Shown here piece after piece: positions 1 to 64,000 of a DNA stretch of 64,000 bases. Source of the DNA: Mesodorylaimus sp. YZB2_4 (taxonomy: Eukaryota; Nematoda; Enoplea; Dorylaimida; Dorylaimidae); the NCBI GenBank assembly GCA_030248295.1, contig JASANH010000118.1, forward strand, positions 62,001 through 126,000. Direction: 5' to 3'. Within the stretch, counting starts at the first letter, position 1. Every line of letters begins with the position of its first letter. A program made the position numbers and the translations under genes. Below the pieces are notes generated by a model. The model ran no database searches, was not told the DNA's origin, and saw only the letters and a program-made list of their open reading frames with translations.

Positions 1-920
1 TCGATCACGCTGTCATCGTTCTCAGCAGTAGCCAACACTCGATATTTCAATCGATTTTTCGCAGCCTGCAAAGACAACATATTAATACTTAAGCAACATG
101 ATCATTGTTGCTCAATTACACGTGAAGAGAAGTTTGCGCTCGACCAGAAGTCGTGGTTAGCATATGTAAAACTGGAAATCCTAACTTGTTATCCAGGAAT
201 ATTAGTGAGGATGATTTAAAAACAATTTTTCTCGCTGTATGCTTTTTTGTCCATTTGCATCAACTGTGCAACTATTTGAGTCTGGAGAACCAATATTCTC
301 ACACATTCTTTCATATCAACCGACATGGATATAGCAGACGAAACCCAGACAGGATATTCTACAATGGTGAATAACCCCACCACATGCTTGTGCGCATGCT
401 CCAAGTGTGAGCAACCTATGTAGCACTTGCCAATAAGCGGTGTAGAACAGAGATTCTTACACGTGAATGATAAGTGACTGACATGCTCACTTGCTGTAGC
501 TCCTATGGGCAACACCTTGCGTGAAAAGAAAGTTGGAATAGGTTACATGCGTGCATGGTCAAAACTGTTGAAGTTTCGACTACGAAGTCAACGAAGGCAA
601 GGCGGCCAGTCAGGCAACTAAATACTTCCCCACAGCTTATTACACAGACATGCCCTTTGCGTTCACTTACAGTTAGTGATACTACAGAAGCTAATTCGAA
701 TGCTCATGCCCATATTACTCGCACGTCACAATGCGAAATCAGTCATTCTACATTTACTACCTAGTCAATGTCGAAACTGACTGGTTTCCCATCCCTGAAT
801 CATTCATGTTTTTAGAAGGAATGTCGGGTACTCGCCTACTTTTTAAAGGTGGGGATCGACAGCTAAGGTATCTCAACTGGATCAAAACCTAAACACTTTC
901 AGTGCGAGAATGCAGTCCTT
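1..920. other. No gene recognised
   Basis: No convincing exon, RNA gene or promoter is seen. The missing last exon(s) of the complex III gene that starts at 2700 on the minus strand could lie here, because its last recognised exon ends in a splice donor near 923. A short motif at 427-455 recurs at 1003-1031. Confidence 0.5.
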
Positions 921-1031
921 ACCTGCAAATCCTTATCGTTTATTCCGTCGGTAGCGACCGAGCGAACTTCTCCCACCAATGCCTTCGCCAAAGACCCGCT
1001 GTCTTGCCAATAAGCGGTATAGAATAGAGAG
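427..1031. repeat. Short dispersed direct repeat (two copies, about 29 bp)
   Basis: A motif beginning cttgccaataagcggt occurs at about 427-455 and again at about 1003-1031 in the same orientation, with two transitions between the copies. The second copy lies just upstream (in the minus sense) of the last recognised exon of the complex III gene. It may be a piece of a dispersed repeat. No function can be given. Confidence 0.5.
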
Positions 1032-2700
1032 AATATTCCAGTGTCTTCGTAACCATAGTTCGAAGCCGCGACCTAAAAGCCTTCGAACCATAGCGGCAGT
1101 TATTTCAACTCTCAAACAGAGTGCCTACTGCGGAATCTACTCTATGAAATCATACTATCAGATATTGCCAAGATAACTTACATGAAACGGAGTATGGACA
1201 GCCTTGCGACCGGCACGGGCCAACCGGCTTTGACCACCTTCACTATACTTTGTGGTGGGTCCCGTACCCAGAACGTTAGCTAACACGGCGTAAGCTATCG
1301 TACCACGCACATCGGTCAATCTAAAAAGATTGAAAAATTTACATTTCTTTCTCTCAGAAGAAACAAGCAGCACTTACCCGGGAGCAGGAGCAGCAATGTA
1401 AACTGTAGCATAATCTCGTCCTGGACGCTGCTTCCGAGCATCGCCGGAATAAAATTTCGGTGCCGGCAACGGTGGTGCCGCGCCTCCTTTACCCAAAATG
1501 AATCGATTAGATGCGAATTTCAAAACGTCCTCGTGATCGACGCCAGTGGCCACCAAAGTCGCATTTCCTGTGCTCAAATATTTAAGAGCAAAATCTTCCA
1601 CATCTTTAGCTCGGTGTTTTCCGATGGCGTATTTGGGCGAGAGCAACGAATTAGCTAACCCGTGCTGGCGGTAGATGACTTTGTGTAATTTCTCAAAAGA
1701 ATCTAAAATTAAATCAAACGATTCCTCACTAGTCACTCCCAATTGCATAAAAAAATATGCACGACTTACAAGCGGGCCAATTCTCCTTCAATTGATTTTT
1801 CTCGTGCCACATCTGATCACTACTCGCTCCCAATTCGTGATCGTGGACTCGGAACGGTTCGCCGACCAATTCATTCAAAAGTTGCAACGCGGCATTTCTA
1901 AAAGACTAAGCTGACTGTATATATTCGAAACGCAATATTTTGAGAAGCTTACGTATAATTGCGAGAAACCTGAATATCGATCGAAATATGATCGCGAGAA
2001 GCAGTCGAAGACAGAACCGCCCCTAAACTGGCCACGTGATGATTAAAATCAACGGCGCTACGACGATTCGTAGACTAAAACACAAGAGAGGTAACATATT
2101 TGATACACAATATGTACATAAGATCAAGAGTAAGCCTTACGAACGGGGGGGGGGGCTTTACACTGGGGAAATTCTAAATCTACTTATTGCATCACTAAAC
2201 CTATGTTTCCTACTTTGAGAAGAACGTTAGTTCTCATAAAATCCTACTGGAACTCGGGGTGTTCTGACTAAACGACCCTGCGAAAATCAAGTCGCCCTTT
2301 CGGTTCCAAGAAAAGAGGGAAATAAATAAAAACAGCACTTCTACTTACCAGACCAATCAAATTTCGAATTCGATGAACGATTCCACGAGTTTCGGTCGTT
2401 TCATATCGAGTGCCTGCTTTGAACACGAGCGAAATACGAGCGACCGGGTTCCGATTATCAATTGTAGCCAAAAACAATCCGTTTGGCAGCCGAGTAAACT
2501 AAAATAAGGAGAAAGCTTGCTCCGTTGAAACACGAAAACGATTCGTTGCTCACTTTGAGTCCCGCTGGTGCAGGCAAAAACGGTCGTTCGGTTGGTGGAA
2601 CTCGTTGCGGTTGTACTGCAGCCGATGCAAAAGTTCGAGCGCTGATCAAACGTAAAGCAGAAACAGCACCTTTTCCACTTTCGATTTTAGCGACGAGCAT
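923..2700 (-). CDS. UQCRC2: Cytochrome b-c1 complex core protein 2, mitochondrial (3' end not found)
   Basis: This is a non-catalytic M16-type core subunit of respiratory complex III in the inner mitochondrial membrane. The start is the ATG at 2700. The N terminus is rich in Arg, Ser and Ala and looks like a mitochondrial presequence. Exons placed by homology and splice signals: 2700-2554 (ends GLK), 2498-2349 (begins FTRLPNGLF, then VARISLVFKAGTRYE), 2074-1953, 1897-1770, about 1735-1378 (ANSLLSPKYAIGK region), 1320-1182 (AYAVLANVLGTGP) and about 1000-923 (EVRSVATDGINDKDLQ). The HxxEH zinc motif of active M16 peptidases is absent, as expected for core 2. Donors are mostly GTAAG. The intron between the fourth and fifth exons would be only about 34 bases if my join is right. 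One exon between 1182 and 1000 and the terminal exon were not identified. Confidence 0.85.
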
Positions 2701-2759
2701 GATTCCAATTTCCTGACTAAAAAGAATAACTAAGAATTTTACACAACGCCAGACTTTTT

Positions 2760-4150
2760 TCGCCCAAGAATCCGCTTCGACAAGGAAAAAAATTTTCGGA
2801 CTCATCTTACAGTAAGCTGCTAGCAACATTTACAGTTTATGTAACGCACGTGTCTAGTTGCTTATTTCAATTTCAAAAAAAGGCGGGAATTGGGTTGGTC
2901 CGTCCCGTGATGTCTTATCCACCTCGATTTTATGATCAAGGCCCAGCGAGCTTTTTCTGTCTTGTCTCGAGGTTACTTTTCCGTTCGAGCCCTCGATTGT
3001 TCGTGTTATCTTAACTTTGTCGAATTGACAAACTAACGTAAGAATCAGTCCGTAATTGGGCAGTCTGTGCTTGTCACTTGCACTGTTTCCAATTAGGTAG
3101 GAAGCTGATGTCATTTAAAATTGACGATGTTTTCGCTTGACGTTCACATCGTCTCGAGAATATGAGTGCCCTTAGAGACAACATGCGTCAGTACCAGGTA
3201 TTGTTTCGGAAAGGAAACACACCGACTCGTTCGTGCTGTGATGGCCACGTAGGTAATAACACATCTCCGCCCTCGTCTTCACTTCCGAATCGGGCCTACA
3301 GTCCAGAAAAATGAGGTGCATGCTGACGCAAATGACATTGTTCCTGTCCACCGTTTTGACATTTTTCACGAATCTATTGCCTTGCATCGAACAGGTAAAT
3401 TGAGGAAGGCTATGGAAAAGCTTGTAAGTGGTTTGTGGGAAGGTGAAGAAAAATCGATTGAGCGTTTTTTTATTGATACGACTGCCAGTAAAGGAAAGGG
3501 CGAATGACATGTGGGTGCATAAATGTGAAGCATGTAATTTAGGATTTTTCCGGATCCGTTGAATAGCTCCGTTTAAGTTCAGGTTCATTGCATTTTTTCA
3601 TTTTCTCGTTGAGCCATTTCCGAGGGATGGTCTGCGATGGCATTTTCGCTCCTTCCGTCCCACGCACCTATCTCCCCAGCAGACACCTTGTTGGCGGGTT
3701 AGGTTTGTAGTGAATGGAAGTTTAGCTAGCTTCAAAATGTCTATTATCGATGAGAACACCGATGAAGTCGGCTATGCTGCTGGACTGGCTAGTCACGATG
3801 GCGACGGAAACTCCGTTTTCCTCACATAGCAAGGAGTGAAGAAGCTTCGCTAAGAGTTTTCTCCAATAGGCTCCACTCGCTGTCACCTCCCCCGTTTTCT
3901 CAAAGCCTACTCTGCGAAAGGCCGCTGCTGCTCCTAATTAGCTCAGAGCATGACCGTCCGTGCCGAACGAGTGACCTCAGCGTTTGAAGAGCCTATGCGC
4001 TAGCCTCTCTTCGCCCGTCTCAAAAGCACCAGTCCCATTACGCGATTTGCAGACCGCTCTGTCCCCAACGAGATCCGGCTTATTGCTTTATAAGGTGCTA
4101 CCTTAGAAGTCGAACGCTTCGTTTATCTCAAGACTGATTTCGGACCCGTC
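2760..4150. other. Intergenic, no gene recognised
   Basis: This stretch separates the divergently transcribed complex III gene and receptor 1, so it should hold both promoters. A 30-codon open frame starts at ATG 3738 and ends at 3830, but nothing supports it as a gene. No repeat or RNA gene was recognised. A poly-G run (10 G) lies nearby at about 2145-2154, in an intron of the complex III gene. Confidence 0.5.
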
Positions 4151-4158
4151 TCACCATC

Positions 4159-6447
4159 ATGTCCTTATTAACCACGCATAACGTGCACAAGCGATTTGTG
4201 GACCAATCGGGTGCTGGGTCGACGGACGACGGCCGTTTGCAAGGATTGGACGGACCAACTTTAACCTTGTTCTACGAATTGCTAAGATCGCTTCAGAATT
4301 CTTCCCCATCAGGAAATGCATCAGCATTTCAACTAAAACCTATATTCATGCATAATTATTTATTTTTCTCCTTCCTGTACGGTCTGCTCGGCTTGGCGGG
4401 TGAGTATTACAAGTGCAGCCTTTTTTTCGAGATGCTTGCTCATCCAGGAAACCGTGCACTGCTAAATTCACAGCCAAGGCTTCATGAAAGGCGCCACTGC
4501 ATAACTCACTATCTAGTTAGACACCTGGCATTTTGCTTCTTCTTTCTACGAGCTCGTTTTTCATGCACTGCCATCAGTCATTGAGACGATTCCTGTCGGT
4601 TACTATTGTGTAAGAACCTCATATCTGTTCTTTTGCCAAACACTTGAAGCGAAACGCGGGGTTCCTAGACTACTCAGAGCTCTAATATCCGCGCAGGAGG
4701 GTTCGAAATAAACCGATAAACCTCATAATGAATCTCCTTAGAGAGTGCAAGTGGCTAATCATGTGAGGGAGCTAACTTAGAAACGAGCCTCTAACACTCG
4801 ATGGGAACTATAGTATGGCTTATTTGTTAGGCACGTCCTTCAGAAAAACGATACGCCCGACGGCCAGACCGTCTATCTCACGATCAGCCCGCAGACGTCT
4901 GTAGTATTTTCAGAAACGAAACATGCACCTAAAATTTGTGTTTTCTAGCTGACTAGGATAGATCGCAAAAAATAAATGATCGTAGTGTTCAGGAAGGCAG
5001 GATACTAATGAGGTGGCGGACCCCTGGGTCACATAGTGTCAAGTGCTTCGATTTAGTCTTGCGCTCATTCCTTGCCTTTTAGGCTTATTTTTAAACGTTT
5101 ACTTCATATGGCGCAATATTCGACTTAAAGTCTACAAAAGTTCGCTCTACTATTTCCTGATCCATATCGCTATCACACACGTGCTGACATCGGCACTAAT
5201 TCTTCCCACTTCGCTGGCCATATTGTTATCTCGATACTGGATCTTTGGCGATTTCATGTGTTACTCATTGACAATGGTGCAAGACTTGCCGAGTCGAGTA
5301 GTCCTCCTTCTGTTCGTCCTGATCGCTATCGATCGATATCGGCAATTCGCATATAATTCATTGGATGCTTTGTCGAAGCACGGATGCGTGATCGGGGTCT
5401 GGTTGATCTCGTCTTGCCTAGCCTTCCCGGCTTGTGTCTTCGTAGAATTTTATGACATGTTCTCCTATTTCAAGTTGAACATGCTGCGAGGCATTGGACT
5501 GTGCGTGGTCAATAATCACAGCATGGAAGAATACGCTCGTGCCATGTTCGTCGTGGTCTACGTGGTTCCGCTGGCAGTTTTTGCCTTCGCATTCACTCGG
5601 ATCTCGGTCGAATTGCCAAAGCAGGACCAGCCTGTTGTCTTGGCGCACCTGCCCACGCAGTCAGCGAATAACACGGCTGATGGCGGGGCCGAAGACTGGC
5701 CGCTGGCACCCAGTGCTCTGGACACTGGTTCAGTCAATGCCGATGTGGAACGAAGAATACAACGATACTTGACAGCTTGCGGAGTGGTCGTGGCCCTCAG
5801 CAGCTTACCGCTCAATGTCATGTCGGTCATACAATTTGGGCTGACTGAGGACTATGCTGACAAATCAGCCATGTACGACATGACTTACGCCATATTTGTG
5901 TGGATTAGCTTCTTGCCTACAGTGTGCATCCCAGCCCTGTGCTTGGCAATGGTCAGTCTGGGAATGTCCAATGCTTATTTCTTAACTAACGCCTTTTTCC
6001 TTTCAGATGTCCGCGGCAGGATGTCCATTGTTCTACCGCTTGATGAAACGATGGCGCGAAGGTCCCGCAGCTGACTATGTCCGCCGTTTCAGCGATTTTG
6101 CATCAACTTCAGCCTCCAGTATGATGCGTCTTTATCCAAGAACGGGACCCAATGCCCAGACTGCTGAATCGGCCGGCACCACCATGACCAATCTCAGTCG
6201 TCACAGTCAATCGATGTTCTCATCGCGAGCCACTGGCCTGAGTGCGCTGACGATGAGCTCAACGTGCCCCAATGTTGAGAAAAGAGTCCGCAAACCGTCC
6301 GCCGAAGAATCGATTGCGCTAATGCAAATAAGGAACAGCCGGAACGGACGTCGGCTATCGATGAATCCAACCACATCGGAAACCGAAAGGCAGCCGCTAA
6401 GACGGGCTTCCCTCGCGACAACAGCGTCCACTTCAATGGCCCCCTAA
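4159..6447 (+). CDS. Rhodopsin-type GPCR 1 (probable peptide receptor)
   Basis: This is a seven-helix plasma-membrane receptor. I join three exons: 4159-4399, 5083-5951 and 6007-6447, giving about 516 residues. The first donor is GTGAGT and its acceptor follows ccttttag. The join rebuilds helix 1 (YGLLGLAG then LFLNVYFIW), which is the main support for starting at ATG 4159. The N terminus has N-glycosylation sites (NSSPSGNAS). The helix 3 end reads AIDRYRQF, a DRY motif. Helix 6 has SLPLNVMSV. Helix 7 ends in CPLFYRLMKR, a degenerate NPxxY. The last exon adds a long Ser/Thr/Arg-rich cytoplasmic tail suited to phosphorylation. The SLPLN and DRYRQ features recall neuropeptide (NPY/NPF-like) receptors, but the ligand cannot be assigned. 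Confidence 0.75.
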
Positions 6448-6618
6448 AATGGCTAAAGGCAGAAAGCACGCGCGAAGTCTTGTGCTACTTGACCATGGAT
6501 CCGAGGAAGAGAGTGTCATTGAATGCAGCTACTAAAAGGTGTTTGTTCTTTATCGTATCAGACTAATTGTCGCGTGCATGTTCTTATTATTGATATACGA
6601 GGGCCAGTCCATAATTTT

Positions 6619-7951
6619 TCAGACCAGCAAGAACCAGAAGCCTAGAGTGCGTGATTTATTTTCAGTTTTCGAAGTACCCACCACCTGCTCTGATGCACAT
6701 ATCCATACGCTCGAACCATTTATCAAAACAAGTCTTGAACATTTCCTTATGTCCTTCAAAACAGTATTCATCTCTACCACTGCTTCTTTTGCACTCGAGA
6801 AGCGCTTTCCACGAAGTTGATTCTTCGTTTTTGGAAACAGGTAGAAGTCGCAAGGAGCCAAGTCTGGACTATATAGGGGATGGGTGACCAACTGAACGTC
6901 GTGTTCATGCAAAAAATCCAGCGTTCTGGCAGCTGTGTGGGCAGACGCATTGTCGTTGTGAAGCATGACTCCACGAAGACTAGTATGTGGCCGCTCTTCC
7001 TCCAAAGCCTTGAAAACGGTGGGTAAACAAATGTCACAGTACCAGTCTGCATTGACTGTCCTCCGTTCCTCGAAGGGAACTGCCGCCACCAACCAGACTT
7101 GTCTGAAGAAAATTGCCACTATCTGTTTCCCAACACTTTTGGCTCTGACCACTTTCGTTGGATTGGGTTCATTTTCGAATACCCAACCTGTGGACTGCTG
7201 CTTGGTTTCTGGCTCGTAGTTATATATCCAAGTTTCATCGCCACTGAGGATGTCGTTGACACGTTTTGATTTGCCTGATTGAACTTGTCCAACATAAACT
7301 TGCACCAGTCAACACGAGTCTCCTTTTGCTCACTCGTCAACAAATGGGGATCCACCTCGATGCAACTTTCCTAACGCCCAAATGATCGTGCAAAATTCTT
7401 GCCACTGATGCCGATCCAACAGGATACAGTCCTGCTTTTTCATATTGGCATAGCGTAGCTTCTTTAGGGAGAATTATCAGCATAGTAGCTGCTCTTATAC
7501 TTTTTTTTATGATGAGAAGCCATGGTATCTCAGCGAGTAGTTTTATTTTTCAACCCCCAAAGTCTCCTCTAATTCGTGATACGTAATGTAGGTGTGACTA
7601 AAAAGACAAAATCTGCACCCGCTGTATAGTCACCACGGCCTTGTGTATTTTCATTAGCACATCACTGGGTTCATTTGGTTTATTGAACTGGTTGGATGCT
7701 ACAGTAGAAGCAACTATTAGAAATTAATGCTCTGGTAGATGGGATCAAAGCTTTGTACGTAGGCCACTCCATAAGTTCTTCGTTCCGTGATCAGTTCCCT
7801 GGCCCGCTCGATATTTTCATGGGTCACTGCGTCGTGAGGACGACCAGAACGTGGCTCATCTTTGAATGAAGTCCGCCCTCGCTCGATATTTGAGGCCCCG
7901 TTTAAAATCATAGAAGATCATACCACGAAAATTCTCTTCTGTGGGCTCCAT
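6619..7951 (-). pseudogene. Mariner transposase pseudogene
   Basis: The cut-and-paste DDD transposase is recognisable in pieces. The N terminus from ATG 7951 contains NFRGMIFYDFKRGL. The next piece has DEPRSGRP and ITERRT. After removal of the 181-bp insertion the frame continues as TYHELEETLGVEK. Further on come VASRWIP and LLTSEQKETRVDWC, then the catalytic region with GDETWIYNYEPETKQQS (first Asp), MLHNDNASAH (second Asp) and YSPDLAPCDFYLF (third Asp), as in DD34D mariners. At least three disruptions separate these pieces, so no functional enzyme can be made. Confidence 0.85.
7591..7771 (+). mobile_element. 181-bp TA-flanked insertion inside the mariner transposase (copy A)
   Basis: The insert begins ggtgtgactaaaaagac and ends ggccactcca, with TA on both sides (7589-7590 and 7772-7773). 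Removing it with one TA restores a continuous mariner reading frame, so its borders are exact. The ends are weak inverted repeats (GGTGTG-ACTA against GGAGTGGCCTA). About 20 bases of its right end match the outer part of the host mariner's own terminal repeat. The same sequence occurs inverted at 8126-8193 plus 12689-12809 (copy B), where it runs directly into the mariner end. It is either a small non-autonomous element or mariner-flanking DNA mobilised by aberrant transposition. Confidence 0.75.
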
Positions 7952-8186
7952 GGCTGGATATGCAAAAAACTAAGATGCCTTGTCTGTCTAGCTTCCCCTT
8001 TCAGACTGCTCGCTTCTAAATCGATACTCTTACTCATACTCACTAGAGGAAAGTTCCTGTTTAACGTTAAATTTATGACAGTTTTGTTTCCTAACCGTGA
8101 CCGTTCATGCTGGTCTAAAAACTTATGGAGTGGCCTACGTGCAAAGCTTTGATCCCATCTATCAGAGCATTGAGATTTCTAATGGT

Positions 8187-8193
8187 TACTTCT
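8187..8193. repeat. LINE target-site duplication, 3' copy
   Basis: Plus-strand tacttct directly abuts the poly(T) run that marks the LINE's A tail. The partner is at 12689-12695. The last base is ambiguous with the tail, so the duplication is 6 or 7 bp. Confidence 0.8.
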
Positions 8194-11100
8194 TTTTTTT
8201 TTTTTTTTATTTTAAGCAAACTACTAATTTCTAGGTTTGGCTCAACATATTAGGATTCACAAAACGGCCTACCCAAACACAGAAAGGGAAAAAAGTAAGA
8301 TAACTACATAACTACTCAATACACTTTAGAGATGACAACTTTGCAAAACGTTCTTGGAACATGCTTGGTGTCAGGATATATCTAGCTCGTTTCGTTAAAA
8401 CTTTTAATCGTGTTACCAAGGAGTCCCACAGATCTACTACATCCCCTTTATTCTCGTAATCGGTTCTGGCAAACCATATACACCTTTGGGCCGACTGCAC
8501 AACCATGTTTGCGATCGAGGTGACATGGTTGCAATTTTTACTTGCTACGCCAAAAATTTTATTCTCCTCACTGACCATCAGGGACGGGTCCATTTCGCGC
8601 AAGAGGCGCTGCACCCTTTCCCAGAAATGCTCTGCTCGTGGACATTGAACGAAAACATGGTACACATCCTCATGTTTAAGCAGACCAAGCGCTGTCCTAC
8701 AGTATTTACAGTTTGCATCAACCTCCGAGAAGTGCGAAATCTTGCTTCTGGTGTATAATGCTTTGTAGAGCATAGAAAAGTGTATACTGCGTGTAAGACC
8801 ATCAACGTATTTCGTTTTATTCAGTCTCCAATATGAGGAAAAATCGATTTTCTCACTTCTCAACTTTTCCTTCCAGTAGTCCTGCATTGCCTTTGTGGCC
8901 TTTCCGACCTTTTTCCCCATCATATGTTCGTAGAACAACTTTGTCTTAAGGCACTTTGCTTGGTAACTCTTTTCGTCCAAACTTATTCTGTCAAGGTCAA
9001 TCATAGAGAAATTGGAAGCTATTACAGCCCTGCGAACATCCTTGTAAAGATTTGGAGCTCGGATATTTTTTAGGTCCCTCAGCTTGGCATGTCGCACCTT
9101 TTCAAAGAAATAATCAAAGGCTGAATGCCAAGCTGCCTTTTGTTTTGCCAATAGTCTTCGCATAAGGAGCATCAGCCTGAAAGCCATTATTCTGGTGTTT
9201 ATATCCGGGTACGCAACTCCACCCTGCTCCTTGCCCCTTTTTAGTATTAACTTATTTATCATATTAACTTTCGATGGATACCAGAAATATCCATCTATGT
9301 GCTTCTCAACACTACGCTGAAAATCGAGTTCTGGAGCAATTACAGATGCTAAATACCAAACTTTGGAGAGAAAGTATGTGTTTACCACATGAATCCTTCC
9401 AAAATAAGACATGTCGCTGTGTGGTGTCTTGCTGCTTAGCGTCCCTATATGCTCTCTCACTGCCCTCCAATTGTCCGTTATTTCCATCCCAGCCCTGGAA
9501 AACACAAACCCGTACACTTTGACCTGGTCCACCAGCAGGTCTACCAAGTCATTAGATATTTCCTTTTCGTTCATGGAGCCTAGAGCCAAGATTTTTGTTT
9601 TTGCCGGTTTGAGTGTTGCGCCTGACGCATTTCTAAACTTATCGTAAATCTCAACCACACGATGTATTGATCTTGAATCAGCCACTATGAAATTGGTATC
9701 ATCCGCGTAATTACTAATTTTTATTTCTTCGCCTAGTAAGTCTACCCCTTGCACAGTCCTGTCCCTTCTTATAAGATTGGTTACCGTCTCTGACACAAGG
9801 ACGTACAACAAGGCCGACAAAGGGCAGCCTTGCCTGATCCCCCTGCTAGGCAAGAACGGCGATGAGATGTACCCATTCACCTGCACTGCCGTTTTGACCA
9901 TACCTGGACAATAGATCACTTTAATCCAGTTTTGAAAGCCCTCCCCAAGTCTAAAATGCTCTAGGACTTTGTGCAAGTACTCCCATTCCACAATGTCAAA
10001 AGCAGTCATATGGTCAACCGACAAAAGCATAGCTGCTTTGTCAGCTTCATTTATATACTCGACCGCGTTATAAAGGGTGAGCACCCCATCCCTGATATCT
10101 CTGCCAGGCACCGCACAGGTTTGGTCAGGATGTACTATCTTGCCCATAACCTTCCTCAATCTCATCACTAGAACCTTCGCCAAGATCTTATAATCAACAT
10201 TTAGGACCGTTAAAGGCCTCCAGCTCGATCTTTGTGCTTTGTCCCCTTCTCCCTTATACAGCTGTGAGATGACCCCGAAGTAGCAAGACGATGGAAGAAA
10301 ACCCAGCATCGATGAAGCTTCGTACAATCTGCTCAAAATTTTGCCCATCTCAGCGATGTAAAACACGTAGAATTCGATCGGTAGTCCATCTAATCCAGGA
10401 GACTTCTTCCGTTGAAAAGAGCGTATCGCATCTCGTACCTCATCTTCTCCAATACTATCTCCCAACATCTCCCTGTCCACTGCGTCTGCCATCCCATGCG
10501 GTGGTTGGCTCAAAAATTCAGCTGCCGCCTCGGCATTTATTTCCCCCACCGTTGTAAACAAACTAGCATACTGGCTCCTGACTTCTCTAATTACTTCCAG
10601 CTGATCCTCATACAAGGTACCATCAGCCCCTCGAATCGAATATACTGCCCTCGCTTCCGCCGAGTTTTTTTGCATTAGTTTAGCGGTCGTCAGCGTGAAC
10701 TGATCAGTTGCCAAGTCTCTGAAATGTGTTTTACTTAACCTTCTCCTAACCTCTTCACGATCTAAAGCCCTTAGCCTATCCCTGAGGTCCCGAAATTCTG
10801 ATTTCAGTAACTCACTTGATGGATGCGAACTCAACCTTTCCTTCGCTTTTTCTAACTCTCTCTCTAACCAGAGTCGCCTTTGCCTATACTCTCTGACAGT
10901 CTTCTGTTTTCGGGCCTTACATAATGCCCCTATCTCCTGCTTACACTGCTCCCACAAAATTATAACCTCTTCATACTGGGCTGTGCTTATTTTAACCTTT
11001 AGTATCTGTAACTTTTCCCTGACACACCTTTGCAATAAATCGTCTCGAGCAAAAGAGTCAATATCGAGCTTCCAGTAAGAAGGCCCTCTTCTTATTTTTG

Positions 11101-12688
11101 CAAAGGCTACCCTACACTCTATCTCAAAAATTTTATGGTCCGACCAGCCAGTATTAATGAACCTGTGCTTTACATAACAATTGACCATGTTTTCACTACC
11201 ATATATCCTATCCAGGCGTCCCTGGGTTTTTGAGCTATGGGCCAAATGTGAAAATTCTCTTTTCTCTGCATGATGTATCCGAAATATATCACGCAGCTTT
11301 AGTTTCGAGGCTAGTTTTCGAAATTCCTTCAATCCGCTTTCAGGGTAAGTGGTGAGCTCGCTGCGATCTAGTTCTTTTGACTCTACGAAGTTGAAATCTC
11401 CAAGGCATATACATGCATCATGATACCTGAACCTTTGCAAAGTCGTCTCGTACAATTCATCATAAAAAACCTTCCTTTGCACCTCCTGAGCAGGCGCGTA
11501 GAGGCCAATAATTAGAAAGATTTTGGTCTCATAATTCACGCTCAAAACTACAGCACGTCCTGGTACGCTAGTCAGTCTCATTACTTGCGAAAAAAGAGAG
11601 TTTCTGTTAACCAACACACATACACCCGCACTATAGTCGTCCGAGAAGGCGTGATGGATACTAAATCTCTGCTCAAAAATGCTGTCAAAATAAGCTGCCT
11701 CCTTGGCACTCCTGAAGTGCGTTTCTTGTAAACACAGTATCTCATAATGTTTAACGAGTTCATAGGTAACAAGAATTTTAGGTATTTTATCTCTCAGTCC
11801 CGCTGCATTGTAAGTTGCTAAAGTGATTTTAGTTCCCGTTTTCTGATAGGGGAAAAAAAGAAAAAAAACCAACAAACAGAAGCAAACGGTCCTAGTATCT
11901 AAGCCGCACTTGGTGCCAGGACGACAGAACTAACATTTCTTACGTGGATTCAACGTCTCCTCATGTTGCTGATCGTCTGTGCTCGAGTCACCACTCGTAC
12001 TTATCTTCCGTTTGTTCTTGTCCAATCTCCTCTGTTCTTCATCGACTTCCTTCACCTCATTCTCGTACCTCGTCAACGCCATCATTCGATCTCGCAGTTG
12101 TGTCAGCAGCTGGCCAAAAGCATTTCGGCCTCTCCACTTTCCCGGGTCATGGATGTCAGGATCGTTTCGAGCCAAGCCCACTCCCCACCGGGTGTCACTC
12201 GGATTCGCCTCCACCAGTGTGCTTGGAGCTGTCCTGAAAAGAGCCTTGCGCAGTTCAGGGTTATACTCAAATTTTTTCTCATTTGCCTTGATCAACGCCT
12301 CCGTTGCAAACTCCATCCAATCGCCGTGCTTTTCCACATCCCATTCTATCGTCTCTCCCAGTTTCTTCGCCTGTGCTGCCGTTTTCGCCTTCAAGATCTT
12401 CGTTACCATTGCCTTATCCCCCACCTTTTCTGCTTTCGTCTTGAACAAAAACTGCTCCGTCGATGAATAGCCCTGACTGTCAATCGTGAAAGCACACGGG
12501 TAATGATTCGAAAAAGGCGATTCCTTGGTGTAAAAAGGTATATATTGTGTAGATTCTCCTGTAGTCGTTACTGTTGACCTTGCTCTTTGAACCACTGGTT
12601 GGCCATTGGTCAGTGCTTGCAAAGGTGGGAAATCTGCATCTTGAATTCCGTTGCTTGGTTCGATTATCGCAGCTACGGGCTTCGACTG
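8194..12688 (-). mobile_element. LINE retrotransposon with a NADAR-domain first frame, 5' truncated
   Basis: This non-LTR retrotransposon is in minus orientation. It is bounded by a target-site duplication (tacttct on the plus strand at 8187-8193 and 12689-12695) and ends in a 15-16 A tail at 8194-8208. It has a NADAR-domain frame, then an endonuclease-reverse transcriptase frame, and about 0.1 kb of 3' UTR. The 5' end at 12688 falls inside the first frame without an ATG, so this copy is 5' truncated. The single apurinic-type endonuclease and the C-terminal CCHC suggest the L1/Tx1 group. The long second frame is undamaged, which implies recent insertion. Confidence 0.88.
8312..11929 (-). CDS. 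LINE endonuclease-reverse transcriptase (ORF2)
   Basis: The open frame runs from just after the TAG at 11930-11932 to a stop at 8312 (1187 codons from the TTG at 11875). Domain order: apurinic-type endonuclease (TYNAAGLRD, LCLQETHF, CLGDFNFV, RLDRIYG, GWSDHKIFE) over roughly residues 15-240; a coiled-coil linker rich in Arg and Glu; reverse transcriptase with KSPGLDGLPIEFY, AFDIVEW, GIRQGCPLSALLY and the catalytic YADD near residue 722; and a C-terminal CCHC (CKYC, then HVFVQC) near residues 1040-1075. It nicks the target and copies the element RNA there. All catalytic motifs look intact. There is no ATG before about residue 97, already inside the endonuclease domain, so it probably lacks its own start codon. 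Confidence 0.9.
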   Translation of the reverse strand, partial: FCRPGTKCGLDTRTVCFCLLVFFLFFPYQKTGTKITLATYNAAGLRDKIPKILVTYELVKHYEILCLQETHFRSAKEAAYFDSIFEQRFSIHHAFSDDYSAGVCVLVNRNSLFSQVMRLTSVPGRAVVLSVNYETKIFLIIGLYAPAQEVQRKVFYDELYETTLQRFRYHDACICLGDFNFVESKELDRSELTTYPESGLKEFRKLASKLKLRDIFRIHHAEKREFSHLAHSSKTQGRLDRIYGSENMVNCYVKHRFINTGWSDHKIFEIECRVAFAKIRRGPSYWKLDIDSFARDDLLQRCVREKLQILKVKISTAQYEEVIILWEQCKQEIGALCKARKQKTVREYRQRRLWLERELEKAKERLSSHPSSELLKSEFRDLRDRLRALDREEVRRRLSKTHFRDLATDQFTLTTAKLMQKNSAEARAVYSIRGADGTLYEDQLEVIREVRSQYASLFTTVGEINAEAAAEFLSQPPHGMADAVDREMLGDSIGEDEVRDAIRSFQRKKSPGLDGLPIEFYVFYIAEMGKILSRLYEASSMLGFLPSSCYFGVISQLYKGEGDKAQRSSWRPLTVLNVDYKILAKVLVMRLRKVMGKIVHPDQTCAVPGRDIRDGVLTLYNAVEYINEADKAAMLLSVDHMTAFDIVEWEYLHKVLEHFRLGEGFQNWIKVIYCPGMVKTAVQVNGYISSPFLPSRGIRQGCPLSALLYVLVSETVTNLIRRDRTVQGVDLLGEEIKISNYADDTNFIVADSRSIHRVVEIYDKFRNASGATLKPAKTKILALGSMNEKEISNDLVDLLVDQVKVYGFVFSRAGMEITDNWRAVREHIGTLSSKTPHSDMSYFGRIHVVNTYFLSKVWYLASVIAPELDFQRSVEKHIDGYFWYPSKVNMINKLILKRGKEQGGVAYPDINTRIMAFRLMLLMRRLLAKQKAAWHSAFDYFFEKVRHAKLRDLKNIRAPNLYKDVRRAVIASNFSMIDLDRISLDEKSYQAKCLKTKLFYEHMMGKKVGKATKAMQDYWKEKLRSEKIDFSSYWRLNKTKYVDGLTRSIHFSMLYKALYTRSKISHFSEVDANCKYCRTALGLLKHEDVYHVFVQCPRAEHFWERVQRLLREMDPSLMVSEENKIFGVASKNCNHVTSIANMVVQSAQRCIWFARTDYENKGDVVDLWDSLVTRLKVLTKRARYILTPSMFQERFAKLSSLKCIE

Positions 12689-12787
12689 TACTTCTACTGT
12701 AGCATCCAACCAGTTCAATAAACCAAATGAACCCAGTGATGTGCTAATGAAAATACACAAGGCCGTGGTGATTATCAGCGGGTGCAC
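11930..12787 (-). CDS. LINE first frame: NADAR (YbiA/DUF1768) domain protein, N-terminally truncated
   Basis: The open frame has 285 codons from a GTG at 12787. The first 33 codons belong to the host 181-bp repeat, not to the LINE, so their apparent signal peptide is accidental. LINE-derived residues start at about 34. Residues about 82-232 form a NADAR domain: FYTKESPFSNHYPC, then SSTEQFLFKTKAE with the conserved Glu at about 111, NPELRKAL, LVEANPSDTRWGVGL, and KWRGRNAFGQLL. The tail (233-285) is basic and Ser-rich. NADAR proteins are N-glycosidases; characterised members remove ADP-ribose from guanine or act on ribosylated riboflavin intermediates. All family hallmarks that I can recall are present. 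The first in-frame ATG is at about residue 127, inside the domain, so this copy cannot make an intact protein on its own. Confidence 0.85.
   Translation of the reverse strand: MHPLIITTALCIFISTSLGSFGLLNWLDATVEVQSKPVAAIIEPSNGIQDADFPPLQALTNGQPVVQRARSTVTTTGESTQYIPFYTKESPFSNHYPCAFTIDSQGYSSTEQFLFKTKAEKVGDKAMVTKILKAKTAAQAKKLGETIEWDVEKHGDWMEFATEALIKANEKKFEYNPELRKALFRTAPSTLVEANPSDTRWGVGLARNDPDIHDPGKWRGRNAFGQLLTQLRDRMMALTRYENEVKEVDEEQRRLDKNKRKISTSGDSSTDDQQHEETLNPRKKC
12689..12695. repeat. LINE target-site duplication, 5' copy
   Basis: Plus-strand tacttct marks the truncated 5' end of the LINE. In copy A of the 181-bp repeat the corresponding sequence occurs only once, as expected of an empty site. Confidence 0.8.
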
Positions 12788-13273
12788 ATTTTGTCTTTTT
12801 AGTCACACCTAAGAGTGATGTAAATTCTTTCGATTTTCTCGATCCGCTACGTCACTTTTTCTCATATCCTATGACTTGTAAGGATGAGTATTGAGCACTA
12901 TGGAGAAATAACATTGTCTGTCCTAAACCATCCTCATTACGAACTGAGCCTGTAAATTGTCGACTTTAAATGAACAAAGTGTTCCCTGATCCAATAGAGA
13001 ACATCGGTGCCAGCTGGAGCCAGAAAGAAAATGCCATTCGCACTTTTCTCTTGTGAGACTGCGTGGTCGTTCTTTCGAGAGATATTTCCTTGATTAAATC
13101 TTCGTCACGAACTTAAATTTTGCTTTTGTGGGCGGGCGCCAGATCATTTACTGGATTACTTTGTCAGGTGCGACCGTATTATCTCAGACCAGAAGAGTCC
13201 GGTAGATGGCGTTATATTTCATCCACCTGTTTCTACTGTATTCTGCTCATCCATAATCGATCACGTTCACTAC

Positions 13274-13306
13274 TATAAAGGTATAACTATCGGCCTGCCC
13301 TTCAGT
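13274..13306 (+). promoter_or_regulatory. TATA box and initiator of receptor 2
   Basis: TATAAAG at 13274-13280 is followed about 28 bases later by TCAGT, an initiator-like motif, at about 13302. The ATG of the receptor gene lies at 13328. The spacing fits a TATA-Inr core promoter with a very short leader. Confidence 0.55.
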
Positions 13307-13327
13307 GTCTCCATTTCACCTCGAGAT

Positions 13328-14341
13328 ATGTCAGTCAATAATTCGAGTTCACCTGTTCCCTGGTGTTTTACCTCTGCCTCCTATTCGAAGATATCCGACG
13401 CGGCCAAGTACACCACCTATTTCGGCCTAATGCCCGTATATGTTGTGATCGGAATTTTCGGCCAAGTCGTGTGTTTAATAGCTTTTCGAAAACAAGCGAA
13501 GAAAGAAGCAGCTTATTGCTATCAAGTGTATTTGGCTGTAGCTAAGACAATCGAGATGAGCACATTCGCCTTCTTTTCTCTGACCTGCAAGTGGCTGTCA
13601 GATATTGACGGTTCTGGAGCACTGTGGTACATGAGTAGCTACGCGCTAACCTGGATATCGGCTCATGTTTCCATCCCTCTCATGAACTGGTCGTTCTGCT
13701 TCTCTCTCTTCATTTCGATAGCCATGTCCGCAGATCGGGTGTTCGGTTTATGGAAACCGATGGCGTATAAAAAGAGGACAAGTAGGTCACCTCAGTACAT
13801 CGCCTTAGGCGTGTCTATTGTACTCGGATTCATAATCAGTGTGCTCGATTGCTTTCGCTTTTACGTATTTTGGACTGATGGCCGGTACGTAAGAAAAGTC
13901 GACCAAACTTTTGTAGCAAGTCCTCTTGCAGCCGGTTTCGCGAACTTGAAAACCTTGACAAGATGCACGGCCGTCCTGGTACTCCTTATTTTAAACTTCG
14001 TTATCCTCAGATTATATCATCTGAAGGTAATCAAGCAAGCAGTCAAAGTATTTAATAATAACAACGAAAGAGAGCAGCGTCGACGGGCTAATGAGAAATC
14101 GCTCACTGTGCTGACCATCGTCCAGTCCTTGGTGACCATCTGCGCTATCCTACCATTGACTGTGTACTACGCTATCGTCTTTATTTCACCCCCATTTTCA
14201 ACCTGTCCTGGTCCCTTGGTAGCCACAATCGCCGATGGAATATTAGAAATCAGTGAAATGACTAATTTGGGGTTTTTATTGATCGCGTGCAAATCGTTTC
14301 GTTCGATGGCGCGCAATGTTTTACGATCCGGGTCAACTTGA
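13328..14341 (+). CDS. Rhodopsin-type GPCR 2, single exon
   Basis: The gene encodes 337 residues from ATG 13328 and no intron is needed. Seven hydrophobic helices are visible: YVVIGIFGQVVCLIAF (1), YLAVAKTIEMSTFAFF (2), FCFSLFISIAMSADRVFGLW (3, with DRV in place of DRY), IALGVSIVLGFIISVL (4), AVLVLLILNFVILRLYHL (5), LTIVQSLVTICAILPLTVYY (6) and EISEMTNLGFLLIACKSF (7, no NPxxY). N-glycosylation sites lie in the short N terminus (NNSS). It resembles lineage-specific invertebrate orphan receptors. Ligand and G protein are unknown. A tRNA-SINE-like repeat follows directly downstream. Confidence 0.8.
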   Translation: MSVNNSSSPVPWCFTSASYSKISDAAKYTTYFGLMPVYVVIGIFGQVVCLIAFRKQAKKEAAYCYQVYLAVAKTIEMSTFAFFSLTCKWLSDIDGSGALWYMSSYALTWISAHVSIPLMNWSFCFSLFISIAMSADRVFGLWKPMAYKKRTSRSPQYIALGVSIVLGFIISVLDCFRFYVFWTDGRYVRKVDQTFVASPLAAGFANLKTLTRCTAVLVLLILNFVILRLYHLKVIKQAVKVFNNNNEREQRRRANEKSLTVLTIVQSLVTICAILPLTVYYAIVFISPPFSTCPGPLVATIADGILEISEMTNLGFLLIACKSFRSMARNVLRSGST

Positions 14342-14439
14342 GGGTTGTTCACTCGAGTAGTGTGCAACCAGGAGTATCCCATTTACCAGGAGATCCAGTA
14401 ACCAGGAGTGTCCAGTGTCAAACGTCCAGTCCAGTGTCC

Positions 14440-14545
14440 AGTCGTTCACTTTCATGCTTCACCTCATCACCAAATACAGCGGGATGCACTCAAGAGTGAA
14501 GGGGCACACTGCACGAAATGATTTACCCACCGCGAGTAACTTGTC
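14440..14545 (+). repeat. SINE family B copy 1
   Basis: This sequence shares caccaaat, gtgaagggrcacay and cacgaaatgatttacc with 51140-51290 and 56490-56655. The better-preserved copy at 56 kb has tRNA-like A and B boxes on the minus strand, so this is probably a decayed tRNA-derived SINE. Confidence 0.6.
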
Positions 14546-16570
14546 AACAATAAAACATGGCGATGTCCGGTATTTTTACTGACTGATTGGGAGTTGAGAG
14601 CCGAGTTACGTCGAGAAGATCTAGTATATTTCGGAAATTATCACATGTGGCTAAAAAGAGCTACGATAAACATGTTTTTCAGCCATTAGCTGTCCGTAGT
14701 GCACTGGTGTCCCGTGACAAACGAACAACGGTACCAGCTTGTGACTTGGATAATTATATACCATATTTTCATCCCGTGGTCGAGTTGGCTCGCTCTCACT
14801 TGCTAAAGGCACCTATTGATAATAGAACAGGAAAGGTGCCTAGCATCACGTTTCATGCCTGACCAGGGCATGTCAGTGCACTTTGAAGAGAAGGTAGCAA
14901 ACACAAAGCTTAGGCTGTCATAATTTACGTCATGCTACCCGGCAATCACGGAAGTTCCTGGCTATATACTGCTCCCTAGGCTGTGAGTCACAGTCACGTA
15001 TTCGGCATATCGAGTTGATGGATGGGGAGGTGATAACGGATGTGGCGAATATACGCAGTGCCTTGGCTCGATACCCCTATTGTATGCAATGGCTCTCCTT
15101 GAAACCCCAGGGATGTATTCTGTTGTTTGAAAAGCTGCTTCACAGGGGAAGATCATCTCCTTTATCATAATTGACAGGTGTTTCGCGAAATGATGAACTT
15201 AATTAGCTATCCATCAGCGCATATTGTGCCTTACTTATGTGCTGACCAAAGTGACCCATGTGATCTCAGGGGCAACGCCTCCTTTTAATTCTGTTGGCTT
15301 GTTGACTTCCACTGCGCAAACTTTAAAGCCCGATTGCGACGGTGGCCTTTGATACCACACTAGGCAGTGCCCCTAATGCTCAAATGTGCCAGACCATACT
15401 TGGTAGTTAGTTGCTCCCGAGGACGTGGACCCATATGTGCGAAAGTGCGGGTCTAAATGAAAATGTTCGAGGGAAATTGCTGGGCGTTGGGTAGCAACTC
15501 ATTTCACGCCCCTAACCTCATTATCAGTTCGTCAAGTTCCGGTATCCGAGGTAATTTAATTCATGGGCGGAGAGTTCTTCGCACTTTTCCGATTCGCGGC
15601 ACGGACTTATTAAAGCATCGTTTGGCAGCCAGCCCAGTAAAAGGATGCTTTTCCGTTGAAATTCTAATCTGGAAGCGGCTTCATTTCATAGACGAACGCT
15701 CACTTCTGAGATTAGTCGAAAGATGGGACTTTTTCCTTTTTGTAACTGCTGAAAGCAAGTGCAGCGCGGTATGTGAGACTGGCCGGGGGAATCATTTGAG
15801 TCGGTGCAATAGTTTCATATTAGAATATAATTCAGGCTCTGTTAGGGCAGTCAAGCTCACTCTTCCAATTCCTTCTGTGGCGCTATTTCGTCTAGTGCGT
15901 ATTTCCTTTTCTGCGACGAGGACGAGCCATTTTTCAAGAACGGAGAGGAAGTTGAACGATTATCGTTATTCCCACGCCTCGCTTCACATCCCTTCCCCGA
16001 AAGGCCCCGTTTTCTTAAATTAAAAGACACGGCATTTCGGCCACCTTACTCGTTAGTGCACGCTCCATGCGTCAGGAGGGTCTAATCGATTGTACCGGAA
16101 ATGGGACGAACAAGATTACCTAGAAGCCCAAAGAAAGAGGCCAATCTCGTTCGAGTGGACAGTACGATGGATTATCTGACGACGATGAATGTTTTTGTTC
16201 TCAAACATCGAGCCGTGCTCACTCCCCCTTACTGATCGAGAGAGAAGCGGACGAATTTACTTCTCCCTAGTTGTAAGTAAGCTTCTTCGAGAGCGCATAC
16301 CAGACGTTGGCATGTGGCCGAAGCATAACGTATCATATATGTACTGTATCCCGAATGGACACCCGCCGGAGTCAAGAGTAGGCAAGAATGACAACGCTCC
16401 AGTCGTTTCCTGATTACATAGCGCGGCAGGATGGGAAACTAGTAGCCGTGCTCCCCAACGTATACCTAGCTAGCTAGAAATTATTTGACTTGTTCAACTC
16501 GGCGCAAGCACTTGTCACGGGTAGCTTGGACTCCTCGCTTCTGAGGCCTATGACACAGCAACTATTGCTC
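14546..16570. other. Intergenic, no gene recognised
   Basis: Open frames here (for example 188 codons from 15457) show no domain, signal peptide or splice pattern that supports them. No repeat from the window's families was recognised. Confidence 0.45.
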
Positions 16571-16583
16571 TTTTCAGTTCGCC

Positions 16584-17639
16584 ATGGATAATGAGACTGG
16601 CAACATGAACGAGACAGATCATGTTGAATGTTCCTTTGATCCTTATTGGATATACGCACTGGTGGTACCATTTTTAGGTGTCGTATTCAATGGCATCTTA
16701 TTGTTCATCTGCATATCGATCGCCCGAGGACATCGTCCACGTCGTCGAGCATCCGTCAAGTGGACTCACCAACTGACCGATTATCTCCTTCACACAAAAA
16801 ATATGGATGATCCGACGACCTCATGCGTCGACCCGTTGCCCGAAAATGACTTGAGCCACCAACCAGAGTTCGCACTTAACTCATTTGTAGCTAACTGCGC
16901 GTCCTCGACTTTACTGGCCTCCTGTCTTCGTACAATCACGACCAGCTATTTATTCACGTTGAACTATGTCCTTTGCCCGACAGCCCCCAGCGAGTATTCT
17001 CAGGCGAGCCAGGTTATGGAAATCCTCTTATACGCTCAGCACAGCATATTCAACGTGGCTTATGTCAATTTTCTGATCGTTCTTAATTTGGATAAACTGC
17101 TTTACATCATGAAACCGCTGCATTATCGCAGCGTCATGACTCGCAGACGGGTAATCATTGTGTGCTTGATCACTTGGGTTTTGTCATCTGCTTGGCTCCC
17201 TTTATACTTTTCCCAAAACGAAGCTGATGCAGTTCGCTGGGGAACTATCCTGGTCACTGTGCTCATGGTCGGACCATCCATCTTTTGCTTAATTACATCT
17301 ACCATACTAGCAGTGGTCGTATTCAGAGTGCAGATGCAGGATCGACTGCGTTTCAACAACAGTAACGTTCCCATGATTTCTTCAAATTCCGCTTACTGCC
17401 TCTATTGTAAATCAGTCTTTCGGCTATTTCAGTCTGTACTTTGGACTTGCATCACGAGCTTACCCCATCCATTGGCCATAATCATATCGTACTATGCGTC
17501 CGTTGACGACCCGAGTGCCCATGCATTCCTCAAATTTGTCATTGGCTACTTATCGATCGCATATTTCTCGGGCACGCCTTTCATGATCATGCTAACATAT
17601 CCAGCATATTGGAGGCGTCTGAAGCTATATTGTGTGTGA
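16584..17639 (+). CDS. Rhodopsin-type GPCR 3, single exon
   Basis: The gene encodes 351 residues from ATG 16584. The N terminus carries NMNETD, an N-glycosylation site. Helix 1 is YALVVPFLGVVFNGILLFIC. A long basic and polar first loop follows. Helix 3 ends in VLNLDKLLYIMKPLHY, where DKL replaces DRY and KPLHY is typical of family A receptors. Helix 4 is VIIVCLITWVLSSAWLPLYF. Helix 5 is TILVTVLMVGPSIFCLI. Helix 7 ends MIMLTYPAYWRRLK, a TYPAY variant of NPxxY, with almost no cytoplasmic tail. Together with receptors 1 and 2 this makes three different orphan-type receptors within 13 kb. Their sequences are too different to call this a recent tandem array. Confidence 0.8.
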   Translation: MDNETGNMNETDHVECSFDPYWIYALVVPFLGVVFNGILLFICISIARGHRPRRRASVKWTHQLTDYLLHTKNMDDPTTSCVDPLPENDLSHQPEFALNSFVANCASSTLLASCLRTITTSYLFTLNYVLCPTAPSEYSQASQVMEILLYAQHSIFNVAYVNFLIVLNLDKLLYIMKPLHYRSVMTRRRVIIVCLITWVLSSAWLPLYFSQNEADAVRWGTILVTVLMVGPSIFCLITSTILAVVVFRVQMQDRLRFNNSNVPMISSNSAYCLYCKSVFRLFQSVLWTCITSLPHPLAIIISYYASVDDPSAHAFLKFVIGYLSIAYFSGTPFMIMLTYPAYWRRLKLYCV

Positions 17640-17963
17640 GATACGGTTTGTCACAGCGGAATCTAATTACCAGCCTTTGCCATGTGGGCGAACGAGATGT
17701 TGCCAAGCTCTGTGGGGAATGGAGTAGTCTTACAGTGTGAAAAATGAGCCTTGAGGAATGCTAACTATTCTGCCTGTCCTTGTGTTCCATTTACAGTAAA
17801 CCCTGTGTTCTCACTGGCTCGTCCCCGAGCTCAAATTATCATCCTAAGCCTGCTGGCCAAGCCTAGGCCTGTTGACGCAGGAAACATAATTTTGAGGGCA
17901 CTCATGGGTTCTCTATCATATTTATTTCTGGTCTAACTGTAAGCTGTCAAGTATAACCTTTTT

Positions 17964-18954
17964 CTATTCTCGCATCACAACAGCAGCTAAAACTTCAATA
18001 AGCAAGACGTCATGCTTACCCTGCACGCATACACGCACACTCACAATCTGGTCAACAGAAAAAAGAGAGCTGAAGCAGAATGGCACCTTGCCCAGGGAAG
18101 AGTCCAAAATCAACAAGAACGCTAATCGTAAGCTCGGTCGTCTGAAAATGATTATGCGTGCGCGAAATGAAACACATCTAATCAACCATGTAGAACATAA
18201 ACTTGAGCCTAAAAATTGAAAACTTCAAGAAGGAGCGGTCATAGGTGAATTTCAAATTCTTACTTGATCGATTGGCAGAGGGCATCCGAAGTACAAGTGA
18301 CATCTTTGGATTGCATCTTCTCTCTCAGTCGAAGGACATCATTCAGTGTGTAATTATAGGTCTCCTGCGCCACCAGGTCATTCCTGCCAACATCATCTCG
18401 GTCGAATACTGTGATTCGCAATTGGACAGGCACACCTTCCTTGTCGTCTTTGAGAACACGCTAAAAAATATAGGATTCAAGTGGGCTGCTTGCACATGGT
18501 ATAAAAACACATTTTCTTACCTCATAATCATTTTCTGTCAATTTCGTCCACTGTCCAGGATAGCTAGGGTTTGGTAGCGGAGATGGCCAATCCGTACTGA
18601 CAGGATCAGCGACGAAATAATCAGAATTATCTGGCAAGTTATACTCTAATTTCCCATACGGAATCTTCGACGGGTCATCGGCAAATAAGACATCAAAATG
18701 GACTCGGAAGTCGCATTTGTTGCGGGTCTTTGGTGAACTATTGTAATCGCAATAAGCTAGTGCACCAGTGCTGCCAGGAAACAAGGCCACAAATTTGATC
18801 ACATATGCGGGCCTCTGTAAAGTTCGTAATGTCAATAAACGCAACTATAGGACACCTTTTTAAGACTTACCTCAAGTGAAACAGGTGCCCCGTCGGAGAT
18901 CAAAACCAAAGCGAATGCCAAAAAAGCTACTGCAGAAAAACGCATGCGAGCCAT
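17964..18954 (-). CDS. Small secreted protein of unknown function, four exons
   Basis: Exons on the minus strand: 18954-18871 (signal peptide MARMRFSAVAFLAFALVLI), 18814-18521, 18460-18264 and 18141-17964. All have GT-AG borders and the frame stays open for about 250 residues. The second exon is beta-rich with cysteines (YVIKFVALFPGS, KCDFRVHFDVLF, SYPGQWTKL). The third has QLRITVFDRDDVGRNDLV, which resembles the strand-loop-strand pattern of C2 or DSL-ligand N-terminal (MNNL) domains. That resemblance is only suggestive. The start is the first ATG after a good TATA box. I do not recognise the family. Confidence 0.65.
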
Positions 18955-19031
18955 TTTAAGAATCAGGAGCAATATATTCTTTTTTGGTACAGAAAGGAAC
19001 TTTGTAACTGACACCCTCGCCGTTACGTTAG

Positions 19032-19039
19032 TATTTATA
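19032..19039 (-). promoter_or_regulatory. TATA box of the secreted-protein gene
   Basis: The minus strand reads TATAAATA here, about 80 bases upstream of the ATG at 18954. A similar arrangement precedes the astacin gene. Confidence 0.5.
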
Positions 19040-19559
19040 TTCTCAGAGAAGAGTGGGTGGAGGCGCGAGGAATGTGATGATTCCGATGTCAGCTCATGCG
19101 TGATCCGCCATTGAGCCAATTGTTCTGTTAACTACGACATTTGGACACCCTTTGGCGCAAAGTAAACGTGACTTCTATGGACGTCTTTCTTGCAAAAAAG
19201 AACGAGAATCTGGTCGTGAATCATGTTGCGCGAGACTTTATTTGGTTACCGTTGGTGGCGGCTGAGCAGATGAGTCACAGGCGGAAAGTGGGCGAATCGA
19301 ATTGTTTTATGCCTAAAGGGATTTCTTGTTTTGTATTGGGCCTGCCACGCCCAATGCCCGCTGGGCATACTGTATTCAGCGCATTCGAAAACGGCATGGA
19401 ATGATAAAAAGGGTAGAAATGAGCCGGTGAAGCACTCTATTTTCATGATCTATCAGAGTAAATCTTTCTATAAGAAGCATGACCAGTCCGAATACAGTAT
19501 ATCAGTCTCGATCAATAAATTATATAAAGCTGCGCTACATTATGAATGAAAAAATCACA

Positions 19560-19700
19560 GATTTTTGAAGCAGTATGTGCTCTACTGCTCAATAAGGCAT
19601 TGCTTGTGCCTGCCGTAGACTTCGAGCTCTTCGGCATTCAAAAGATCCTTGCCATCAGCTCCAGCACGAATCCCATAGACGCCAAAGCCAGGTAATGTAA
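19560..19700 (-). pseudogene. M13 peptidase exon fragment (decayed duplicate)
   Basis: About 120 bases closely match 22745-22870 in the M13 gene, the exon that encodes the region just after the zinc motif (GVRAGADGKDLLN is still readable). It breaks off before the HExxH codons, so it cannot encode a peptidase. It lies apart from the other duplicated pieces at 20.6-21.2 kb and in a different order relative to them. Confidence 0.75.
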
Positions 19701-20619
19701 TCAGAGTCGCCTTTGCGATATTGAAAAGATGAAAAACACAGATATAGTCCTCACGATACCGTCCTCTCATGTTGTTAGCTGCGTTTTTTCACTGCGATTT
19801 TAAACTTTTCACTTTCGCCTCGAAAGATGTGTGTACATAGATAAAAGGTAGTATCTTCACTGTGTGTTAACTCAGATACTGGTCAGCGCAGAAGTGCTCG
19901 AACCGTCATTGCAGTCACATTTTTAGTGGTACCAAACCACCGGGCTGAAAGTCTTAAGCAGTCCTTTAAATATAGCGCTTTGCTTGTATGCTTTACTGAC
20001 ACTGCGACTAAAGAAATCCTTGCGTCCGGTTTTTTTATCATAATGCCTTTGATCTTGAAATCGTTTCGTTTTTTAAGTATGCGTATACGTATTGGTGTGC
20101 TCCACCCTGAGTCCGTTTCACAATTCTTGGTGAGAGTAAATGACATGACATGACATGACCAGAACAACAGCAACGTATAAATTACTATTCGTCAGGGCTG
20201 CAGCGATTTGCATGTACAGTATATCATCGGAGGAGAGGCCTCGAAGTAAGGCGAGAAAAATGTTGTGCAGCGTATTGATCAAAGCATGGTCATGTCGCGT
20301 GTCCCATGATCACCGTTTACACAGAATTTCCCACTCAGAATGTGAAAGGTCTTTTAATAATGCTAGACATCCATCAAACTTATAATTCGCACAGGTGTCC
20401 TGAAAAACCTAGGGTGATTTTGCGCTTGTCTGCGTAATTTTTGATGACCTTCTCTAAAAATTTTAAGGTGTGATCTGAAACGTCTAAGGCCTGTAAAAGC
20501 TTTTTTGAATTCTGCGCAGGATAGGCATGGTTTAAATTCATGAGGGTTGTGTCTAAATATGGCCCTAATGGATATCCTGCCAGGCCCTTTTATGTGCACA
20601 AATCCTCGTGCGAATAATA

Positions 20620-21240
20620 GAAAATGGCTTTCACGTGTAATGTGCCCATATTGAAATTGGTGTTAAGTTATCAAGAGCAAAATGCATCCGCATCACGTTT
20701 GAAAATTAATTTAATCAGAAGCTGTAGAGGGACTGTTAAATACATAACTATTCACAAATGGCCAGCCAGTATCCGTCCTCAGGTGCTGATGATGTATGAA
20801 ACCAAAATTCAAACCTCTTTCCATCCGACCACCAAATTTATAGTTATAGCCAAAGCAGCGTGAAATAAAAAACAGAAACTGTGAACAACAGATACCATTC
20901 TACATTCAACGAGGGAGTACGAAACCTGCATATTTCTAATTCAAGCTTGCGCTCCAGTGAAAGATCACTTTCGATCCTTTTATATCTCTTTAGGCAACTC
21001 TAATCGTAAGATTTCGTCCCATATTTCGCACGGCTAGATTGGTGCGTTGCGCTGCCCATGAAACATTTGAATGCAGTGGCAAAATAAGGATTATTTCCTA
21101 ATGCCATTATAGAGCCCCGGCAATGTCCGGGGTGTGGGATGCTCTTACAGTATGCAGTTGACATCTAGAGTATTGCGCAAGCAGAAAGCTCTCTGGTAGG
21201 TCATGAAGAAAAGTTGATCGTGCGTGCAGTTCCAAAATCC
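20620..21240 (-). pseudogene. Decayed duplicate of the M13 gene 3' end
   Basis: Two blocks match the main gene's 3' region in the same order. 20670-20880 matches about 22100-22270 (downstream of the stop), and 21040-21230 matches 22420-22620, the last coding exon including the region around the terminal CEMW. Many substitutions and small indels are present. This is an old tandem duplication. Confidence 0.7.
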
Positions 21241-21249
21241 AACAGAATT

Positions 21250-22090
21250 CAACGAAATCACTTTGCGCTTGCCTCGACCAAATATTAAACCTATGACCTA
21301 CATACTGTAATCCTCACTGCGCTGTTCATCTATCTAAGAGCCATCCCTTTCATGCTCATCATGATGATGTACAAATCGGTATCCAATCACAATCGATCGA
21401 TTGATCAGATCGACATCTCATCACTCACTTGAAATTCGGGATATATCACACGATCGATATTTCTCTGTGACTCGTTCAAAACCCAATTACTTGGTTTACA
21501 TTCTATCACTGAACTGCTGTACGACGACCCGCTTCATATCTGATCGCTCGTTCGATATGCGATCAGCGATACGATATCCAGCCATTCATGCCAAACCTCA
21601 TCACTAGGTCACAAACCAATACCATCACAAATGCCGCATCCAGTCTCTCACTGCCGATTTGAGCGCACAATCGATTTCCTACATTAATTTGATCTTTAGT
21701 CAATTCGCTCTGTCACGCACCCTCATTGAATATATCAAACAATTACAGCCCACCTGTTTACCAATAACAGACTACTAAAATCTCTCTGTCGATATCCGAT
21801 CATCTCAAACTGAAATACATGCAGCCGCCCCATCAACATTTCAACAGCGTAACGTACTTTAAAACCATAATATGTTAAAAAAACCACCTATAACCTAATG
21901 AATTTAAGCCCTCCTTCGAAACAAAATCCTATCCTATAGCTCACGAAAAAGAAGATACCTCTGAATTCCCTACTCACGTAGACTGTAAAATCATGAAGAG
22001 TAAGATATCACACGTTAGAGCGTGTTTTGTTTCAGGCACTTGTTTGTTTCACTTCACTCGTTTTTCGTTTATGTTTAAAGAAAATTATCA
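21250..22090. other. Spacer with A/T- and gatc-rich sequence, no gene
   Basis: The stretch 21380-21640 is unusually rich in atc, gat and cga words (for example aatcgatcgattgatcagat), giving a loose simple-sequence character. No coding or RNA feature is recognised. Confidence 0.4.
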
Positions 22091-22370
22091 AGCGCAAAAT
22101 GCAGCCCTCATCGCATGCACATGATATCTAATCAAAGGTCGCGGAGGGGCCATAATTACAGTTCTGAACAGCCAATGCCCACAAGCGCCTGAGGATCTGT
22201 GACGCCAAATTGCAAACCTTTGTTCACCCAAGCACCAAATTAATATAGAAAAAGCAGCCTAAAATAGCCACCAAATACCTTCGCCACGCATACTACGGTC
22301 AACGAGTAGACTTTAAAACAGGCAGGTTATCCAAGCGTGAAGTGAAAGGTTTCTTCGGACTCTTATATAT

Positions 22371-25300
22371 CTATGTAGGGACCTCAAATATCTCACCCCA
22401 CATTTCGCACGGCTTGATGGGTGCTGCTGCAGTGCCCAGGGGACATTTGAATGCAGAGGCAAAATGAGGATTATTTCTTAGTGCCACTGGAGCCCTGGCA
22501 GCGTCCGGGGTGTGGGATGCCGTCATCCACCCGCCCTCTGGTGTATTGCGCGAGCAGGACGCTCTCTGGTAGGCCATGAAGAACAGTTGATCGTGGGTGT
22601 ACTGCTCTAAGCCAGGCAGAGGTGGTTCTTCTTCTTAAACCTCTTTGACAAATTGGTAAGCCGCAAAGCCAGTCTTCAAGCCTCCAATATCCGCTATATT
22701 GTCTTCGATAGCCGTTCCACCCACCAGGCATTCGCCAAGTTTTTTGAAGCAGTACCTGCTGTACTGCTTAATAAGGCATTGCTTGTGCCTGTCGTACACT
22801 GCGAGTTCGTCGGCATTCAAAAGATCCTTGCCATCGGCTCCAGCACGAACACCATTGACGCCAAAGCCATGCATCAGTTCGTGGCCTAATAAGCCTGCTC
22901 CGAAGAAACCATATTTTAGAGATAATGGATAAGAAATGCTGAAGGCTGGTGGCAGGCTGAATCCTGAAAAGGTTATCGTATCTATATTTGAAAAATACTG
23001 TAGCTACAACTATAAAGAGTTAGGGGCAGCGTACCTAGATAAATTCGGATGATCAATTCACTTGGAAAGTAGAACGAATTCTGCTCAAATGTCGGAGGAA
23101 AATCTTCCTGTTTGCGTTCTGGCTCAAATGAAGACGATTCACGTGTCGGGACCAGTCGATTTAGTTTGTTTAAGAATGCCCTTTGAGCTTCCTCGACAAA
23201 ATTGATGAACAAAGAACGGCTACTGTTGTAATTAATGTCGTTTTTAAGCAGTCTATCTTCATCTATTATCCAGGAAGGGATAGGTGGAAACAGGCGAATC
23301 TTGTCTAACTTCTTATTTATCCTCTCCTTGGTAGCAGGGCTGAGATAGCTGATACTGTTAAGCAAGAGTCGCATTGCTGAATAGATGTTGGTTGCAATGA
23401 GCAGGGTCTCGGCCCGCCACTGGAGGGGGCTAGCCCCCAAATAATCAAAATAAACTTGGGTTGCTGCAGGCGCCATATTGTCCATCTGAAACGAAAGTCA
23501 TGGTTTTGCTCGTCTGCTTATTTTTCTTCCACAGACACAGTTTGATATGGGGATGTGTTTGTTGACAGCTGTGCCTTGTCAACGCACATTGGCGACAAGA
23601 GATCATCAGCCTTGTTGCAGAATTTCTTATTAGCTGCTTGCCTCAGCTGTGTCTGGCCTCAAGTACTGTGGATAAGTCCTGATGACAGAGTTGGCCTTGC
23701 CGGCACATCTGCTCATATTAGGACACTGGTCAATTTTGGGTGGCTGAACGGAATTCAAAATGTGTTTTCCCTGTTTTCTCCAATCAGCTTGAGGCTTGAG
23801 CCAAATTCTACAGCTTATCAATGCAAGGACTGCCACACGTCAGCTTCCCTCCATGTCTTGAAGCCCCTGTGTAACACGCGCCCACCGCCTACGTCCTGCC
23901 TGGTTATCGCCTCCTGTCTAGGCGCCTGATTCCCACGGCGCGTATGTGAAGCCGCAAAAAACTTACGCAGCTCGCAGAGTAAAGTCAAGATCACCCTCAG
24001 CAGTCTCATTGTAAAACCTCTAGGTGATAAGACTGATGAAACATCAGCCAGGCTGGTTGGCGGGCCGCTTATGCCTCTCGATCGCCACACGAGCTCGCTC
24101 GAATCGCCACACACATCATGATGAGAGTAGCGTGAATCATGTGACGAGGCCGGGGCGAGCCCACATGCTAGCTACTGCTAGCAATACTCGATACGAGTAG
24201 ACGAACTCCGGACCGCTACAACACCATGATCGCTACTGTACCCAGTCCTGGTAGGAGGGAGGTGGGGACATAAACCCCGATTGAAGCAAGTAAGTTTTGC
24301 GACTATATCTACGGCCGAAACATCAATCCGAGAGGTTGACGTCTCCCAATTAGGGGAGAGTATCGATTACTCTCTCCCACTTGCTATGGCCTACAAGGCA
24401 TGAGGATTACACTACGTGGTTTTGACAGATCTCACGAAATCCTGTCAAGCGTACCTAGTTGCATGATCAACAATCGCCCCTAAGCGGATGGGCAGCTCAA
24501 ATGACGAAGTCAACACTAATGCTTGCTTTATATTCAGATGCAAAATGGTGGCACACTTACTATGTAAGTCAGGCATTTAATCGAACGACCAGGAGTCCCT
24601 TTGAACGTTTCCGCCAGCCGGCCTCCCTTGCTTCCAACATCATTAATGTATTCTTTTATCAAAGTCTGAAACGCCTGGCCATATATCAACATCCTGGCCG
24701 CGCGGACTGGATGTCTGTTGAAAATTTCTCCAATCGTTTGCGTCATTTCTGGCCGAGGTAACTGGATGTTATCGAAAGTTTGAGATTTCAAGGCTTCAAG
24801 CGCATCCTTTGGCAATAGGCCCTCAAAATATGAGGCCCAGTCTATGGCAGGTACCACGCGTGATATGTTGTCTGCGAGAAAAGGGCTGACTACTCAGTTT
24901 CATGTACCTATATGCACATCACTCACAGTATGTGGTCGCGGCATCCAAGCCTGTATTTGACAATGACCCATTCTTTTTCCAGTCTTCATACAATGCCTTG
25001 GACTCCAGCAGCAGTTCTTCCAGCAAAGTTTGATCGATTTCACGTTGCAGAACTTTAGCCACTTGCATTATTTGACCGCGGAAGTAGTCCAGCGGGAAAT
25101 CCTGGCGCGCAAGATCTTCCTCAATCCTAATTTTTCCGTCGAATTCAATAAATGAAGCAATGGCAATGTTCTGGCCGATACGTTGCCTCATACGACCAAC
25201 AGTATACCACAAATTTGAAGAATTCGATCCATCTTCTGATCCGAAACCAGGAAACTCGCCCAGGGCATCTTTCAATACTTCATATGCTTCTTGTATAGTT

Positions 25301-25718
25301 TCAGGACTTTCTTCCGCGCCTGAACATTCGTCATAAAATTTCCGCACGAGAACAGCATAGCGAGGGGTCGATTGATTCTTCAAGTCGATTTCTAAAAGGG
25401 TTGACCAGAAATTCAGCTTTGGTAGGAAATCGGTGAAGCAAAAACCTTACTCTCCACGGCCTTTGAAAACGTGAGAGCCATAGTTCTTCCTACTTCTTTC
25501 AAGTTGACCTGGTACTCATCAGGATTTGATGCATTTCCAAACTTGCCGCAGACGAATTTCTCGAAGCTATCACACGGCGATGCAGTTGGGTCCATGTACA
25601 TTGAGAGGTACTTGCTGGCCTCTTCCCATCCTTTTTCATTGTAGTTGTTTGGATTTTGGGCCCCGGCTAATTTGCACAAAAGCAAAAGCAACGCTGCCCA
25701 GATACTTCCGTACTTCAT
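22371..25718 (-). CDS. M13 (neprilysin/ECE-type) metallopeptidase homologue with an in-frame stop
   Basis: M13 enzymes are zinc ectopeptidases that trim peptides. The ATG is at 25718, followed by a signal peptide (IWAALLLLLCKLAGA), so this form is secreted rather than membrane-anchored. Exon 1 ends at 25451 and has the family N terminus CDSFEKFVCG. Further exons: about 25405-24919, 24857-24534, poorly resolved coding around 24.1-23.55 kb, 23485-about 22990 (LSPATKERINKKLDKIR), and about 22960-22371 with GHELMHGF (HExxH), then EDNIADIGGLKTGF, LPGLEQYTHDQLFF and a terminal CEMW. Oddities: a TAA at 22635-22637 lies in frame between VKEV and EEEPPLPGL; the third zinc ligand, normally Glu in ENIAD, is Asp; and the NAYY substrate motif is not seen. 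It may be a recent pseudogene, a non-catalytic homologue, or carry a sequencing error. Confidence 0.8.
24230..24360 (-). repeat. Family C repeat copy 1 (inverted-repeat ends), in an intron of the M13 gene
   Basis: The reverse complement contains gacgtcaacc, ttgatgttt, gtatagtcgcaa and cctcctaccagg, as in the copies at 45015-45182 and 56262-56425. The ends carry the complementary pair cctggtagg/cctaccagg seen best in the 56-kb copy. Confidence 0.7.
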
Positions 25719-25899
25719 CGTTACGGCACAACTGCTTAGCGACTCTGCAACTGGGCAGTCCTTTTAAAGAATCTTTTTTTCCATTTTCCCTTATGTCTGG
25801 GAATGAGTGAAGGTGAACCGGTTCCTTGTATCGAGATACCGTTCTTCTGCTGTAGCTGCTGTCATACAACACACACTGGGCGTGCTGCGTGCAACTGGG

Positions 25900-26410
25900 G
25901 AGCGCCGCACAAAATGAGATTTTTTCCTGCCAAGTTAGTTCTAATTATTCATTTGTTTTACCGAGCTCGTTTTGACTAAGTGTTCGAAAATGCTTATATG
26001 CCAAGTACCCAAATACCTTCCAAAACCTGTTTGAGTACCTCCTCTTACCGTTAGTTATATGATTATCAACATTTTTAGAGTCAAGCAGTCTACGTATCTG
26101 TCGCAAACTGGGTTCTGCATATCATAAACGCCCACTGTTGGTTGACCAGCCTTTATTTTGTATGTAGTGTCACAGAGAGTAGTGTATCAAAACGGCGTTC
26201 TTGAGCGTGCAGCATGTGCAATTGTAAAGGCTCTTCCCAAAGTGAATGAGATTGCACTTGAACTTTTACTTGCCTCCAAGAGAGTCGTATGACAAATAAC
26301 CTTTCGCTTCAAAATCCACCCTTTGCGCGCAGGATTTATTATTGCTCGTCATATTCATAAAAGCTTTGTAGAAAGCAAGGAGTAATGTAAAACAAAAAGA
26401 ACTATAACTC
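25900..26410. other. Spacer between M13 and astacin genes
   Basis: No coding sequence is recognised. Both flanking genes run on the minus strand, so this should hold the M13 promoter and the astacin 3' UTR and terminator. A TTTAAAAG motif at about 25758-25765 (minus) could be a weak TATA element for the M13 gene. Confidence 0.4.
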
Positions 26411-26421
26411 CTAAGTCAAAA

Positions 26422-28924
26422 TTATTGAAAGTTAGCAGAATCTGGACAAAAGCCGCATGATTTGCCACACGTGCTTTTCATGTAATCGAAGTAGCGAGTA
26501 TCGAGGCAGTAGTTCTTGTTTGCCCAGTAGCCACACCATACGTGGTAGTCGGTACAGTCTATAAAACATGGCATATTTAATGGAAACTCCATGAACCACC
26601 TGCCCAATGGAACTCACCAGGCTCACAATACATTTTCCTCAACTTCTCCGCATCCCTGTCACTCATGCCGAGTCGTTGACCAAGAATTTTGGTAAACACG
26701 TCTGGAAAGTATTTCGGGATCATGTTTGGTCCGCCGTTCAAAGAAGCCACCTGAAAGTCAGGCCGTATTAAGTCGGTGGGGAAGATGACAGATATTTATG
26801 CCATCTTACGTATGGGTGGTAATGCATGACTGAATAGTAGTCGTAGGTCACCTGAAATAGGATGCACTAAACTACATGACCAGACCACTGTCTATCCTAA
26901 TGTGCTCAAGGATTGCGCCTGGATCGAACACACTGCCAGCACGTACCCCGTACGACGTATAGCTGTTGACATAGGGTCGGCCATCAAAGAGATCAAAACT
27001 TTGGGGATCGATGTTGTTCCAATCAACAGTAATCCAATCGTCCCTGTCCACTCGAATATGCTCGTGATGAATGCCGAGAGTGTGCATGATCTCGTGAATG
27101 ATTGTTGCCTTGATCTAAAACGGAAACCTGCAAACCTAAAGGACCGCAAAAATGAGAGCTCCTTACCCGGCCTCTGTCGCAGTTGAAATTGAGCCAAATC
27201 GTGTTTACACCGCGTTGATTACCAATTGGCGACTGGCCGCAGTAGCTGCCCGAGTAGTAGGTTTGGAAGAGAACGTAGGGCGTGGTCGGGGGTGAGTTCC
27301 TGTCCTCGTAGAATTTGATACAGGTCTTTCGCTGGATTTCTGCTATAGCATCGCGCACTTGGTTAGCTTGGTCAGAATCTAAGAATAGTTGACGTTTTGA
27401 GTGGAGTGTTTTGAGAAAACTAGCCCTTATCACTTACTGAAATCGGAACCAATAACGTATCCGATTGGAAGGTTCCATTTGCTGGCAGGGAAAGACTCAA
27501 GAAAGACAGAAAAACGCTTATCACGACCGTTCTTCACCTGTCGTGGTATCGACGTCGGTGCTGGATTGAGGCCTGATAATTCATTTTGGATGTACTTGGC
27601 TTGCTCCAAATTCAAACGCATGTCTTTGTTCCAAAGGCCGTCATCATCAGGTTCGATCTAAAACAGGCAGTGAAGAACGTTCCTTCCTTGTGCTGTGAGT
27701 GTGTGGAGGAGGATAGAGCGGTATCGACAGGTGTTGATGGAATCGTAAACAGTGCACTATTGCAGTAAACTGGCGTGGGTCCAGTTCGCAGCCTTGCTAG
27801 TTGGCACCTGCCTCTCGCACTTACTGGCGAGTGTTCGATGAGTGCGCATATCTGTGTTTGATAATGTGTTAAAACAGGGACCAGCAGGAGGGGTGCTTTT
27901 ATACAATGCGTGTTAAGGGGTATGTGGAGGCACTGCACGTTTCAGCGGTGCACTGCACGGCTGTGATTTGGTGAGGGTTATTCGCGCCAGGCGCTTATTT
28001 ACAAGCAAGTGTTCGACTGGCGGCGGCGGTAAATCATTCAGTGTGTAATGTGCCTTCGCCCTCAAGGTGATGTGGTGAGCTGCGAACATGAACATGATCA
28101 GGAATGATGCCCAAAGGGATCGCGCGCTCTAAATCTTGCTTGGCCCAGCACCAAGTTTACCTTGGCAAATAGGACATTTCCATTGAGTGCGATGAAGTTC
28201 CTGTTGCTGTAACTGTTTCTGATTCGACTTACCCCTGTTAGACCCTGAATATCGTACAGGGTTCGCTTAGCTTCTTGCACTGCATCCAAAATTTCCTGGG
28301 CCTTCTGAAGAGCTTCGGCTTCGTTCGCAGCTTTGTTGCCTTTGAGCAGATCCTGCACAATTGCTGTGGAAACTTGCGCCTTTGTTTTCGCCGCTTCTGG
28401 TGACTGACCTAGACATCCGCCTGGCTTCTTGGCGCAGTTACCCTAAAAGTAGAAAGAATCATCGGACGAGATTTCTAAGCTGCAGTACCTTCAAAGCCCA
28501 GCAACAACAGCTGAACTTGGCTTACTTGAATCGTTGCGATTTGCTCTGGTGACAAAACGAATTTCTTTCCGATGGGGCTTTCAGTTGGCTGATGCTTCTC
28601 AGTTACTGGAGCTTGAGTCGGTCTGGTTGTATGTTTCCTTCTTGGTGGTCGTGTGCGGTCCGTTGCAGGCCCAGGTGTGGCTGGAGTTGTCGCTCCTGTT
28701 CCCTTTTCGCGGCTCTTTCCTTGCCGTTTGCAAATCCAGGCTATTTGCTGGATTTGGCACAATTCTTCAGGATTCTTCTCACATATGGCGCCTAATTTCT
28801 GACTCCGGCAGAAGCCACGAAGTTGTTGTTCAAAGATGGCTTGTGGTGACTGCCCGTGGGCACTAATGCAAAAGAATAAGATGATGCACGCCGTTGCCTC
28901 GAGTACAGAGGACAATGGAGCCAT
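26422..28924 (-). CDS. Astacin metalloprotease with N-terminal Cys-rich/mucin-like region and C-terminal ShKT domain
   Basis: This is a secreted M12A zinc endopeptidase. Eight exons on the minus strand (28924-28526, 28442-28233, 27657-27438, 27378-27170, about 27117-26950, 26853-26812, about 26755-26620, about 26562-26422) join in frame to about 500 residues. A signal peptide (ACIILFFCISAHG) is followed by a short Cys-rich segment, a Thr/Pro-rich linker, a helical propeptide and a dibasic site (GRDKR) before the catalytic domain. The zinc motif is HEIMHTLGIHHEHIRVDRD, and the Met-turn is SVMHY in its own tiny exon. The last exon is a ShKT domain with six cysteines (CTDYHVWC, CLDTRYF, CGKSCGFC). 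ShKT tails are common on nematode astacins. Catalytic residues are intact. It lies next to another zinc peptidase homologue. Confidence 0.9.
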
Positions 28925-29009
28925 GTCTTCCCCTTCGGTACGGCAATTGGACTATTGTCGAATTGTTGCGTTCGAAGTGGAAGCATGAAGAGACTGTTAC
29001 GACGATGGG

Positions 29010-29017
29010 CTTTTATA
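29010..29017 (-). promoter_or_regulatory. TATA box of the astacin gene
   Basis: The minus strand reads TATAAAAG, about 87 bases upstream of the ATG at 28924. This nearly matches the spacing at the secreted-protein gene (19032). Confidence 0.55.
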
Positions 29018-29159
29018 GAATTTCCCTTGTGCAACCAGTTCGTTAAAAGAAAGTCTTTTTTGCACCCACGCCCTTTTATTTTGAATTGATTAGTATCTGG
29101 TTTTAGTCGCAACCAGACGTTCATTACGGGCAAGACACTCATTGCGCGACCTACGCAAC

Positions 29160-31270
29160 GCTCACGTACAAGATATTGGATCGAAGTTTGTGACAGCAAA
29201 GTTGGCGTTGGAACGTAAACGCTGTTTATAGTCTCAGTTCGCCTCGAGCAAGACTCTTGGGCGGGTTACCGAGTTTTTGTAAATTGCTCCCTTCTCACAA
29301 AGACATTGGCAAATAAAAATGACTTATGCGAACTGAAATTCGAAAGAGAGCTGGTTTTCCATCTCACTTATCGCTAGGCTGACTTTGGATTTTGCTTCTG
29401 TGCAACTCGAAGCAATAAGATGACTGAAGTGCGAAAACAAAGGATTCACTTTTTGAAGTGTTGGCGTATGAGTTCTAGTTATTACCCGAGATGGGGGTGG
29501 TCTTGGTTCAGTGGACTGAACTTGAAAAATTGATATTCCTTAATCTAGAATCTGGTTTATTTATCAAATAAGAATCTCAATGCCGACGCCCCTAACATTG
29601 TACCAGGTGGATACAATGACTGTGCTTTCCAGTTTGTGAATGGCATTCATAAACACAAAAAAAATGTGGGCGACAACTCATCAGTGATGAGCCGAAGTGG
29701 TACCTTTTCTTAGTGCTGTGCTGATGGCATGTTCTTCAAGTCATTCGACAGCATTACAGTCGACCTTTGCTCACTGAAATTGTTGAAAGAAGGAAGGCGC
29801 GTGCGAGTGGTCTATGGTTTCACTGTTCCAGCCTCAACGTTGCCATTTCAGCCGCAGTAGCTACGAGTACCTCTAGCATCTGTTTTCCTAATGTAAGCAT
29901 CCTCATTTGAGATTTCTGCACTTGCACATCATGTACAAATTCTGATGGGCTTATGCTGACCAAAGCAAGCATTTTGCGAATGCAAAGTTTCGTATTTTTA
30001 ACCTGTGGGTCTTCCAGATTATATTAGCTTCTTATAAGTTTGACATTTGCTGCAGTGCTCAAAGCAAGAATGACATGCACGTGCGCTGTAAGAATACAAG
30101 ATACCATCTATCTCATGTTGGACAAGGGCTTCATTTCCAACTACCAGCTGTCTTTGCTACTTTTGTATCGAGACAAGAAGAAATAAAGTGACGTGCACCG
30201 ATTGACCAATCGAATCCCATGTACTAAGATACAACAAGTTGCTGAGAGGGTGAAACGTAAGAGAAGGACATTCGTAGCAGGAGAGGCGATTTGGAGCACA
30301 GACAGTGCAATAGGCGTTTTGACGCAACACTTAACTGACATGAATGACATGATGTAGAAAAAGAGTGAGTCTTGAGATACTTTTAAAAGTTGATTAAGCT
30401 TTCTCAGCATTATTTCCATCCATTGTACATCCATTTGTGCAATGACGGCACGGCTGCGAGATCCGCTGTGTCGAAACGATCATTCTTGGTTTCCGTTTTG
30501 TGTACATATCTTGTGGTGTATGCTAGTATGTATCATGAAGCCAGCCCCTGGCCTCAAATCTTGAGACGGTGTGTAGTAGGCATGGACTATGTTCTCTGGT
30601 TTATTGCTGCACTGGTTCAGGGAACCGGTCTGCCTCTTCTGATCGTGAGTAAGGGCCAGCACGAGACCGAGAGCGAGGTCGAGGTCGAGGTCGAGTTGAC
30701 TGCTCTGGTTTGCAGGCATCAGCAGAGGACCTGGTCTGCACTTCGGGCTCAGGTCCGTCAGAAGCCCTTTGACGGCTGGCGCGTGCGGCCGCTCTCCGAA
30801 TTGTGACTCTACACGGGCCTTGCGATGTGGTGGGCACTTAACAGGATTTGCTAGAATGTACCAATCCAAAAACAGGTCTTTCTAACGGGCCTACGCGTAT
30901 TAGCATAGTGCTCAAAGTGACCCGGCAGATGGCACAGTCTCAAGTTTTGCTAGCAATAAAAATAAAAATCTGGATTCTCCCAAACACCTTGACCTCAAAC
31001 ATCTCCTGTTCCTGCCGCTTGCATGCCCAACTGGGCCGGTTTGTAAAGAAATATTGCCCATCGAAAATTCTTTTTTACCTGAAACCTAAGATTACCTATG
31101 CTCGGTTCAAATCAGTGCGTTGCGAACCGGCGGAGGCCGCGCTTGGCTGGCGTCATTTTTCATTTTTTGTTAGTTCTTATTTCTCAGTTTTGGTAGCTTA
31201 AGATCGGTCGGTCACTTCTTTGTATTATTTATCGGTTAGATTATTCTCCCAACCATACTGCGGGCTCACA
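29160..31270. other. Intergenic, no gene recognised except a repeat
   Basis: The upstream regions of the divergent astacin and HURP-like genes lie here. The only structured piece is the family D repeat at about 30605-30850. Open frames over it are shadows of its purine/pyrimidine-rich, gaggtc-repeated sequence. Confidence 0.45.
30605..30850 (+). repeat. Family D repeat copy 1
   Basis: It shares an ordered series of words with 55735-55990: ggttcagggaa, ggtctgcctct, gagg(t/c)cgag, tggtttgcaggcat, cgtgcggccg and aattgtga. This copy contains a small gaggtc tandem run at about 30680. No coding capacity or tRNA box was recognised. The class is unknown. Confidence 0.65.
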
Positions 31271-31276
31271 TTTCCT

Positions 31277-34200
31277 ATGTTCAATATGTCGGCACCGAAC
31301 AAACCGTTGGGTCTAAAACAACTGGTGGGTGCTACTGGATCGCGGCTCCCAACATTCCAACGTCGCCATGAAATTCGAGAAAGCGTTGCAAGTCGACAAA
31401 GAGAATCTAAAAGTCGAAGCTTGGCCGCTCGTCGCAATATCACCGAAATTGAAGCGGATGAACCAATCGACCATCAGCAGCCAGTCGTCACCGATCACGA
31501 AAAGAAACGAGATCTGCTGCGCCGTCTCGACGAGTTTCGAGCACGAAAGGCTATGCAGCGTTTGGAAGCTTTGCGTACGCGGCCAAAACCGTTTTTGGTA
31601 GGAAATCTAAACGCTACATCGCCGTCCCGTCTACGCACTCCGAATTCGACGGTATTGCAAACGCCAAACAATGTGCCAAAGTTCGGCATCGATCAAAATC
31701 CTCTGGTAAGACAAACATTTGATAGTTCTGTGGAAAGACTAGCTGTAGTCTGTTGATGAGTCCTCAGTAAGTGTGGCTCTTGCTTAAGCGGTCTATGACT
31801 CCCTGGATTGCTTACCTAGTCAGTTCGTGCATTCTCTCACTGGATTGGAGTCTCCCAAAAGATTCGACTTCTATGTAGGCCTATACCCCAATGCTTCCTT
31901 TTTTAGTCTCGAGGCGGTGCGAAACGAATTGCACCATCTGGATCCAACGTTGCGTCGAAAATTCCCTTGCCAGGTCTCCAGCGCGCCAAGCCGAATACCG
32001 CCGCACCCTTAGGGAAAACGGTCGAAAAAACGCCTGCTGCTACAACATTTTCACACCAAACGGGAGCAAGAAAAGAAAACTTCACTCAACAGACTCCTGC
32101 TGTTAATATGAATGAGTAAGTTCGCACTGTTCAGGTTTCAATTTCTGCTTTTGATGATTGTTTTGTTGTAGCACTTACGAAATAACTGAAGGCGGACTAC
32201 CAGTATTGATTTCGCACGCTTCTAGTAAGAAATACTCTTTCAATGATGGGCACTTTTGCTGCTTTGCCCCCAGCATAGGCTAGCTTAGGCTGGCATATGA
32301 CTTGGGCTTATACCGATACTAGGCTTAGTCTGGTATAGGGCTTAAGCTTAGGCTGATATTAGGCTTCAGCCAGCCTTATACCAGCCTTTGCCTGGGGACC
32401 AAACGGCAAAGCGCGGGTGATACGAGTAGTAGTTATAATGTGCACGTTTCTTACAGGTAACAGCGTGGAGCGGCAGGAAGCTGACACGATTGGATCTGAA
32501 ATTGGTTCAAAGGATACGCAAGAGTCAAGCATCGCCATCTTCGAAACTGCGGATGACACTGGTAAGCCGCTTCTTCATTTTTTCTCGAAGTAGCATTTTT
32601 TTCTATCAGATAACGAAAGAGATTTGGCGTCAGTGGAAAATGCGATGCTGTGGAATCCAGGCGTTACCTCGTCGCCCACCACAGGTATGGATCAGGCATA
32701 ATTCTCAAATACGCATGCATTCAAGGCTTTTTAATTTTAGAAACAGACCAAGCTGGTGCGAACAGGGCCTTTTTGTTCGATGGAATGGTCGGTTTCACTT
32801 TCAAATTCGGGGGTAGTGGCGATACCTCATCAAAAGGCTCAGCCGATTGTATTGAGAACAGGTACGTCCTGTCGTCTTTTGATGTAATTTCCTAACTAAA
32901 TGTATTTTAGTCGTGAAACGCGCTGTGATAGCGGCAAGATCAATGACGATAGCGCCCAATCGCATGGAAGCCACGAGGCGCTTCACAATCAGTTAATGCA
33001 AGAGTCCTCTCAAAGCACGATTCCAAAATGTACAGTCGCTGAAGCGCTAAAGCCAAACGCTGCCGGAACGAATATGGTTGAAATGGATGACACTCCCGTC
33101 AAGACTTCCGGCTCGAAATCGGTCGACGGCGAAATCGATGGCAGTGTGCGTCGGTCAACTCGTAGCACTCGTTTCCAGGGTTCGTTCAAGTTTCCAGTTC
33201 CCACCCGTACACCGCGTCGTCGCTCTTCGTCAGCTGGCTCACGAACTGTAAGAGCTCAAGGTTACTTGTGTGCGTCAGGTTGCTGACTAGCATTCACGTT
33301 TTTAGCCTTGCGCGATTCCGAAACCAAATCCGCTTCATGAAATACGTAACGAGGAACATAGTTTGGCCGCTGTGGCTGGTCCAGATAGTAAGTTACATAC
33401 ATGCCGACGGTCTGAACTTTAGCCTATAATTGCGCAATCCCCAAATTTTGCTGTTTTTGGTGCGCAATCCCTAAATTTTGCTGTTTTCGATGCGCAATCA
33501 TTGAATGTTGTCACTTTTGGCTCGAAATCACTAAATTTCGCTGTCTTCAATACGCAATCCCTAAATTTCGCTGTTTTTGATGCGCTATCACTGAATTTTG
33601 CCGTTTCTGGCTCAAAATCACGAAATTTCGCTGTTTTTTATCGAGCAATCACTGAATTTTGCCATTTTTGGCTCAAAATCACTAAATTTTGCTGTTTTAG
33701 ATGCGCTAGGGGCCATCCATAAAGGACGTCCACCAAAAAATTCGTCTTTTCGACTCCCCCTCCCCCTATCCACCTTTCATCCGCATCCGTTTCGCCTGGA
33801 CCCCCTTAAAAATGGACGTTCACTTGAGCGGACCCCCCCCCCCCCCCTATAGGAAAATATTCTCTTCGAAACAGCATTGCTCCCAGCATCGACTGATCCG
33901 CCGAAATGATGGGTCATTCAGTCTTCAGTTTGATTCGACTGCTGCATCAGCCGAATTGGGAACTAAAATTTTACGCTTTCTCTCTGGAAATGTGTCATTC
34001 CAAATCCAATTTGAAACTTCTCCAATTTTCCTTTAAAATCACAATTGAATCCCGCTTTAGGTGCAAGGTAGTGCTCCTGAGTTTTTGGAGTGGTTTGATG
34101 GACAGTGACAGCGAGGAAAGGAAATATAGGGCAGGCTGCTTGGAACCTTATCCATAAAAATATCTCATTTCTTGAACGGATCACCCAGATCGAGATCACG

Positions 34201-36988
34201 ACTCACGTCGAGGGTCGGATCAGTCAGTGCTATAATTGGGCAACATCCCTGACATCCCGATGGCCCCCTAGCGCCTGGAATCCAATGAATGAATGAAAAT
34301 GTCGCTGTCTTTGATGCGCAGACACCTAAGTCCGTAATTTCTTGGTGAACCTGTGCGGTTCATTTTTACTACAGTCATTACAGAAGCACGTGATTACCAC
34401 GCGTTACCAGTACACAGTACCAATTGCGCAGCGGAGGCGAAAACACCTTCAACCAATAATACCTAATGCGCACCAGAGCAGGCAAAAGCTGAATGAAAGT
34501 GAATTTTTTAAAAAAATTTTCTCGGCCGCGACTGCGCAATCCCCCGCCTTTTTTTCAAAATTTTCAAAAATTTTGAAGGTCAGCCTATAATGATTATAGG
34601 CTATTATAGGGTATCGGCATGTAAGTTATCCTAGGGTACAGGGGGAATTTCGTACGAGGTCGTTGGGCAAGGCGCAGGCTTCTCTGATATGCGAGTATCT
34701 TACTGAAACTGAAAATCAAGAGAAAAGGGGATTCTGAATCAGCCGCTGACCGTGCTGTAAATGAGTTAAGACTGGTTTTACTTAACCCATGTGAAGATTT
34801 GGGGAAACTTGAATTTTTGTTTAGGAAACCTGGAAAAATCAAGGAGAATCATTTTCCGCTTTTTGTTTAAACCCTAATAGTTATCAAGTTGGTATTAACT
34901 GTATCCTTCTAGATCGTACTCCACTGTCTATGGCTCCGTTATCTGCCCGCCAAGATCAGCGACATATTGACTTGAACGACATATTTTTGGAGCCGGGTAT
35001 CATGGAAGGTAAGTTCATAAGCATATTTTTTTGAGGTAACCCAATCTACTGGGACTAGTTACGTATGGCAGGCGGGCAAGAACGCCTTTGTTTTTTATTC
35101 AATGATATTTTACTTTTCAGTTACACCCGACTCGCTGGTTCCATTAAGCGCATCTCCTACTGCTCAAGCTGATGCCACTTTGATGGACGACTTTTCGAGT
35201 TTGAATTTGGTATCAGATGCTCGACGGGAAACCACAGCCACGTGGACGTCATTGGAGATAAGTGACGATGATGACGACGAATTTCTGGATAGTCGCGAAT
35301 CAATGGGACCGAGCAAGACGGTCAACAAAACCTTGTACCGTTCGATGAGCGATAGCGATTTGTCGTCGCCGACCAGGGGACCAGGAGCTCAGTCTGATGT
35401 TCTGAAAACACCAGGCTCAATTTTACGCCGTGGTGCTGGTGCTTCCAGTAAGTATACTCGTCTTTTAATACGGGTGGGATTTTTCACAGAAAATCTTTTT
35501 CTATTTTCAACCCTGCTTGGGGTCCTGGTGACCGACCTGGCGCGCACGACCACTGATGTGGTGGGATACCGCCAAATGACCCTGTACAATGGCTGCACTC
35601 TGCTGTGCTGTGAGCTATAGGGATAAATTTGAAGAGCTCGTGATAGCAGTGACCATGGCAAGATTTTGCAATAAGTGAAGTGCAGATATACATACTTCAT
35701 CTCCGCACTCTGTCAGCATGACTTTTATTGTATTAGGCATACCATGATGATGCAATGATAAATGTCTTGTGTTCAGCTCAGATTTTTCTTTATTATATTT
35801 AGATCTTGGAAAAAAAAATTCCCTTGCCAGTCATCTGTAGCAGCATTTTCACTTATTTGAGTCGACTTGTTTGATAACGAAATTTAATGTTTCATGATGA
35901 TAATTCATAATAATGAGTTGTAATTATAATATTAGTTTTGTAGTTTTTCGAAGTTCAGATGCAGCTATTTGTTCAGTTTGAAAATATTTCCCAGTTCCCA
36001 CGTAAAGTTGCAGCAGACTAAATTTTTATCTCAGTAGGTTTACTGCGAAAAATTGACTGATCATTTAGTTAAACTTTGACGTGAATAGGCAAGTTGGACT
36101 ATCAGATTTTTACTCTATAAAAGGAAATTGAATTTAGGAATCGATGTATAAAAATTTTGGGAAAGCTACCAATTTTGCGCCAGGTTCAGGACAGAATTTC
36201 ACCCAGGCAACGTGACAAGTATGGGCAAGGTCGGCTGGGTTAGAGAAGGGGTTTTGGGGGAGGAGGTGGGAGGGGGTTGAGATCAGATCAGATCACCTGA
36301 GACTGATCTGATTGCTGTGAGACAGGTCAGGTTTGGGTCGAGTCGAGTGAGTAAGTTCTATGACTATTTACATACAGTTCTGTAGGCTAGCTGGACAATT
36401 GGCCTGTGCTTGGAGGCCAGGGCTGGACCTGAGGTGGGAGGGGGTTTCGAGAGGAAGCATACGATGTCCTGGCCGGCCTAGCAGGGGGGGTTACCCCTCC
36501 TCCCCCTTTCCCATACTTGCAGCGTGAATAATTTTGAAAAATCGTACTAGTTACAGTCGCACAACTGCACCTCAATTTATTGCGATAAATTTCTTGGGTC
36601 TTGTCTCTGTATCTTGTCCGTACTTGCGCGGGCAGCCAGACCTGCTTTCGTTGCGGTCGCAAAGCAGTCGCCTGTAACGCTTAGTCTCAAGGATCCAGGA
36701 TAGGGAGAAGAGAAGTGCCATGTGAAACGTTTGGGTCCTTTTGCTTTCGTGCTTGGTCGCTAATGTTAGAACCTGGACTGGAGACTTATTGTTAGCTAAC
36801 TTTACTTTTCAGCGGTAAAGAAGACGGTTCGTTTTCGTAGCAAGACCGTTGGATCGCCTATTTATTTCTATCCGGACGAACCAGTCGCGAGTGGAACACC
36901 AGCCAGCGAAGTCGTGTCACGTTTCGCCCGCCGCCAGACCATCGTGAAAAAGAACGGCGACGATGACATGATGACTTGGAGTCCATGA
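31277..36988 (+). CDS. HURP/DLGAP5 (mars)-like spindle protein, ten exons
   Basis: Exons: 31277-31705, 31907-32115, 32464-32561, 32610-32684, 32741-32861, about 32911-33247, about 33306-33389, about 34912-35008, about 35121-35448 and about 36814-36988. Joins stay in frame with GT-AG borders for roughly 590 residues. The N-terminal half has basic repeats (RRHEIRESVASRQRESK) and a charged helix RDLLRRLDEFRARKAMQRLE followed by KPFLVGN. This resembles the conserved GKAP/HURP segment that ends in a lysine-phenylalanine-x-valine-glycine box. The middle has SRRSTRSTR-like basic patches (RRSTRSTRFQGSFKF). The C terminus has TPGSILRR and KKTVRFRSKT, a pattern common in mitotic phosphoproteins. HURP proteins bundle kinetochore microtubules. 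The assignment rests on these short matches and on overall disorder and charge. Confidence 0.5.
33425..33715 (+). repeat. Intronic minisatellite, about 33-34 bp units
   Basis: About eight or nine imperfect units read roughly gcgcaatccctaaattttgc followed by tgtttttgat. They alternate gcgcaatc and ctcaaaatc starts. The array lies in the intron after the seventh exon of the HURP-like gene. Further isolated units appear at about 34292-34330 and 34533-34550, so the array was once longer or has been interrupted. Confidence 0.85.
33716..34291. mobile_element. Possible insertion within the minisatellite
   Basis: The array is interrupted by about 575 bases that begin ggggccatccataaaggacg, contain two pyrimidine-rich blocks and a run of 17 C (about 33831-33847), and end at a tgaatgaatga motif, after which a minisatellite unit resumes. 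The start motif and C-rich blocks resemble the tails of some invertebrate non-LTR elements as I remember them. No coding sequence remains and target duplications are not clear. Confidence 0.35.
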
Positions 36989-36989
36989 G

Positions 36990-38340
36990 CGACTTTTTAT
37001 ATAATTTTTACTAACGTGTTCAATTTTTACTAACCCCATGCGATTTGGGTAATAGATGGGTTTTGACAATGGACGACGCTTATTAGTCATTTGCCATTCG
37101 CTGATCGACCAATTTGTGTCACAGCCCCTGGCAGCTCAGCTTGGGGCCATCGGAATTGTGTCGTCAACGTGCGTGACTTGGGCAAGCCTCATGCAGATAA
37201 ACAACGGTCTCATCGTGCCTGGTCCACCCTGCGAACGGGTGTTTAGGGCTTCCTGATCTGTGCACGTTTTTAGGAGGGTGACCGGATTCGAGTGTCAGGT
37301 GATTCGGAAATCATTACGTTTGTTTGGGATGTGGGTGTGACTTGGCACGGATCACGTGCCCGTAACGAGTCAGCTGAGTGAGCCAAATTGCAGCCAGTGC
37401 CTCCGTTGATGCCCTTTTTGCACCGATGACGTCGAGCGGTAATAGTGGATGGGCAAAACAGTGGCTTGCCCCTAACCAAGTATCCAAGCCACTTTCTCCC
37501 ACGCCTTCGTTTGCACAGCCTGACTCAATGGCAGGACGCACTGGGCATATTTATCAGATGGCAAAAGTGCGTAGTGGCTGCCAAATCGTTTATTAGTTTA
37601 TTGCTACAAATTGGCCTTTTGGCATTCTACTTAGGAGACTGGGAGACGAGTCAGATGGCTGCTATCTAGGCTGGCCGAGAATGAAATCTGTTTAGCCAGT
37701 GCTGGCTGACTGGATGGATCAATTTGTGGAAGCATATAACCACGTTTCTTTGCAAACAAACCTGCCATCAATACCAATAAGGGTGTGCAAGGGTTGCGTC
37801 GATGGAGGGGCCTTGGGTATAAAGGTCTCGGGTCGGGGGTGCTGAAGACTCCATTCAATCTCCTTGTGACGAGACGAGGTGTCTAAGACGAATTCGTAGT
37901 AGGCATTTGTGCCAGGCCTTGTGCCCCTTCATCCAAAGCCCGGTTCGACGAAGCAGATCAAAAATATGGCGCCATCTGCGCTTCGGACAAATGCTTATAG
38001 ATTAGCGAAAGCAGATTATGGTAAGCCTGTTGGAACTTCTTCCGTTTTGCAAATAAAGCAACCAACGTCAACAGGTGACTCCTGAGTGGTGTCCCGATCC
38101 AACACCTATCAGGTAGACAGGTTCATAAAAGGCAGTATTCTTATCAGTAAAATATCGTTTATTGCCTGCCTTTACATAACGTGATAAACCTGTGCAAACA
38201 AAGCCAGTCCAAAAACCCGTTTCGCTTCTCACAATGTGCTCAGATAAAAGCTCCTGACGCAGGTAACTTTTCGCTTTCGGTTGCAAAGCGAGGTCTGATT
38301 GTGAGCACTGTAACCTCTACTTGAACGAAGTCCTCCCCTG
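36990..38340. other. Intergenic, possible TATA motif
   Basis: No gene is recognised. TATAAAGG at about 37817 on the plus strand may start the leader of the four-helix membrane protein gene at 38341, but the 500-base distance would need an untranslated exon. A 39-codon frame at 37966 has no support. Confidence 0.35.
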
Positions 38341-39174
38341 ATGTCTGAACTAGAGAAAGGTACAGTTCGTGTCTTGAGCTTTCGGGACCGAGTACGCAAA
38401 GTGGGTGTGGCCTATACTGATGAGCCAGCACCAGAGGAGAAAACTGTAACGGGAAAAATCAGTGCCAGTTTCAAAGTTCGTTGGGCACTAATTACAACGA
38501 CACTGTCCACTTTCTTCTTGGGCCATCGTTCAGGACCGCCTTTGGAAGTGGAGTCTGGCCAAAGCACACCAACTCACCTCAAGTCGCCAGTGGTCGTTCA
38601 ACGATTATGGGATCAGTCGGCTACCAAGTATCGATATTGCGGATGTATCCACGTCAAAGTGATGGCAATATTCGGCTTAGTTCTAGACTTGGCCCTCATA
38701 GTTACCTACGCCGTCATTATTTCTCTAATAGCTATCGACTGGGAGAATGCGAGCCTGATCGAAGGAGAAGGGGACAATGTCAAAACCGAGGCCACCGCAT
38801 CTTCCGACCTTTCGAGCACGATCCTACACACGACTACGATCAGATACGCGCCTTCTGCGCTCTATGAAAGCTACATGGCTGCCACTATAGCCGACGCGTC
38901 AATGGCAGTCATATCGGTCCTATGTCTGATGTATGGCATGGCCAGGAATAGACCCAACTTTTTGATACCTGAAATCTGCCTGGCATTTGTGGTCGTTGGC
39001 GTGAAAATCATTCAACTATCGAAGGCAGCATCGGACGGCGTGGCCACGCCTTTCGTTATTGCATTTGGTATCGTAGAAATCATATTCTCATCCTGGTACG
39101 CCCATGTGATATTTCTATATAGGGGCTACATGAAAGATCGCAATGAATTTTTGACTGTGCATACTCAGTACTAA
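38341..39174 (+). CDS. Four-helix membrane protein (LAPTM-like topology)
   Basis: The gene encodes 277 residues from ATG 38341 as a single exon. An 80-100 residue polar N terminus is followed by CGCIHVKVMAIFGLVLDLALIV, which starts the first helix. A glycosylatable Ser/Thr-rich loop follows, then three more helices: DASMAVISVLCLMYGMA, ICLAFVVVGVKIIQL and FGIVEIIFSSWYAHVIFLYRGY. Cys-x-His/Lys just before helix 1, a large loop between helices 1 and 2, and a final YRGY-type exit are typical of LAPTM/DUF7027-like invertebrate proteins of lysosomal or plasma membranes. No enzyme motif is present. Confidence 0.6.
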   Translation: MSELEKGTVRVLSFRDRVRKVGVAYTDEPAPEEKTVTGKISASFKVRWALITTTLSTFFLGHRSGPPLEVESGQSTPTHLKSPVVVQRLWDQSATKYRYCGCIHVKVMAIFGLVLDLALIVTYAVIISLIAIDWENASLIEGEGDNVKTEATASSDLSSTILHTTTIRYAPSALYESYMAATIADASMAVISVLCLMYGMARNRPNFLIPEICLAFVVVGVKIIQLSKAASDGVATPFVIAFGIVEIIFSSWYAHVIFLYRGYMKDRNEFLTVHTQY

Positions 39175-39507
39175 ATGCCAAGACGTGATGTCATGTACAT
39201 AGTCCTATTCTATATAAACATGGTTATGTGCTTTATTGATGGAATGTGTAAGAATAGACTGGACGAGACTTGTCGAGGACAAATTGCGCTGGCATTTGCC
39301 TGACACAGAGATAACTAGTGAGCACGTGCAGATGACGTGGAAAGCGTTCGAAGAAACATACACTCGAGCAGCAGATTAGGTTTAGGGTGCACTGTGAAAG
39401 TGTTCAAAGGCATTATTCTACTGAATGCTGTTTGCTGAACGTGGCTATCAGCCTGTGCTTTGTGGGATTTGTGACCAACTATGTTGTTTAGGCACATCAC
39501 AACGTAG

Positions 39508-39667
39508 GAGAGCCGCGGTGGCTCAGTTGGTAAGGCGTTGGTGCCGCATTGCTTGGGCCCTCGTGTGGAGGTGCTCCTAGTGGAGACACACAGAGGGAAG
39601 CTGCCGTGAGACCTAACGGCCTCGCTTATCATATCATGACTGCTGGCTGGCTATAGGCAAAACGGGT
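39508..39667 (+). repeat. SINE family A copy 1 (tRNA-headed)
   Basis: The head gccgcggtggctcagttggt carries an RNA polymerase III A-box-like motif (ggctcagttgg). The tail ctgctggctggctataggca is shared with 52540-52570, and the middle ctcctagtggagacacacag with 52470. A clear B box is missing, so this copy seems internally deleted. Confidence 0.7.
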
Positions 39668-39994
39668 TGGAAGTCCCACGGGGAGCTGTGGCGGCATGGG
39701 GTTCAACCCACATAAAAAACAGCACAACGTGCAGTAGGCATGGCCAATTCAGTCAGCGGTTGTGGTGGAACGATCCTCACTCATGCAGATGGAAGCACAC
39801 CCAAACCCATGGAAAATCCCAAACCATCACCTTGCATGAAGCAAATCATGCGAGTTACTGCCGAGCAATTTTCTTTACACTTTGCAGGTTCTTGTCGGAT
39901 CAACAGCCTTTTCTGAAGAGTCTTGAGGCCAGGGGTTGATCAACCGCTTGTGAGCTGCAGTCTTGTGTCTTTGCATCGACACGTCTATTCGATC

Positions 39995-40447
39995 ATGAAA
40001 ACCTTCGGACCGAACTCAACTTCGACGTTTGCAAGTTCTGCGGCAGGTTCGTCATCCTTTCCGACGTCATTTTTTTCGACTGCGACCACGTCGATGGTGC
40101 TCCCAAGCTCGGATACGTCCTGGTTCAACGATACTACCGCCAACAGCACATCCTCTGGCGAGATTAATAAGGCTATCTATAACTATGCTTGGCTGCCGAC
40201 CATTTCCATTCTGATTTGCGTCGTCGGTCAGCTCATCATGATCGCTTACGTCGTGAAAAAACGTCGTCAGCAAGGACCTGGAGCGAAGTGGAAAAAAACG
40301 AAAAGTGGCTATCACGAACTGGGTCCCAGAGATAGCGCCATGATCAGCGCAAGGTCTGTGATGAACAGTCAAGTCGGCAAGTCGTCTCGTGGAAAGAGCA
40401 AAATGGGGGCGGGCGATAACAGCCAGTACATCAAAGTGGGATCGTAA
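39995..40447 (+). CDS. Small single-pass membrane protein
   Basis: The gene encodes 150 residues from ATG 39995, as one exon. The N-terminal 60 residues are Ser/Thr-rich with several N-glycosylation sites (NSTS, NDTTANSTS) and look like a mucin-type ectodomain. One helix follows (WLPTISILICVVGQLIMIAYVV), then a strongly basic cytoplasmic tail (KKRRQQ, KWKKTKSG) with a YHEL motif. There is no cleavable signal peptide, so a type III orientation is likely. I do not recognise the family. Confidence 0.6.
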   Translation: MKTFGPNSTSTFASSAAGSSSFPTSFFSTATTSMVLPSSDTSWFNDTTANSTSSGEINKAIYNYAWLPTISILICVVGQLIMIAYVVKKRRQQGPGAKWKKTKSGYHELGPRDSAMISARSVMNSQVGKSSRGKSKMGAGDNSQYIKVGS

Positions 40448-40449
40448 AA

Positions 40450-43400
40450 AGAAAAGTTGCGTGATCACCGATGTAATTTCTGATTAATGAGATTTTTGTA
40501 TTGCCGCATATTTCACCTGATTCTATGACTTACTCGTTGCTATTTGCTTCCGTATGCTCCCTATTCATTTCCTAGAATAGAGAATTTTGCCCATTATTGG
40601 TTGTCTTACTGTAAGCGCCAAATTTCAAATTCAGAGTGGGCTTCAACTCTGATGTGCACAAAATTGAGAAATGATTCATATTTTCTCGGCTATAAAAAAG
40701 GTTACCTATGCTTCACGAGGACTCCATATTCGACTGGTGTTTATTCCGTTTCTGCGCAGACAGTGGTGTTTCCTGTTTCGGTCGACCCCGATCCGGCTGA
40801 GCAGTTTGAGGTGAAATGGAAAACATCCAGTTTTACGAGATACGGTTACGTCGGCTGCTGTACTCTACTGACTCTGTGCACGTTTTGTTCTCCCCGCCGT
40901 AGCATTCAAATTGGAAAGTTGGCGAGGCTCGATTCTACATTAGTTTTCCCGAACGTGCACTTGGGCCTAGAAAAGTTAACCTAACCGGTTTGCAGTCTGC
41001 TCTGTTGAAATCGACGATTCGGAAAAAGCTCGACTGGCATTGGACAAAGTTATGTGTAATTCGTTGATGTTTGTACTCGCACTGGATAGGCAGGGGGCAA
41101 GGAGGCATGATATAATTAGGGTTCTAATTTGCTCGGTGGCCGAATAAGATACAGCGAAATCACAGGTCTTCGCTTGGCCAGACATTGGCGTCAGGAAATA
41201 ATATGTAAATTATAGGGCGTGATCAAGGCGGAGGGCCAGTACCTGTCATTTATGAGGAGTGTTTGTGCTCCTGTCGGGCGTGTGGCAGTGACGAAAGTCA
41301 AAGCGAAAAAGTAATCATATTCCAAAAGTAGGAGTCTTGTGAGACCCCTCCGTCGTCCAATTAGCTCACTAAGGTCGACCGCCAATCGGAAGCCTGGTTT
41401 CGAATGCACAGGCCTTCCGATTTGACGATTCGAAATGAGCGAGCCTATTTCTAGTCGACCAAGTCTTGCTCTGAGGCGGGATAAAAATAAAAGCTCTAAT
41501 CGAGCCGTGTTCTCGGCTGGTCTGCCAGAGTACTAAAAAGGAGAGACCGCTTTGATGGTCGGCTTGGGGAGGGAATGAATCGGGTTTCCGGGTGGGCGTA
41601 GGAGCGGTCAGGGCGGGGTCAAAAGGACAAAACCGATGACCGATCACTTTTTACATGCATGCAATATGGGAACGGAGCATTGACAAAGCGGGAGCGCGAC
41701 CGAGGCGGCTCCATAGCTGACGACGCTAATATGACTGGCTGACAGATATACATGGGTAACGACTTGTGGGGCCTCCCGTGTTTTCCTCCAATTCAGCAGC
41801 TCCGTCCAATGCTCGCGTGCCAACTCGGCGACCAGGAGAGAAAGCCGGTCTGTTCGGATGATGTATGAACCCGGTTGGAGGAGGCCCCGAGCATGCGGCG
41901 CTCATTTGGTCTCAACTAGCTACCTACTATTCTATGCATACATACATAAAAACCGAGAATCGAGAACCTCCTATTCCATTCCGACTTGGAGCACCCCGGC
42001 CATAAGACTCTCCAGAGATCAACTAGCCAATTTTTAATTTACGTTAACGGAGTTTGATGACGCGCGACGACCGTCGCCAATGAACATACGTAGGAGAAAG
42101 GTGAGCCGGCTCTATTGGCATAATATAGAAGGCGACGAGCCGAGCACCCTCTCCCGAGCACTAGCAGGGGGCCTGTGCACAAGACGCAGATGACTGTAGT
42201 CGAAGCAAGAGTATGGGAACCAATGCAGTGGGCTAAAATTATAGCGGAGGCCAAGCATTGCACCGGACGAATGAAGAAGCAAGGTAGAATTAGTTTCACA
42301 ACCGACCACCAGCACGAGCACGGTTTCCTCTCCCTCCTCCTCTTCCTTCCTACCTGTTCGTCAACCGCTGCCGTCGCTGATCTCGTTTGGTTGGTGCCCG
42401 AGCGTGTTTGCGGCGACGATCGACTCCGTCCACGAACGATGCGGACACACGCGCCTGGCCATATATGTACATAGGCAGGCCTAGTTCGGCCTACCTGCCC
42501 GCCCGTTCACCCTCGCGACTTCTCATTGCCTCATCGACGGTAATCAGTCTTGCTCTTGTCATCGAGCGGCGTAGAGTGCAAACGAGCAGAAGGAATCGTA
42601 GCACTATGATAGGGGAAGAGTGCCAGAAGGTAAAAGGTGCGGTGTCAAGCCGCCGAGTCCAATGAGCAGGCAATTGGAGCAACGCCTCGTCCGGTTCTCG
42701 TCAAGCCTTCTAAGGAGAACAAGTCCAGTCTAGAAACGCTCTAAGACCCCTTATGCATTGGCTACTAAAGCGTATGGACAGGTGCTCGGCCGGACTCTGT
42801 TTTTAGGTATTCCTCTTCGCCCCATGATCGGATAATATAACCATCGTTTCATCTGTTATGCATGAAGCCCAAATGGAACAAGAGGGCCCTCAAACGGGAC
42901 GCATAAACACGATGTGTGTTTAAAAAATTACCCCCAAAGCGGTAATGTAGTCGATGTGATTTATGATGGGTACCGTAAACCTTTTTTACTTCATCTGGTA
43001 ACATGAAACTCGATCCGTCATTCGTCTCCAATGATACCTGTGCCCACTCATCGAACACGTATTACCAAGCGAGTCGGACAAAGAAATAATGGAACCCATT
43101 CCATCCGCCAGGCCTACGCACAAAAACCCCTCACCAACTATATCGACTCACAATGCCCCTCTTCTTCGGGCACTACGCTCCGGCCAAAAACAAACGGTCC
43201 GACCTACAGTCTACTCGCATACAATATTTGGTTCAAGAGAGAAAAACCAAGTAAATTCTTTAAACCGCACTCACAATGGCAGACTAGAACGACTAACAAT
43301 CTGTCATCAAACGGAGATTTCAAAAACACAATGTTTGCAGAAAATTATTGGAGAAGACAGTTCGGGCCAGGCCTACGACTTGACGACTGAAAAATTTCTT

Positions 43401-44580
43401 TCCTAGCATTCTCACGGGCCCTCGGGGCAAGAAAGGTTAAATTGAGCGTAGAGGGCGAAGGGGCAGGACGACCTACCGCCACTCCACACCACTCTACTTA
43501 TGTTCTATTATGGACCGTAACTTGTAGGCAATGTACCGCAGTCGTTATCCATTTTAGGTCGTCAGAGTATGTTCGGGATCCCTTACTAAGTCTATGATCC
43601 ATTTTCCTCGCAGACAGTTTGACTTCTGTACACACAATGCGCACAATCCTTGTCTGCCATCCTATATTCCCCCGGCGTGGACTCAAACTTCGACCTTGCC
43701 CCTGGCGATTTCGTTCGAGCCATCGTCTTCTGTCCAAAACAGTAACTGCTCTAACTTGCACTCGAGTCTATCTCAGGGGATTTAGTGCGCTCCGAAGGAC
43801 TATGTGACGTGGAGTGTAACAGCGGGGCATCAAACCAAAGATCGATCGATTGAGAGAGTCGTTTTTTCTCTATTCAAGGTTATATCGGCGTTGGTCCCAA
43901 GTTTGTCTAAGGTCAAGCGCATTGCTCAAATGAACTGCGTGAATAATGCAAAAGGCAAGATGGTACGAGGAAATGAGTGTTGCACGAAGCCATCAGTCAA
44001 CAGCCTGGACTCTGTTTAGCATAGTAAACAAGCAGCTCTTTGGTCTTGGTCCCCGAGGTATCGTGGTCCCATACTAGTGATTACCACCTCTGGTAGGGTT
44101 GCCAATATTTGTGTTAAGGGAAGCTGTCTATGCAAATCGAGAGAGGGGCAGATTGGTGGACCAGCGGGGTAGACTGGTGCAACGGGATTACGGCATGCCA
44201 GAGCAAGTAGGTGCACGAGCCTCGTTGACTCTGACTGTGAGGACAGTGATGCCATCATGTCAAATGACCGCCGTGCTTGAGTCCCCATGCCCTAGCTTAG
44301 AGCTTGTCTGCCCGTTTGGGCCGCATCACACCTCGATACAGATACAGTACCATGAGCCCTCGATTGTTTTCCTGGGGCTACGGGACTCCAAAGAGATGAG
44401 GGGATTTCAGACAGGTGTGGCGCATGTCTCTGCACAAAAATACTTGCACTTGCGTCCTCACTCGTCAGTTATTCTATTTTCCAACGTTCGCCTTTCTGTA
44501 CTGCCCGGTCTCGAGAGATTGAGACTATCCTAACGAGCAATGTACAGTACATAAAAAAGCATACGCCTGCTGGCTTGCAC
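40450..44580. other. Gene-free stretch
   Basis: No exon, RNA gene or known repeat was recognised in about 4 kb. Many overlapping short open frames occur without domains or splice structure. It is G+C-rich and lacks a clear promoter motif. Confidence 0.4.
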
Positions 44581-44589
44581 GCTTGACTG

Positions 44590-44800
44590 TGGTTGACTCA
44601 CCAGGGCCACATTCAGTACCATCGAGGTAAGCCAAATGAAACTGGGGACAAACAAGTAACGTTAGGCAGTCTCGGCTGTGGGGCGCAGAGCAGACCCACC
44701 ATCGTCCGAGGAGACCAGTCAATGCTTTCCTGAGGAGACGCTCCAACTAGAGACACGAGGGAAGCTGACGTATGACCTGGACCCACTCGACCTTGCGTGG
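44590..44800 (+). repeat. SINE family A copy 2 (headless)
   Basis: It aligns with 52300-52520 through agtaccatcgaggt, gcagtct, cccaccatc, cgaggag and tagagacacgagggaagctg. The tRNA head is missing. It is degenerate. Confidence 0.6.
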
Positions 44801-45009
44801 AGTTTTCCTGTCAGAATAAGAAAACGCACTTCACGCAAGTGTGAGGCCTGAAAAATTGAAAGAACCCACATGATACCAGAAAAAGAAAAGCAACATACCT
44901 TCGAGAAACCAAGAGCACCTACTTGATTACTAATGCAACCCTGGCAGGAGTTGAATCTGCTCCAGGATCGCTTTTCAAACTCCAAGAGTTCCGTCAGAGA
45001 AGATGTGAC

Positions 45010-45185
45010 CAGCACGCCTGGCGGTCGGGAGTAATCGACACGCTACCCTGGCTGGGACGTCAACCTCTTCGGTTGATGTTTCTAGAGCAGGTATAGTCGC
45101 GAGACTTGCCTACCTCCAAGCGGAGTTTTTAGCTTAGAGATTTCGGTCTCGACTATCTCCCGCCGCCTGGGTGCGCTGGTTACAA
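45010..45185 (+). repeat. Family C repeat copy 2
   Basis: It matches 56262-56425: gctgggacgtcaacc, cggttgatgttt, aggtatagtcgcgagact, cggagttttta and ccgcctgggtgcg. It is about 165 bases with ends that are partly complementary. It sits head to tail with a SINE A copy. Confidence 0.75.
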
Positions 45186-45194
45186 AGAGTAATA

Positions 45195-45490
45195 GTTATG
45201 GTGGAGCAGGCCTCCTAGTCCTTTGCCAACACGCTCTAGCTGCTTATGGCCACCAGCCCATCCTCCACACGAGATCCTGGACCAGACACCACTTCCCTCA
45301 GACGATGGGGAGTGGACTTTAAGCCCTGGTGGTGGTGTTCTGCTGGAGACTGCCGCCTCGTTTGGGTTCCGTTTCTCCACTCGGAGCACCTCGATGGTAC
45401 TGGGTCAATCACCCACGGCCTGACGTGCAAGGTCAGCGAGGGTTTATGGTTCGCAGACCCACTTCCGTCACCAAGAATTAAACCCAGGAT
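45195..45490 (-). repeat. SINE family A copy 3, inverted
   Basis: The reverse complement contains gcgaaccataaaccctcgct, gtcgaggtgctccgagtgga and tggtgtctggtccaggat in the same order as 52255-52460. Open frames here are not genes. Confidence 0.8.
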
Positions 45491-46300
45491 TTGGAGTTGA
45501 CAAACGCCGAACCACTACTGCACCACAGTGGCAGCTAATGTGACTTCCTGTCATGTCCTAATCTACCGCACGCCAAGCTGTTTAGGCCGCACTACCTTCC
45601 ATGGACGCGTACTACACGCATAAATTCAGCAATAGTAAGCCAATCCTTTCTTGTAACTCCAAGGCTACAGGACTTTAGTCGATACAGCAGGGGCTGCAGA
45701 ATTTCAAACAGGCCCTGACAGGCATCATTGTCAGTCGTAACAATAAAATGATAAGAAAAGGCAAAGACAAAATTATGAACAGAAAATCAATGTACTGAGA
45801 ATGTACTGTACATAGGCACCCATATTTCGTGCAGTTTTTGCCCGGGGCATAAGTGAGGGCTATAACGATTTGAAAGGGGCCTGACCTGTTATAAGTGAGG
45901 GGATGTAAGGACACCATCACTGCAGCACGAGTATACGTCAAAGGGGTTAGATCCAGGAAGCGGACACTGCTTATATGCGCAAGGACGCCACTGGGACTGA
46001 TCGTGAGACCACTGGGCTCGAATGCTATCGTGGTGCTGCTGGATAGCATTGCACACACGCGTGTGTGTACCTTCGACTACGACACTCATTGATCGCCCGT
46101 CGGTTTGCCTCATGGAATCCATGCAATGTCAATATTTTCACGTCGGTAACCCTCCGAAGATAGCCCCACCCAGATCCCTGACACATGCCCATGATGGTCA
46201 TTTTTGAGCATCGCATTAGCTTTTTCCACATCCAAGTATCAGGTCAAATTATGATATTGATCAGAAAAAGACGAGTCCACTAAAACAAAGCAGAGCAACC
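45491..46300. other. Gene-free stretch
   Basis: No gene recognised. It contains a short purine-rich patch at about 45740-45790 and no known repeat. Confidence 0.4.
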
Positions 46301-46310
46301 TATGAAAAGT

Positions 46311-47492
46311 CTATGCCACTGGCAAAAGACGAGTTAAAGTTCGTCGCACACGATTTAATAACTTTGATTCGTTTTTTTGCATTTTCGATTTCTCTATCTT
46401 ATCCAATTCCTTCCTCAAAAATCGCAGAGCATGTGTCAATCGACGATCACGTAGTTTCTCCAAACGCATTGCAAAGTTCCGCATCGCCGCGATTGATTTT
46501 ATATGGTCGACTTGAGCTTGGCAGTCTTTCAAAGATGAAAATGCCTGGTTTCCATGATTATGATCACCAGTCTTTCTATCGATAGCGATTCCCAAATCTA
46601 AACTCTCGTTAGCGAATGGGCCGGACTTGCTGACTAAAGCTTGACGAAAATCGATATCCGACCCAACAAGTTTATGTGTCTTTCCCGTCATTCGTTTTCG
46701 ATATTCACGTTGTTCAGCGAGTCGAACATTGAACAGATTTTCGAAGTAATCGATCGCTTCCTTTCGTAAGGCTTGCGACAGATTTTCGTTTGATACGAGG
46801 CGATCTTCTTCCAAAACCTTATCAACTTCGTTCCATTCTTCAAAAACGCCAAAATCGATGTCAATGCTTGCTGAGCTGGCCACGCATTTTAATTTCAATC
46901 CATTCCCAAAATGGCCTTGCGAAACGAAGTCGGCAAAAAAGTTTTTGATACTTCGAAGTCGTCGACACGAATCAGCTCGAAATCTAGCCACGACGCCGAG
47001 TAATAAGCAATGCACTTGAACGAAATGACCAAAATTGAGCATATGCATCATTCGGTTGCAAAATTCTGCACAAAATGTCACGATTTTAACAAAAATAGAA
47101 GCCAATGAACGTAAATTTCTTAAAATAAAACAAAAATACTCTCCGGGTGGACAATATAACTTATCTTTTTCATCCAATCGAACTGATGAAGTGAATTCAC
47201 GGAAATAGTTTGAAATATATTTCAGTTGACCTTTATCCTTATCGAAACAATGGACTAGTAAACTTTTTAGCCGTTTTGCCATTTGAAAATGTCCGTGATG
47301 ACGAAACGGCCCATTCATTTTGTACAATATTTTGGCCAAAATGTACAATTCTTTGCGTAATTCTTGATCAACACAAAAACATGGCGAATCATCAATAAAC
47401 TTGATCAAAGCGTTTTTCAAGCCGGTAATATCCAGTCTACGATGCTCGATTGAAGAATAACGTAATGAAATCAAAGCTGGCACTGAGTCCAT
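46311..47492 (-). CDS. NEPRO: NEPRO-like (nucleolus and neural progenitor protein) homologue
   Basis: The gene encodes 393 residues from ATG 47492 as one exon. An upstream exon is possible because the frame is open further 5'. Features matching the NEPRO N-terminal domain: an early LRKELYILAKILYKMNGPFR helix, PPGEYFCFILRNLRSLASI, and MHMLNFGHFVQVHCLLLGVVAR, where the LxxGHF plus hydrophobic helix is the most typical part. The remainder is charged and ends in a basic helix (RRLTHALRFLRKELDKIEK, then RRTLTRLL), suited to nucleolar RNA binding. Vertebrate NEPRO is linked to RNase P/MRP and ribosome biogenesis. The region is A+T-richer than its neighbours. The assignment is from memory of the family pattern. 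Confidence 0.6.
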   Translation of the reverse strand: MDSVPALISLRYSSIEHRRLDITGLKNALIKFIDDSPCFCVDQELRKELYILAKILYKMNGPFRHHGHFQMAKRLKSLLVHCFDKDKGQLKYISNYFREFTSSVRLDEKDKLYCPPGEYFCFILRNLRSLASIFVKIVTFCAEFCNRMMHMLNFGHFVQVHCLLLGVVARFRADSCRRLRSIKNFFADFVSQGHFGNGLKLKCVASSASIDIDFGVFEEWNEVDKVLEEDRLVSNENLSQALRKEAIDYFENLFNVRLAEQREYRKRMTGKTHKLVGSDIDFRQALVSKSGPFANESLDLGIAIDRKTGDHNHGNQAFSSLKDCQAQVDHIKSIAAMRNFAMRLEKLRDRRLTHALRFLRKELDKIEKSKMQKNESKLLNRVRRTLTRLLPVA

Positions 47493-47752
47493 TTTGTGGT
47501 TACTTTTCCCCTGGTTCAAAGAGTAAAAAAGATTGCCAAAAGATTTTCTCCGACATTATTCTCATCGCGAATCAACGGGTGACATTTAGTGATTTATCGC
47601 ACGTATTTCTCACTCAGTTATTGACCAAAGATGATCCATTCTCCTTCGATCCTCTATTTTTTGAGCGTACAATTAATCAAGATATCAAAATTTTGAATCA
47701 AAGCCATTTTATGCAGAGCGCAGTAGTTAGACATAATAACACATTCGCACAT

Positions 47753-50226
47753 CTACAGCTTTGTCATGCCAACAAGTATCATTGCTATGATTTTCACAAG
47801 AAGAGCAGCCCTTCCTACTTTGACAATAAGCAAAGATGATCCGCCATTGCACGAAGGTAGTAGCCTCCCTCTCAACGGTCGTTCTCCTTTGCCACAGTAT
47901 TCGTCGAGTGCAGCCAGGAAGGTATGGGCGCGTAGGGGCAGTGTATCATTGGTTCCTGGTCGGGCCAGTGCATTACAGCAATAAGCGCCATTTTCGTGAT
48001 TGATGGGAGCAGAATCACGTAGAGACCATCGACGGTAAGTGGACTCGCCGTGAGTAAATTCAATGAACGGTCTCATTTCGCGCATCCAATCCCACTCGCA
48101 CGAACACAGAGATGCCTCGCTTATGGTTAACTTGGCTTTTCGGTCTAGCAAGAATCGTCTCAGGGATCCTCCAGAATCGGAGAGTCGGAAATCGCCATTG
48201 GCGCCGAACTTGATCTCGCGGAGAGTCGATGGGACTTTCTTAACGTCGGATATTGTCAGGTTTCTCAATACGATGTTCTGCTTCAGTTCCAAGCTGGTCA
48301 GTGAACCTGCCCCTGCCAATGCGGACGCCAAATCGAGAGTAGTCAAATGCGTGCCTTTCAGCTGCCATGTCCGAGGCAGGTCGACCCCGTCGAAGGTACC
48401 TTCTTCGATCGACGTGATTGGATTATCGTTTAGGAGCAGTTCGCCCTCAGTGAAACGCTGCTGCCTGGAAGAAGGACATGTTCAAAGCCTGAAGTCGAAA
48501 TTACTGAGTACGTAATCTTTATTAACTAGGGCTCCTACCAGTATCAGCAGAAAAGTCTACTGCAGTGCACGAGGTGAAGCGGGCGTGGTTTAATGGCTTC
48601 AGGACAGAACGCATCAACGAAGACATCTTATTCCCGCCCCCAGCAAGAGCTAGCCCGACCTACAGTATCCCTCAGGCGTCGACACCATCGCGCCGTAGAA
48701 TGCAACCATCGCCGTAGCACACACAGCATTGGTATGCTACCTTTGCGTAATCTACAGCGCAGCTACAGGTTTCTATCTTCTCTGTGTCCACTTAAACTCA
48801 TAAGCAAGATGAATATTACTGTATATTCAAAATGATTTCCGCGCCCGTTAGGCTAACACTCATCAGAAAGTGTGCACTCACTTGTCAGCGGGTGGATTAG
48901 GTGTCTAACCTCGATGTGCCACAAGATCCCTCCAGTTGGGCATACCTTTATCTATCACTTGCATGCTCACCTGCCGAACATTCCTTTCCACAACTTCTCA
49001 AGCCCGCAGCCTTGAATATTGAGATCCCTCAGTCGAGTCAGATTGCTCACTTGCATGACGCGTAAGCTACGACAGTTGCGTAGCGATAATCTTGTCAACG
49101 TGTTTTCCAAGCCGGTCAAGTGTTCCATGGTGACTGCGTGCAGACGAATACAATCGTGTAAAATAATCGATTTTAACCGTCGATTCTCGGAGAAGACATT
49201 GGTGGGTAACGAGGCCATGTTCGGGTTACCCTCCAAATTCAATTGACTTAAATCGATTAATGGTCGGAAAGCATTGTGGCCAATGTTTTCCAAACGGTTG
49301 AAAGACAAATCCAATTCTTGCAGAATCCTACTCGAACCACCCACCCCATCAACACTGTTCGATGAAGTCGAAGGCGACGAACCCTTCTCCGAGAATGCAT
49401 CATCGGGCAATGTTCTCAAGTCGCAACGAGACAAGACCAGTTTAGTCAGTGACTTCAGACGTCTGACCGTGTATGGAAAGGCGGGCAGGGGCGTATCCTT
49501 AATTATCAATTGTTCCAATGACTGTCCGTACCCATCTAATGCGTCGTGACTAAATCCTCCTCCGGCCACAAAGTGACAAGAAATCAAATTTAACTCCGTT
49601 ACGTATTGATCTCCGAAGAACTTACGAGTTAGGCGACTGAATCGGCATTGATCGAAGGTTAATCGATTTAAAACTACGGCTTTGACCAATGCGTGACCAG
49701 GCTCGCGAGACCATGGTGATCTTCGGAGACGATGTTCAGGAAGACGATGAAAATCCACGTGGCGAAAAGTCACTTCACGCAATCCGTCCGCATTGTCAAA
49801 AGCGTGGTGATGAATATCGATCGTGATCAGATTGTGTGAGTGGGCAGGTGATCGATCGATAGTTAGCACTTCTAGAGAAGATAAAGAACGAAGTGCAGAG
49901 GCTGGAATCTGAGTCAGGTCCGCGTATACGTTCAGCGTGTCCACGTGTCGGAAGTCGAATGGGTGAGGAGCTAAATCCGAGTCTCTTTGCAAATTTGAAT
50001 GGACCAATCGAACGCTCGGGTGACCAAACTGAGGGAAACATGCTTGACCTTGGCTCGTCGTACAGGTCAGAATGCTCTTATACCTCCGAGTGCTTTGCTC
50101 GTTAGACAACGTGCACGTGTAATTGGCCACGTAACACGAAGTGAATCCTCGTTTCGAATACTTCGATGAATGTTGACTCGAGAATACCAAATATGGAAGA
50201 ATTATGAGCACCGCGATTACACGCAT
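47753..50226 (-). CDS. Secreted or surface leucine-rich-repeat protein, two exons
   Basis: Exon 1 is 50226-48971 and exon 2 is 48464-47753, joined across GGC AG/G CAG with a GTGAGC donor. The product is about 655 residues. The signal peptide is MRVIAVLIILPYLVFSSQ. A cysteine-bearing N-terminal cap precedes at least ten LRRs (LNVYADLTQIPASALRSL, LDLSFNRLENIGHNAFRPL, LNLEGNPNMASLPTNVF). A C-terminal cap has LCSCEWDWMREM with a later CC pair. The last 28 residues are hydrophobic (LLVKIIAMILVGMTKL), suggesting a GPI-anchor signal or a short C-terminal anchor. Such proteins act in adhesion or as co-receptors. Partner unknown. Confidence 0.8.
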
Positions 50227-50299
50227 GATCGACGCTATTGGCCACGGTGGACACTAAGACCACGCACACTGACCGATTAGCATCTAGGCCAGCCAATAA

Positions 50300-51130
50300 G
50301 TGAAGTCAGCGGTCGACGTCCTGTTTTCCAAAACCGTAAATGGAAGTCTGGCTCGTCAGCCCGTCATCGGACTGGTCCTCCTCCATTCGTGATTTCATTA
50401 GCGTTTCCGGCTTCAAGGAGGCGAGAAAACGGCGCGCGTGCGGATATTGATCTGGGCTTTGGTGGCTACTGTTAGGCAGCACGTGGAATAGGAATACCTA
50501 TTGATTCTTGGCTTGCTCTGTGAACGCCAATTTCAAACTCATTTCAAGATGGGCCTAAGATTACACAAAGTCAGTTATCTGTGACAGTCGAGACTGGCCA
50601 ACTTATTATGATTTATCAACAAAGTTCTCCCCGTGCCTAGACTCACAAATTTAAAAAAGCCCTGTCATTATTCGCGAGCAAGACAAACCACAGTATCGTG
50701 AACCCTATCGCTCGGGCTTCCTTCTTGCATACAGTGCTCGAGACTCTTTGCAGCTCGACTAAGCAGGAGCTGATCGACTATACTCGGAGAGCATAGAACG
50801 CACACTATCCTGTCAAATAGAATGAACAATCCCTCACTTAATAGAATGGGAATTTACTTACGTCTGATAACAGATAAAACAGATTTTCTAAAATCTGTTA
50901 TCAGACATTGAAATGACAGCCCAGCCACCGTATTCTAACCGAATTCAGGGCGAGGTAAGGCTGGCCGTGCACCCTCGGCGTCGCATGCTTAAGTGGGCTA
51001 TACTATTTCAGCGATGTACAGTACTGTATGTTCATTCAGGCTGCGTGCACTGAATTTATCACGCGATCTACCTCGTTGAGGGCGATGCTCACCGTCGCAC
51101 TTTCGCATATACTACGTATGCTTCTCTGAT
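50300..51130. other. Intergenic, no gene recognised
   Basis: This is upstream of the LRR gene. A short perfect inverted repeat is visible at about 50867-50907 (gtctgataacagat against its complement atctgttatcagac), with an inner aaaacag/attttct region. No gene. Confidence 0.45.
50867..50907. repeat. Short inverted repeat (potential hairpin)
   Basis: The sequences gtctgataacagat and atctgttatcagac are exact reverse complements separated by about a dozen bases (aaaacagattttctaaa). The hairpin would have a 14-bp stem. No role can be assigned. Confidence 0.7.
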
Positions 51131-51139
51131 GTGATTGGT

Positions 51140-51290
51140 TCACTGATGCAGTCATGGAGTCTATGTTCATGTTCATGTTTTACCACATCACCAAATGCTT
51201 TTGCGCACTCGAGGGTGAAGGGACACATTTTACACGAAATGATTTACCGGCCCGCCAGTCGAACACTCGCCGTCTATTTTTTGCGGGATT
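51140..51290 (+). repeat. SINE family B copy 2
   Basis: It contains catcaccaaat, gggtgaagggacacatttta, cacgaaatgatttaccggcc and agtcgaacac. The last is the reverse complement of a B-box-like GTTCGACT. It is related to 14440 and 56490. Confidence 0.7.
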
Positions 51291-51455
51291 TTATACTTTC
51301 TACTTCTTTCACATCGAAGGCTAGTTTCACGCCTCAAATTGACTTAAAGTATTCGTACTTTGAAGGAAAGCAATATCCCTCTGTTACCTTGAACCTGGTT
51401 AGGAAACAGTAAATGTTGCAGTAAGATTCCATCTGCCGCGAGAGAGTACAAGCTC

Positions 51456-51547
51456 TGTGTCTTTGTGTGGCTCCTACCCAGTGGTACTAGAACAGGAAAT
51501 TTGTGTCTTTGTGTGGCTCCTACCCAGTGGTACTAGAACAGGAAATT
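51456..51547 (+). repeat. Perfect 46-bp tandem duplication
   Basis: The unit from tgtgtctttgtgtggctcct to acaggaaatt occurs twice with no mismatch (51456-51501 and 51502-51547). It lies in non-coding sequence. Confidence 0.95.
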
Positions 51548-52149
51548 CAGCATCCGCGGAGGCAGTATGCTAATAATATACTTGTTGAGGACTGCAGTGA
51601 GGCCTGGTGCAGCTCCCTGAATCTAATATTCCTTGCCTTACGCGTATCCACGACTGTTTGCTGGATTTGATTCAGTGTATCGTCTCGTCGCAGCCATCGA
51701 GGAAAACATCCCCTTGGTTTGGCAGGTGCGATAAAAGCTTTGACTCTTTGTCTTTGTGTTCATCTCTCCGTAGAGTTTTTTAGGCTGAAACCTCTACTCA
51801 TCGTCAGACGAAGAGTGTTGCAGGGGCGAGGCAGATTTGCTCGAGACCCAATCGCAGTAGTTGGACACAGGTCGACGGATAGGCACCCTTCCGTCCTCGC
51901 ATAGAGCGAGCGAAACTCTTATGTAGAAGGGAATGCTTGATTGCACTCGGAAAGCAGAGAGCGCAAACCAAATCCTATATAGCAGAATGAGCAGCCGTGA
52001 CACTTGGCAGCTGACTGTGATCTGTAAGCGAGAACTGTTTGCAAAGATGTCGAGAGCACATACTGTGAGTTGAGGAGAGGAGGTTAAATACAAAATCAGG
52101 CTTGGGATTCAATTTTTCGTGCTCGTCCCTCGATCCAAGAAAACAGAGA

Positions 52150-52577
52150 ACAAAAGGCGGCCGCGGTAGTGAAGCGTATTGCACGACGTCTCTCCGTATT
52201 GCTTGGGAGCGAGTGGCTGGACTCATCCCGTGTTCGATCCCCGGTGATGGAGTTCGGTTTGCGAACCATAAACCCTCGCTGACCTATCACGACAGACCGT
52301 GGGCGACACAAGCTGTTACCGTCGAGGTGCTCCGAGTGGAGAGACGGAAGCCAAACTAGAGTAGACAGTCTTTGCTGTCAAACAGGGTGGACAGGACAGG
52401 GTTGAGAGCCCACCCACCATCTTCCGACGAAGTTGGTGTCTGGTCCAGGATGTCCTCGCGTGAAGGCTCCTAGTGAAAACACGCAGAGGGACGCTGGTGT
52501 GTGTGCTCGTCTTACGCAGGCTTGCTTGTACGGTTTTACTGCTGGCCGGCTATAGGCAAAAACGGGCCTCGGCCCGC
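52150..52577 (+). repeat. SINE family A copy 4 (longest copy)
   Basis: A tRNA-like head has gcggtagtgaagcgtat and a B box at about 52230 (tgttcgatcccc). A body is shared with 45195-45490 (inverted) and 44590-44800, and the tail ctgctggccggctataggca is shared with 39650. This copy is the best guide to the full element of about 430 bases. A fragment (accacaaaccctcgctg) recurs at about 53015-53035. Confidence 0.75.
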
Positions 52578-52579
52578 AA

Positions 52580-53900
52580 AAATTAAAACCAAATAGAATG
52601 CAAGAATACAGAGAACAAATAATTTCTTCTTTCGAGTTAACTTAACTGCGATTACATAGATCTGCAAGGGCCAGTAAAAAAATGGATCGAGATGCCTAGC
52701 TTACAGCTAACCTTGGTTAGGTCACTTTGACATGTGATTGTGAAACAAAAATGTCAAACTCTGAGAGAAAAGTATAAAATACATATGGGCCAATATCATA
52801 CACATCCGTGCCAATATCCATTCTGTCCTGCAAGGCCTGGGTCCAAGATTGCATTAATATACATAAGCAAACGAGTTATTTTCAAGTTTTTTTTTAGCAG
52901 CAAAAAACTTTTAGACTTGTCAACTCACACAGTAGCTAGCAATAGCTTAGGATGGCTAATCATTTCCGAAGAGGGCGCGGGCTAATCCTAGTTTTAAACC
53001 TGGGCTGCTTTGTTGAAACCACAAACCCTCGCTGCAATGCACCCTCCTGCATACTAGGCTGCATGATTCAGTAACAAATAGCAAGAAGCTTCATATTGAG
53101 ACAGGCCGAACACTACAGTACTATGGCTCAAACATCCCCTCGCCGTTGTCAGAGAGTTACTGTTCCTTCCCATCCAAAATGCCATCTTGTGGAGATGCTT
53201 CGAGTGCAAATGCAAAAGAAGGTTACAGCGTATCAGGCACCACACGACCTTGCTTATCATCAGGTCAGGTTTGGCTGCTGAGTGGTCGTAGAGAAACAGC
53301 ACCCAAAACAAAAGGCCGGAAAATTTTTAAAATGCGGCACAGTTGGCAAAAGAGCTCAGGAAAAATTCGGTCGCGAAGATAAGGGCATGTTTCACAGTAA
53401 AATCGCAACTCGCGGTCAGAAAGGCGAATTCGTCCCAACAATCACGATATCTACCCACAATCACCAATATTACTTCGTCGATGCCCACAGCTGCTTCTTC
53501 GCAGGGACTTTCCTGATAGACCTAGGATTCCAGGAGCTTCTTTTGGTGGTGCCGTAGACTTTGCGTGAAGATATTTCGGAGAACCACGCGCGATGAACCG
53601 CTTCTCCTCCCGCGCTCGGCTTGGCCAATGACGATTCCTTGCTCAATTTTGCATGCCAAGTGCCCTGGTTTCGTTTTTGTTCGGTTTCGGGTTCTGTTTC
53701 GGTTCATGATTTTGCATGACTTGGTTTCGTTTCTGCAGCGATCGCCGATCCGCTCTTGACCGCGGTCACAGACGGTTTTTTGGAGGCTTTAGCAGAACGC
53801 ACGCTATCTGGGCAAGCGCCGATTGCGGACTGATTTTGCTTCACACTGATGAACACGTGCTCTCACCCATTACTGACATCAGTGGTCCTTCGCCGGGCCC
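52580..53900. other. No gene recognised
   Basis: A 92-codon frame at 53282-53557 is open but shows no domain or splice support. A tandem-like run of ttcggtttcgggttc occurs near 53670-53705. There is nothing else I can name. Confidence 0.4.
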
Positions 53901-53924
53901 ACTCTCGCGCGAAGACACGATCTC

Positions 53925-54793
53925 GACGCCCTCACTGATGAGCCCGTCGTTTTTGCTTCGAGCATCCGAGCAAAGCAAACGACATGCACATGGGTCTTTT
54001 CCCGAGAAAGCGCCACCGCCATGGGCCCCCCAACCACCGTACGTATCGACAATGATCTTGCGCCCAGTGAGCCAAGCATCGCCCATCGGACCGCCGATGA
54101 TGAACGTTCCGCACGGGTTCAGGTGGAAGATGGTCTGGCTGTCCATCAGCTCACTCGGCACAACGGCATTGATCACGTGCTCCATCAGGTCGTGGCGCAG
54201 TTGCTCCAACTTGACGTCAGGCGCGTGCTGGGTTGAGATGACGATCGTATGCACTCGGCGCAAGATGCATGCCCCGTTTTGGATTCGGTACTCAATTGCC
54301 AACTGGACGAGGAAGAAATACTCGTATGCTACATGTAACAAAAGCATGTTTCTACTCGCCTGCGTTTCCTCATCGGGCCAAGTCCACCACAACGTCCCTT
54401 CCTGACGTAGTTCTCGCAGGCGACGATTCAGTTTGTAAGCCAGCACCAACGTCATGGGCATGCATTCATCGGTTTCGTCCGTGGCGTGGCCGAACATCAG
54501 CCCCTAAACTCAAGCGCAGTAGATTGGGAACACGATGTCTACTCTAATCTCGACTCTAAAGCTCTACTCGACTCGACTCTAAAGCTTGCCTGGTCTCCAG
54601 CTCCGACATCTTCTTCACACCGGTTCTGGTGCACACCCGCGGTGATGTTCCACGGCCACCAACACGTTGCACGTCTTGTAGTCAAAGCCTGAAAAAGGCC
54701 CAGTTTGACGAAAAGTCAGGAGCAGAGTCATCCAAGTTATCCTTCGAGCTGTCGTCGTAGCCGATCTTTTGCACCACTCGACGAACCAGCTGC
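53925..54793 (-). pseudogene. S-adenosylmethionine synthetase (MAT) pseudogene
   Basis: MAT makes S-adenosylmethionine from ATP and methionine. Pieces in correct order on the minus strand: 54793-54741 (RRVVQKIGYDDSS), 54688-54590 (GFDYKTCNVLVAVEHH, then EEDVGAGDQ in another frame), 54503-54360 ([16 protein letters not shown]) and 54302-about 53930 ([48 protein letters not shown]). A deletion of about 14 bases breaks the frame in the second exon. All three donors that homology places here are non-GT: ATAACT, GCAAGC and GCGAGT. After GKDP the family sequence (KVDRSAAYAAR) does not follow. The N-terminal and C-terminal exons are absent. Confidence 0.8.
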
Positions 54794-54828
54794 CTGCACC
54801 AATTATCACCAATCACCTGCACCAATCA

Positions 54829-55000
54829 TCGTTACTCAAGCGGGCATAGGCCAACGACTTGGTGATCGAGCGAGCGGCCTCGGCTGCCGACCGATCGACT
54901 TTTGTGGGGTCATTTGCCGGAAACGCGCCACCGCCGCCAGCACCCCAATCGCCCGTCGCGCACAATTTGCTGCGATGAGAGGAGCGAAGAGGAGCTGCTC
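54829..55000 (-). pseudogene. Displaced MAT C-terminal exon fragment
   Basis: The minus strand reads WGAGGGGAFPANDPTKVDRS and AARSITKSLA, which match the MAT region following the glycine-rich loop. This exon belongs downstream of the pieces at 53.9-54.8 kb but lies upstream of them in the minus sense, so it comes from a second copy or a rearrangement. The neighbouring sequence repeats gattggtgcagg and gataattggtgcag, which could mark the junction. Confidence 0.75.
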
Positions 55001-55734
55001 TGCTAGAAATCGAGTGGCTGTAAAGTACTCGTGCCCGGAAGAGTCCAATCAAAAGCTTTCTACCACGTACCCGTGACTCGGACCACCGTACAGTGCGCGC
55101 AGTCTACACCGCACAACAAGAGTTTGAGCACGAGACTGACAAAGCTCTGAATTGTCCTTGGATGTACTCGACCAATACCGAGGTAAATCGCTGTATCTGT
55201 TCCCTTTTCGAAGTTTGAAAGAGTTATCTGCGTCGATCGGTTTTTTGTTACAGCTGTTTGAGTATTTGAGCGGCCTGTTTTGACTACCAGCAGTTACAGT
55301 ATACTTGATCTAACGGAAAACAAAGGTCTTGTGGGGGCCTTTATAGTTACGCCGTAACTCCCCTCGGCCTCCACCCAAAGCATCTTTACGTACATTAGGG
55401 TATCCTAGACTGGTCAGTGATTGCCTCCGACCCATGCGAGTGATCTCTGCTGAACCATACAGGTGTTCGACATTAGAACTGTCTCCCCGTTCGGCATCGA
55501 TCGATATGATCGAGTGCGGCTATCTGGGAGACCCAGCGGGCGAAGCCTAAAACAGAACCTGATTACGTATTTTCTCGCACAGCCTCATTGATCTGTTGGA
55601 TGCTCAGTCCGAGTGGTCACAGCCGGCAAAATGAGGACCTGGTGGTTAGCTATGCCAGCACTCTCAGTTATCAGACCCAACCACTGCCGAGATGTACGTG
55701 TAAGAGGCGTGGACGTGGCGTGGTATCTGCACCT

Positions 55735-55990
55735 ATCAGTGCCTTGGTTCAGTGAAATGGTCTGCCTCTCTTAGGTCAGGGCTAGACACGAGGACGAGAG
55801 TGATATCGAGGCCGAGTGACTGTTTGGTTTGCAGGCATTGGGCGGCGACTGGTATCGAGTTCCTGGTCTGAATTGCACAGTGGGCAATTCGAGATCGGCC
55901 ATCAGAATTTACGTCTGGATCGACACGTGCGGCCGACCTCCAAATTGTGAGCCGAAACGGCCCATGTGTGCGCTTGGCAATAAACAATAC
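55735..55990 (+). repeat. Family D repeat copy 2
   Basis: This is the partner of 30605-30850: ggttcagtgaaatggtctgc, atcgaggccgag, ttggtttgcaggcattgg, cgtgcggccg and aattgtgag. No coding function. Confidence 0.65.
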
Positions 55991-56261
55991 TCGAGGCGTC
56001 GTGGGCTGCGTGGGCTCGTTCCTGTGCACAAGGCCGTCCATTGGCTTGTCCTGGTTTGCCCTAGGATAGGCCAAGGATATACGGATAGACTTAAAAAACC
56101 TGGGCATCGACGAGATTGTCGGTCAAATTACGACTGATCGTGTCGACTGCGTGGATGTGGTCAGGTACTTCCCAGGGCGAAAAGGAGAATACTATTGTAT
56201 CCTAAATGCAGCAGTCACAATCGACTACGATGGGACAATAATCAATCGATATTGTAACCCT

Positions 56262-56425
56262 CGTGCCTGGTAGGCCATGGCGAGCTGGCTGGGAGACGTC
56301 AACCCCTCGGGTTGATGTTTCAGCCGTAGGTATAGTCGCAAGACTATCCTGCTCCAGTCGGAGTTTTTATCCCGCCGACTTCGGTCGGCCACCTCCCTCC
56401 TCCGCCTACCAGGCTTGGTTACAAT
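56262..56425 (+). repeat. Family C repeat copy 3 (best copy)
   Basis: It is bounded by gtgcctggtaggc and gcctaccaggcttgg, an inverted pair of about 10 bases. Inside is gacgtcaacccc followed by tcgggttgatgttt, an internal stem, and a second stem ccgacttcggtcgg. It is about 160 bases with no coding capacity, consistent with a small terminal-inverted-repeat element. Confidence 0.75.
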
Positions 56426-56479
56426 ATCATATCGTCAGATCAGGTCGGATCTAAAGCCGGCACGTCTATGGTAACTGAT

Positions 56480-56655
56480 AATTGCTTATCATCCATTTTA
56501 CACATTTTACACATTTTACACATTTTACACGAAATGATTTACCGGCCCGCGAGTCGAACACCCACCCGTAATTGCGCACTTGGCGCGAGAGGCAGACGCG
56601 TACCCACCAGCCACGAGGCCGAGTCATGGCTTCAGTGCTATGCACTTCCAGCATC
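56480..56655 (-). repeat. SINE family B copy 3 (tRNA-like boxes on the minus strand)
   Basis: On the minus strand cgtggctggtgggtacgcgt resembles an A box and gtgttcgactcgcgg a B box, about 50 bases apart as in a tRNA. The 3' side ends in a four-fold repeat of a 10-base cattttacac unit (56493-56530 on the plus strand), a typical simple-repeat SINE tail. Acceptor-stem pairing is poor, so a working tRNA is unlikely. Confidence 0.65.
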
Positions 56656-56869
56656 CTACGAGTAAGCTATCATAGTCGCGAGCTAACAATAGAAGGCTCC
56701 AAGTACTTTACACTGGGCGATTTCTGGAGGACCCTCTCCTCACCTGCCTCGTCATTCCTCCTTTCGCTGCCCGTCGTGAGCGCTTGTTCGAAAGTGAGCT
56801 CCAGTGTCGAAGTCGAATCGTGTCGTGTGCGAGTGAACTGGTCGATCGTCGAGTCGAAGTGTGCGAAGA

Positions 56870-58413
56870 ATGGCTGCCGTAAGTCCTCGGCCTTTCTGCC
56901 GTCTCCTCATCATAGCTCGTTTCTTCATTTTCAGCCCGATCCGATCGCCATGCACAAGAAAGCGCAGTTCCTGTCGTCCCTGTTCGAGGCCCTGTCCACG
57001 GTCAAGCAGGTCCCGCCGTCGTTGCGAAGCCAAGTGTCGTACGCTCGAGCGACGTGCAAGCACTTCCTGAAACTGCATTTCCGTCTCCAACGCATCGCCC
57101 AGCAAAAGCTGCCCCTCGGCAAAGACTTCGAAAGCGGCCCATTCACTGCGGCAACCGATCAAGTCAAGCAAGCGTCTGACGTAAGTAGCTGCCTCATGCG
57201 AGTCGGGTCCCTGCTCATATGATAGAAGGGCTCCGGTCCGTTTCAGCCGAAGGCGAGCCCAACGTTGCTGGCAGCCATGGGCAAAGTGGACGAGGCCGTC
57301 AAAGAATCGAAGCAACCGGTGCTGCAAGAGACCGTCGACGTGCTGCAAGAACTGGCCAAGATCATGTCGCTGCCCCAAGCCGTCCTCAAACCCGCCGTGC
57401 TCGCCTTGGTCAGCTCCGGAGTGGTGGACACGGCCGAAGTGGACGAGATCACCGCCAAGGTACCCGCCGCCACGTTCACGCCCGATCAACTCTGGGACGC
57501 CGTCGCCGATCGAATGGATGCGGCCAAGGACGGTCGAGCGGCCACCTACCGCAAGTTGGGAAAGGCGCCTCCCGTGCAGCAGAACGTGACCAAGGCCGGC
57601 TACTTCCAGGTAAGCTCGTGTGCTCGGCTTTCTCTGACGGTCTCTGACGAGTTGTGGGTTTCAGATCGTGGACGTGCCGAAAGACAAGCAATTCGCCTCC
57701 ATGCCCATCACGACCTCCCTGGCGGGGCACATGGCCTGCGGACCGCAACGAGCCAACTTCACGCACCTGGACGCGGTGGGACACCCGGCGGCGAGGGCCC
57801 TGATCGAAGACCTGACCAACATCCTGCTCATCGGTACGAACGTGGCCGAACTGGATCGAGAGAAGAGCGTGGCCATGACGTTGCGGTCGATCAACCAGCA
57901 GGACCCCATGGCCGTCTCCTTCCGGTAAGTCCCTTTGCTCATGATCTTACTCGAAAGAGCATGCTCTCATTTCAGGACCATCATCGACAAGAGCACAGCC
58001 CAGCCAGCCCCGACCTCCGGCAAGCAATCAGGCGGCACACTCAAGTCGGCTCCCCCCGTGACGGCGTCCTCCACCCCCGTCCCCATGGACATCAGGTAAG
58101 TCCCTTGGTCCAAGAACCACAGCTCAAACGACCATGCTCGCATTGCAGGGAAGTGGAGGCGCGTTGCGCGGTTAAGAAATGCAAGACCGTCCTGGAGGTG
58201 TTCGAGGTAAGGACTCGGTTGGGCAAGACGAGGCTGTGTCGGCTGACGCGCATTCCATTTCAGAAACTGAAGCAGATGGGTCAGGGCGTGACGGTGCCGA
58301 TCGAGATGCTGGACGCCGTGTTCGCGCAGTTGGTGAGCGGCAACGTGGCCACGGCGGACGAAGTGAACCAGGCCAAGGCCCAGCTGAAGACGAAGGCCGA
58401 CGACAAGGGTTAA
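56870..58413 (+). CDS. Complete seven-exon gene of unknown function, strongly codon-biased
   Basis: Exons 56870-56878, 56935-57180, 57247-57609, 57665-57924, 57976-58095, 58149-58206 and 58264-58413 join perfectly to 402 codons. All introns are GT-AG, 50-66 bases long, with GTAAG donors. Exon 1 encodes only Met-Ala-Ala. The protein is mainly helical, rich in Ala, Lys, Val and Gln, with no signal peptide or membrane segment: an N-terminal helix block (QFLSSLFEALSTVKQ), a central block (EELAKIMSLPQ-like repeats, VVDTAEVDEITAKV), a conserved-looking core (ITTSLAGHMACGPQRANFTH) and a Lys-rich C terminus. Codons end overwhelmingly in C or G, unlike neighbouring genes, which suggests high expression. 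I recognise no family. Confidence 0.8.
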
Positions 58414-59104
58414 GTCTCGTTCCCCATCATCCAAGAAGTGTTCATGAATGTGTTCGGATCGAAGCTCGGCCAGCCCGCCAAGTGATCTGTGATCGATGAT
58501 GTGCCTCGGTGGTGACTGTGCGTGCAATGTCTGTCCAATGAGACTGTGTTCTAGGTGTCGGAAGATAACGGGTGACCGGGTCGAGTTAAAGACATGCGTA
58601 CCACACGTTCAAGCCATAGTCAGGTCAGCCTAAGGCGGTGCAAGGCTTCGAAGTTCGTTCAGGCTGACGTCCCAGGAGTTTTAGCTCCCGATTATGATCT
58701 GTTGGAATTTCGACCATTTTTAACCACGTCATGAGTGCGGGTGCGAGCATGCTCAGAGAACACCACCCACCTAATGCACTTGCTGTGCAGAGATTCTGGC
58801 TGAATCGGGGCTGGCTGTGCACGAACACTTGCAAAAACCCCACCGACACTAGCTCGAAAGGGAAACTGGCCAGAAAGGGATTCTGGCCCAAACGGGTTGC
58901 TGGCTGAACAAGGATGGGGCCCTGAGAAATAATTTATGATCGAACCTAATAGAAATTTCTCCCCAAACACGTTTTTTAAGCTGACCATAAACGGCAGCGA
59001 CAAGTTCTGCGATTTCTTATGTCTGCTGTACTGTTGTGGTGGTTGACATTGCAGTTATGGACATACAGTTAGTTGCAATTTATGACTACATGTATCATTA
59101 GCTA

Positions 59105-59240
59105 TAGTAGGAAAAATACGCAATACGCAAACTTTTACGCATACTTTGTGGAGTACGCAATATGCGTATTACGCAATACGCATACGCATTCAAGAGACTT
59201 TGCGCATACGCATACGCATGCGCATACGCATTCAAATCAA
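59105..59240 (+). repeat. Simple repeat of acgcat/tacgca units
   Basis: Multiple tandem and interrupted copies of acgcatacgc and its variant acgcaatacgc occur, including self-complementary segments (atgcgtattacgcaatacgc). The run could extrude or fold. Confidence 0.85.
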
Positions 59241-59432
59241 GTATTTTTACCAACCGTAGTTAAGAGCCATGCAGGCTGCAAAAACGGTACAGAAATCGGT
59301 TTCTTTGTTACCAGTGTTGGCGAGTGGTACCTCGGACGATCAGTTCACCCGTGCAGTCGTCCAGTTGTGGAGTTCGGAAGGTGAGGGCTCGGGACGGGTT
59401 TCAATGGAGGCTACAAGAGCCAAAACTGGAAC

Positions 59433-59714
59433 GTGCGGAATGCTCGCCCTCGTGGCGGCGGCTTGGGCCGAGGCGGAGCGTGGTGTCCCGAGAGGCATGG
59501 TCGGGGAGCTCGTCAGACGCTCGGAAGGATTACTGGTTGCTGTCAGACCGGCCATATTTGGGCGAACTGTCCGAATCGGAGAGCCGCTGATCAACAGCAG
59601 TCAGCTGGACAAAACGAAAGTCTGGTGCCAAGTATGGTGAGAAATACTTTGTATCAGAGGGCTGTCAGCTCGGGGTCGAGGTCGATCCTCGGGATACCGA
59701 GGCCAAGGGGGTAG
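59433..59714 (+). pseudogene. Possible retroelement gag fragment with a partial zinc knuckle
   Basis: The frame has an Arg/Gly-rich stretch (RPRGGGLGRGGA) followed by CCQTGHIWANCP, which fits the last three ligands of a CCHC knuckle (Cys-x4-His-x4-Cys). The first Cys is not in frame. It lies about 0.5 kb outside the left arm of the integrase palindrome and in the same orientation as the right arm. It may be gag of the same element, but no protease or reverse transcriptase is seen between them. Confidence 0.35.
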
Positions 59715-60254
59715 GATGTCCAGGGTGAGTCGAAGACTGTGTGAACTGGCCGCCCTGCCACGCGATAGAGGGGCGACCCAGGACGCGATACGAAAGCAGC
59801 CGTTTACTAAGGCGGCCCGATTCCCGACTGATCATGAGAGGGCCACCAAAGGCACACACAAAACAGCAGGTTAGTATCAATGCAAATCAAGAACTAGTCT
59901 AGGTTAGTCAATACCTCTACATTGCCCCGTCCCCAGATGAGCACACACCTGGGTGCTCCGAATCAGGGCAGAAAGAAAAAGAAAAAGAAAAAAAACCAAT
60001 ATCACTAGATCACCAACGATCACACCACGATGACAAGGCACAGTGACCGACTACGTGATGGATGACGGCTACCGAATCGAAAGATCCGCCCGACGGGCGT
60101 AACATATGGAGATCAGTCGGCGACGAGGAATACCAGATTGTCGTCGCAGCCGAACTGCGATCAGAACCGCTGACGGATGCTGAGGGCTTATACTGAGCAT
60201 GGCGCCTTCCAGGCGTCACTAACAACACAGCGGGCAAGACTCGCACTAAAAGAG

Positions 60255-62002
60255 AAACAGAAGTTGCCTGCAAAGAAAAATAATGCGTTAGTAAATCAAG
60301 AAAAACCAAAACACAAAAAAAAACGAGATGCTAGCCGCCACAATGAACTAAGGTTTACTCCAAAGCCTCCAATACTGCATTGCGCGCTTGAGACTCTGCG
60401 AGCTGTTCCAACTCAGCCATAGCCACGAGAATATTAGGCTTCCTCGACGAGTGTTTCTCCTTGTTGGCGAAATATTCCTCGACGTCATTCTGATGAACAT
60501 ACGCCTGTCGATTCCGATCGTTGAAAAAGTACACCAAAACCCATGGTCCCCTTGTACGCGGCTTCGGCCCCAAAGCTTCCGATTCTGGCAAAACACGAGC
60601 AGGCCACCATGGGACATGTCTCATCTTCGCCCAAACTAACGAGCCAGGAGGAAAGGCTGTCAACCCACCAGGTGTAGAAATGCCTCCTTCCTCTCCTCCA
60701 ACATCTACCCATTCGTCTTGATCGCTAACAACGCAAGTCTCATGATCCGTGATCGCATCCTGTCTTGATGCTGACGCAGCGCCACTGGGTGTCTGTACTC
60801 GACCAGACACGTCTCCACGAAACAGCTGCAATTGGTTTACGTGAACCAACTTATCCGATCCAGGCTGAAGTAGAGGACGAATGCACGCGGTTACAGGCGA
60901 AGGCATTGCAAGAATTCTATAAGGCCCCAAGAATCGATCCAGTAATTTTGTCGACAAGCCTCGCGGCGCTGCGTTTCTCTTGACCATCACCAATGATCCA
61001 ATCTTGAATGGTATTCGATGAACTGATTTGTTATACTGCTGGGCTTGAGCTTGCTGTGACTTTGCGATTTCTTCCGTTACAATCCTGTATGCGTCTGTCA
61101 ACTGCTGCTTTAACTGCGTCACATAATCTATATGCAAATACTGTTGAGTTCCGTCCAATCCAAAGACACGGTCAATAGGAAACGACAAATCACGACCATA
61201 CACGAGTTGAGCTGGCGAATACCCAGTCGACGAATGCACGCTGGTGCGAAATGCGAACAAAGCAAAAGGAATGAAGACATCCCAGTCTTCTTGATGCGCA
61301 CTCGTGTAGACGGCGATGCAGTCGATCAACACTTTGTTATATCGTTCCACTTGTCCGTCACATTGTGGATGATAGGCCGTGGTGGACAACTTGCGAATAT
61401 TCAAAAATCGACATATGTTCTTCATGAGATCTGACGTAAACTGTGAACCCAGGTCGGTCAAGATTAAACGCGGCATCCAAACCGGCAAACCATGTGTTCA
61501 ACAAAGATACGAGCTACCGTCTCTGCACGCATATCTGCCATTGCAAAAGCCTCCGGCCATTTTGTGAACGCATCGATAAGGACAAGAATGTATGTATTTC
61601 CCAATCGGACGTCTTCAAGGACCGACTATGTCCATGCTGCACGTTCGAACGGAGACAACGGGTATGGAACCAAAGGAGCTTACCCCAGCGATGAGGTTGC
61701 TTTCTCGAGACAGATACACGACTTGCAGTATTGGTGTACATCTTTACGCATTGAGGCCATACACTCTCCTTCCAGACGTGAGTAAGTCGTCTTCTCCATG
61801 TGTCCAGCCAGGGATCGTTGTGATCTCACACCTCCTGTTCAAGCTAGCAGCAGAGCAATCCCCTTCATCACGCCCACCGCGATGTTGAGACGAAAACGCA
61901 ACTGACCAGCCCATCTTGCAGAATCTTCCCCATTTTTCCATCTCAGTATTTCGCTCCCTGTCTTCAGCACTCCTCTATCAAAAACGTGACAATACGATTT
62001 GT
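60255..62002 (-). mobile_element. Left arm of a large inverted repeat: Gypsy-type integrase region
   Basis: The reverse complement matches 62208-64000. The outer 1.1 kb differs by only a handful of substitutions. The inner 0.5 kb (61490-62002) carries many single-base deletions relative to the right arm and is about 48 bases shorter. It contains the damaged integrase copy described separately. The outer border cannot be placed, because the right arm continues to the window end. Confidence 0.9.
60355..61488 (-). pseudogene. Integrase-PWWP gene, left-arm copy, frame broken at its 5' part
   Basis: The 377 readable codons equal the C-terminal two thirds of the right-arm protein: from ILTDLGSQF (second catalytic Asp) through the catalytic Glu in GQVERYN, to the PWWP domain. 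Upstream, the zinc-binding and first catalytic Asp regions are still recognisable (QPHRWGK) but shifted among frames by single-base losses. One lost C at about 61478 ends this frame. See the right-arm entry for domain function. Confidence 0.85.
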
Positions 62003-62207
62003 GTTCAACAGCGTGGCGCCTTTGGACTTTGTACCAGTCGTGGAGGAGAGCGTATCAGGCTGATGCCTGGCCATCCTGCACATCCTCTCCCCCCCTCCCG
62101 ATGGCGCCTTTGGACTTGCCGTCTTGGAAGAGCGTTTTGGAACGCTAGAGCATCTGAGACGAACTTCCTTCTTGGATGACCGTTTTTAAGCAACGTTCTG
62201 ACGTTTT
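62003..62207. other. Spacer of the inverted repeat
   Basis: About 200 bases separate the arms. They contain a direct repeat tggcgcctttggactt at 62014-62029 and 62102-62117 and a C-rich stretch between. No coding content is assignable. The ATG at 62176 lies here, outside the matched arms. Confidence 0.6.
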
Positions 62208-63903
62208 TACAAATCGTATTGTCACGTTTTTGGAGAAGGGGGAAGACAGGGAGCGAGATACTGAGATGGAAAAATTGGCGGAATCGTATTTTCTGCAAGA
62301 TGGGCCTGGTTCAGTCTTGCGTTTTCGTCTCACACATCGTCGACGTGGTCGCGTGATTGAAGGTTCGGCCATTGCTCTGCCTGCTAGCTTGCAACAGGAG
62401 GTGTTGGCAGCATTTCACAACGATCCACTGGCTGGACACATGGGAGAAGATCGTACTTACTCACGTCTGGAAGGCAGAGTGTATTGGCCTTCAATGCGTA
62501 AAGATGTACACCAATACTGCAAGTCGTGCCTCATCTGTGCTCGTAGAAAGCAACCTCATCGCTGGGGTAAAGCTCCTTTGGTTTCCATACCCGTTGGTGC
62601 TCCGTTCGAACGTGTCAGCATGGACATAGTCGGTCCTCTGAAGACGTCACGATTGGGAAATACATACATTCTTGTCCTTATCGATGCGTTCACAAAATGG
62701 CCGGAGGCTTTTGCAATGGCAGATATGCGTGCAGAGACGGTAGCTCGTATCTTTGTTGAACACATGGTTTGCCGGTTTGGATGCCCGCGTTCAATCTTGA
62801 CCGACCTGGGTTCACAGTTTACGTCAGATCTCATGAAGAACATATGTCGATTTTTGAATATTCGCAAGTTGTCCACCACGGCCTATCATCCACAATGTGA
62901 CGGACAAGTGGAACGATATAACAAAGTGTTGATCGACTGCATCGCCGTCTACACGAGTGCGCATCAAGAAGACTGGGATGTCTTCATTCCTTTTGCTTTG
63001 TTCGCATTTCGCACCAGCGTGCATTCGTCGACTGGGTATTCGCCAGCTCAACTCGTGTATGGTCGTGATTTGTCGTTTCCTATTGACCGTGTCTTTGGAT
63101 TGGACGGAACTCAACAGTATTTGCATATAGATTATGTGACGCAGTTAAAGCAGCAGTTGACAGACGCATACAGGATTGTAACGGAAGAAATCGCAAAGTC
63201 ACAGCAAGCTCAAGCCCAGCAGTATAACAAATCAGTTCATCGAATACCATTCAAGATTGGATCATTGGTGATGGTCAAGAGAAACGCAGCGCCGCGAGGC
63301 TTGTCGACAAAATTACTGGATCGATTCTTGGGGCCTTATAGAATTCTTGCAATGCCTTCGCCTGTAACCGCGTGCATTCGTCCTCTACTTCAGCCTGGAT
63401 CGGATAAGTTGGTTCACGTAAACCAATTGCAGCTGTTTCGTGGAGACGTGTCTGGTCGAGTACAGACACCCAGTGGCGCTGCGTCAGCATCAAGACAGGA
63501 TGCGATCACGGATCATGAGACTTGCGTTGTTAGCGATCAAGACGAATGGGTAGATGTTGGAGGAGAGGAAGGAGGCATTTCTACACCTGGTGGGTTGACA
63601 GCCTTTCCTCCTGGCTCGTTAGTTTGGGCGAAGATGAGACATGTACCATGGTGGCCTGCTCGTGTTTTGCCAGAATCGGAAGCTTTGGGGCCGAAGCCGC
63701 GTACAAGGGGACCATGGGTTTTGGTGTACTTTTTCAACGATCGGAATCGACAGGCGTATGTTCATCAGAATGACGTCGAGGAATATTTCGCCAACAAGGA
63801 GAAACACTCGTCGAGGAAGCCTAATATTCTCGTGGCTATGGCTGAGTTGGAACAGTTCGCAGAGTCTCAAGCGCGCAATGCAGTATCGGAGGCTTTGGAG
63901 TAA
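62176..63903 (+). CDS. Gypsy-type retrotransposon integrase with C-terminal PWWP domain
   Basis: The open frame has 575 codons and is partial, since protease and reverse transcriptase are absent upstream. The zinc-binding domain is H81-x6-H88 with C118-x2-C121 (FHNDPLAGHMG, SCLICARRK). The catalytic core is D150 (VSMDIVGPL), D210 (ILTDLGSQF) and E246 (CDGQVERYN), with exact D-x35-E spacing. A GPY-type segment follows (DRFLGPYRI, about 382-390). After an acidic linker comes a PWWP domain at about 476-540: PPGSLVWAKMRHVPWWPARV, then WVLVYFFNDRNRQAYV. PWWP domains bind nucleosomes, typically H3K36-methylated. Cage position 1 appears to be Val490 instead of Tyr or Phe, while W493 and F519/F520 are present. 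In chromoviruses this site holds a chromodomain. The product would insert element DNA and could steer site choice. The true start is uncertain because the first 10 codons lie in the spacer. Confidence 0.9.
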   Translation: MTVFKQRSDVFTNRIVTFLEKGEDRERDTEMEKLAESYFLQDGPGSVLRFRLTHRRRGRVIEGSAIALPASLQQEVLAAFHNDPLAGHMGEDRTYSRLEGRVYWPSMRKDVHQYCKSCLICARRKQPHRWGKAPLVSIPVGAPFERVSMDIVGPLKTSRLGNTYILVLIDAFTKWPEAFAMADMRAETVARIFVEHMVCRFGCPRSILTDLGSQFTSDLMKNICRFLNIRKLSTTAYHPQCDGQVERYNKVLIDCIAVYTSAHQEDWDVFIPFALFAFRTSVHSSTGYSPAQLVYGRDLSFPIDRVFGLDGTQQYLHIDYVTQLKQQLTDAYRIVTEEIAKSQQAQAQQYNKSVHRIPFKIGSLVMVKRNAAPRGLSTKLLDRFLGPYRILAMPSPVTACIRPLLQPGSDKLVHVNQLQLFRGDVSGRVQTPSGAASASRQDAITDHETCVVSDQDEWVDVGGEEGGISTPGGLTAFPPGSLVWAKMRHVPWWPARVLPESEALGPKPRTRGPWVLVYFFNDRNRQAYVHQNDVEEYFANKEKHSSRKPNILVAMAELEQFAESQARNAVSEALE

Positions 63904-64000
63904 ACCTTAGTTCATTGTGGCGGCTAGCATCTCGTTTTTTTTGTGTTTTGGTTTTTCTTGATTTACTAACGCATTATTTTTCTTTGCAAGCAACTTCTGT
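62208..64000 (+). mobile_element. Right arm of the inverted repeat (intact integrase copy)
   Basis: This matches the left arm in reverse complement from tttttacaaatcgtattgtc outward. After the stop at 63901-63903 the match continues to the last base of the window, so the element's end and any LTR lie beyond it. Confidence 0.9.

What the first reader, a model, noticed from the sequence alone, without database searches (positions are those of the whole stretch)
11930..12688. NADAR (YbiA/DUF1768) domain as the first reading frame of a LINE
Seen: a frame directly upstream of a LINE endonuclease-reverse transcriptase, within the same target-site-bounded insertion, carries the NADAR signature (FYTKESPFSN, STEQFLFKTKAE, LVEANPSDTRWGVGL, GRNAFGQLL). 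Known: NADAR proteins are N-glycosidases that remove ADP-ribose from guanine or act on riboflavin intermediates. LINE first frames usually encode RNA-binding chaperones. Inference: the element may carry an enzyme that clears ADP-ribose from nicked target DNA or from its own nucleic acid, countering host PARP-like or DarT-like modification during target-primed reverse transcription.
Basis: partly seen in the sequence, partly recalled or inferred. Interest (0 to 1): 0.87.

Follow-up and report, generated by a model that had tools for sequence, protein, structure and literature searches.

The report
Jumping gene with ADP-ribose-cutting enzyme domain
A family of copy-and-paste jumping genes in a roundworm-like genome carries, joined to its RNA-binding protein, a well-preserved NADAR enzyme domain of the kind that cuts ADP-ribose off guanine, which hints that such elements may have to clean a chemical mark off their own RNA or DNA.

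Summary
Window 12083-12526(-) encodes a genuine NADAR domain (PF08719, E=5e-32) upstream of an intact L1-like EN-RT frame (8312-11875), inside one 5'-truncated LINE copy (8193-12688; TSD GAAGTA). It is not a chance fusion: 47 merged loci of the same genome (nematode-like by cuticle collagens) match this frame, some as fragments, and 20 of 20 stretches fetched around the best matches have EN-RT directly downstream. Complete siblings show that the window lacks half of ORF1: full ORF1p is about 480-500 aa, RRM-like fold + CCHC knuckle + NADAR, so NADAR is added to the RNA-binding protein and does not replace it. NADAR is under strong purifying selection across 7 subfamilies (omega 0.039; omega=1 rejected), travels with ORF2, and keeps the catalytic Glu/Lys/Glu. 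Two arginines that hold the pyrophosphate in Phytophthora NADAR are replaced. Best reading: an ORF1p-tethered glycosidase for guanine-linked ADP-ribose or a similar adduct on element RNA or cDNA; selection is shown, chemistry inferred. NADAR in LINE ORF1 is already in print in brief (oyster Tx1 LINEs, PMC12477816); the RRM-CCHC-NADAR order, the host, the selection evidence and the altered pocket are additions.

The parts
8193..12688 (-). LINE copy, 5'-truncated, with A-tail at its 3' end (low coordinates)
   Evidence: junctions, A-tail and 6-bp TSD; 99.5% DNA identity over 4477 bp to the copy in L009
12689..12694 (-). target-site duplication, 5' side (GAAGTA)
8187..8192 (-). target-site duplication, 3' side (GAAGTA)
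11930..12688 (-). ORF1, C-terminal part only: linker, NADAR domain, charged tail; RRM-like and CCHC parts missing by 5' truncation
   Evidence: no N-terminus match near it on C267
12083..12526 (-). NADAR domain (residues 88-235 of the 285-aa ORF); catalytic-residue equivalents E111, K118, E193
   Evidence: PF08719 E=5.1e-32; residue mapping to residues named in PMC11543638
12689..12787 (-). first 33 codons of the listed ORF: not LINE, but target DNA (arm of a long inverted repeat)
   Evidence: 98% match to 7589-7710 in inverted orientation
8312..11875 (-). ORF2: endonuclease + reverse transcriptase, open throughout; no ATG upstream of the endonuclease
11135..11818 (-). endonuclease domain (Exo_endo_phos, residues 20-247)
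9509..10240 (-). reverse transcriptase domain (RVT_1, residues 546-789)

Best explanation
The window holds a recent, 5'-truncated copy of an L1-like LINE family whose first protein, when complete, is an RNA-binding-type ORF1p (RRM-like fold, then CCHC knuckle) with a NADAR domain as its C-terminal half (shown by sequence and model). The NADAR domain is an old, selected and co-inherited part of the element (shown). Most likely it is an active N-glycosidase that ORF1p carries onto the element's RNA, and perhaps its cDNA, where it removes ADP-ribose or a related adduct from guanine so that the template can be translated and reverse-transcribed (inferred). The writer of that mark, a host transferase or chemical damage, is unknown.
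Against: No activity was measured. R79 and R93 of 8bau, which hold the pyrophosphate, have no arginine in any of the 16 genome copies (R79: E 10, K 3, G 2, D 1; R93: A in 15, gap in 1), and Y84/D86 are also replaced, though alignment there is unsure because of a 2-residue insertion; so the substrate may not be standard ADP-ribose. E. coli YbiA, described as active on guanosine-ADP-ribose (PMC11125620, passages), also differs from 8bau at K50, K75, Y84, D86 and R93 in this alignment, so such changes do not by themselves mean inactivity. No DarT-like writer was found in the genome. Synonymous sites are saturated and the codon model had kappa fixed at 1, so the omega values are rough. Copies are related, so residue counts are not independent. 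One copy, L021, has Gly at the E125 place, in a locus whose ORF2 is broken.
Confidence: 0.5

Rival explanations
1. NADAR in ORF1p is a binding module, not an enzyme: it docks the RNP on ADP-ribosylated sites, such as PARP-marked nicks, or just binds nucleotides, and so helps integration.
For: A review reports that PARP1/PARP2 are recruited at L1 integration sites and that their loss lowers retrotransposition (PMC8535693, passages). PARP-family matches exist in this genome (10 matches on 6 contigs, 9 over the cut-off). Two pyrophosphate-holding arginines are gone.
Against: Catalytic Glu/Lys/Glu equivalents are kept across divergent subfamilies and in 4 of 4 LINE-type homologues from other public records, species unknown (P0001, P0007-P0009); pure binding would not obviously need them. 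The lost arginines are themselves ADP-ribose contacts.
Confidence: 0.25
2. The domain is an N-glycosidase on a small metabolite (such as riboflavin-pathway intermediates) or on another base adduct; its value to the element is indirect.
For: Bacterial and plant NADARs are described as acting on riboflavin-pathway intermediates (PMC11543638, passage). The altered pocket allows a non-ADP-ribose ligand.
Against: The domain sits in an RNA-binding-type ORF1p, where a nucleic-acid substrate is the economical expectation (inference).
Confidence: 0.15
3. Chance neighbour or chance fusion: a host NADAR gene that happens to lie next to a LINE, or one read-through capture.
For: The genome has other NADAR-like frames outside this LINE family (L037-L041).
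Against: 47 merged loci, 20 of 20 fetched with EN-RT downstream, 7 subfamilies, purifying selection, compatible trees; a full-length homologue in another public record (P0007, 39% over 97% of the query).
Confidence: 0.01

Closest known systems
Tx1 LINEs of Crassostrea gigas with NADAR-like ORF1 (mentioned in PMC12477816, Genome Biol 2025; passages seen)
   Same: A LINE whose ORF1 protein contains a YbiA-family NADAR domain.
   Different: The passage gives no ORF1 architecture, selection test or active-site analysis for the LINEs; the host is a mollusc. I could not compare sequences (Repbase not held) and did not test whether this LINE is of the Tx1 clade.
Ectocarpus Gypsy elements with NADAR at the N-terminus of Pol (PMC12477816, passages)
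   Same: A retrotransposon that carries a conserved NADAR domain.
   Different: LTR element; NADAR in Pol, not in an RNA-binding-type ORF1p.
ORF1-like proteins P0003 and P0006 in public assemblies
   Same: A LINE-ORF1-looking N-terminus (my reading by eye; no profile or PDB match supports it) followed by a C-terminal NADAR.
   Different: No CCHC match; coiled-coil-like N-terminus in P0006 (by eye). Their NADARs fall across a 100%-supported split from this LINE's NADARs (19 sequences, 8 copies dropped beforehand), which suggests separate capture.
YbiA-subfamily NADAR of Phytophthora nicotianae (PDB 8BAU)
   Different: R79, R93, Y84 and D86 replaced and a 2-residue insertion between the G78 and W89 equivalents.
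Type I LINE ORF1 (RRM upstream of a CCHC knuckle; definition seen in PMC4120745, passages)
   Same: RRM-like fold followed by CCHC.
   Different: Carries an added NADAR. Another ORF1 type with an enzyme domain is the esterase type IV (same passages).

Membership tests
NADAR / YbiA superfamily (PF08719) | profile match above the curated cut-off | tested here: met
   111.8 bits against cut-off 35.1
NADAR / YbiA superfamily (PF08719) | NADAR fold | tested here: met
NADAR, YbiA subfamily | catalytic Glu in the last strand (E125 of 8BAU) rather than Asp or His | tested here: met
   E193 in the window; 15 of 16 genome copies; rule from PMC11543638 and PMC11125620 passages
NADAR guanine de-ADP-ribosylase | hydrolysis of ADP-ribosyl-guanine | not testable with these tools
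   needs protein; catalytic residues kept, two pyrophosphate arginines lost
LINE (non-LTR retrotransposon) | EN + RT frame, A-tail, target-site duplication, 5' truncation | tested here: met
   TSD candidates of 8 to 14 bp in 3 siblings (L014, L018, L023) of 7 tried, a doubtful 6-bp one in L012, none in L015, L017, L019
L1-like superfamily of LINEs | ORF2 closest to L1 ORF2p; no RNase H | tested here: met
   human L1 ORF2p E=3.8e-70 against R2 4.4e-11 among PDB sequences; no RNase H match. Only L1 and R2 type proteins appear in that list, so this is coarse
Tx1 clade | RT phylogeny with Tx1 references | not tested
   no reference set at hand
[quoted passage not shown]

The most novel reading that the evidence does not exclude
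Animal LINEs carry an ORF1p-tethered NADAR hydrolase because the host, or a normal cell process, puts ADP-ribose or a related adduct on guanines of element RNA or cDNA. Guanine ADP-ribosylation would then be a pressure on transposons in animals, with the retuned pocket fitted to that substrate.
Probability: 0.25. Interest if true: 0.85.

Novelty: new variant of a known kind. Interest (0 to 1): 0.6.

Why it matters
NADARs were the only hydrolase family found able to remove ADP-ribose from guanosine in RNA (PMC11833690, passages), yet their role in eukaryotes, animals included, is called unclear (PMC11125620, passages). A transposon that keeps such a domain under selection in its RNA-binding protein points to a nucleic-acid substrate met during retrotransposition and gives a testable system for guanine ADP-ribosylation in animals.

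Tried and rejected
Rejected: chance fusion (47 merged loci, selection, 20 of 20 linkage). Rejected: the idea that the 285-aa frame is the complete ORF1; it is cut by 5' truncation and its first 33 codons are target DNA. Rejected: the idea that NADAR replaces the RNA-binding part. The difference between 99.7% ORF2 and 84-88% ORF1 protein identity to L009 looked like recombination; DNA identity is 99.5% over the whole match, so I read it as a frame break in L009.

Count of loci: one search gave 64 matches, 48 after merging. One of the 48 is the target-repeat fragment at window 7626-7715, not LINE, leaving 47; several of these are short fragments or tails without the NADAR core. 20 were fetched, chosen as the best-scoring after the window; apart from the window itself, 26 were not fetched, so the 20 of 20 count is on the best-preserved ones.

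Sibling test against my reading: 39 merged loci have the ORF1 N-terminus and 11 of them have no NADAR match nearby. I fetched 5 of the 11: two run into a contig end (L047, L048), one is internally rearranged (L046; 1642 foreign bases, no N), two are degenerate (L049, L050). The other 6 are matches of 60-402 bp that I did not fetch. No otherwise complete copy without NADAR was seen among those fetched. The reverse test from ORF2 did not complete, so NADAR-less relatives with a similar ORF2 are not excluded.

Trees: two EN groups (L013+L022 with L017+L018, support 100; these with L014+L015+L023, 97) are not recovered in the NADAR tree, where the competing branches have support 23-41. So co-inheritance is shown for the close groups and for the main split; deeper order is unresolved.

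Organism: no name is given by the tools. 133 cuticle-collagen N-terminal matches (PF01484; none of 14 control genomes rang) and no arthropod cuticle match (PF00379; no control rang either, so this absence is weak) point to a nematode-like animal; this is inference.

Literature: for the subject itself, (104 papers hold the terms, 20 listed; 311, 20 listed; 9 of 9 listed; 0; 3,166 hold 3 of 4 terms, 20 listed). In those listings only PMC12477816 joins NADAR to retrotransposons; listings were cut and papers outside the held library are not covered. Searches were for PARP and ORF1 types.

Selection sample: of 13 ORF1 frames (one per subfamily) went into the NADAR test and 5 into the N-terminus test; near-identical siblings were dropped. 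For ORF2, 4 of the 10 loci tried were used (8 of the 10 had a long open frame); the ORF2 step crashed and was redone. One search checked that the comparison fit had omega at 1.000; 16 of 18 loci kept (L026 and L028 dropped for short matches).

Negative structure detail: P0006 gave no match to L1 ORF1p in the PDB by sequence, so its ORF1 type is by eye only.

Full report
Check of the observation. The frame 11930-12787(-) encodes 285 aa with a Pfam NADAR match of 111.8 bits, E=5.1e-32, at residues 88-235. The next frame, 8312-11875(-), has an endonuclease and a reverse transcriptase domain. By sequence its nearest PDB chains are human L1 ORF2p (E=3.8e-70), far ahead of R2 (4.4e-11).

Edges. On the - strand the element starts at 12688 and ends in a run of A at 8193; GAAGTA flanks it on both sides (12689-12694 and 8187-8192). 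The 5' edge falls inside ORF1. The first 33 codons of the 285-aa frame belong to the target: 119 of 122 aligned positions match 7589-7710 in inverted orientation, so the LINE sits in one arm of a long inverted repeat. The window copy is therefore a truncated copy. It looks young: 99.5% identical over 4477 bp to the copy in L009, both window frames open.

Siblings. A search of the same genome (145 Mb, 1067 contigs) with the frame gave 64 matches, 48 loci after merging; one of these is the target-repeat fragment in the window, leaving 47, some of them short fragments. I fetched 20 stretches around the best matches; 20 of 20 have the EN-RT frame directly downstream on the same strand. Several groups hold near-identical long copies (98.0-99.5% in L014/L015/L023 and L017/L018/L019/L020), so the family moved recently.

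Selection. Among seven subfamily representatives, NADAR pN is 0.18-0.31 while pS is 0.76-0.95, that is, saturated. IQ-TREE's MG codon model gives omega 0.039 for NADAR, 0.057 for the N-terminal half and 0.089 for ORF2; fixing omega at 1 costs 266, 152 and 982 log-likelihood units. Kappa was 1 in all fits. With saturated synonymous sites the exact values are soft, but the rejection of neutrality is not. By pN, NADAR (0.18-0.31) is somewhat more constrained than the RNA-binding half (0.29-0.37).

Co-inheritance. Trees of the EN and NADAR domains for 16 loci recover the same six close groups ({WIN, L009, L010}, {L012, L011, L025}, {L013, L022}, {L014, L015, L023}, {L016, L024}, {L017, L018}) and the same main split. 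Two deeper EN groups (support 97 and 100) are missing from the NADAR tree, where the alternatives have support 23-41; there is no conflict supported in both.

Active site. Mapped onto 8BAU with residue roles from PMC11543638 (passages): E43 is E in 16 of 16 copies; K50 is K in 13 and R in 3; E125 is E in 15 and G in 1 (L021, whose ORF2 is broken); K75 16 of 16; D130 16 of 16; W133 15 of 16; W89 14 of 16 (one gap, one Q). R79 and R93, pyrophosphate contacts, are never R; Y84 and D86 are replaced, with alignment unsure there. Homologues P0001, P0007, P0008 and P0009 keep E43, K50 and E125 in 4 of 4; at R79, P0008 has R and P0009 K. The catalytic centre is thus kept and the far side of the pocket changed. 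E. coli YbiA, reported active (PMC11125620, passages), also departs from 8BAU at several of these places, so the changes argue for a different fit more than for loss of activity.

Wider range. The protein search found P0001 with the window frame and, with the full-length alignment, P0007-P0009, all from records without a species name here; I cannot say that they come from other species. P0003 and P0006 are other ORF1-like proteins ending in NADAR; their NADARs lie across a 100%-supported split from this LINE's NADARs, so separate capture is likely but not proven.

Test of loss. The ORF1 N-terminus was searched in the genome: 28 of 39 merged loci have NADAR nearby. Of the other 11 I fetched 5: two contig ends, one internal rearrangement, two degenerate copies. 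The ORF2-based search did not complete.

Mechanism. Shown: NADAR is a selected, co-inherited half of an ORF1p with RNA-binding-type domains. Inferred: it acts as a glycosidase on guanine-linked ADP-ribose, or a close adduct, on the element's RNA or cDNA. NADARs act on guanosine in RNA and DNA and not on phosphate ends (PMC11833690 and PMC11125620, passages). PARPs help human L1 (PMC8535693, passages), so simple PARP opposition is not favoured. The genome has PARP-type matches (10) and no DarT match, in searches that do not follow introns.

Known or new. PMC12477816 (passages) reports NADAR in Ectocarpus Gypsy Pol and in ORF1 of oyster Tx1 LINEs, and supposes a role in processing the RNA intermediates. 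The kind is therefore known. What is added here: a nematode-like host, the RRM-CCHC-NADAR order, evidence of selection and co-inheritance, and a shifted ligand pocket.

Noticed in passing
window 7589-8193 and 12691-12811: A long inverted-repeat DNA element (outer arms 7589-7710 and 12691-12811, 98% alike; inner arms 7706-7780 and 8117-8193, 90% alike) into whose arm the LINE inserted.
   Followed up: partly
window 11876-11929 and L009, L012, L013, L017, L018, L019: ORF2 has no ATG ahead of the endonuclease in any of the 7 loci printed (of 12 tried); in the window and L009 the open frame starts right after the ORF1 stop in the same frame, in L012 and L013 it is in another frame. How translation starts is unclear.
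   Followed up: partly
L039 (C38:609500-614000): A NADAR-bearing frame pair (1777-2847 +) lies beside a frame that looks by eye like an ADP-ribosylglycohydrolase (1-1041 -).
   Followed up: no
L040, L041 and, by match pattern only, C929, C765, C491, C936, C444, C134, C174: Apparently a multi-copy gene family, perhaps with introns, with a short NADAR; in L040 and L041 an SGNH-hydrolase-like stretch follows (by eye). Host family or another mobile element.
   Followed up: no
L038 (C230:15000-20000): Several NADAR-like units in a row in two long frames (by eye; two profile matches).
   Followed up: no
window 62176-63903 (+) and 60355-61488 (-): An integrase frame (H2C2 + rve) ending in a PWWP domain, and a second PWWP frame nearby.
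   Followed up: no
L011 (C120:1-9000) and L009: LINE copies as an inverted pair (L011), or with an inverted ORF2 piece on the 5' side (L009).
   Followed up: no
window 5043-6074, 13328-14341, 16584-17639: Long open frames with rhodopsin-type GPCR matches (the third below the Pfam cut-off).
   Followed up: no
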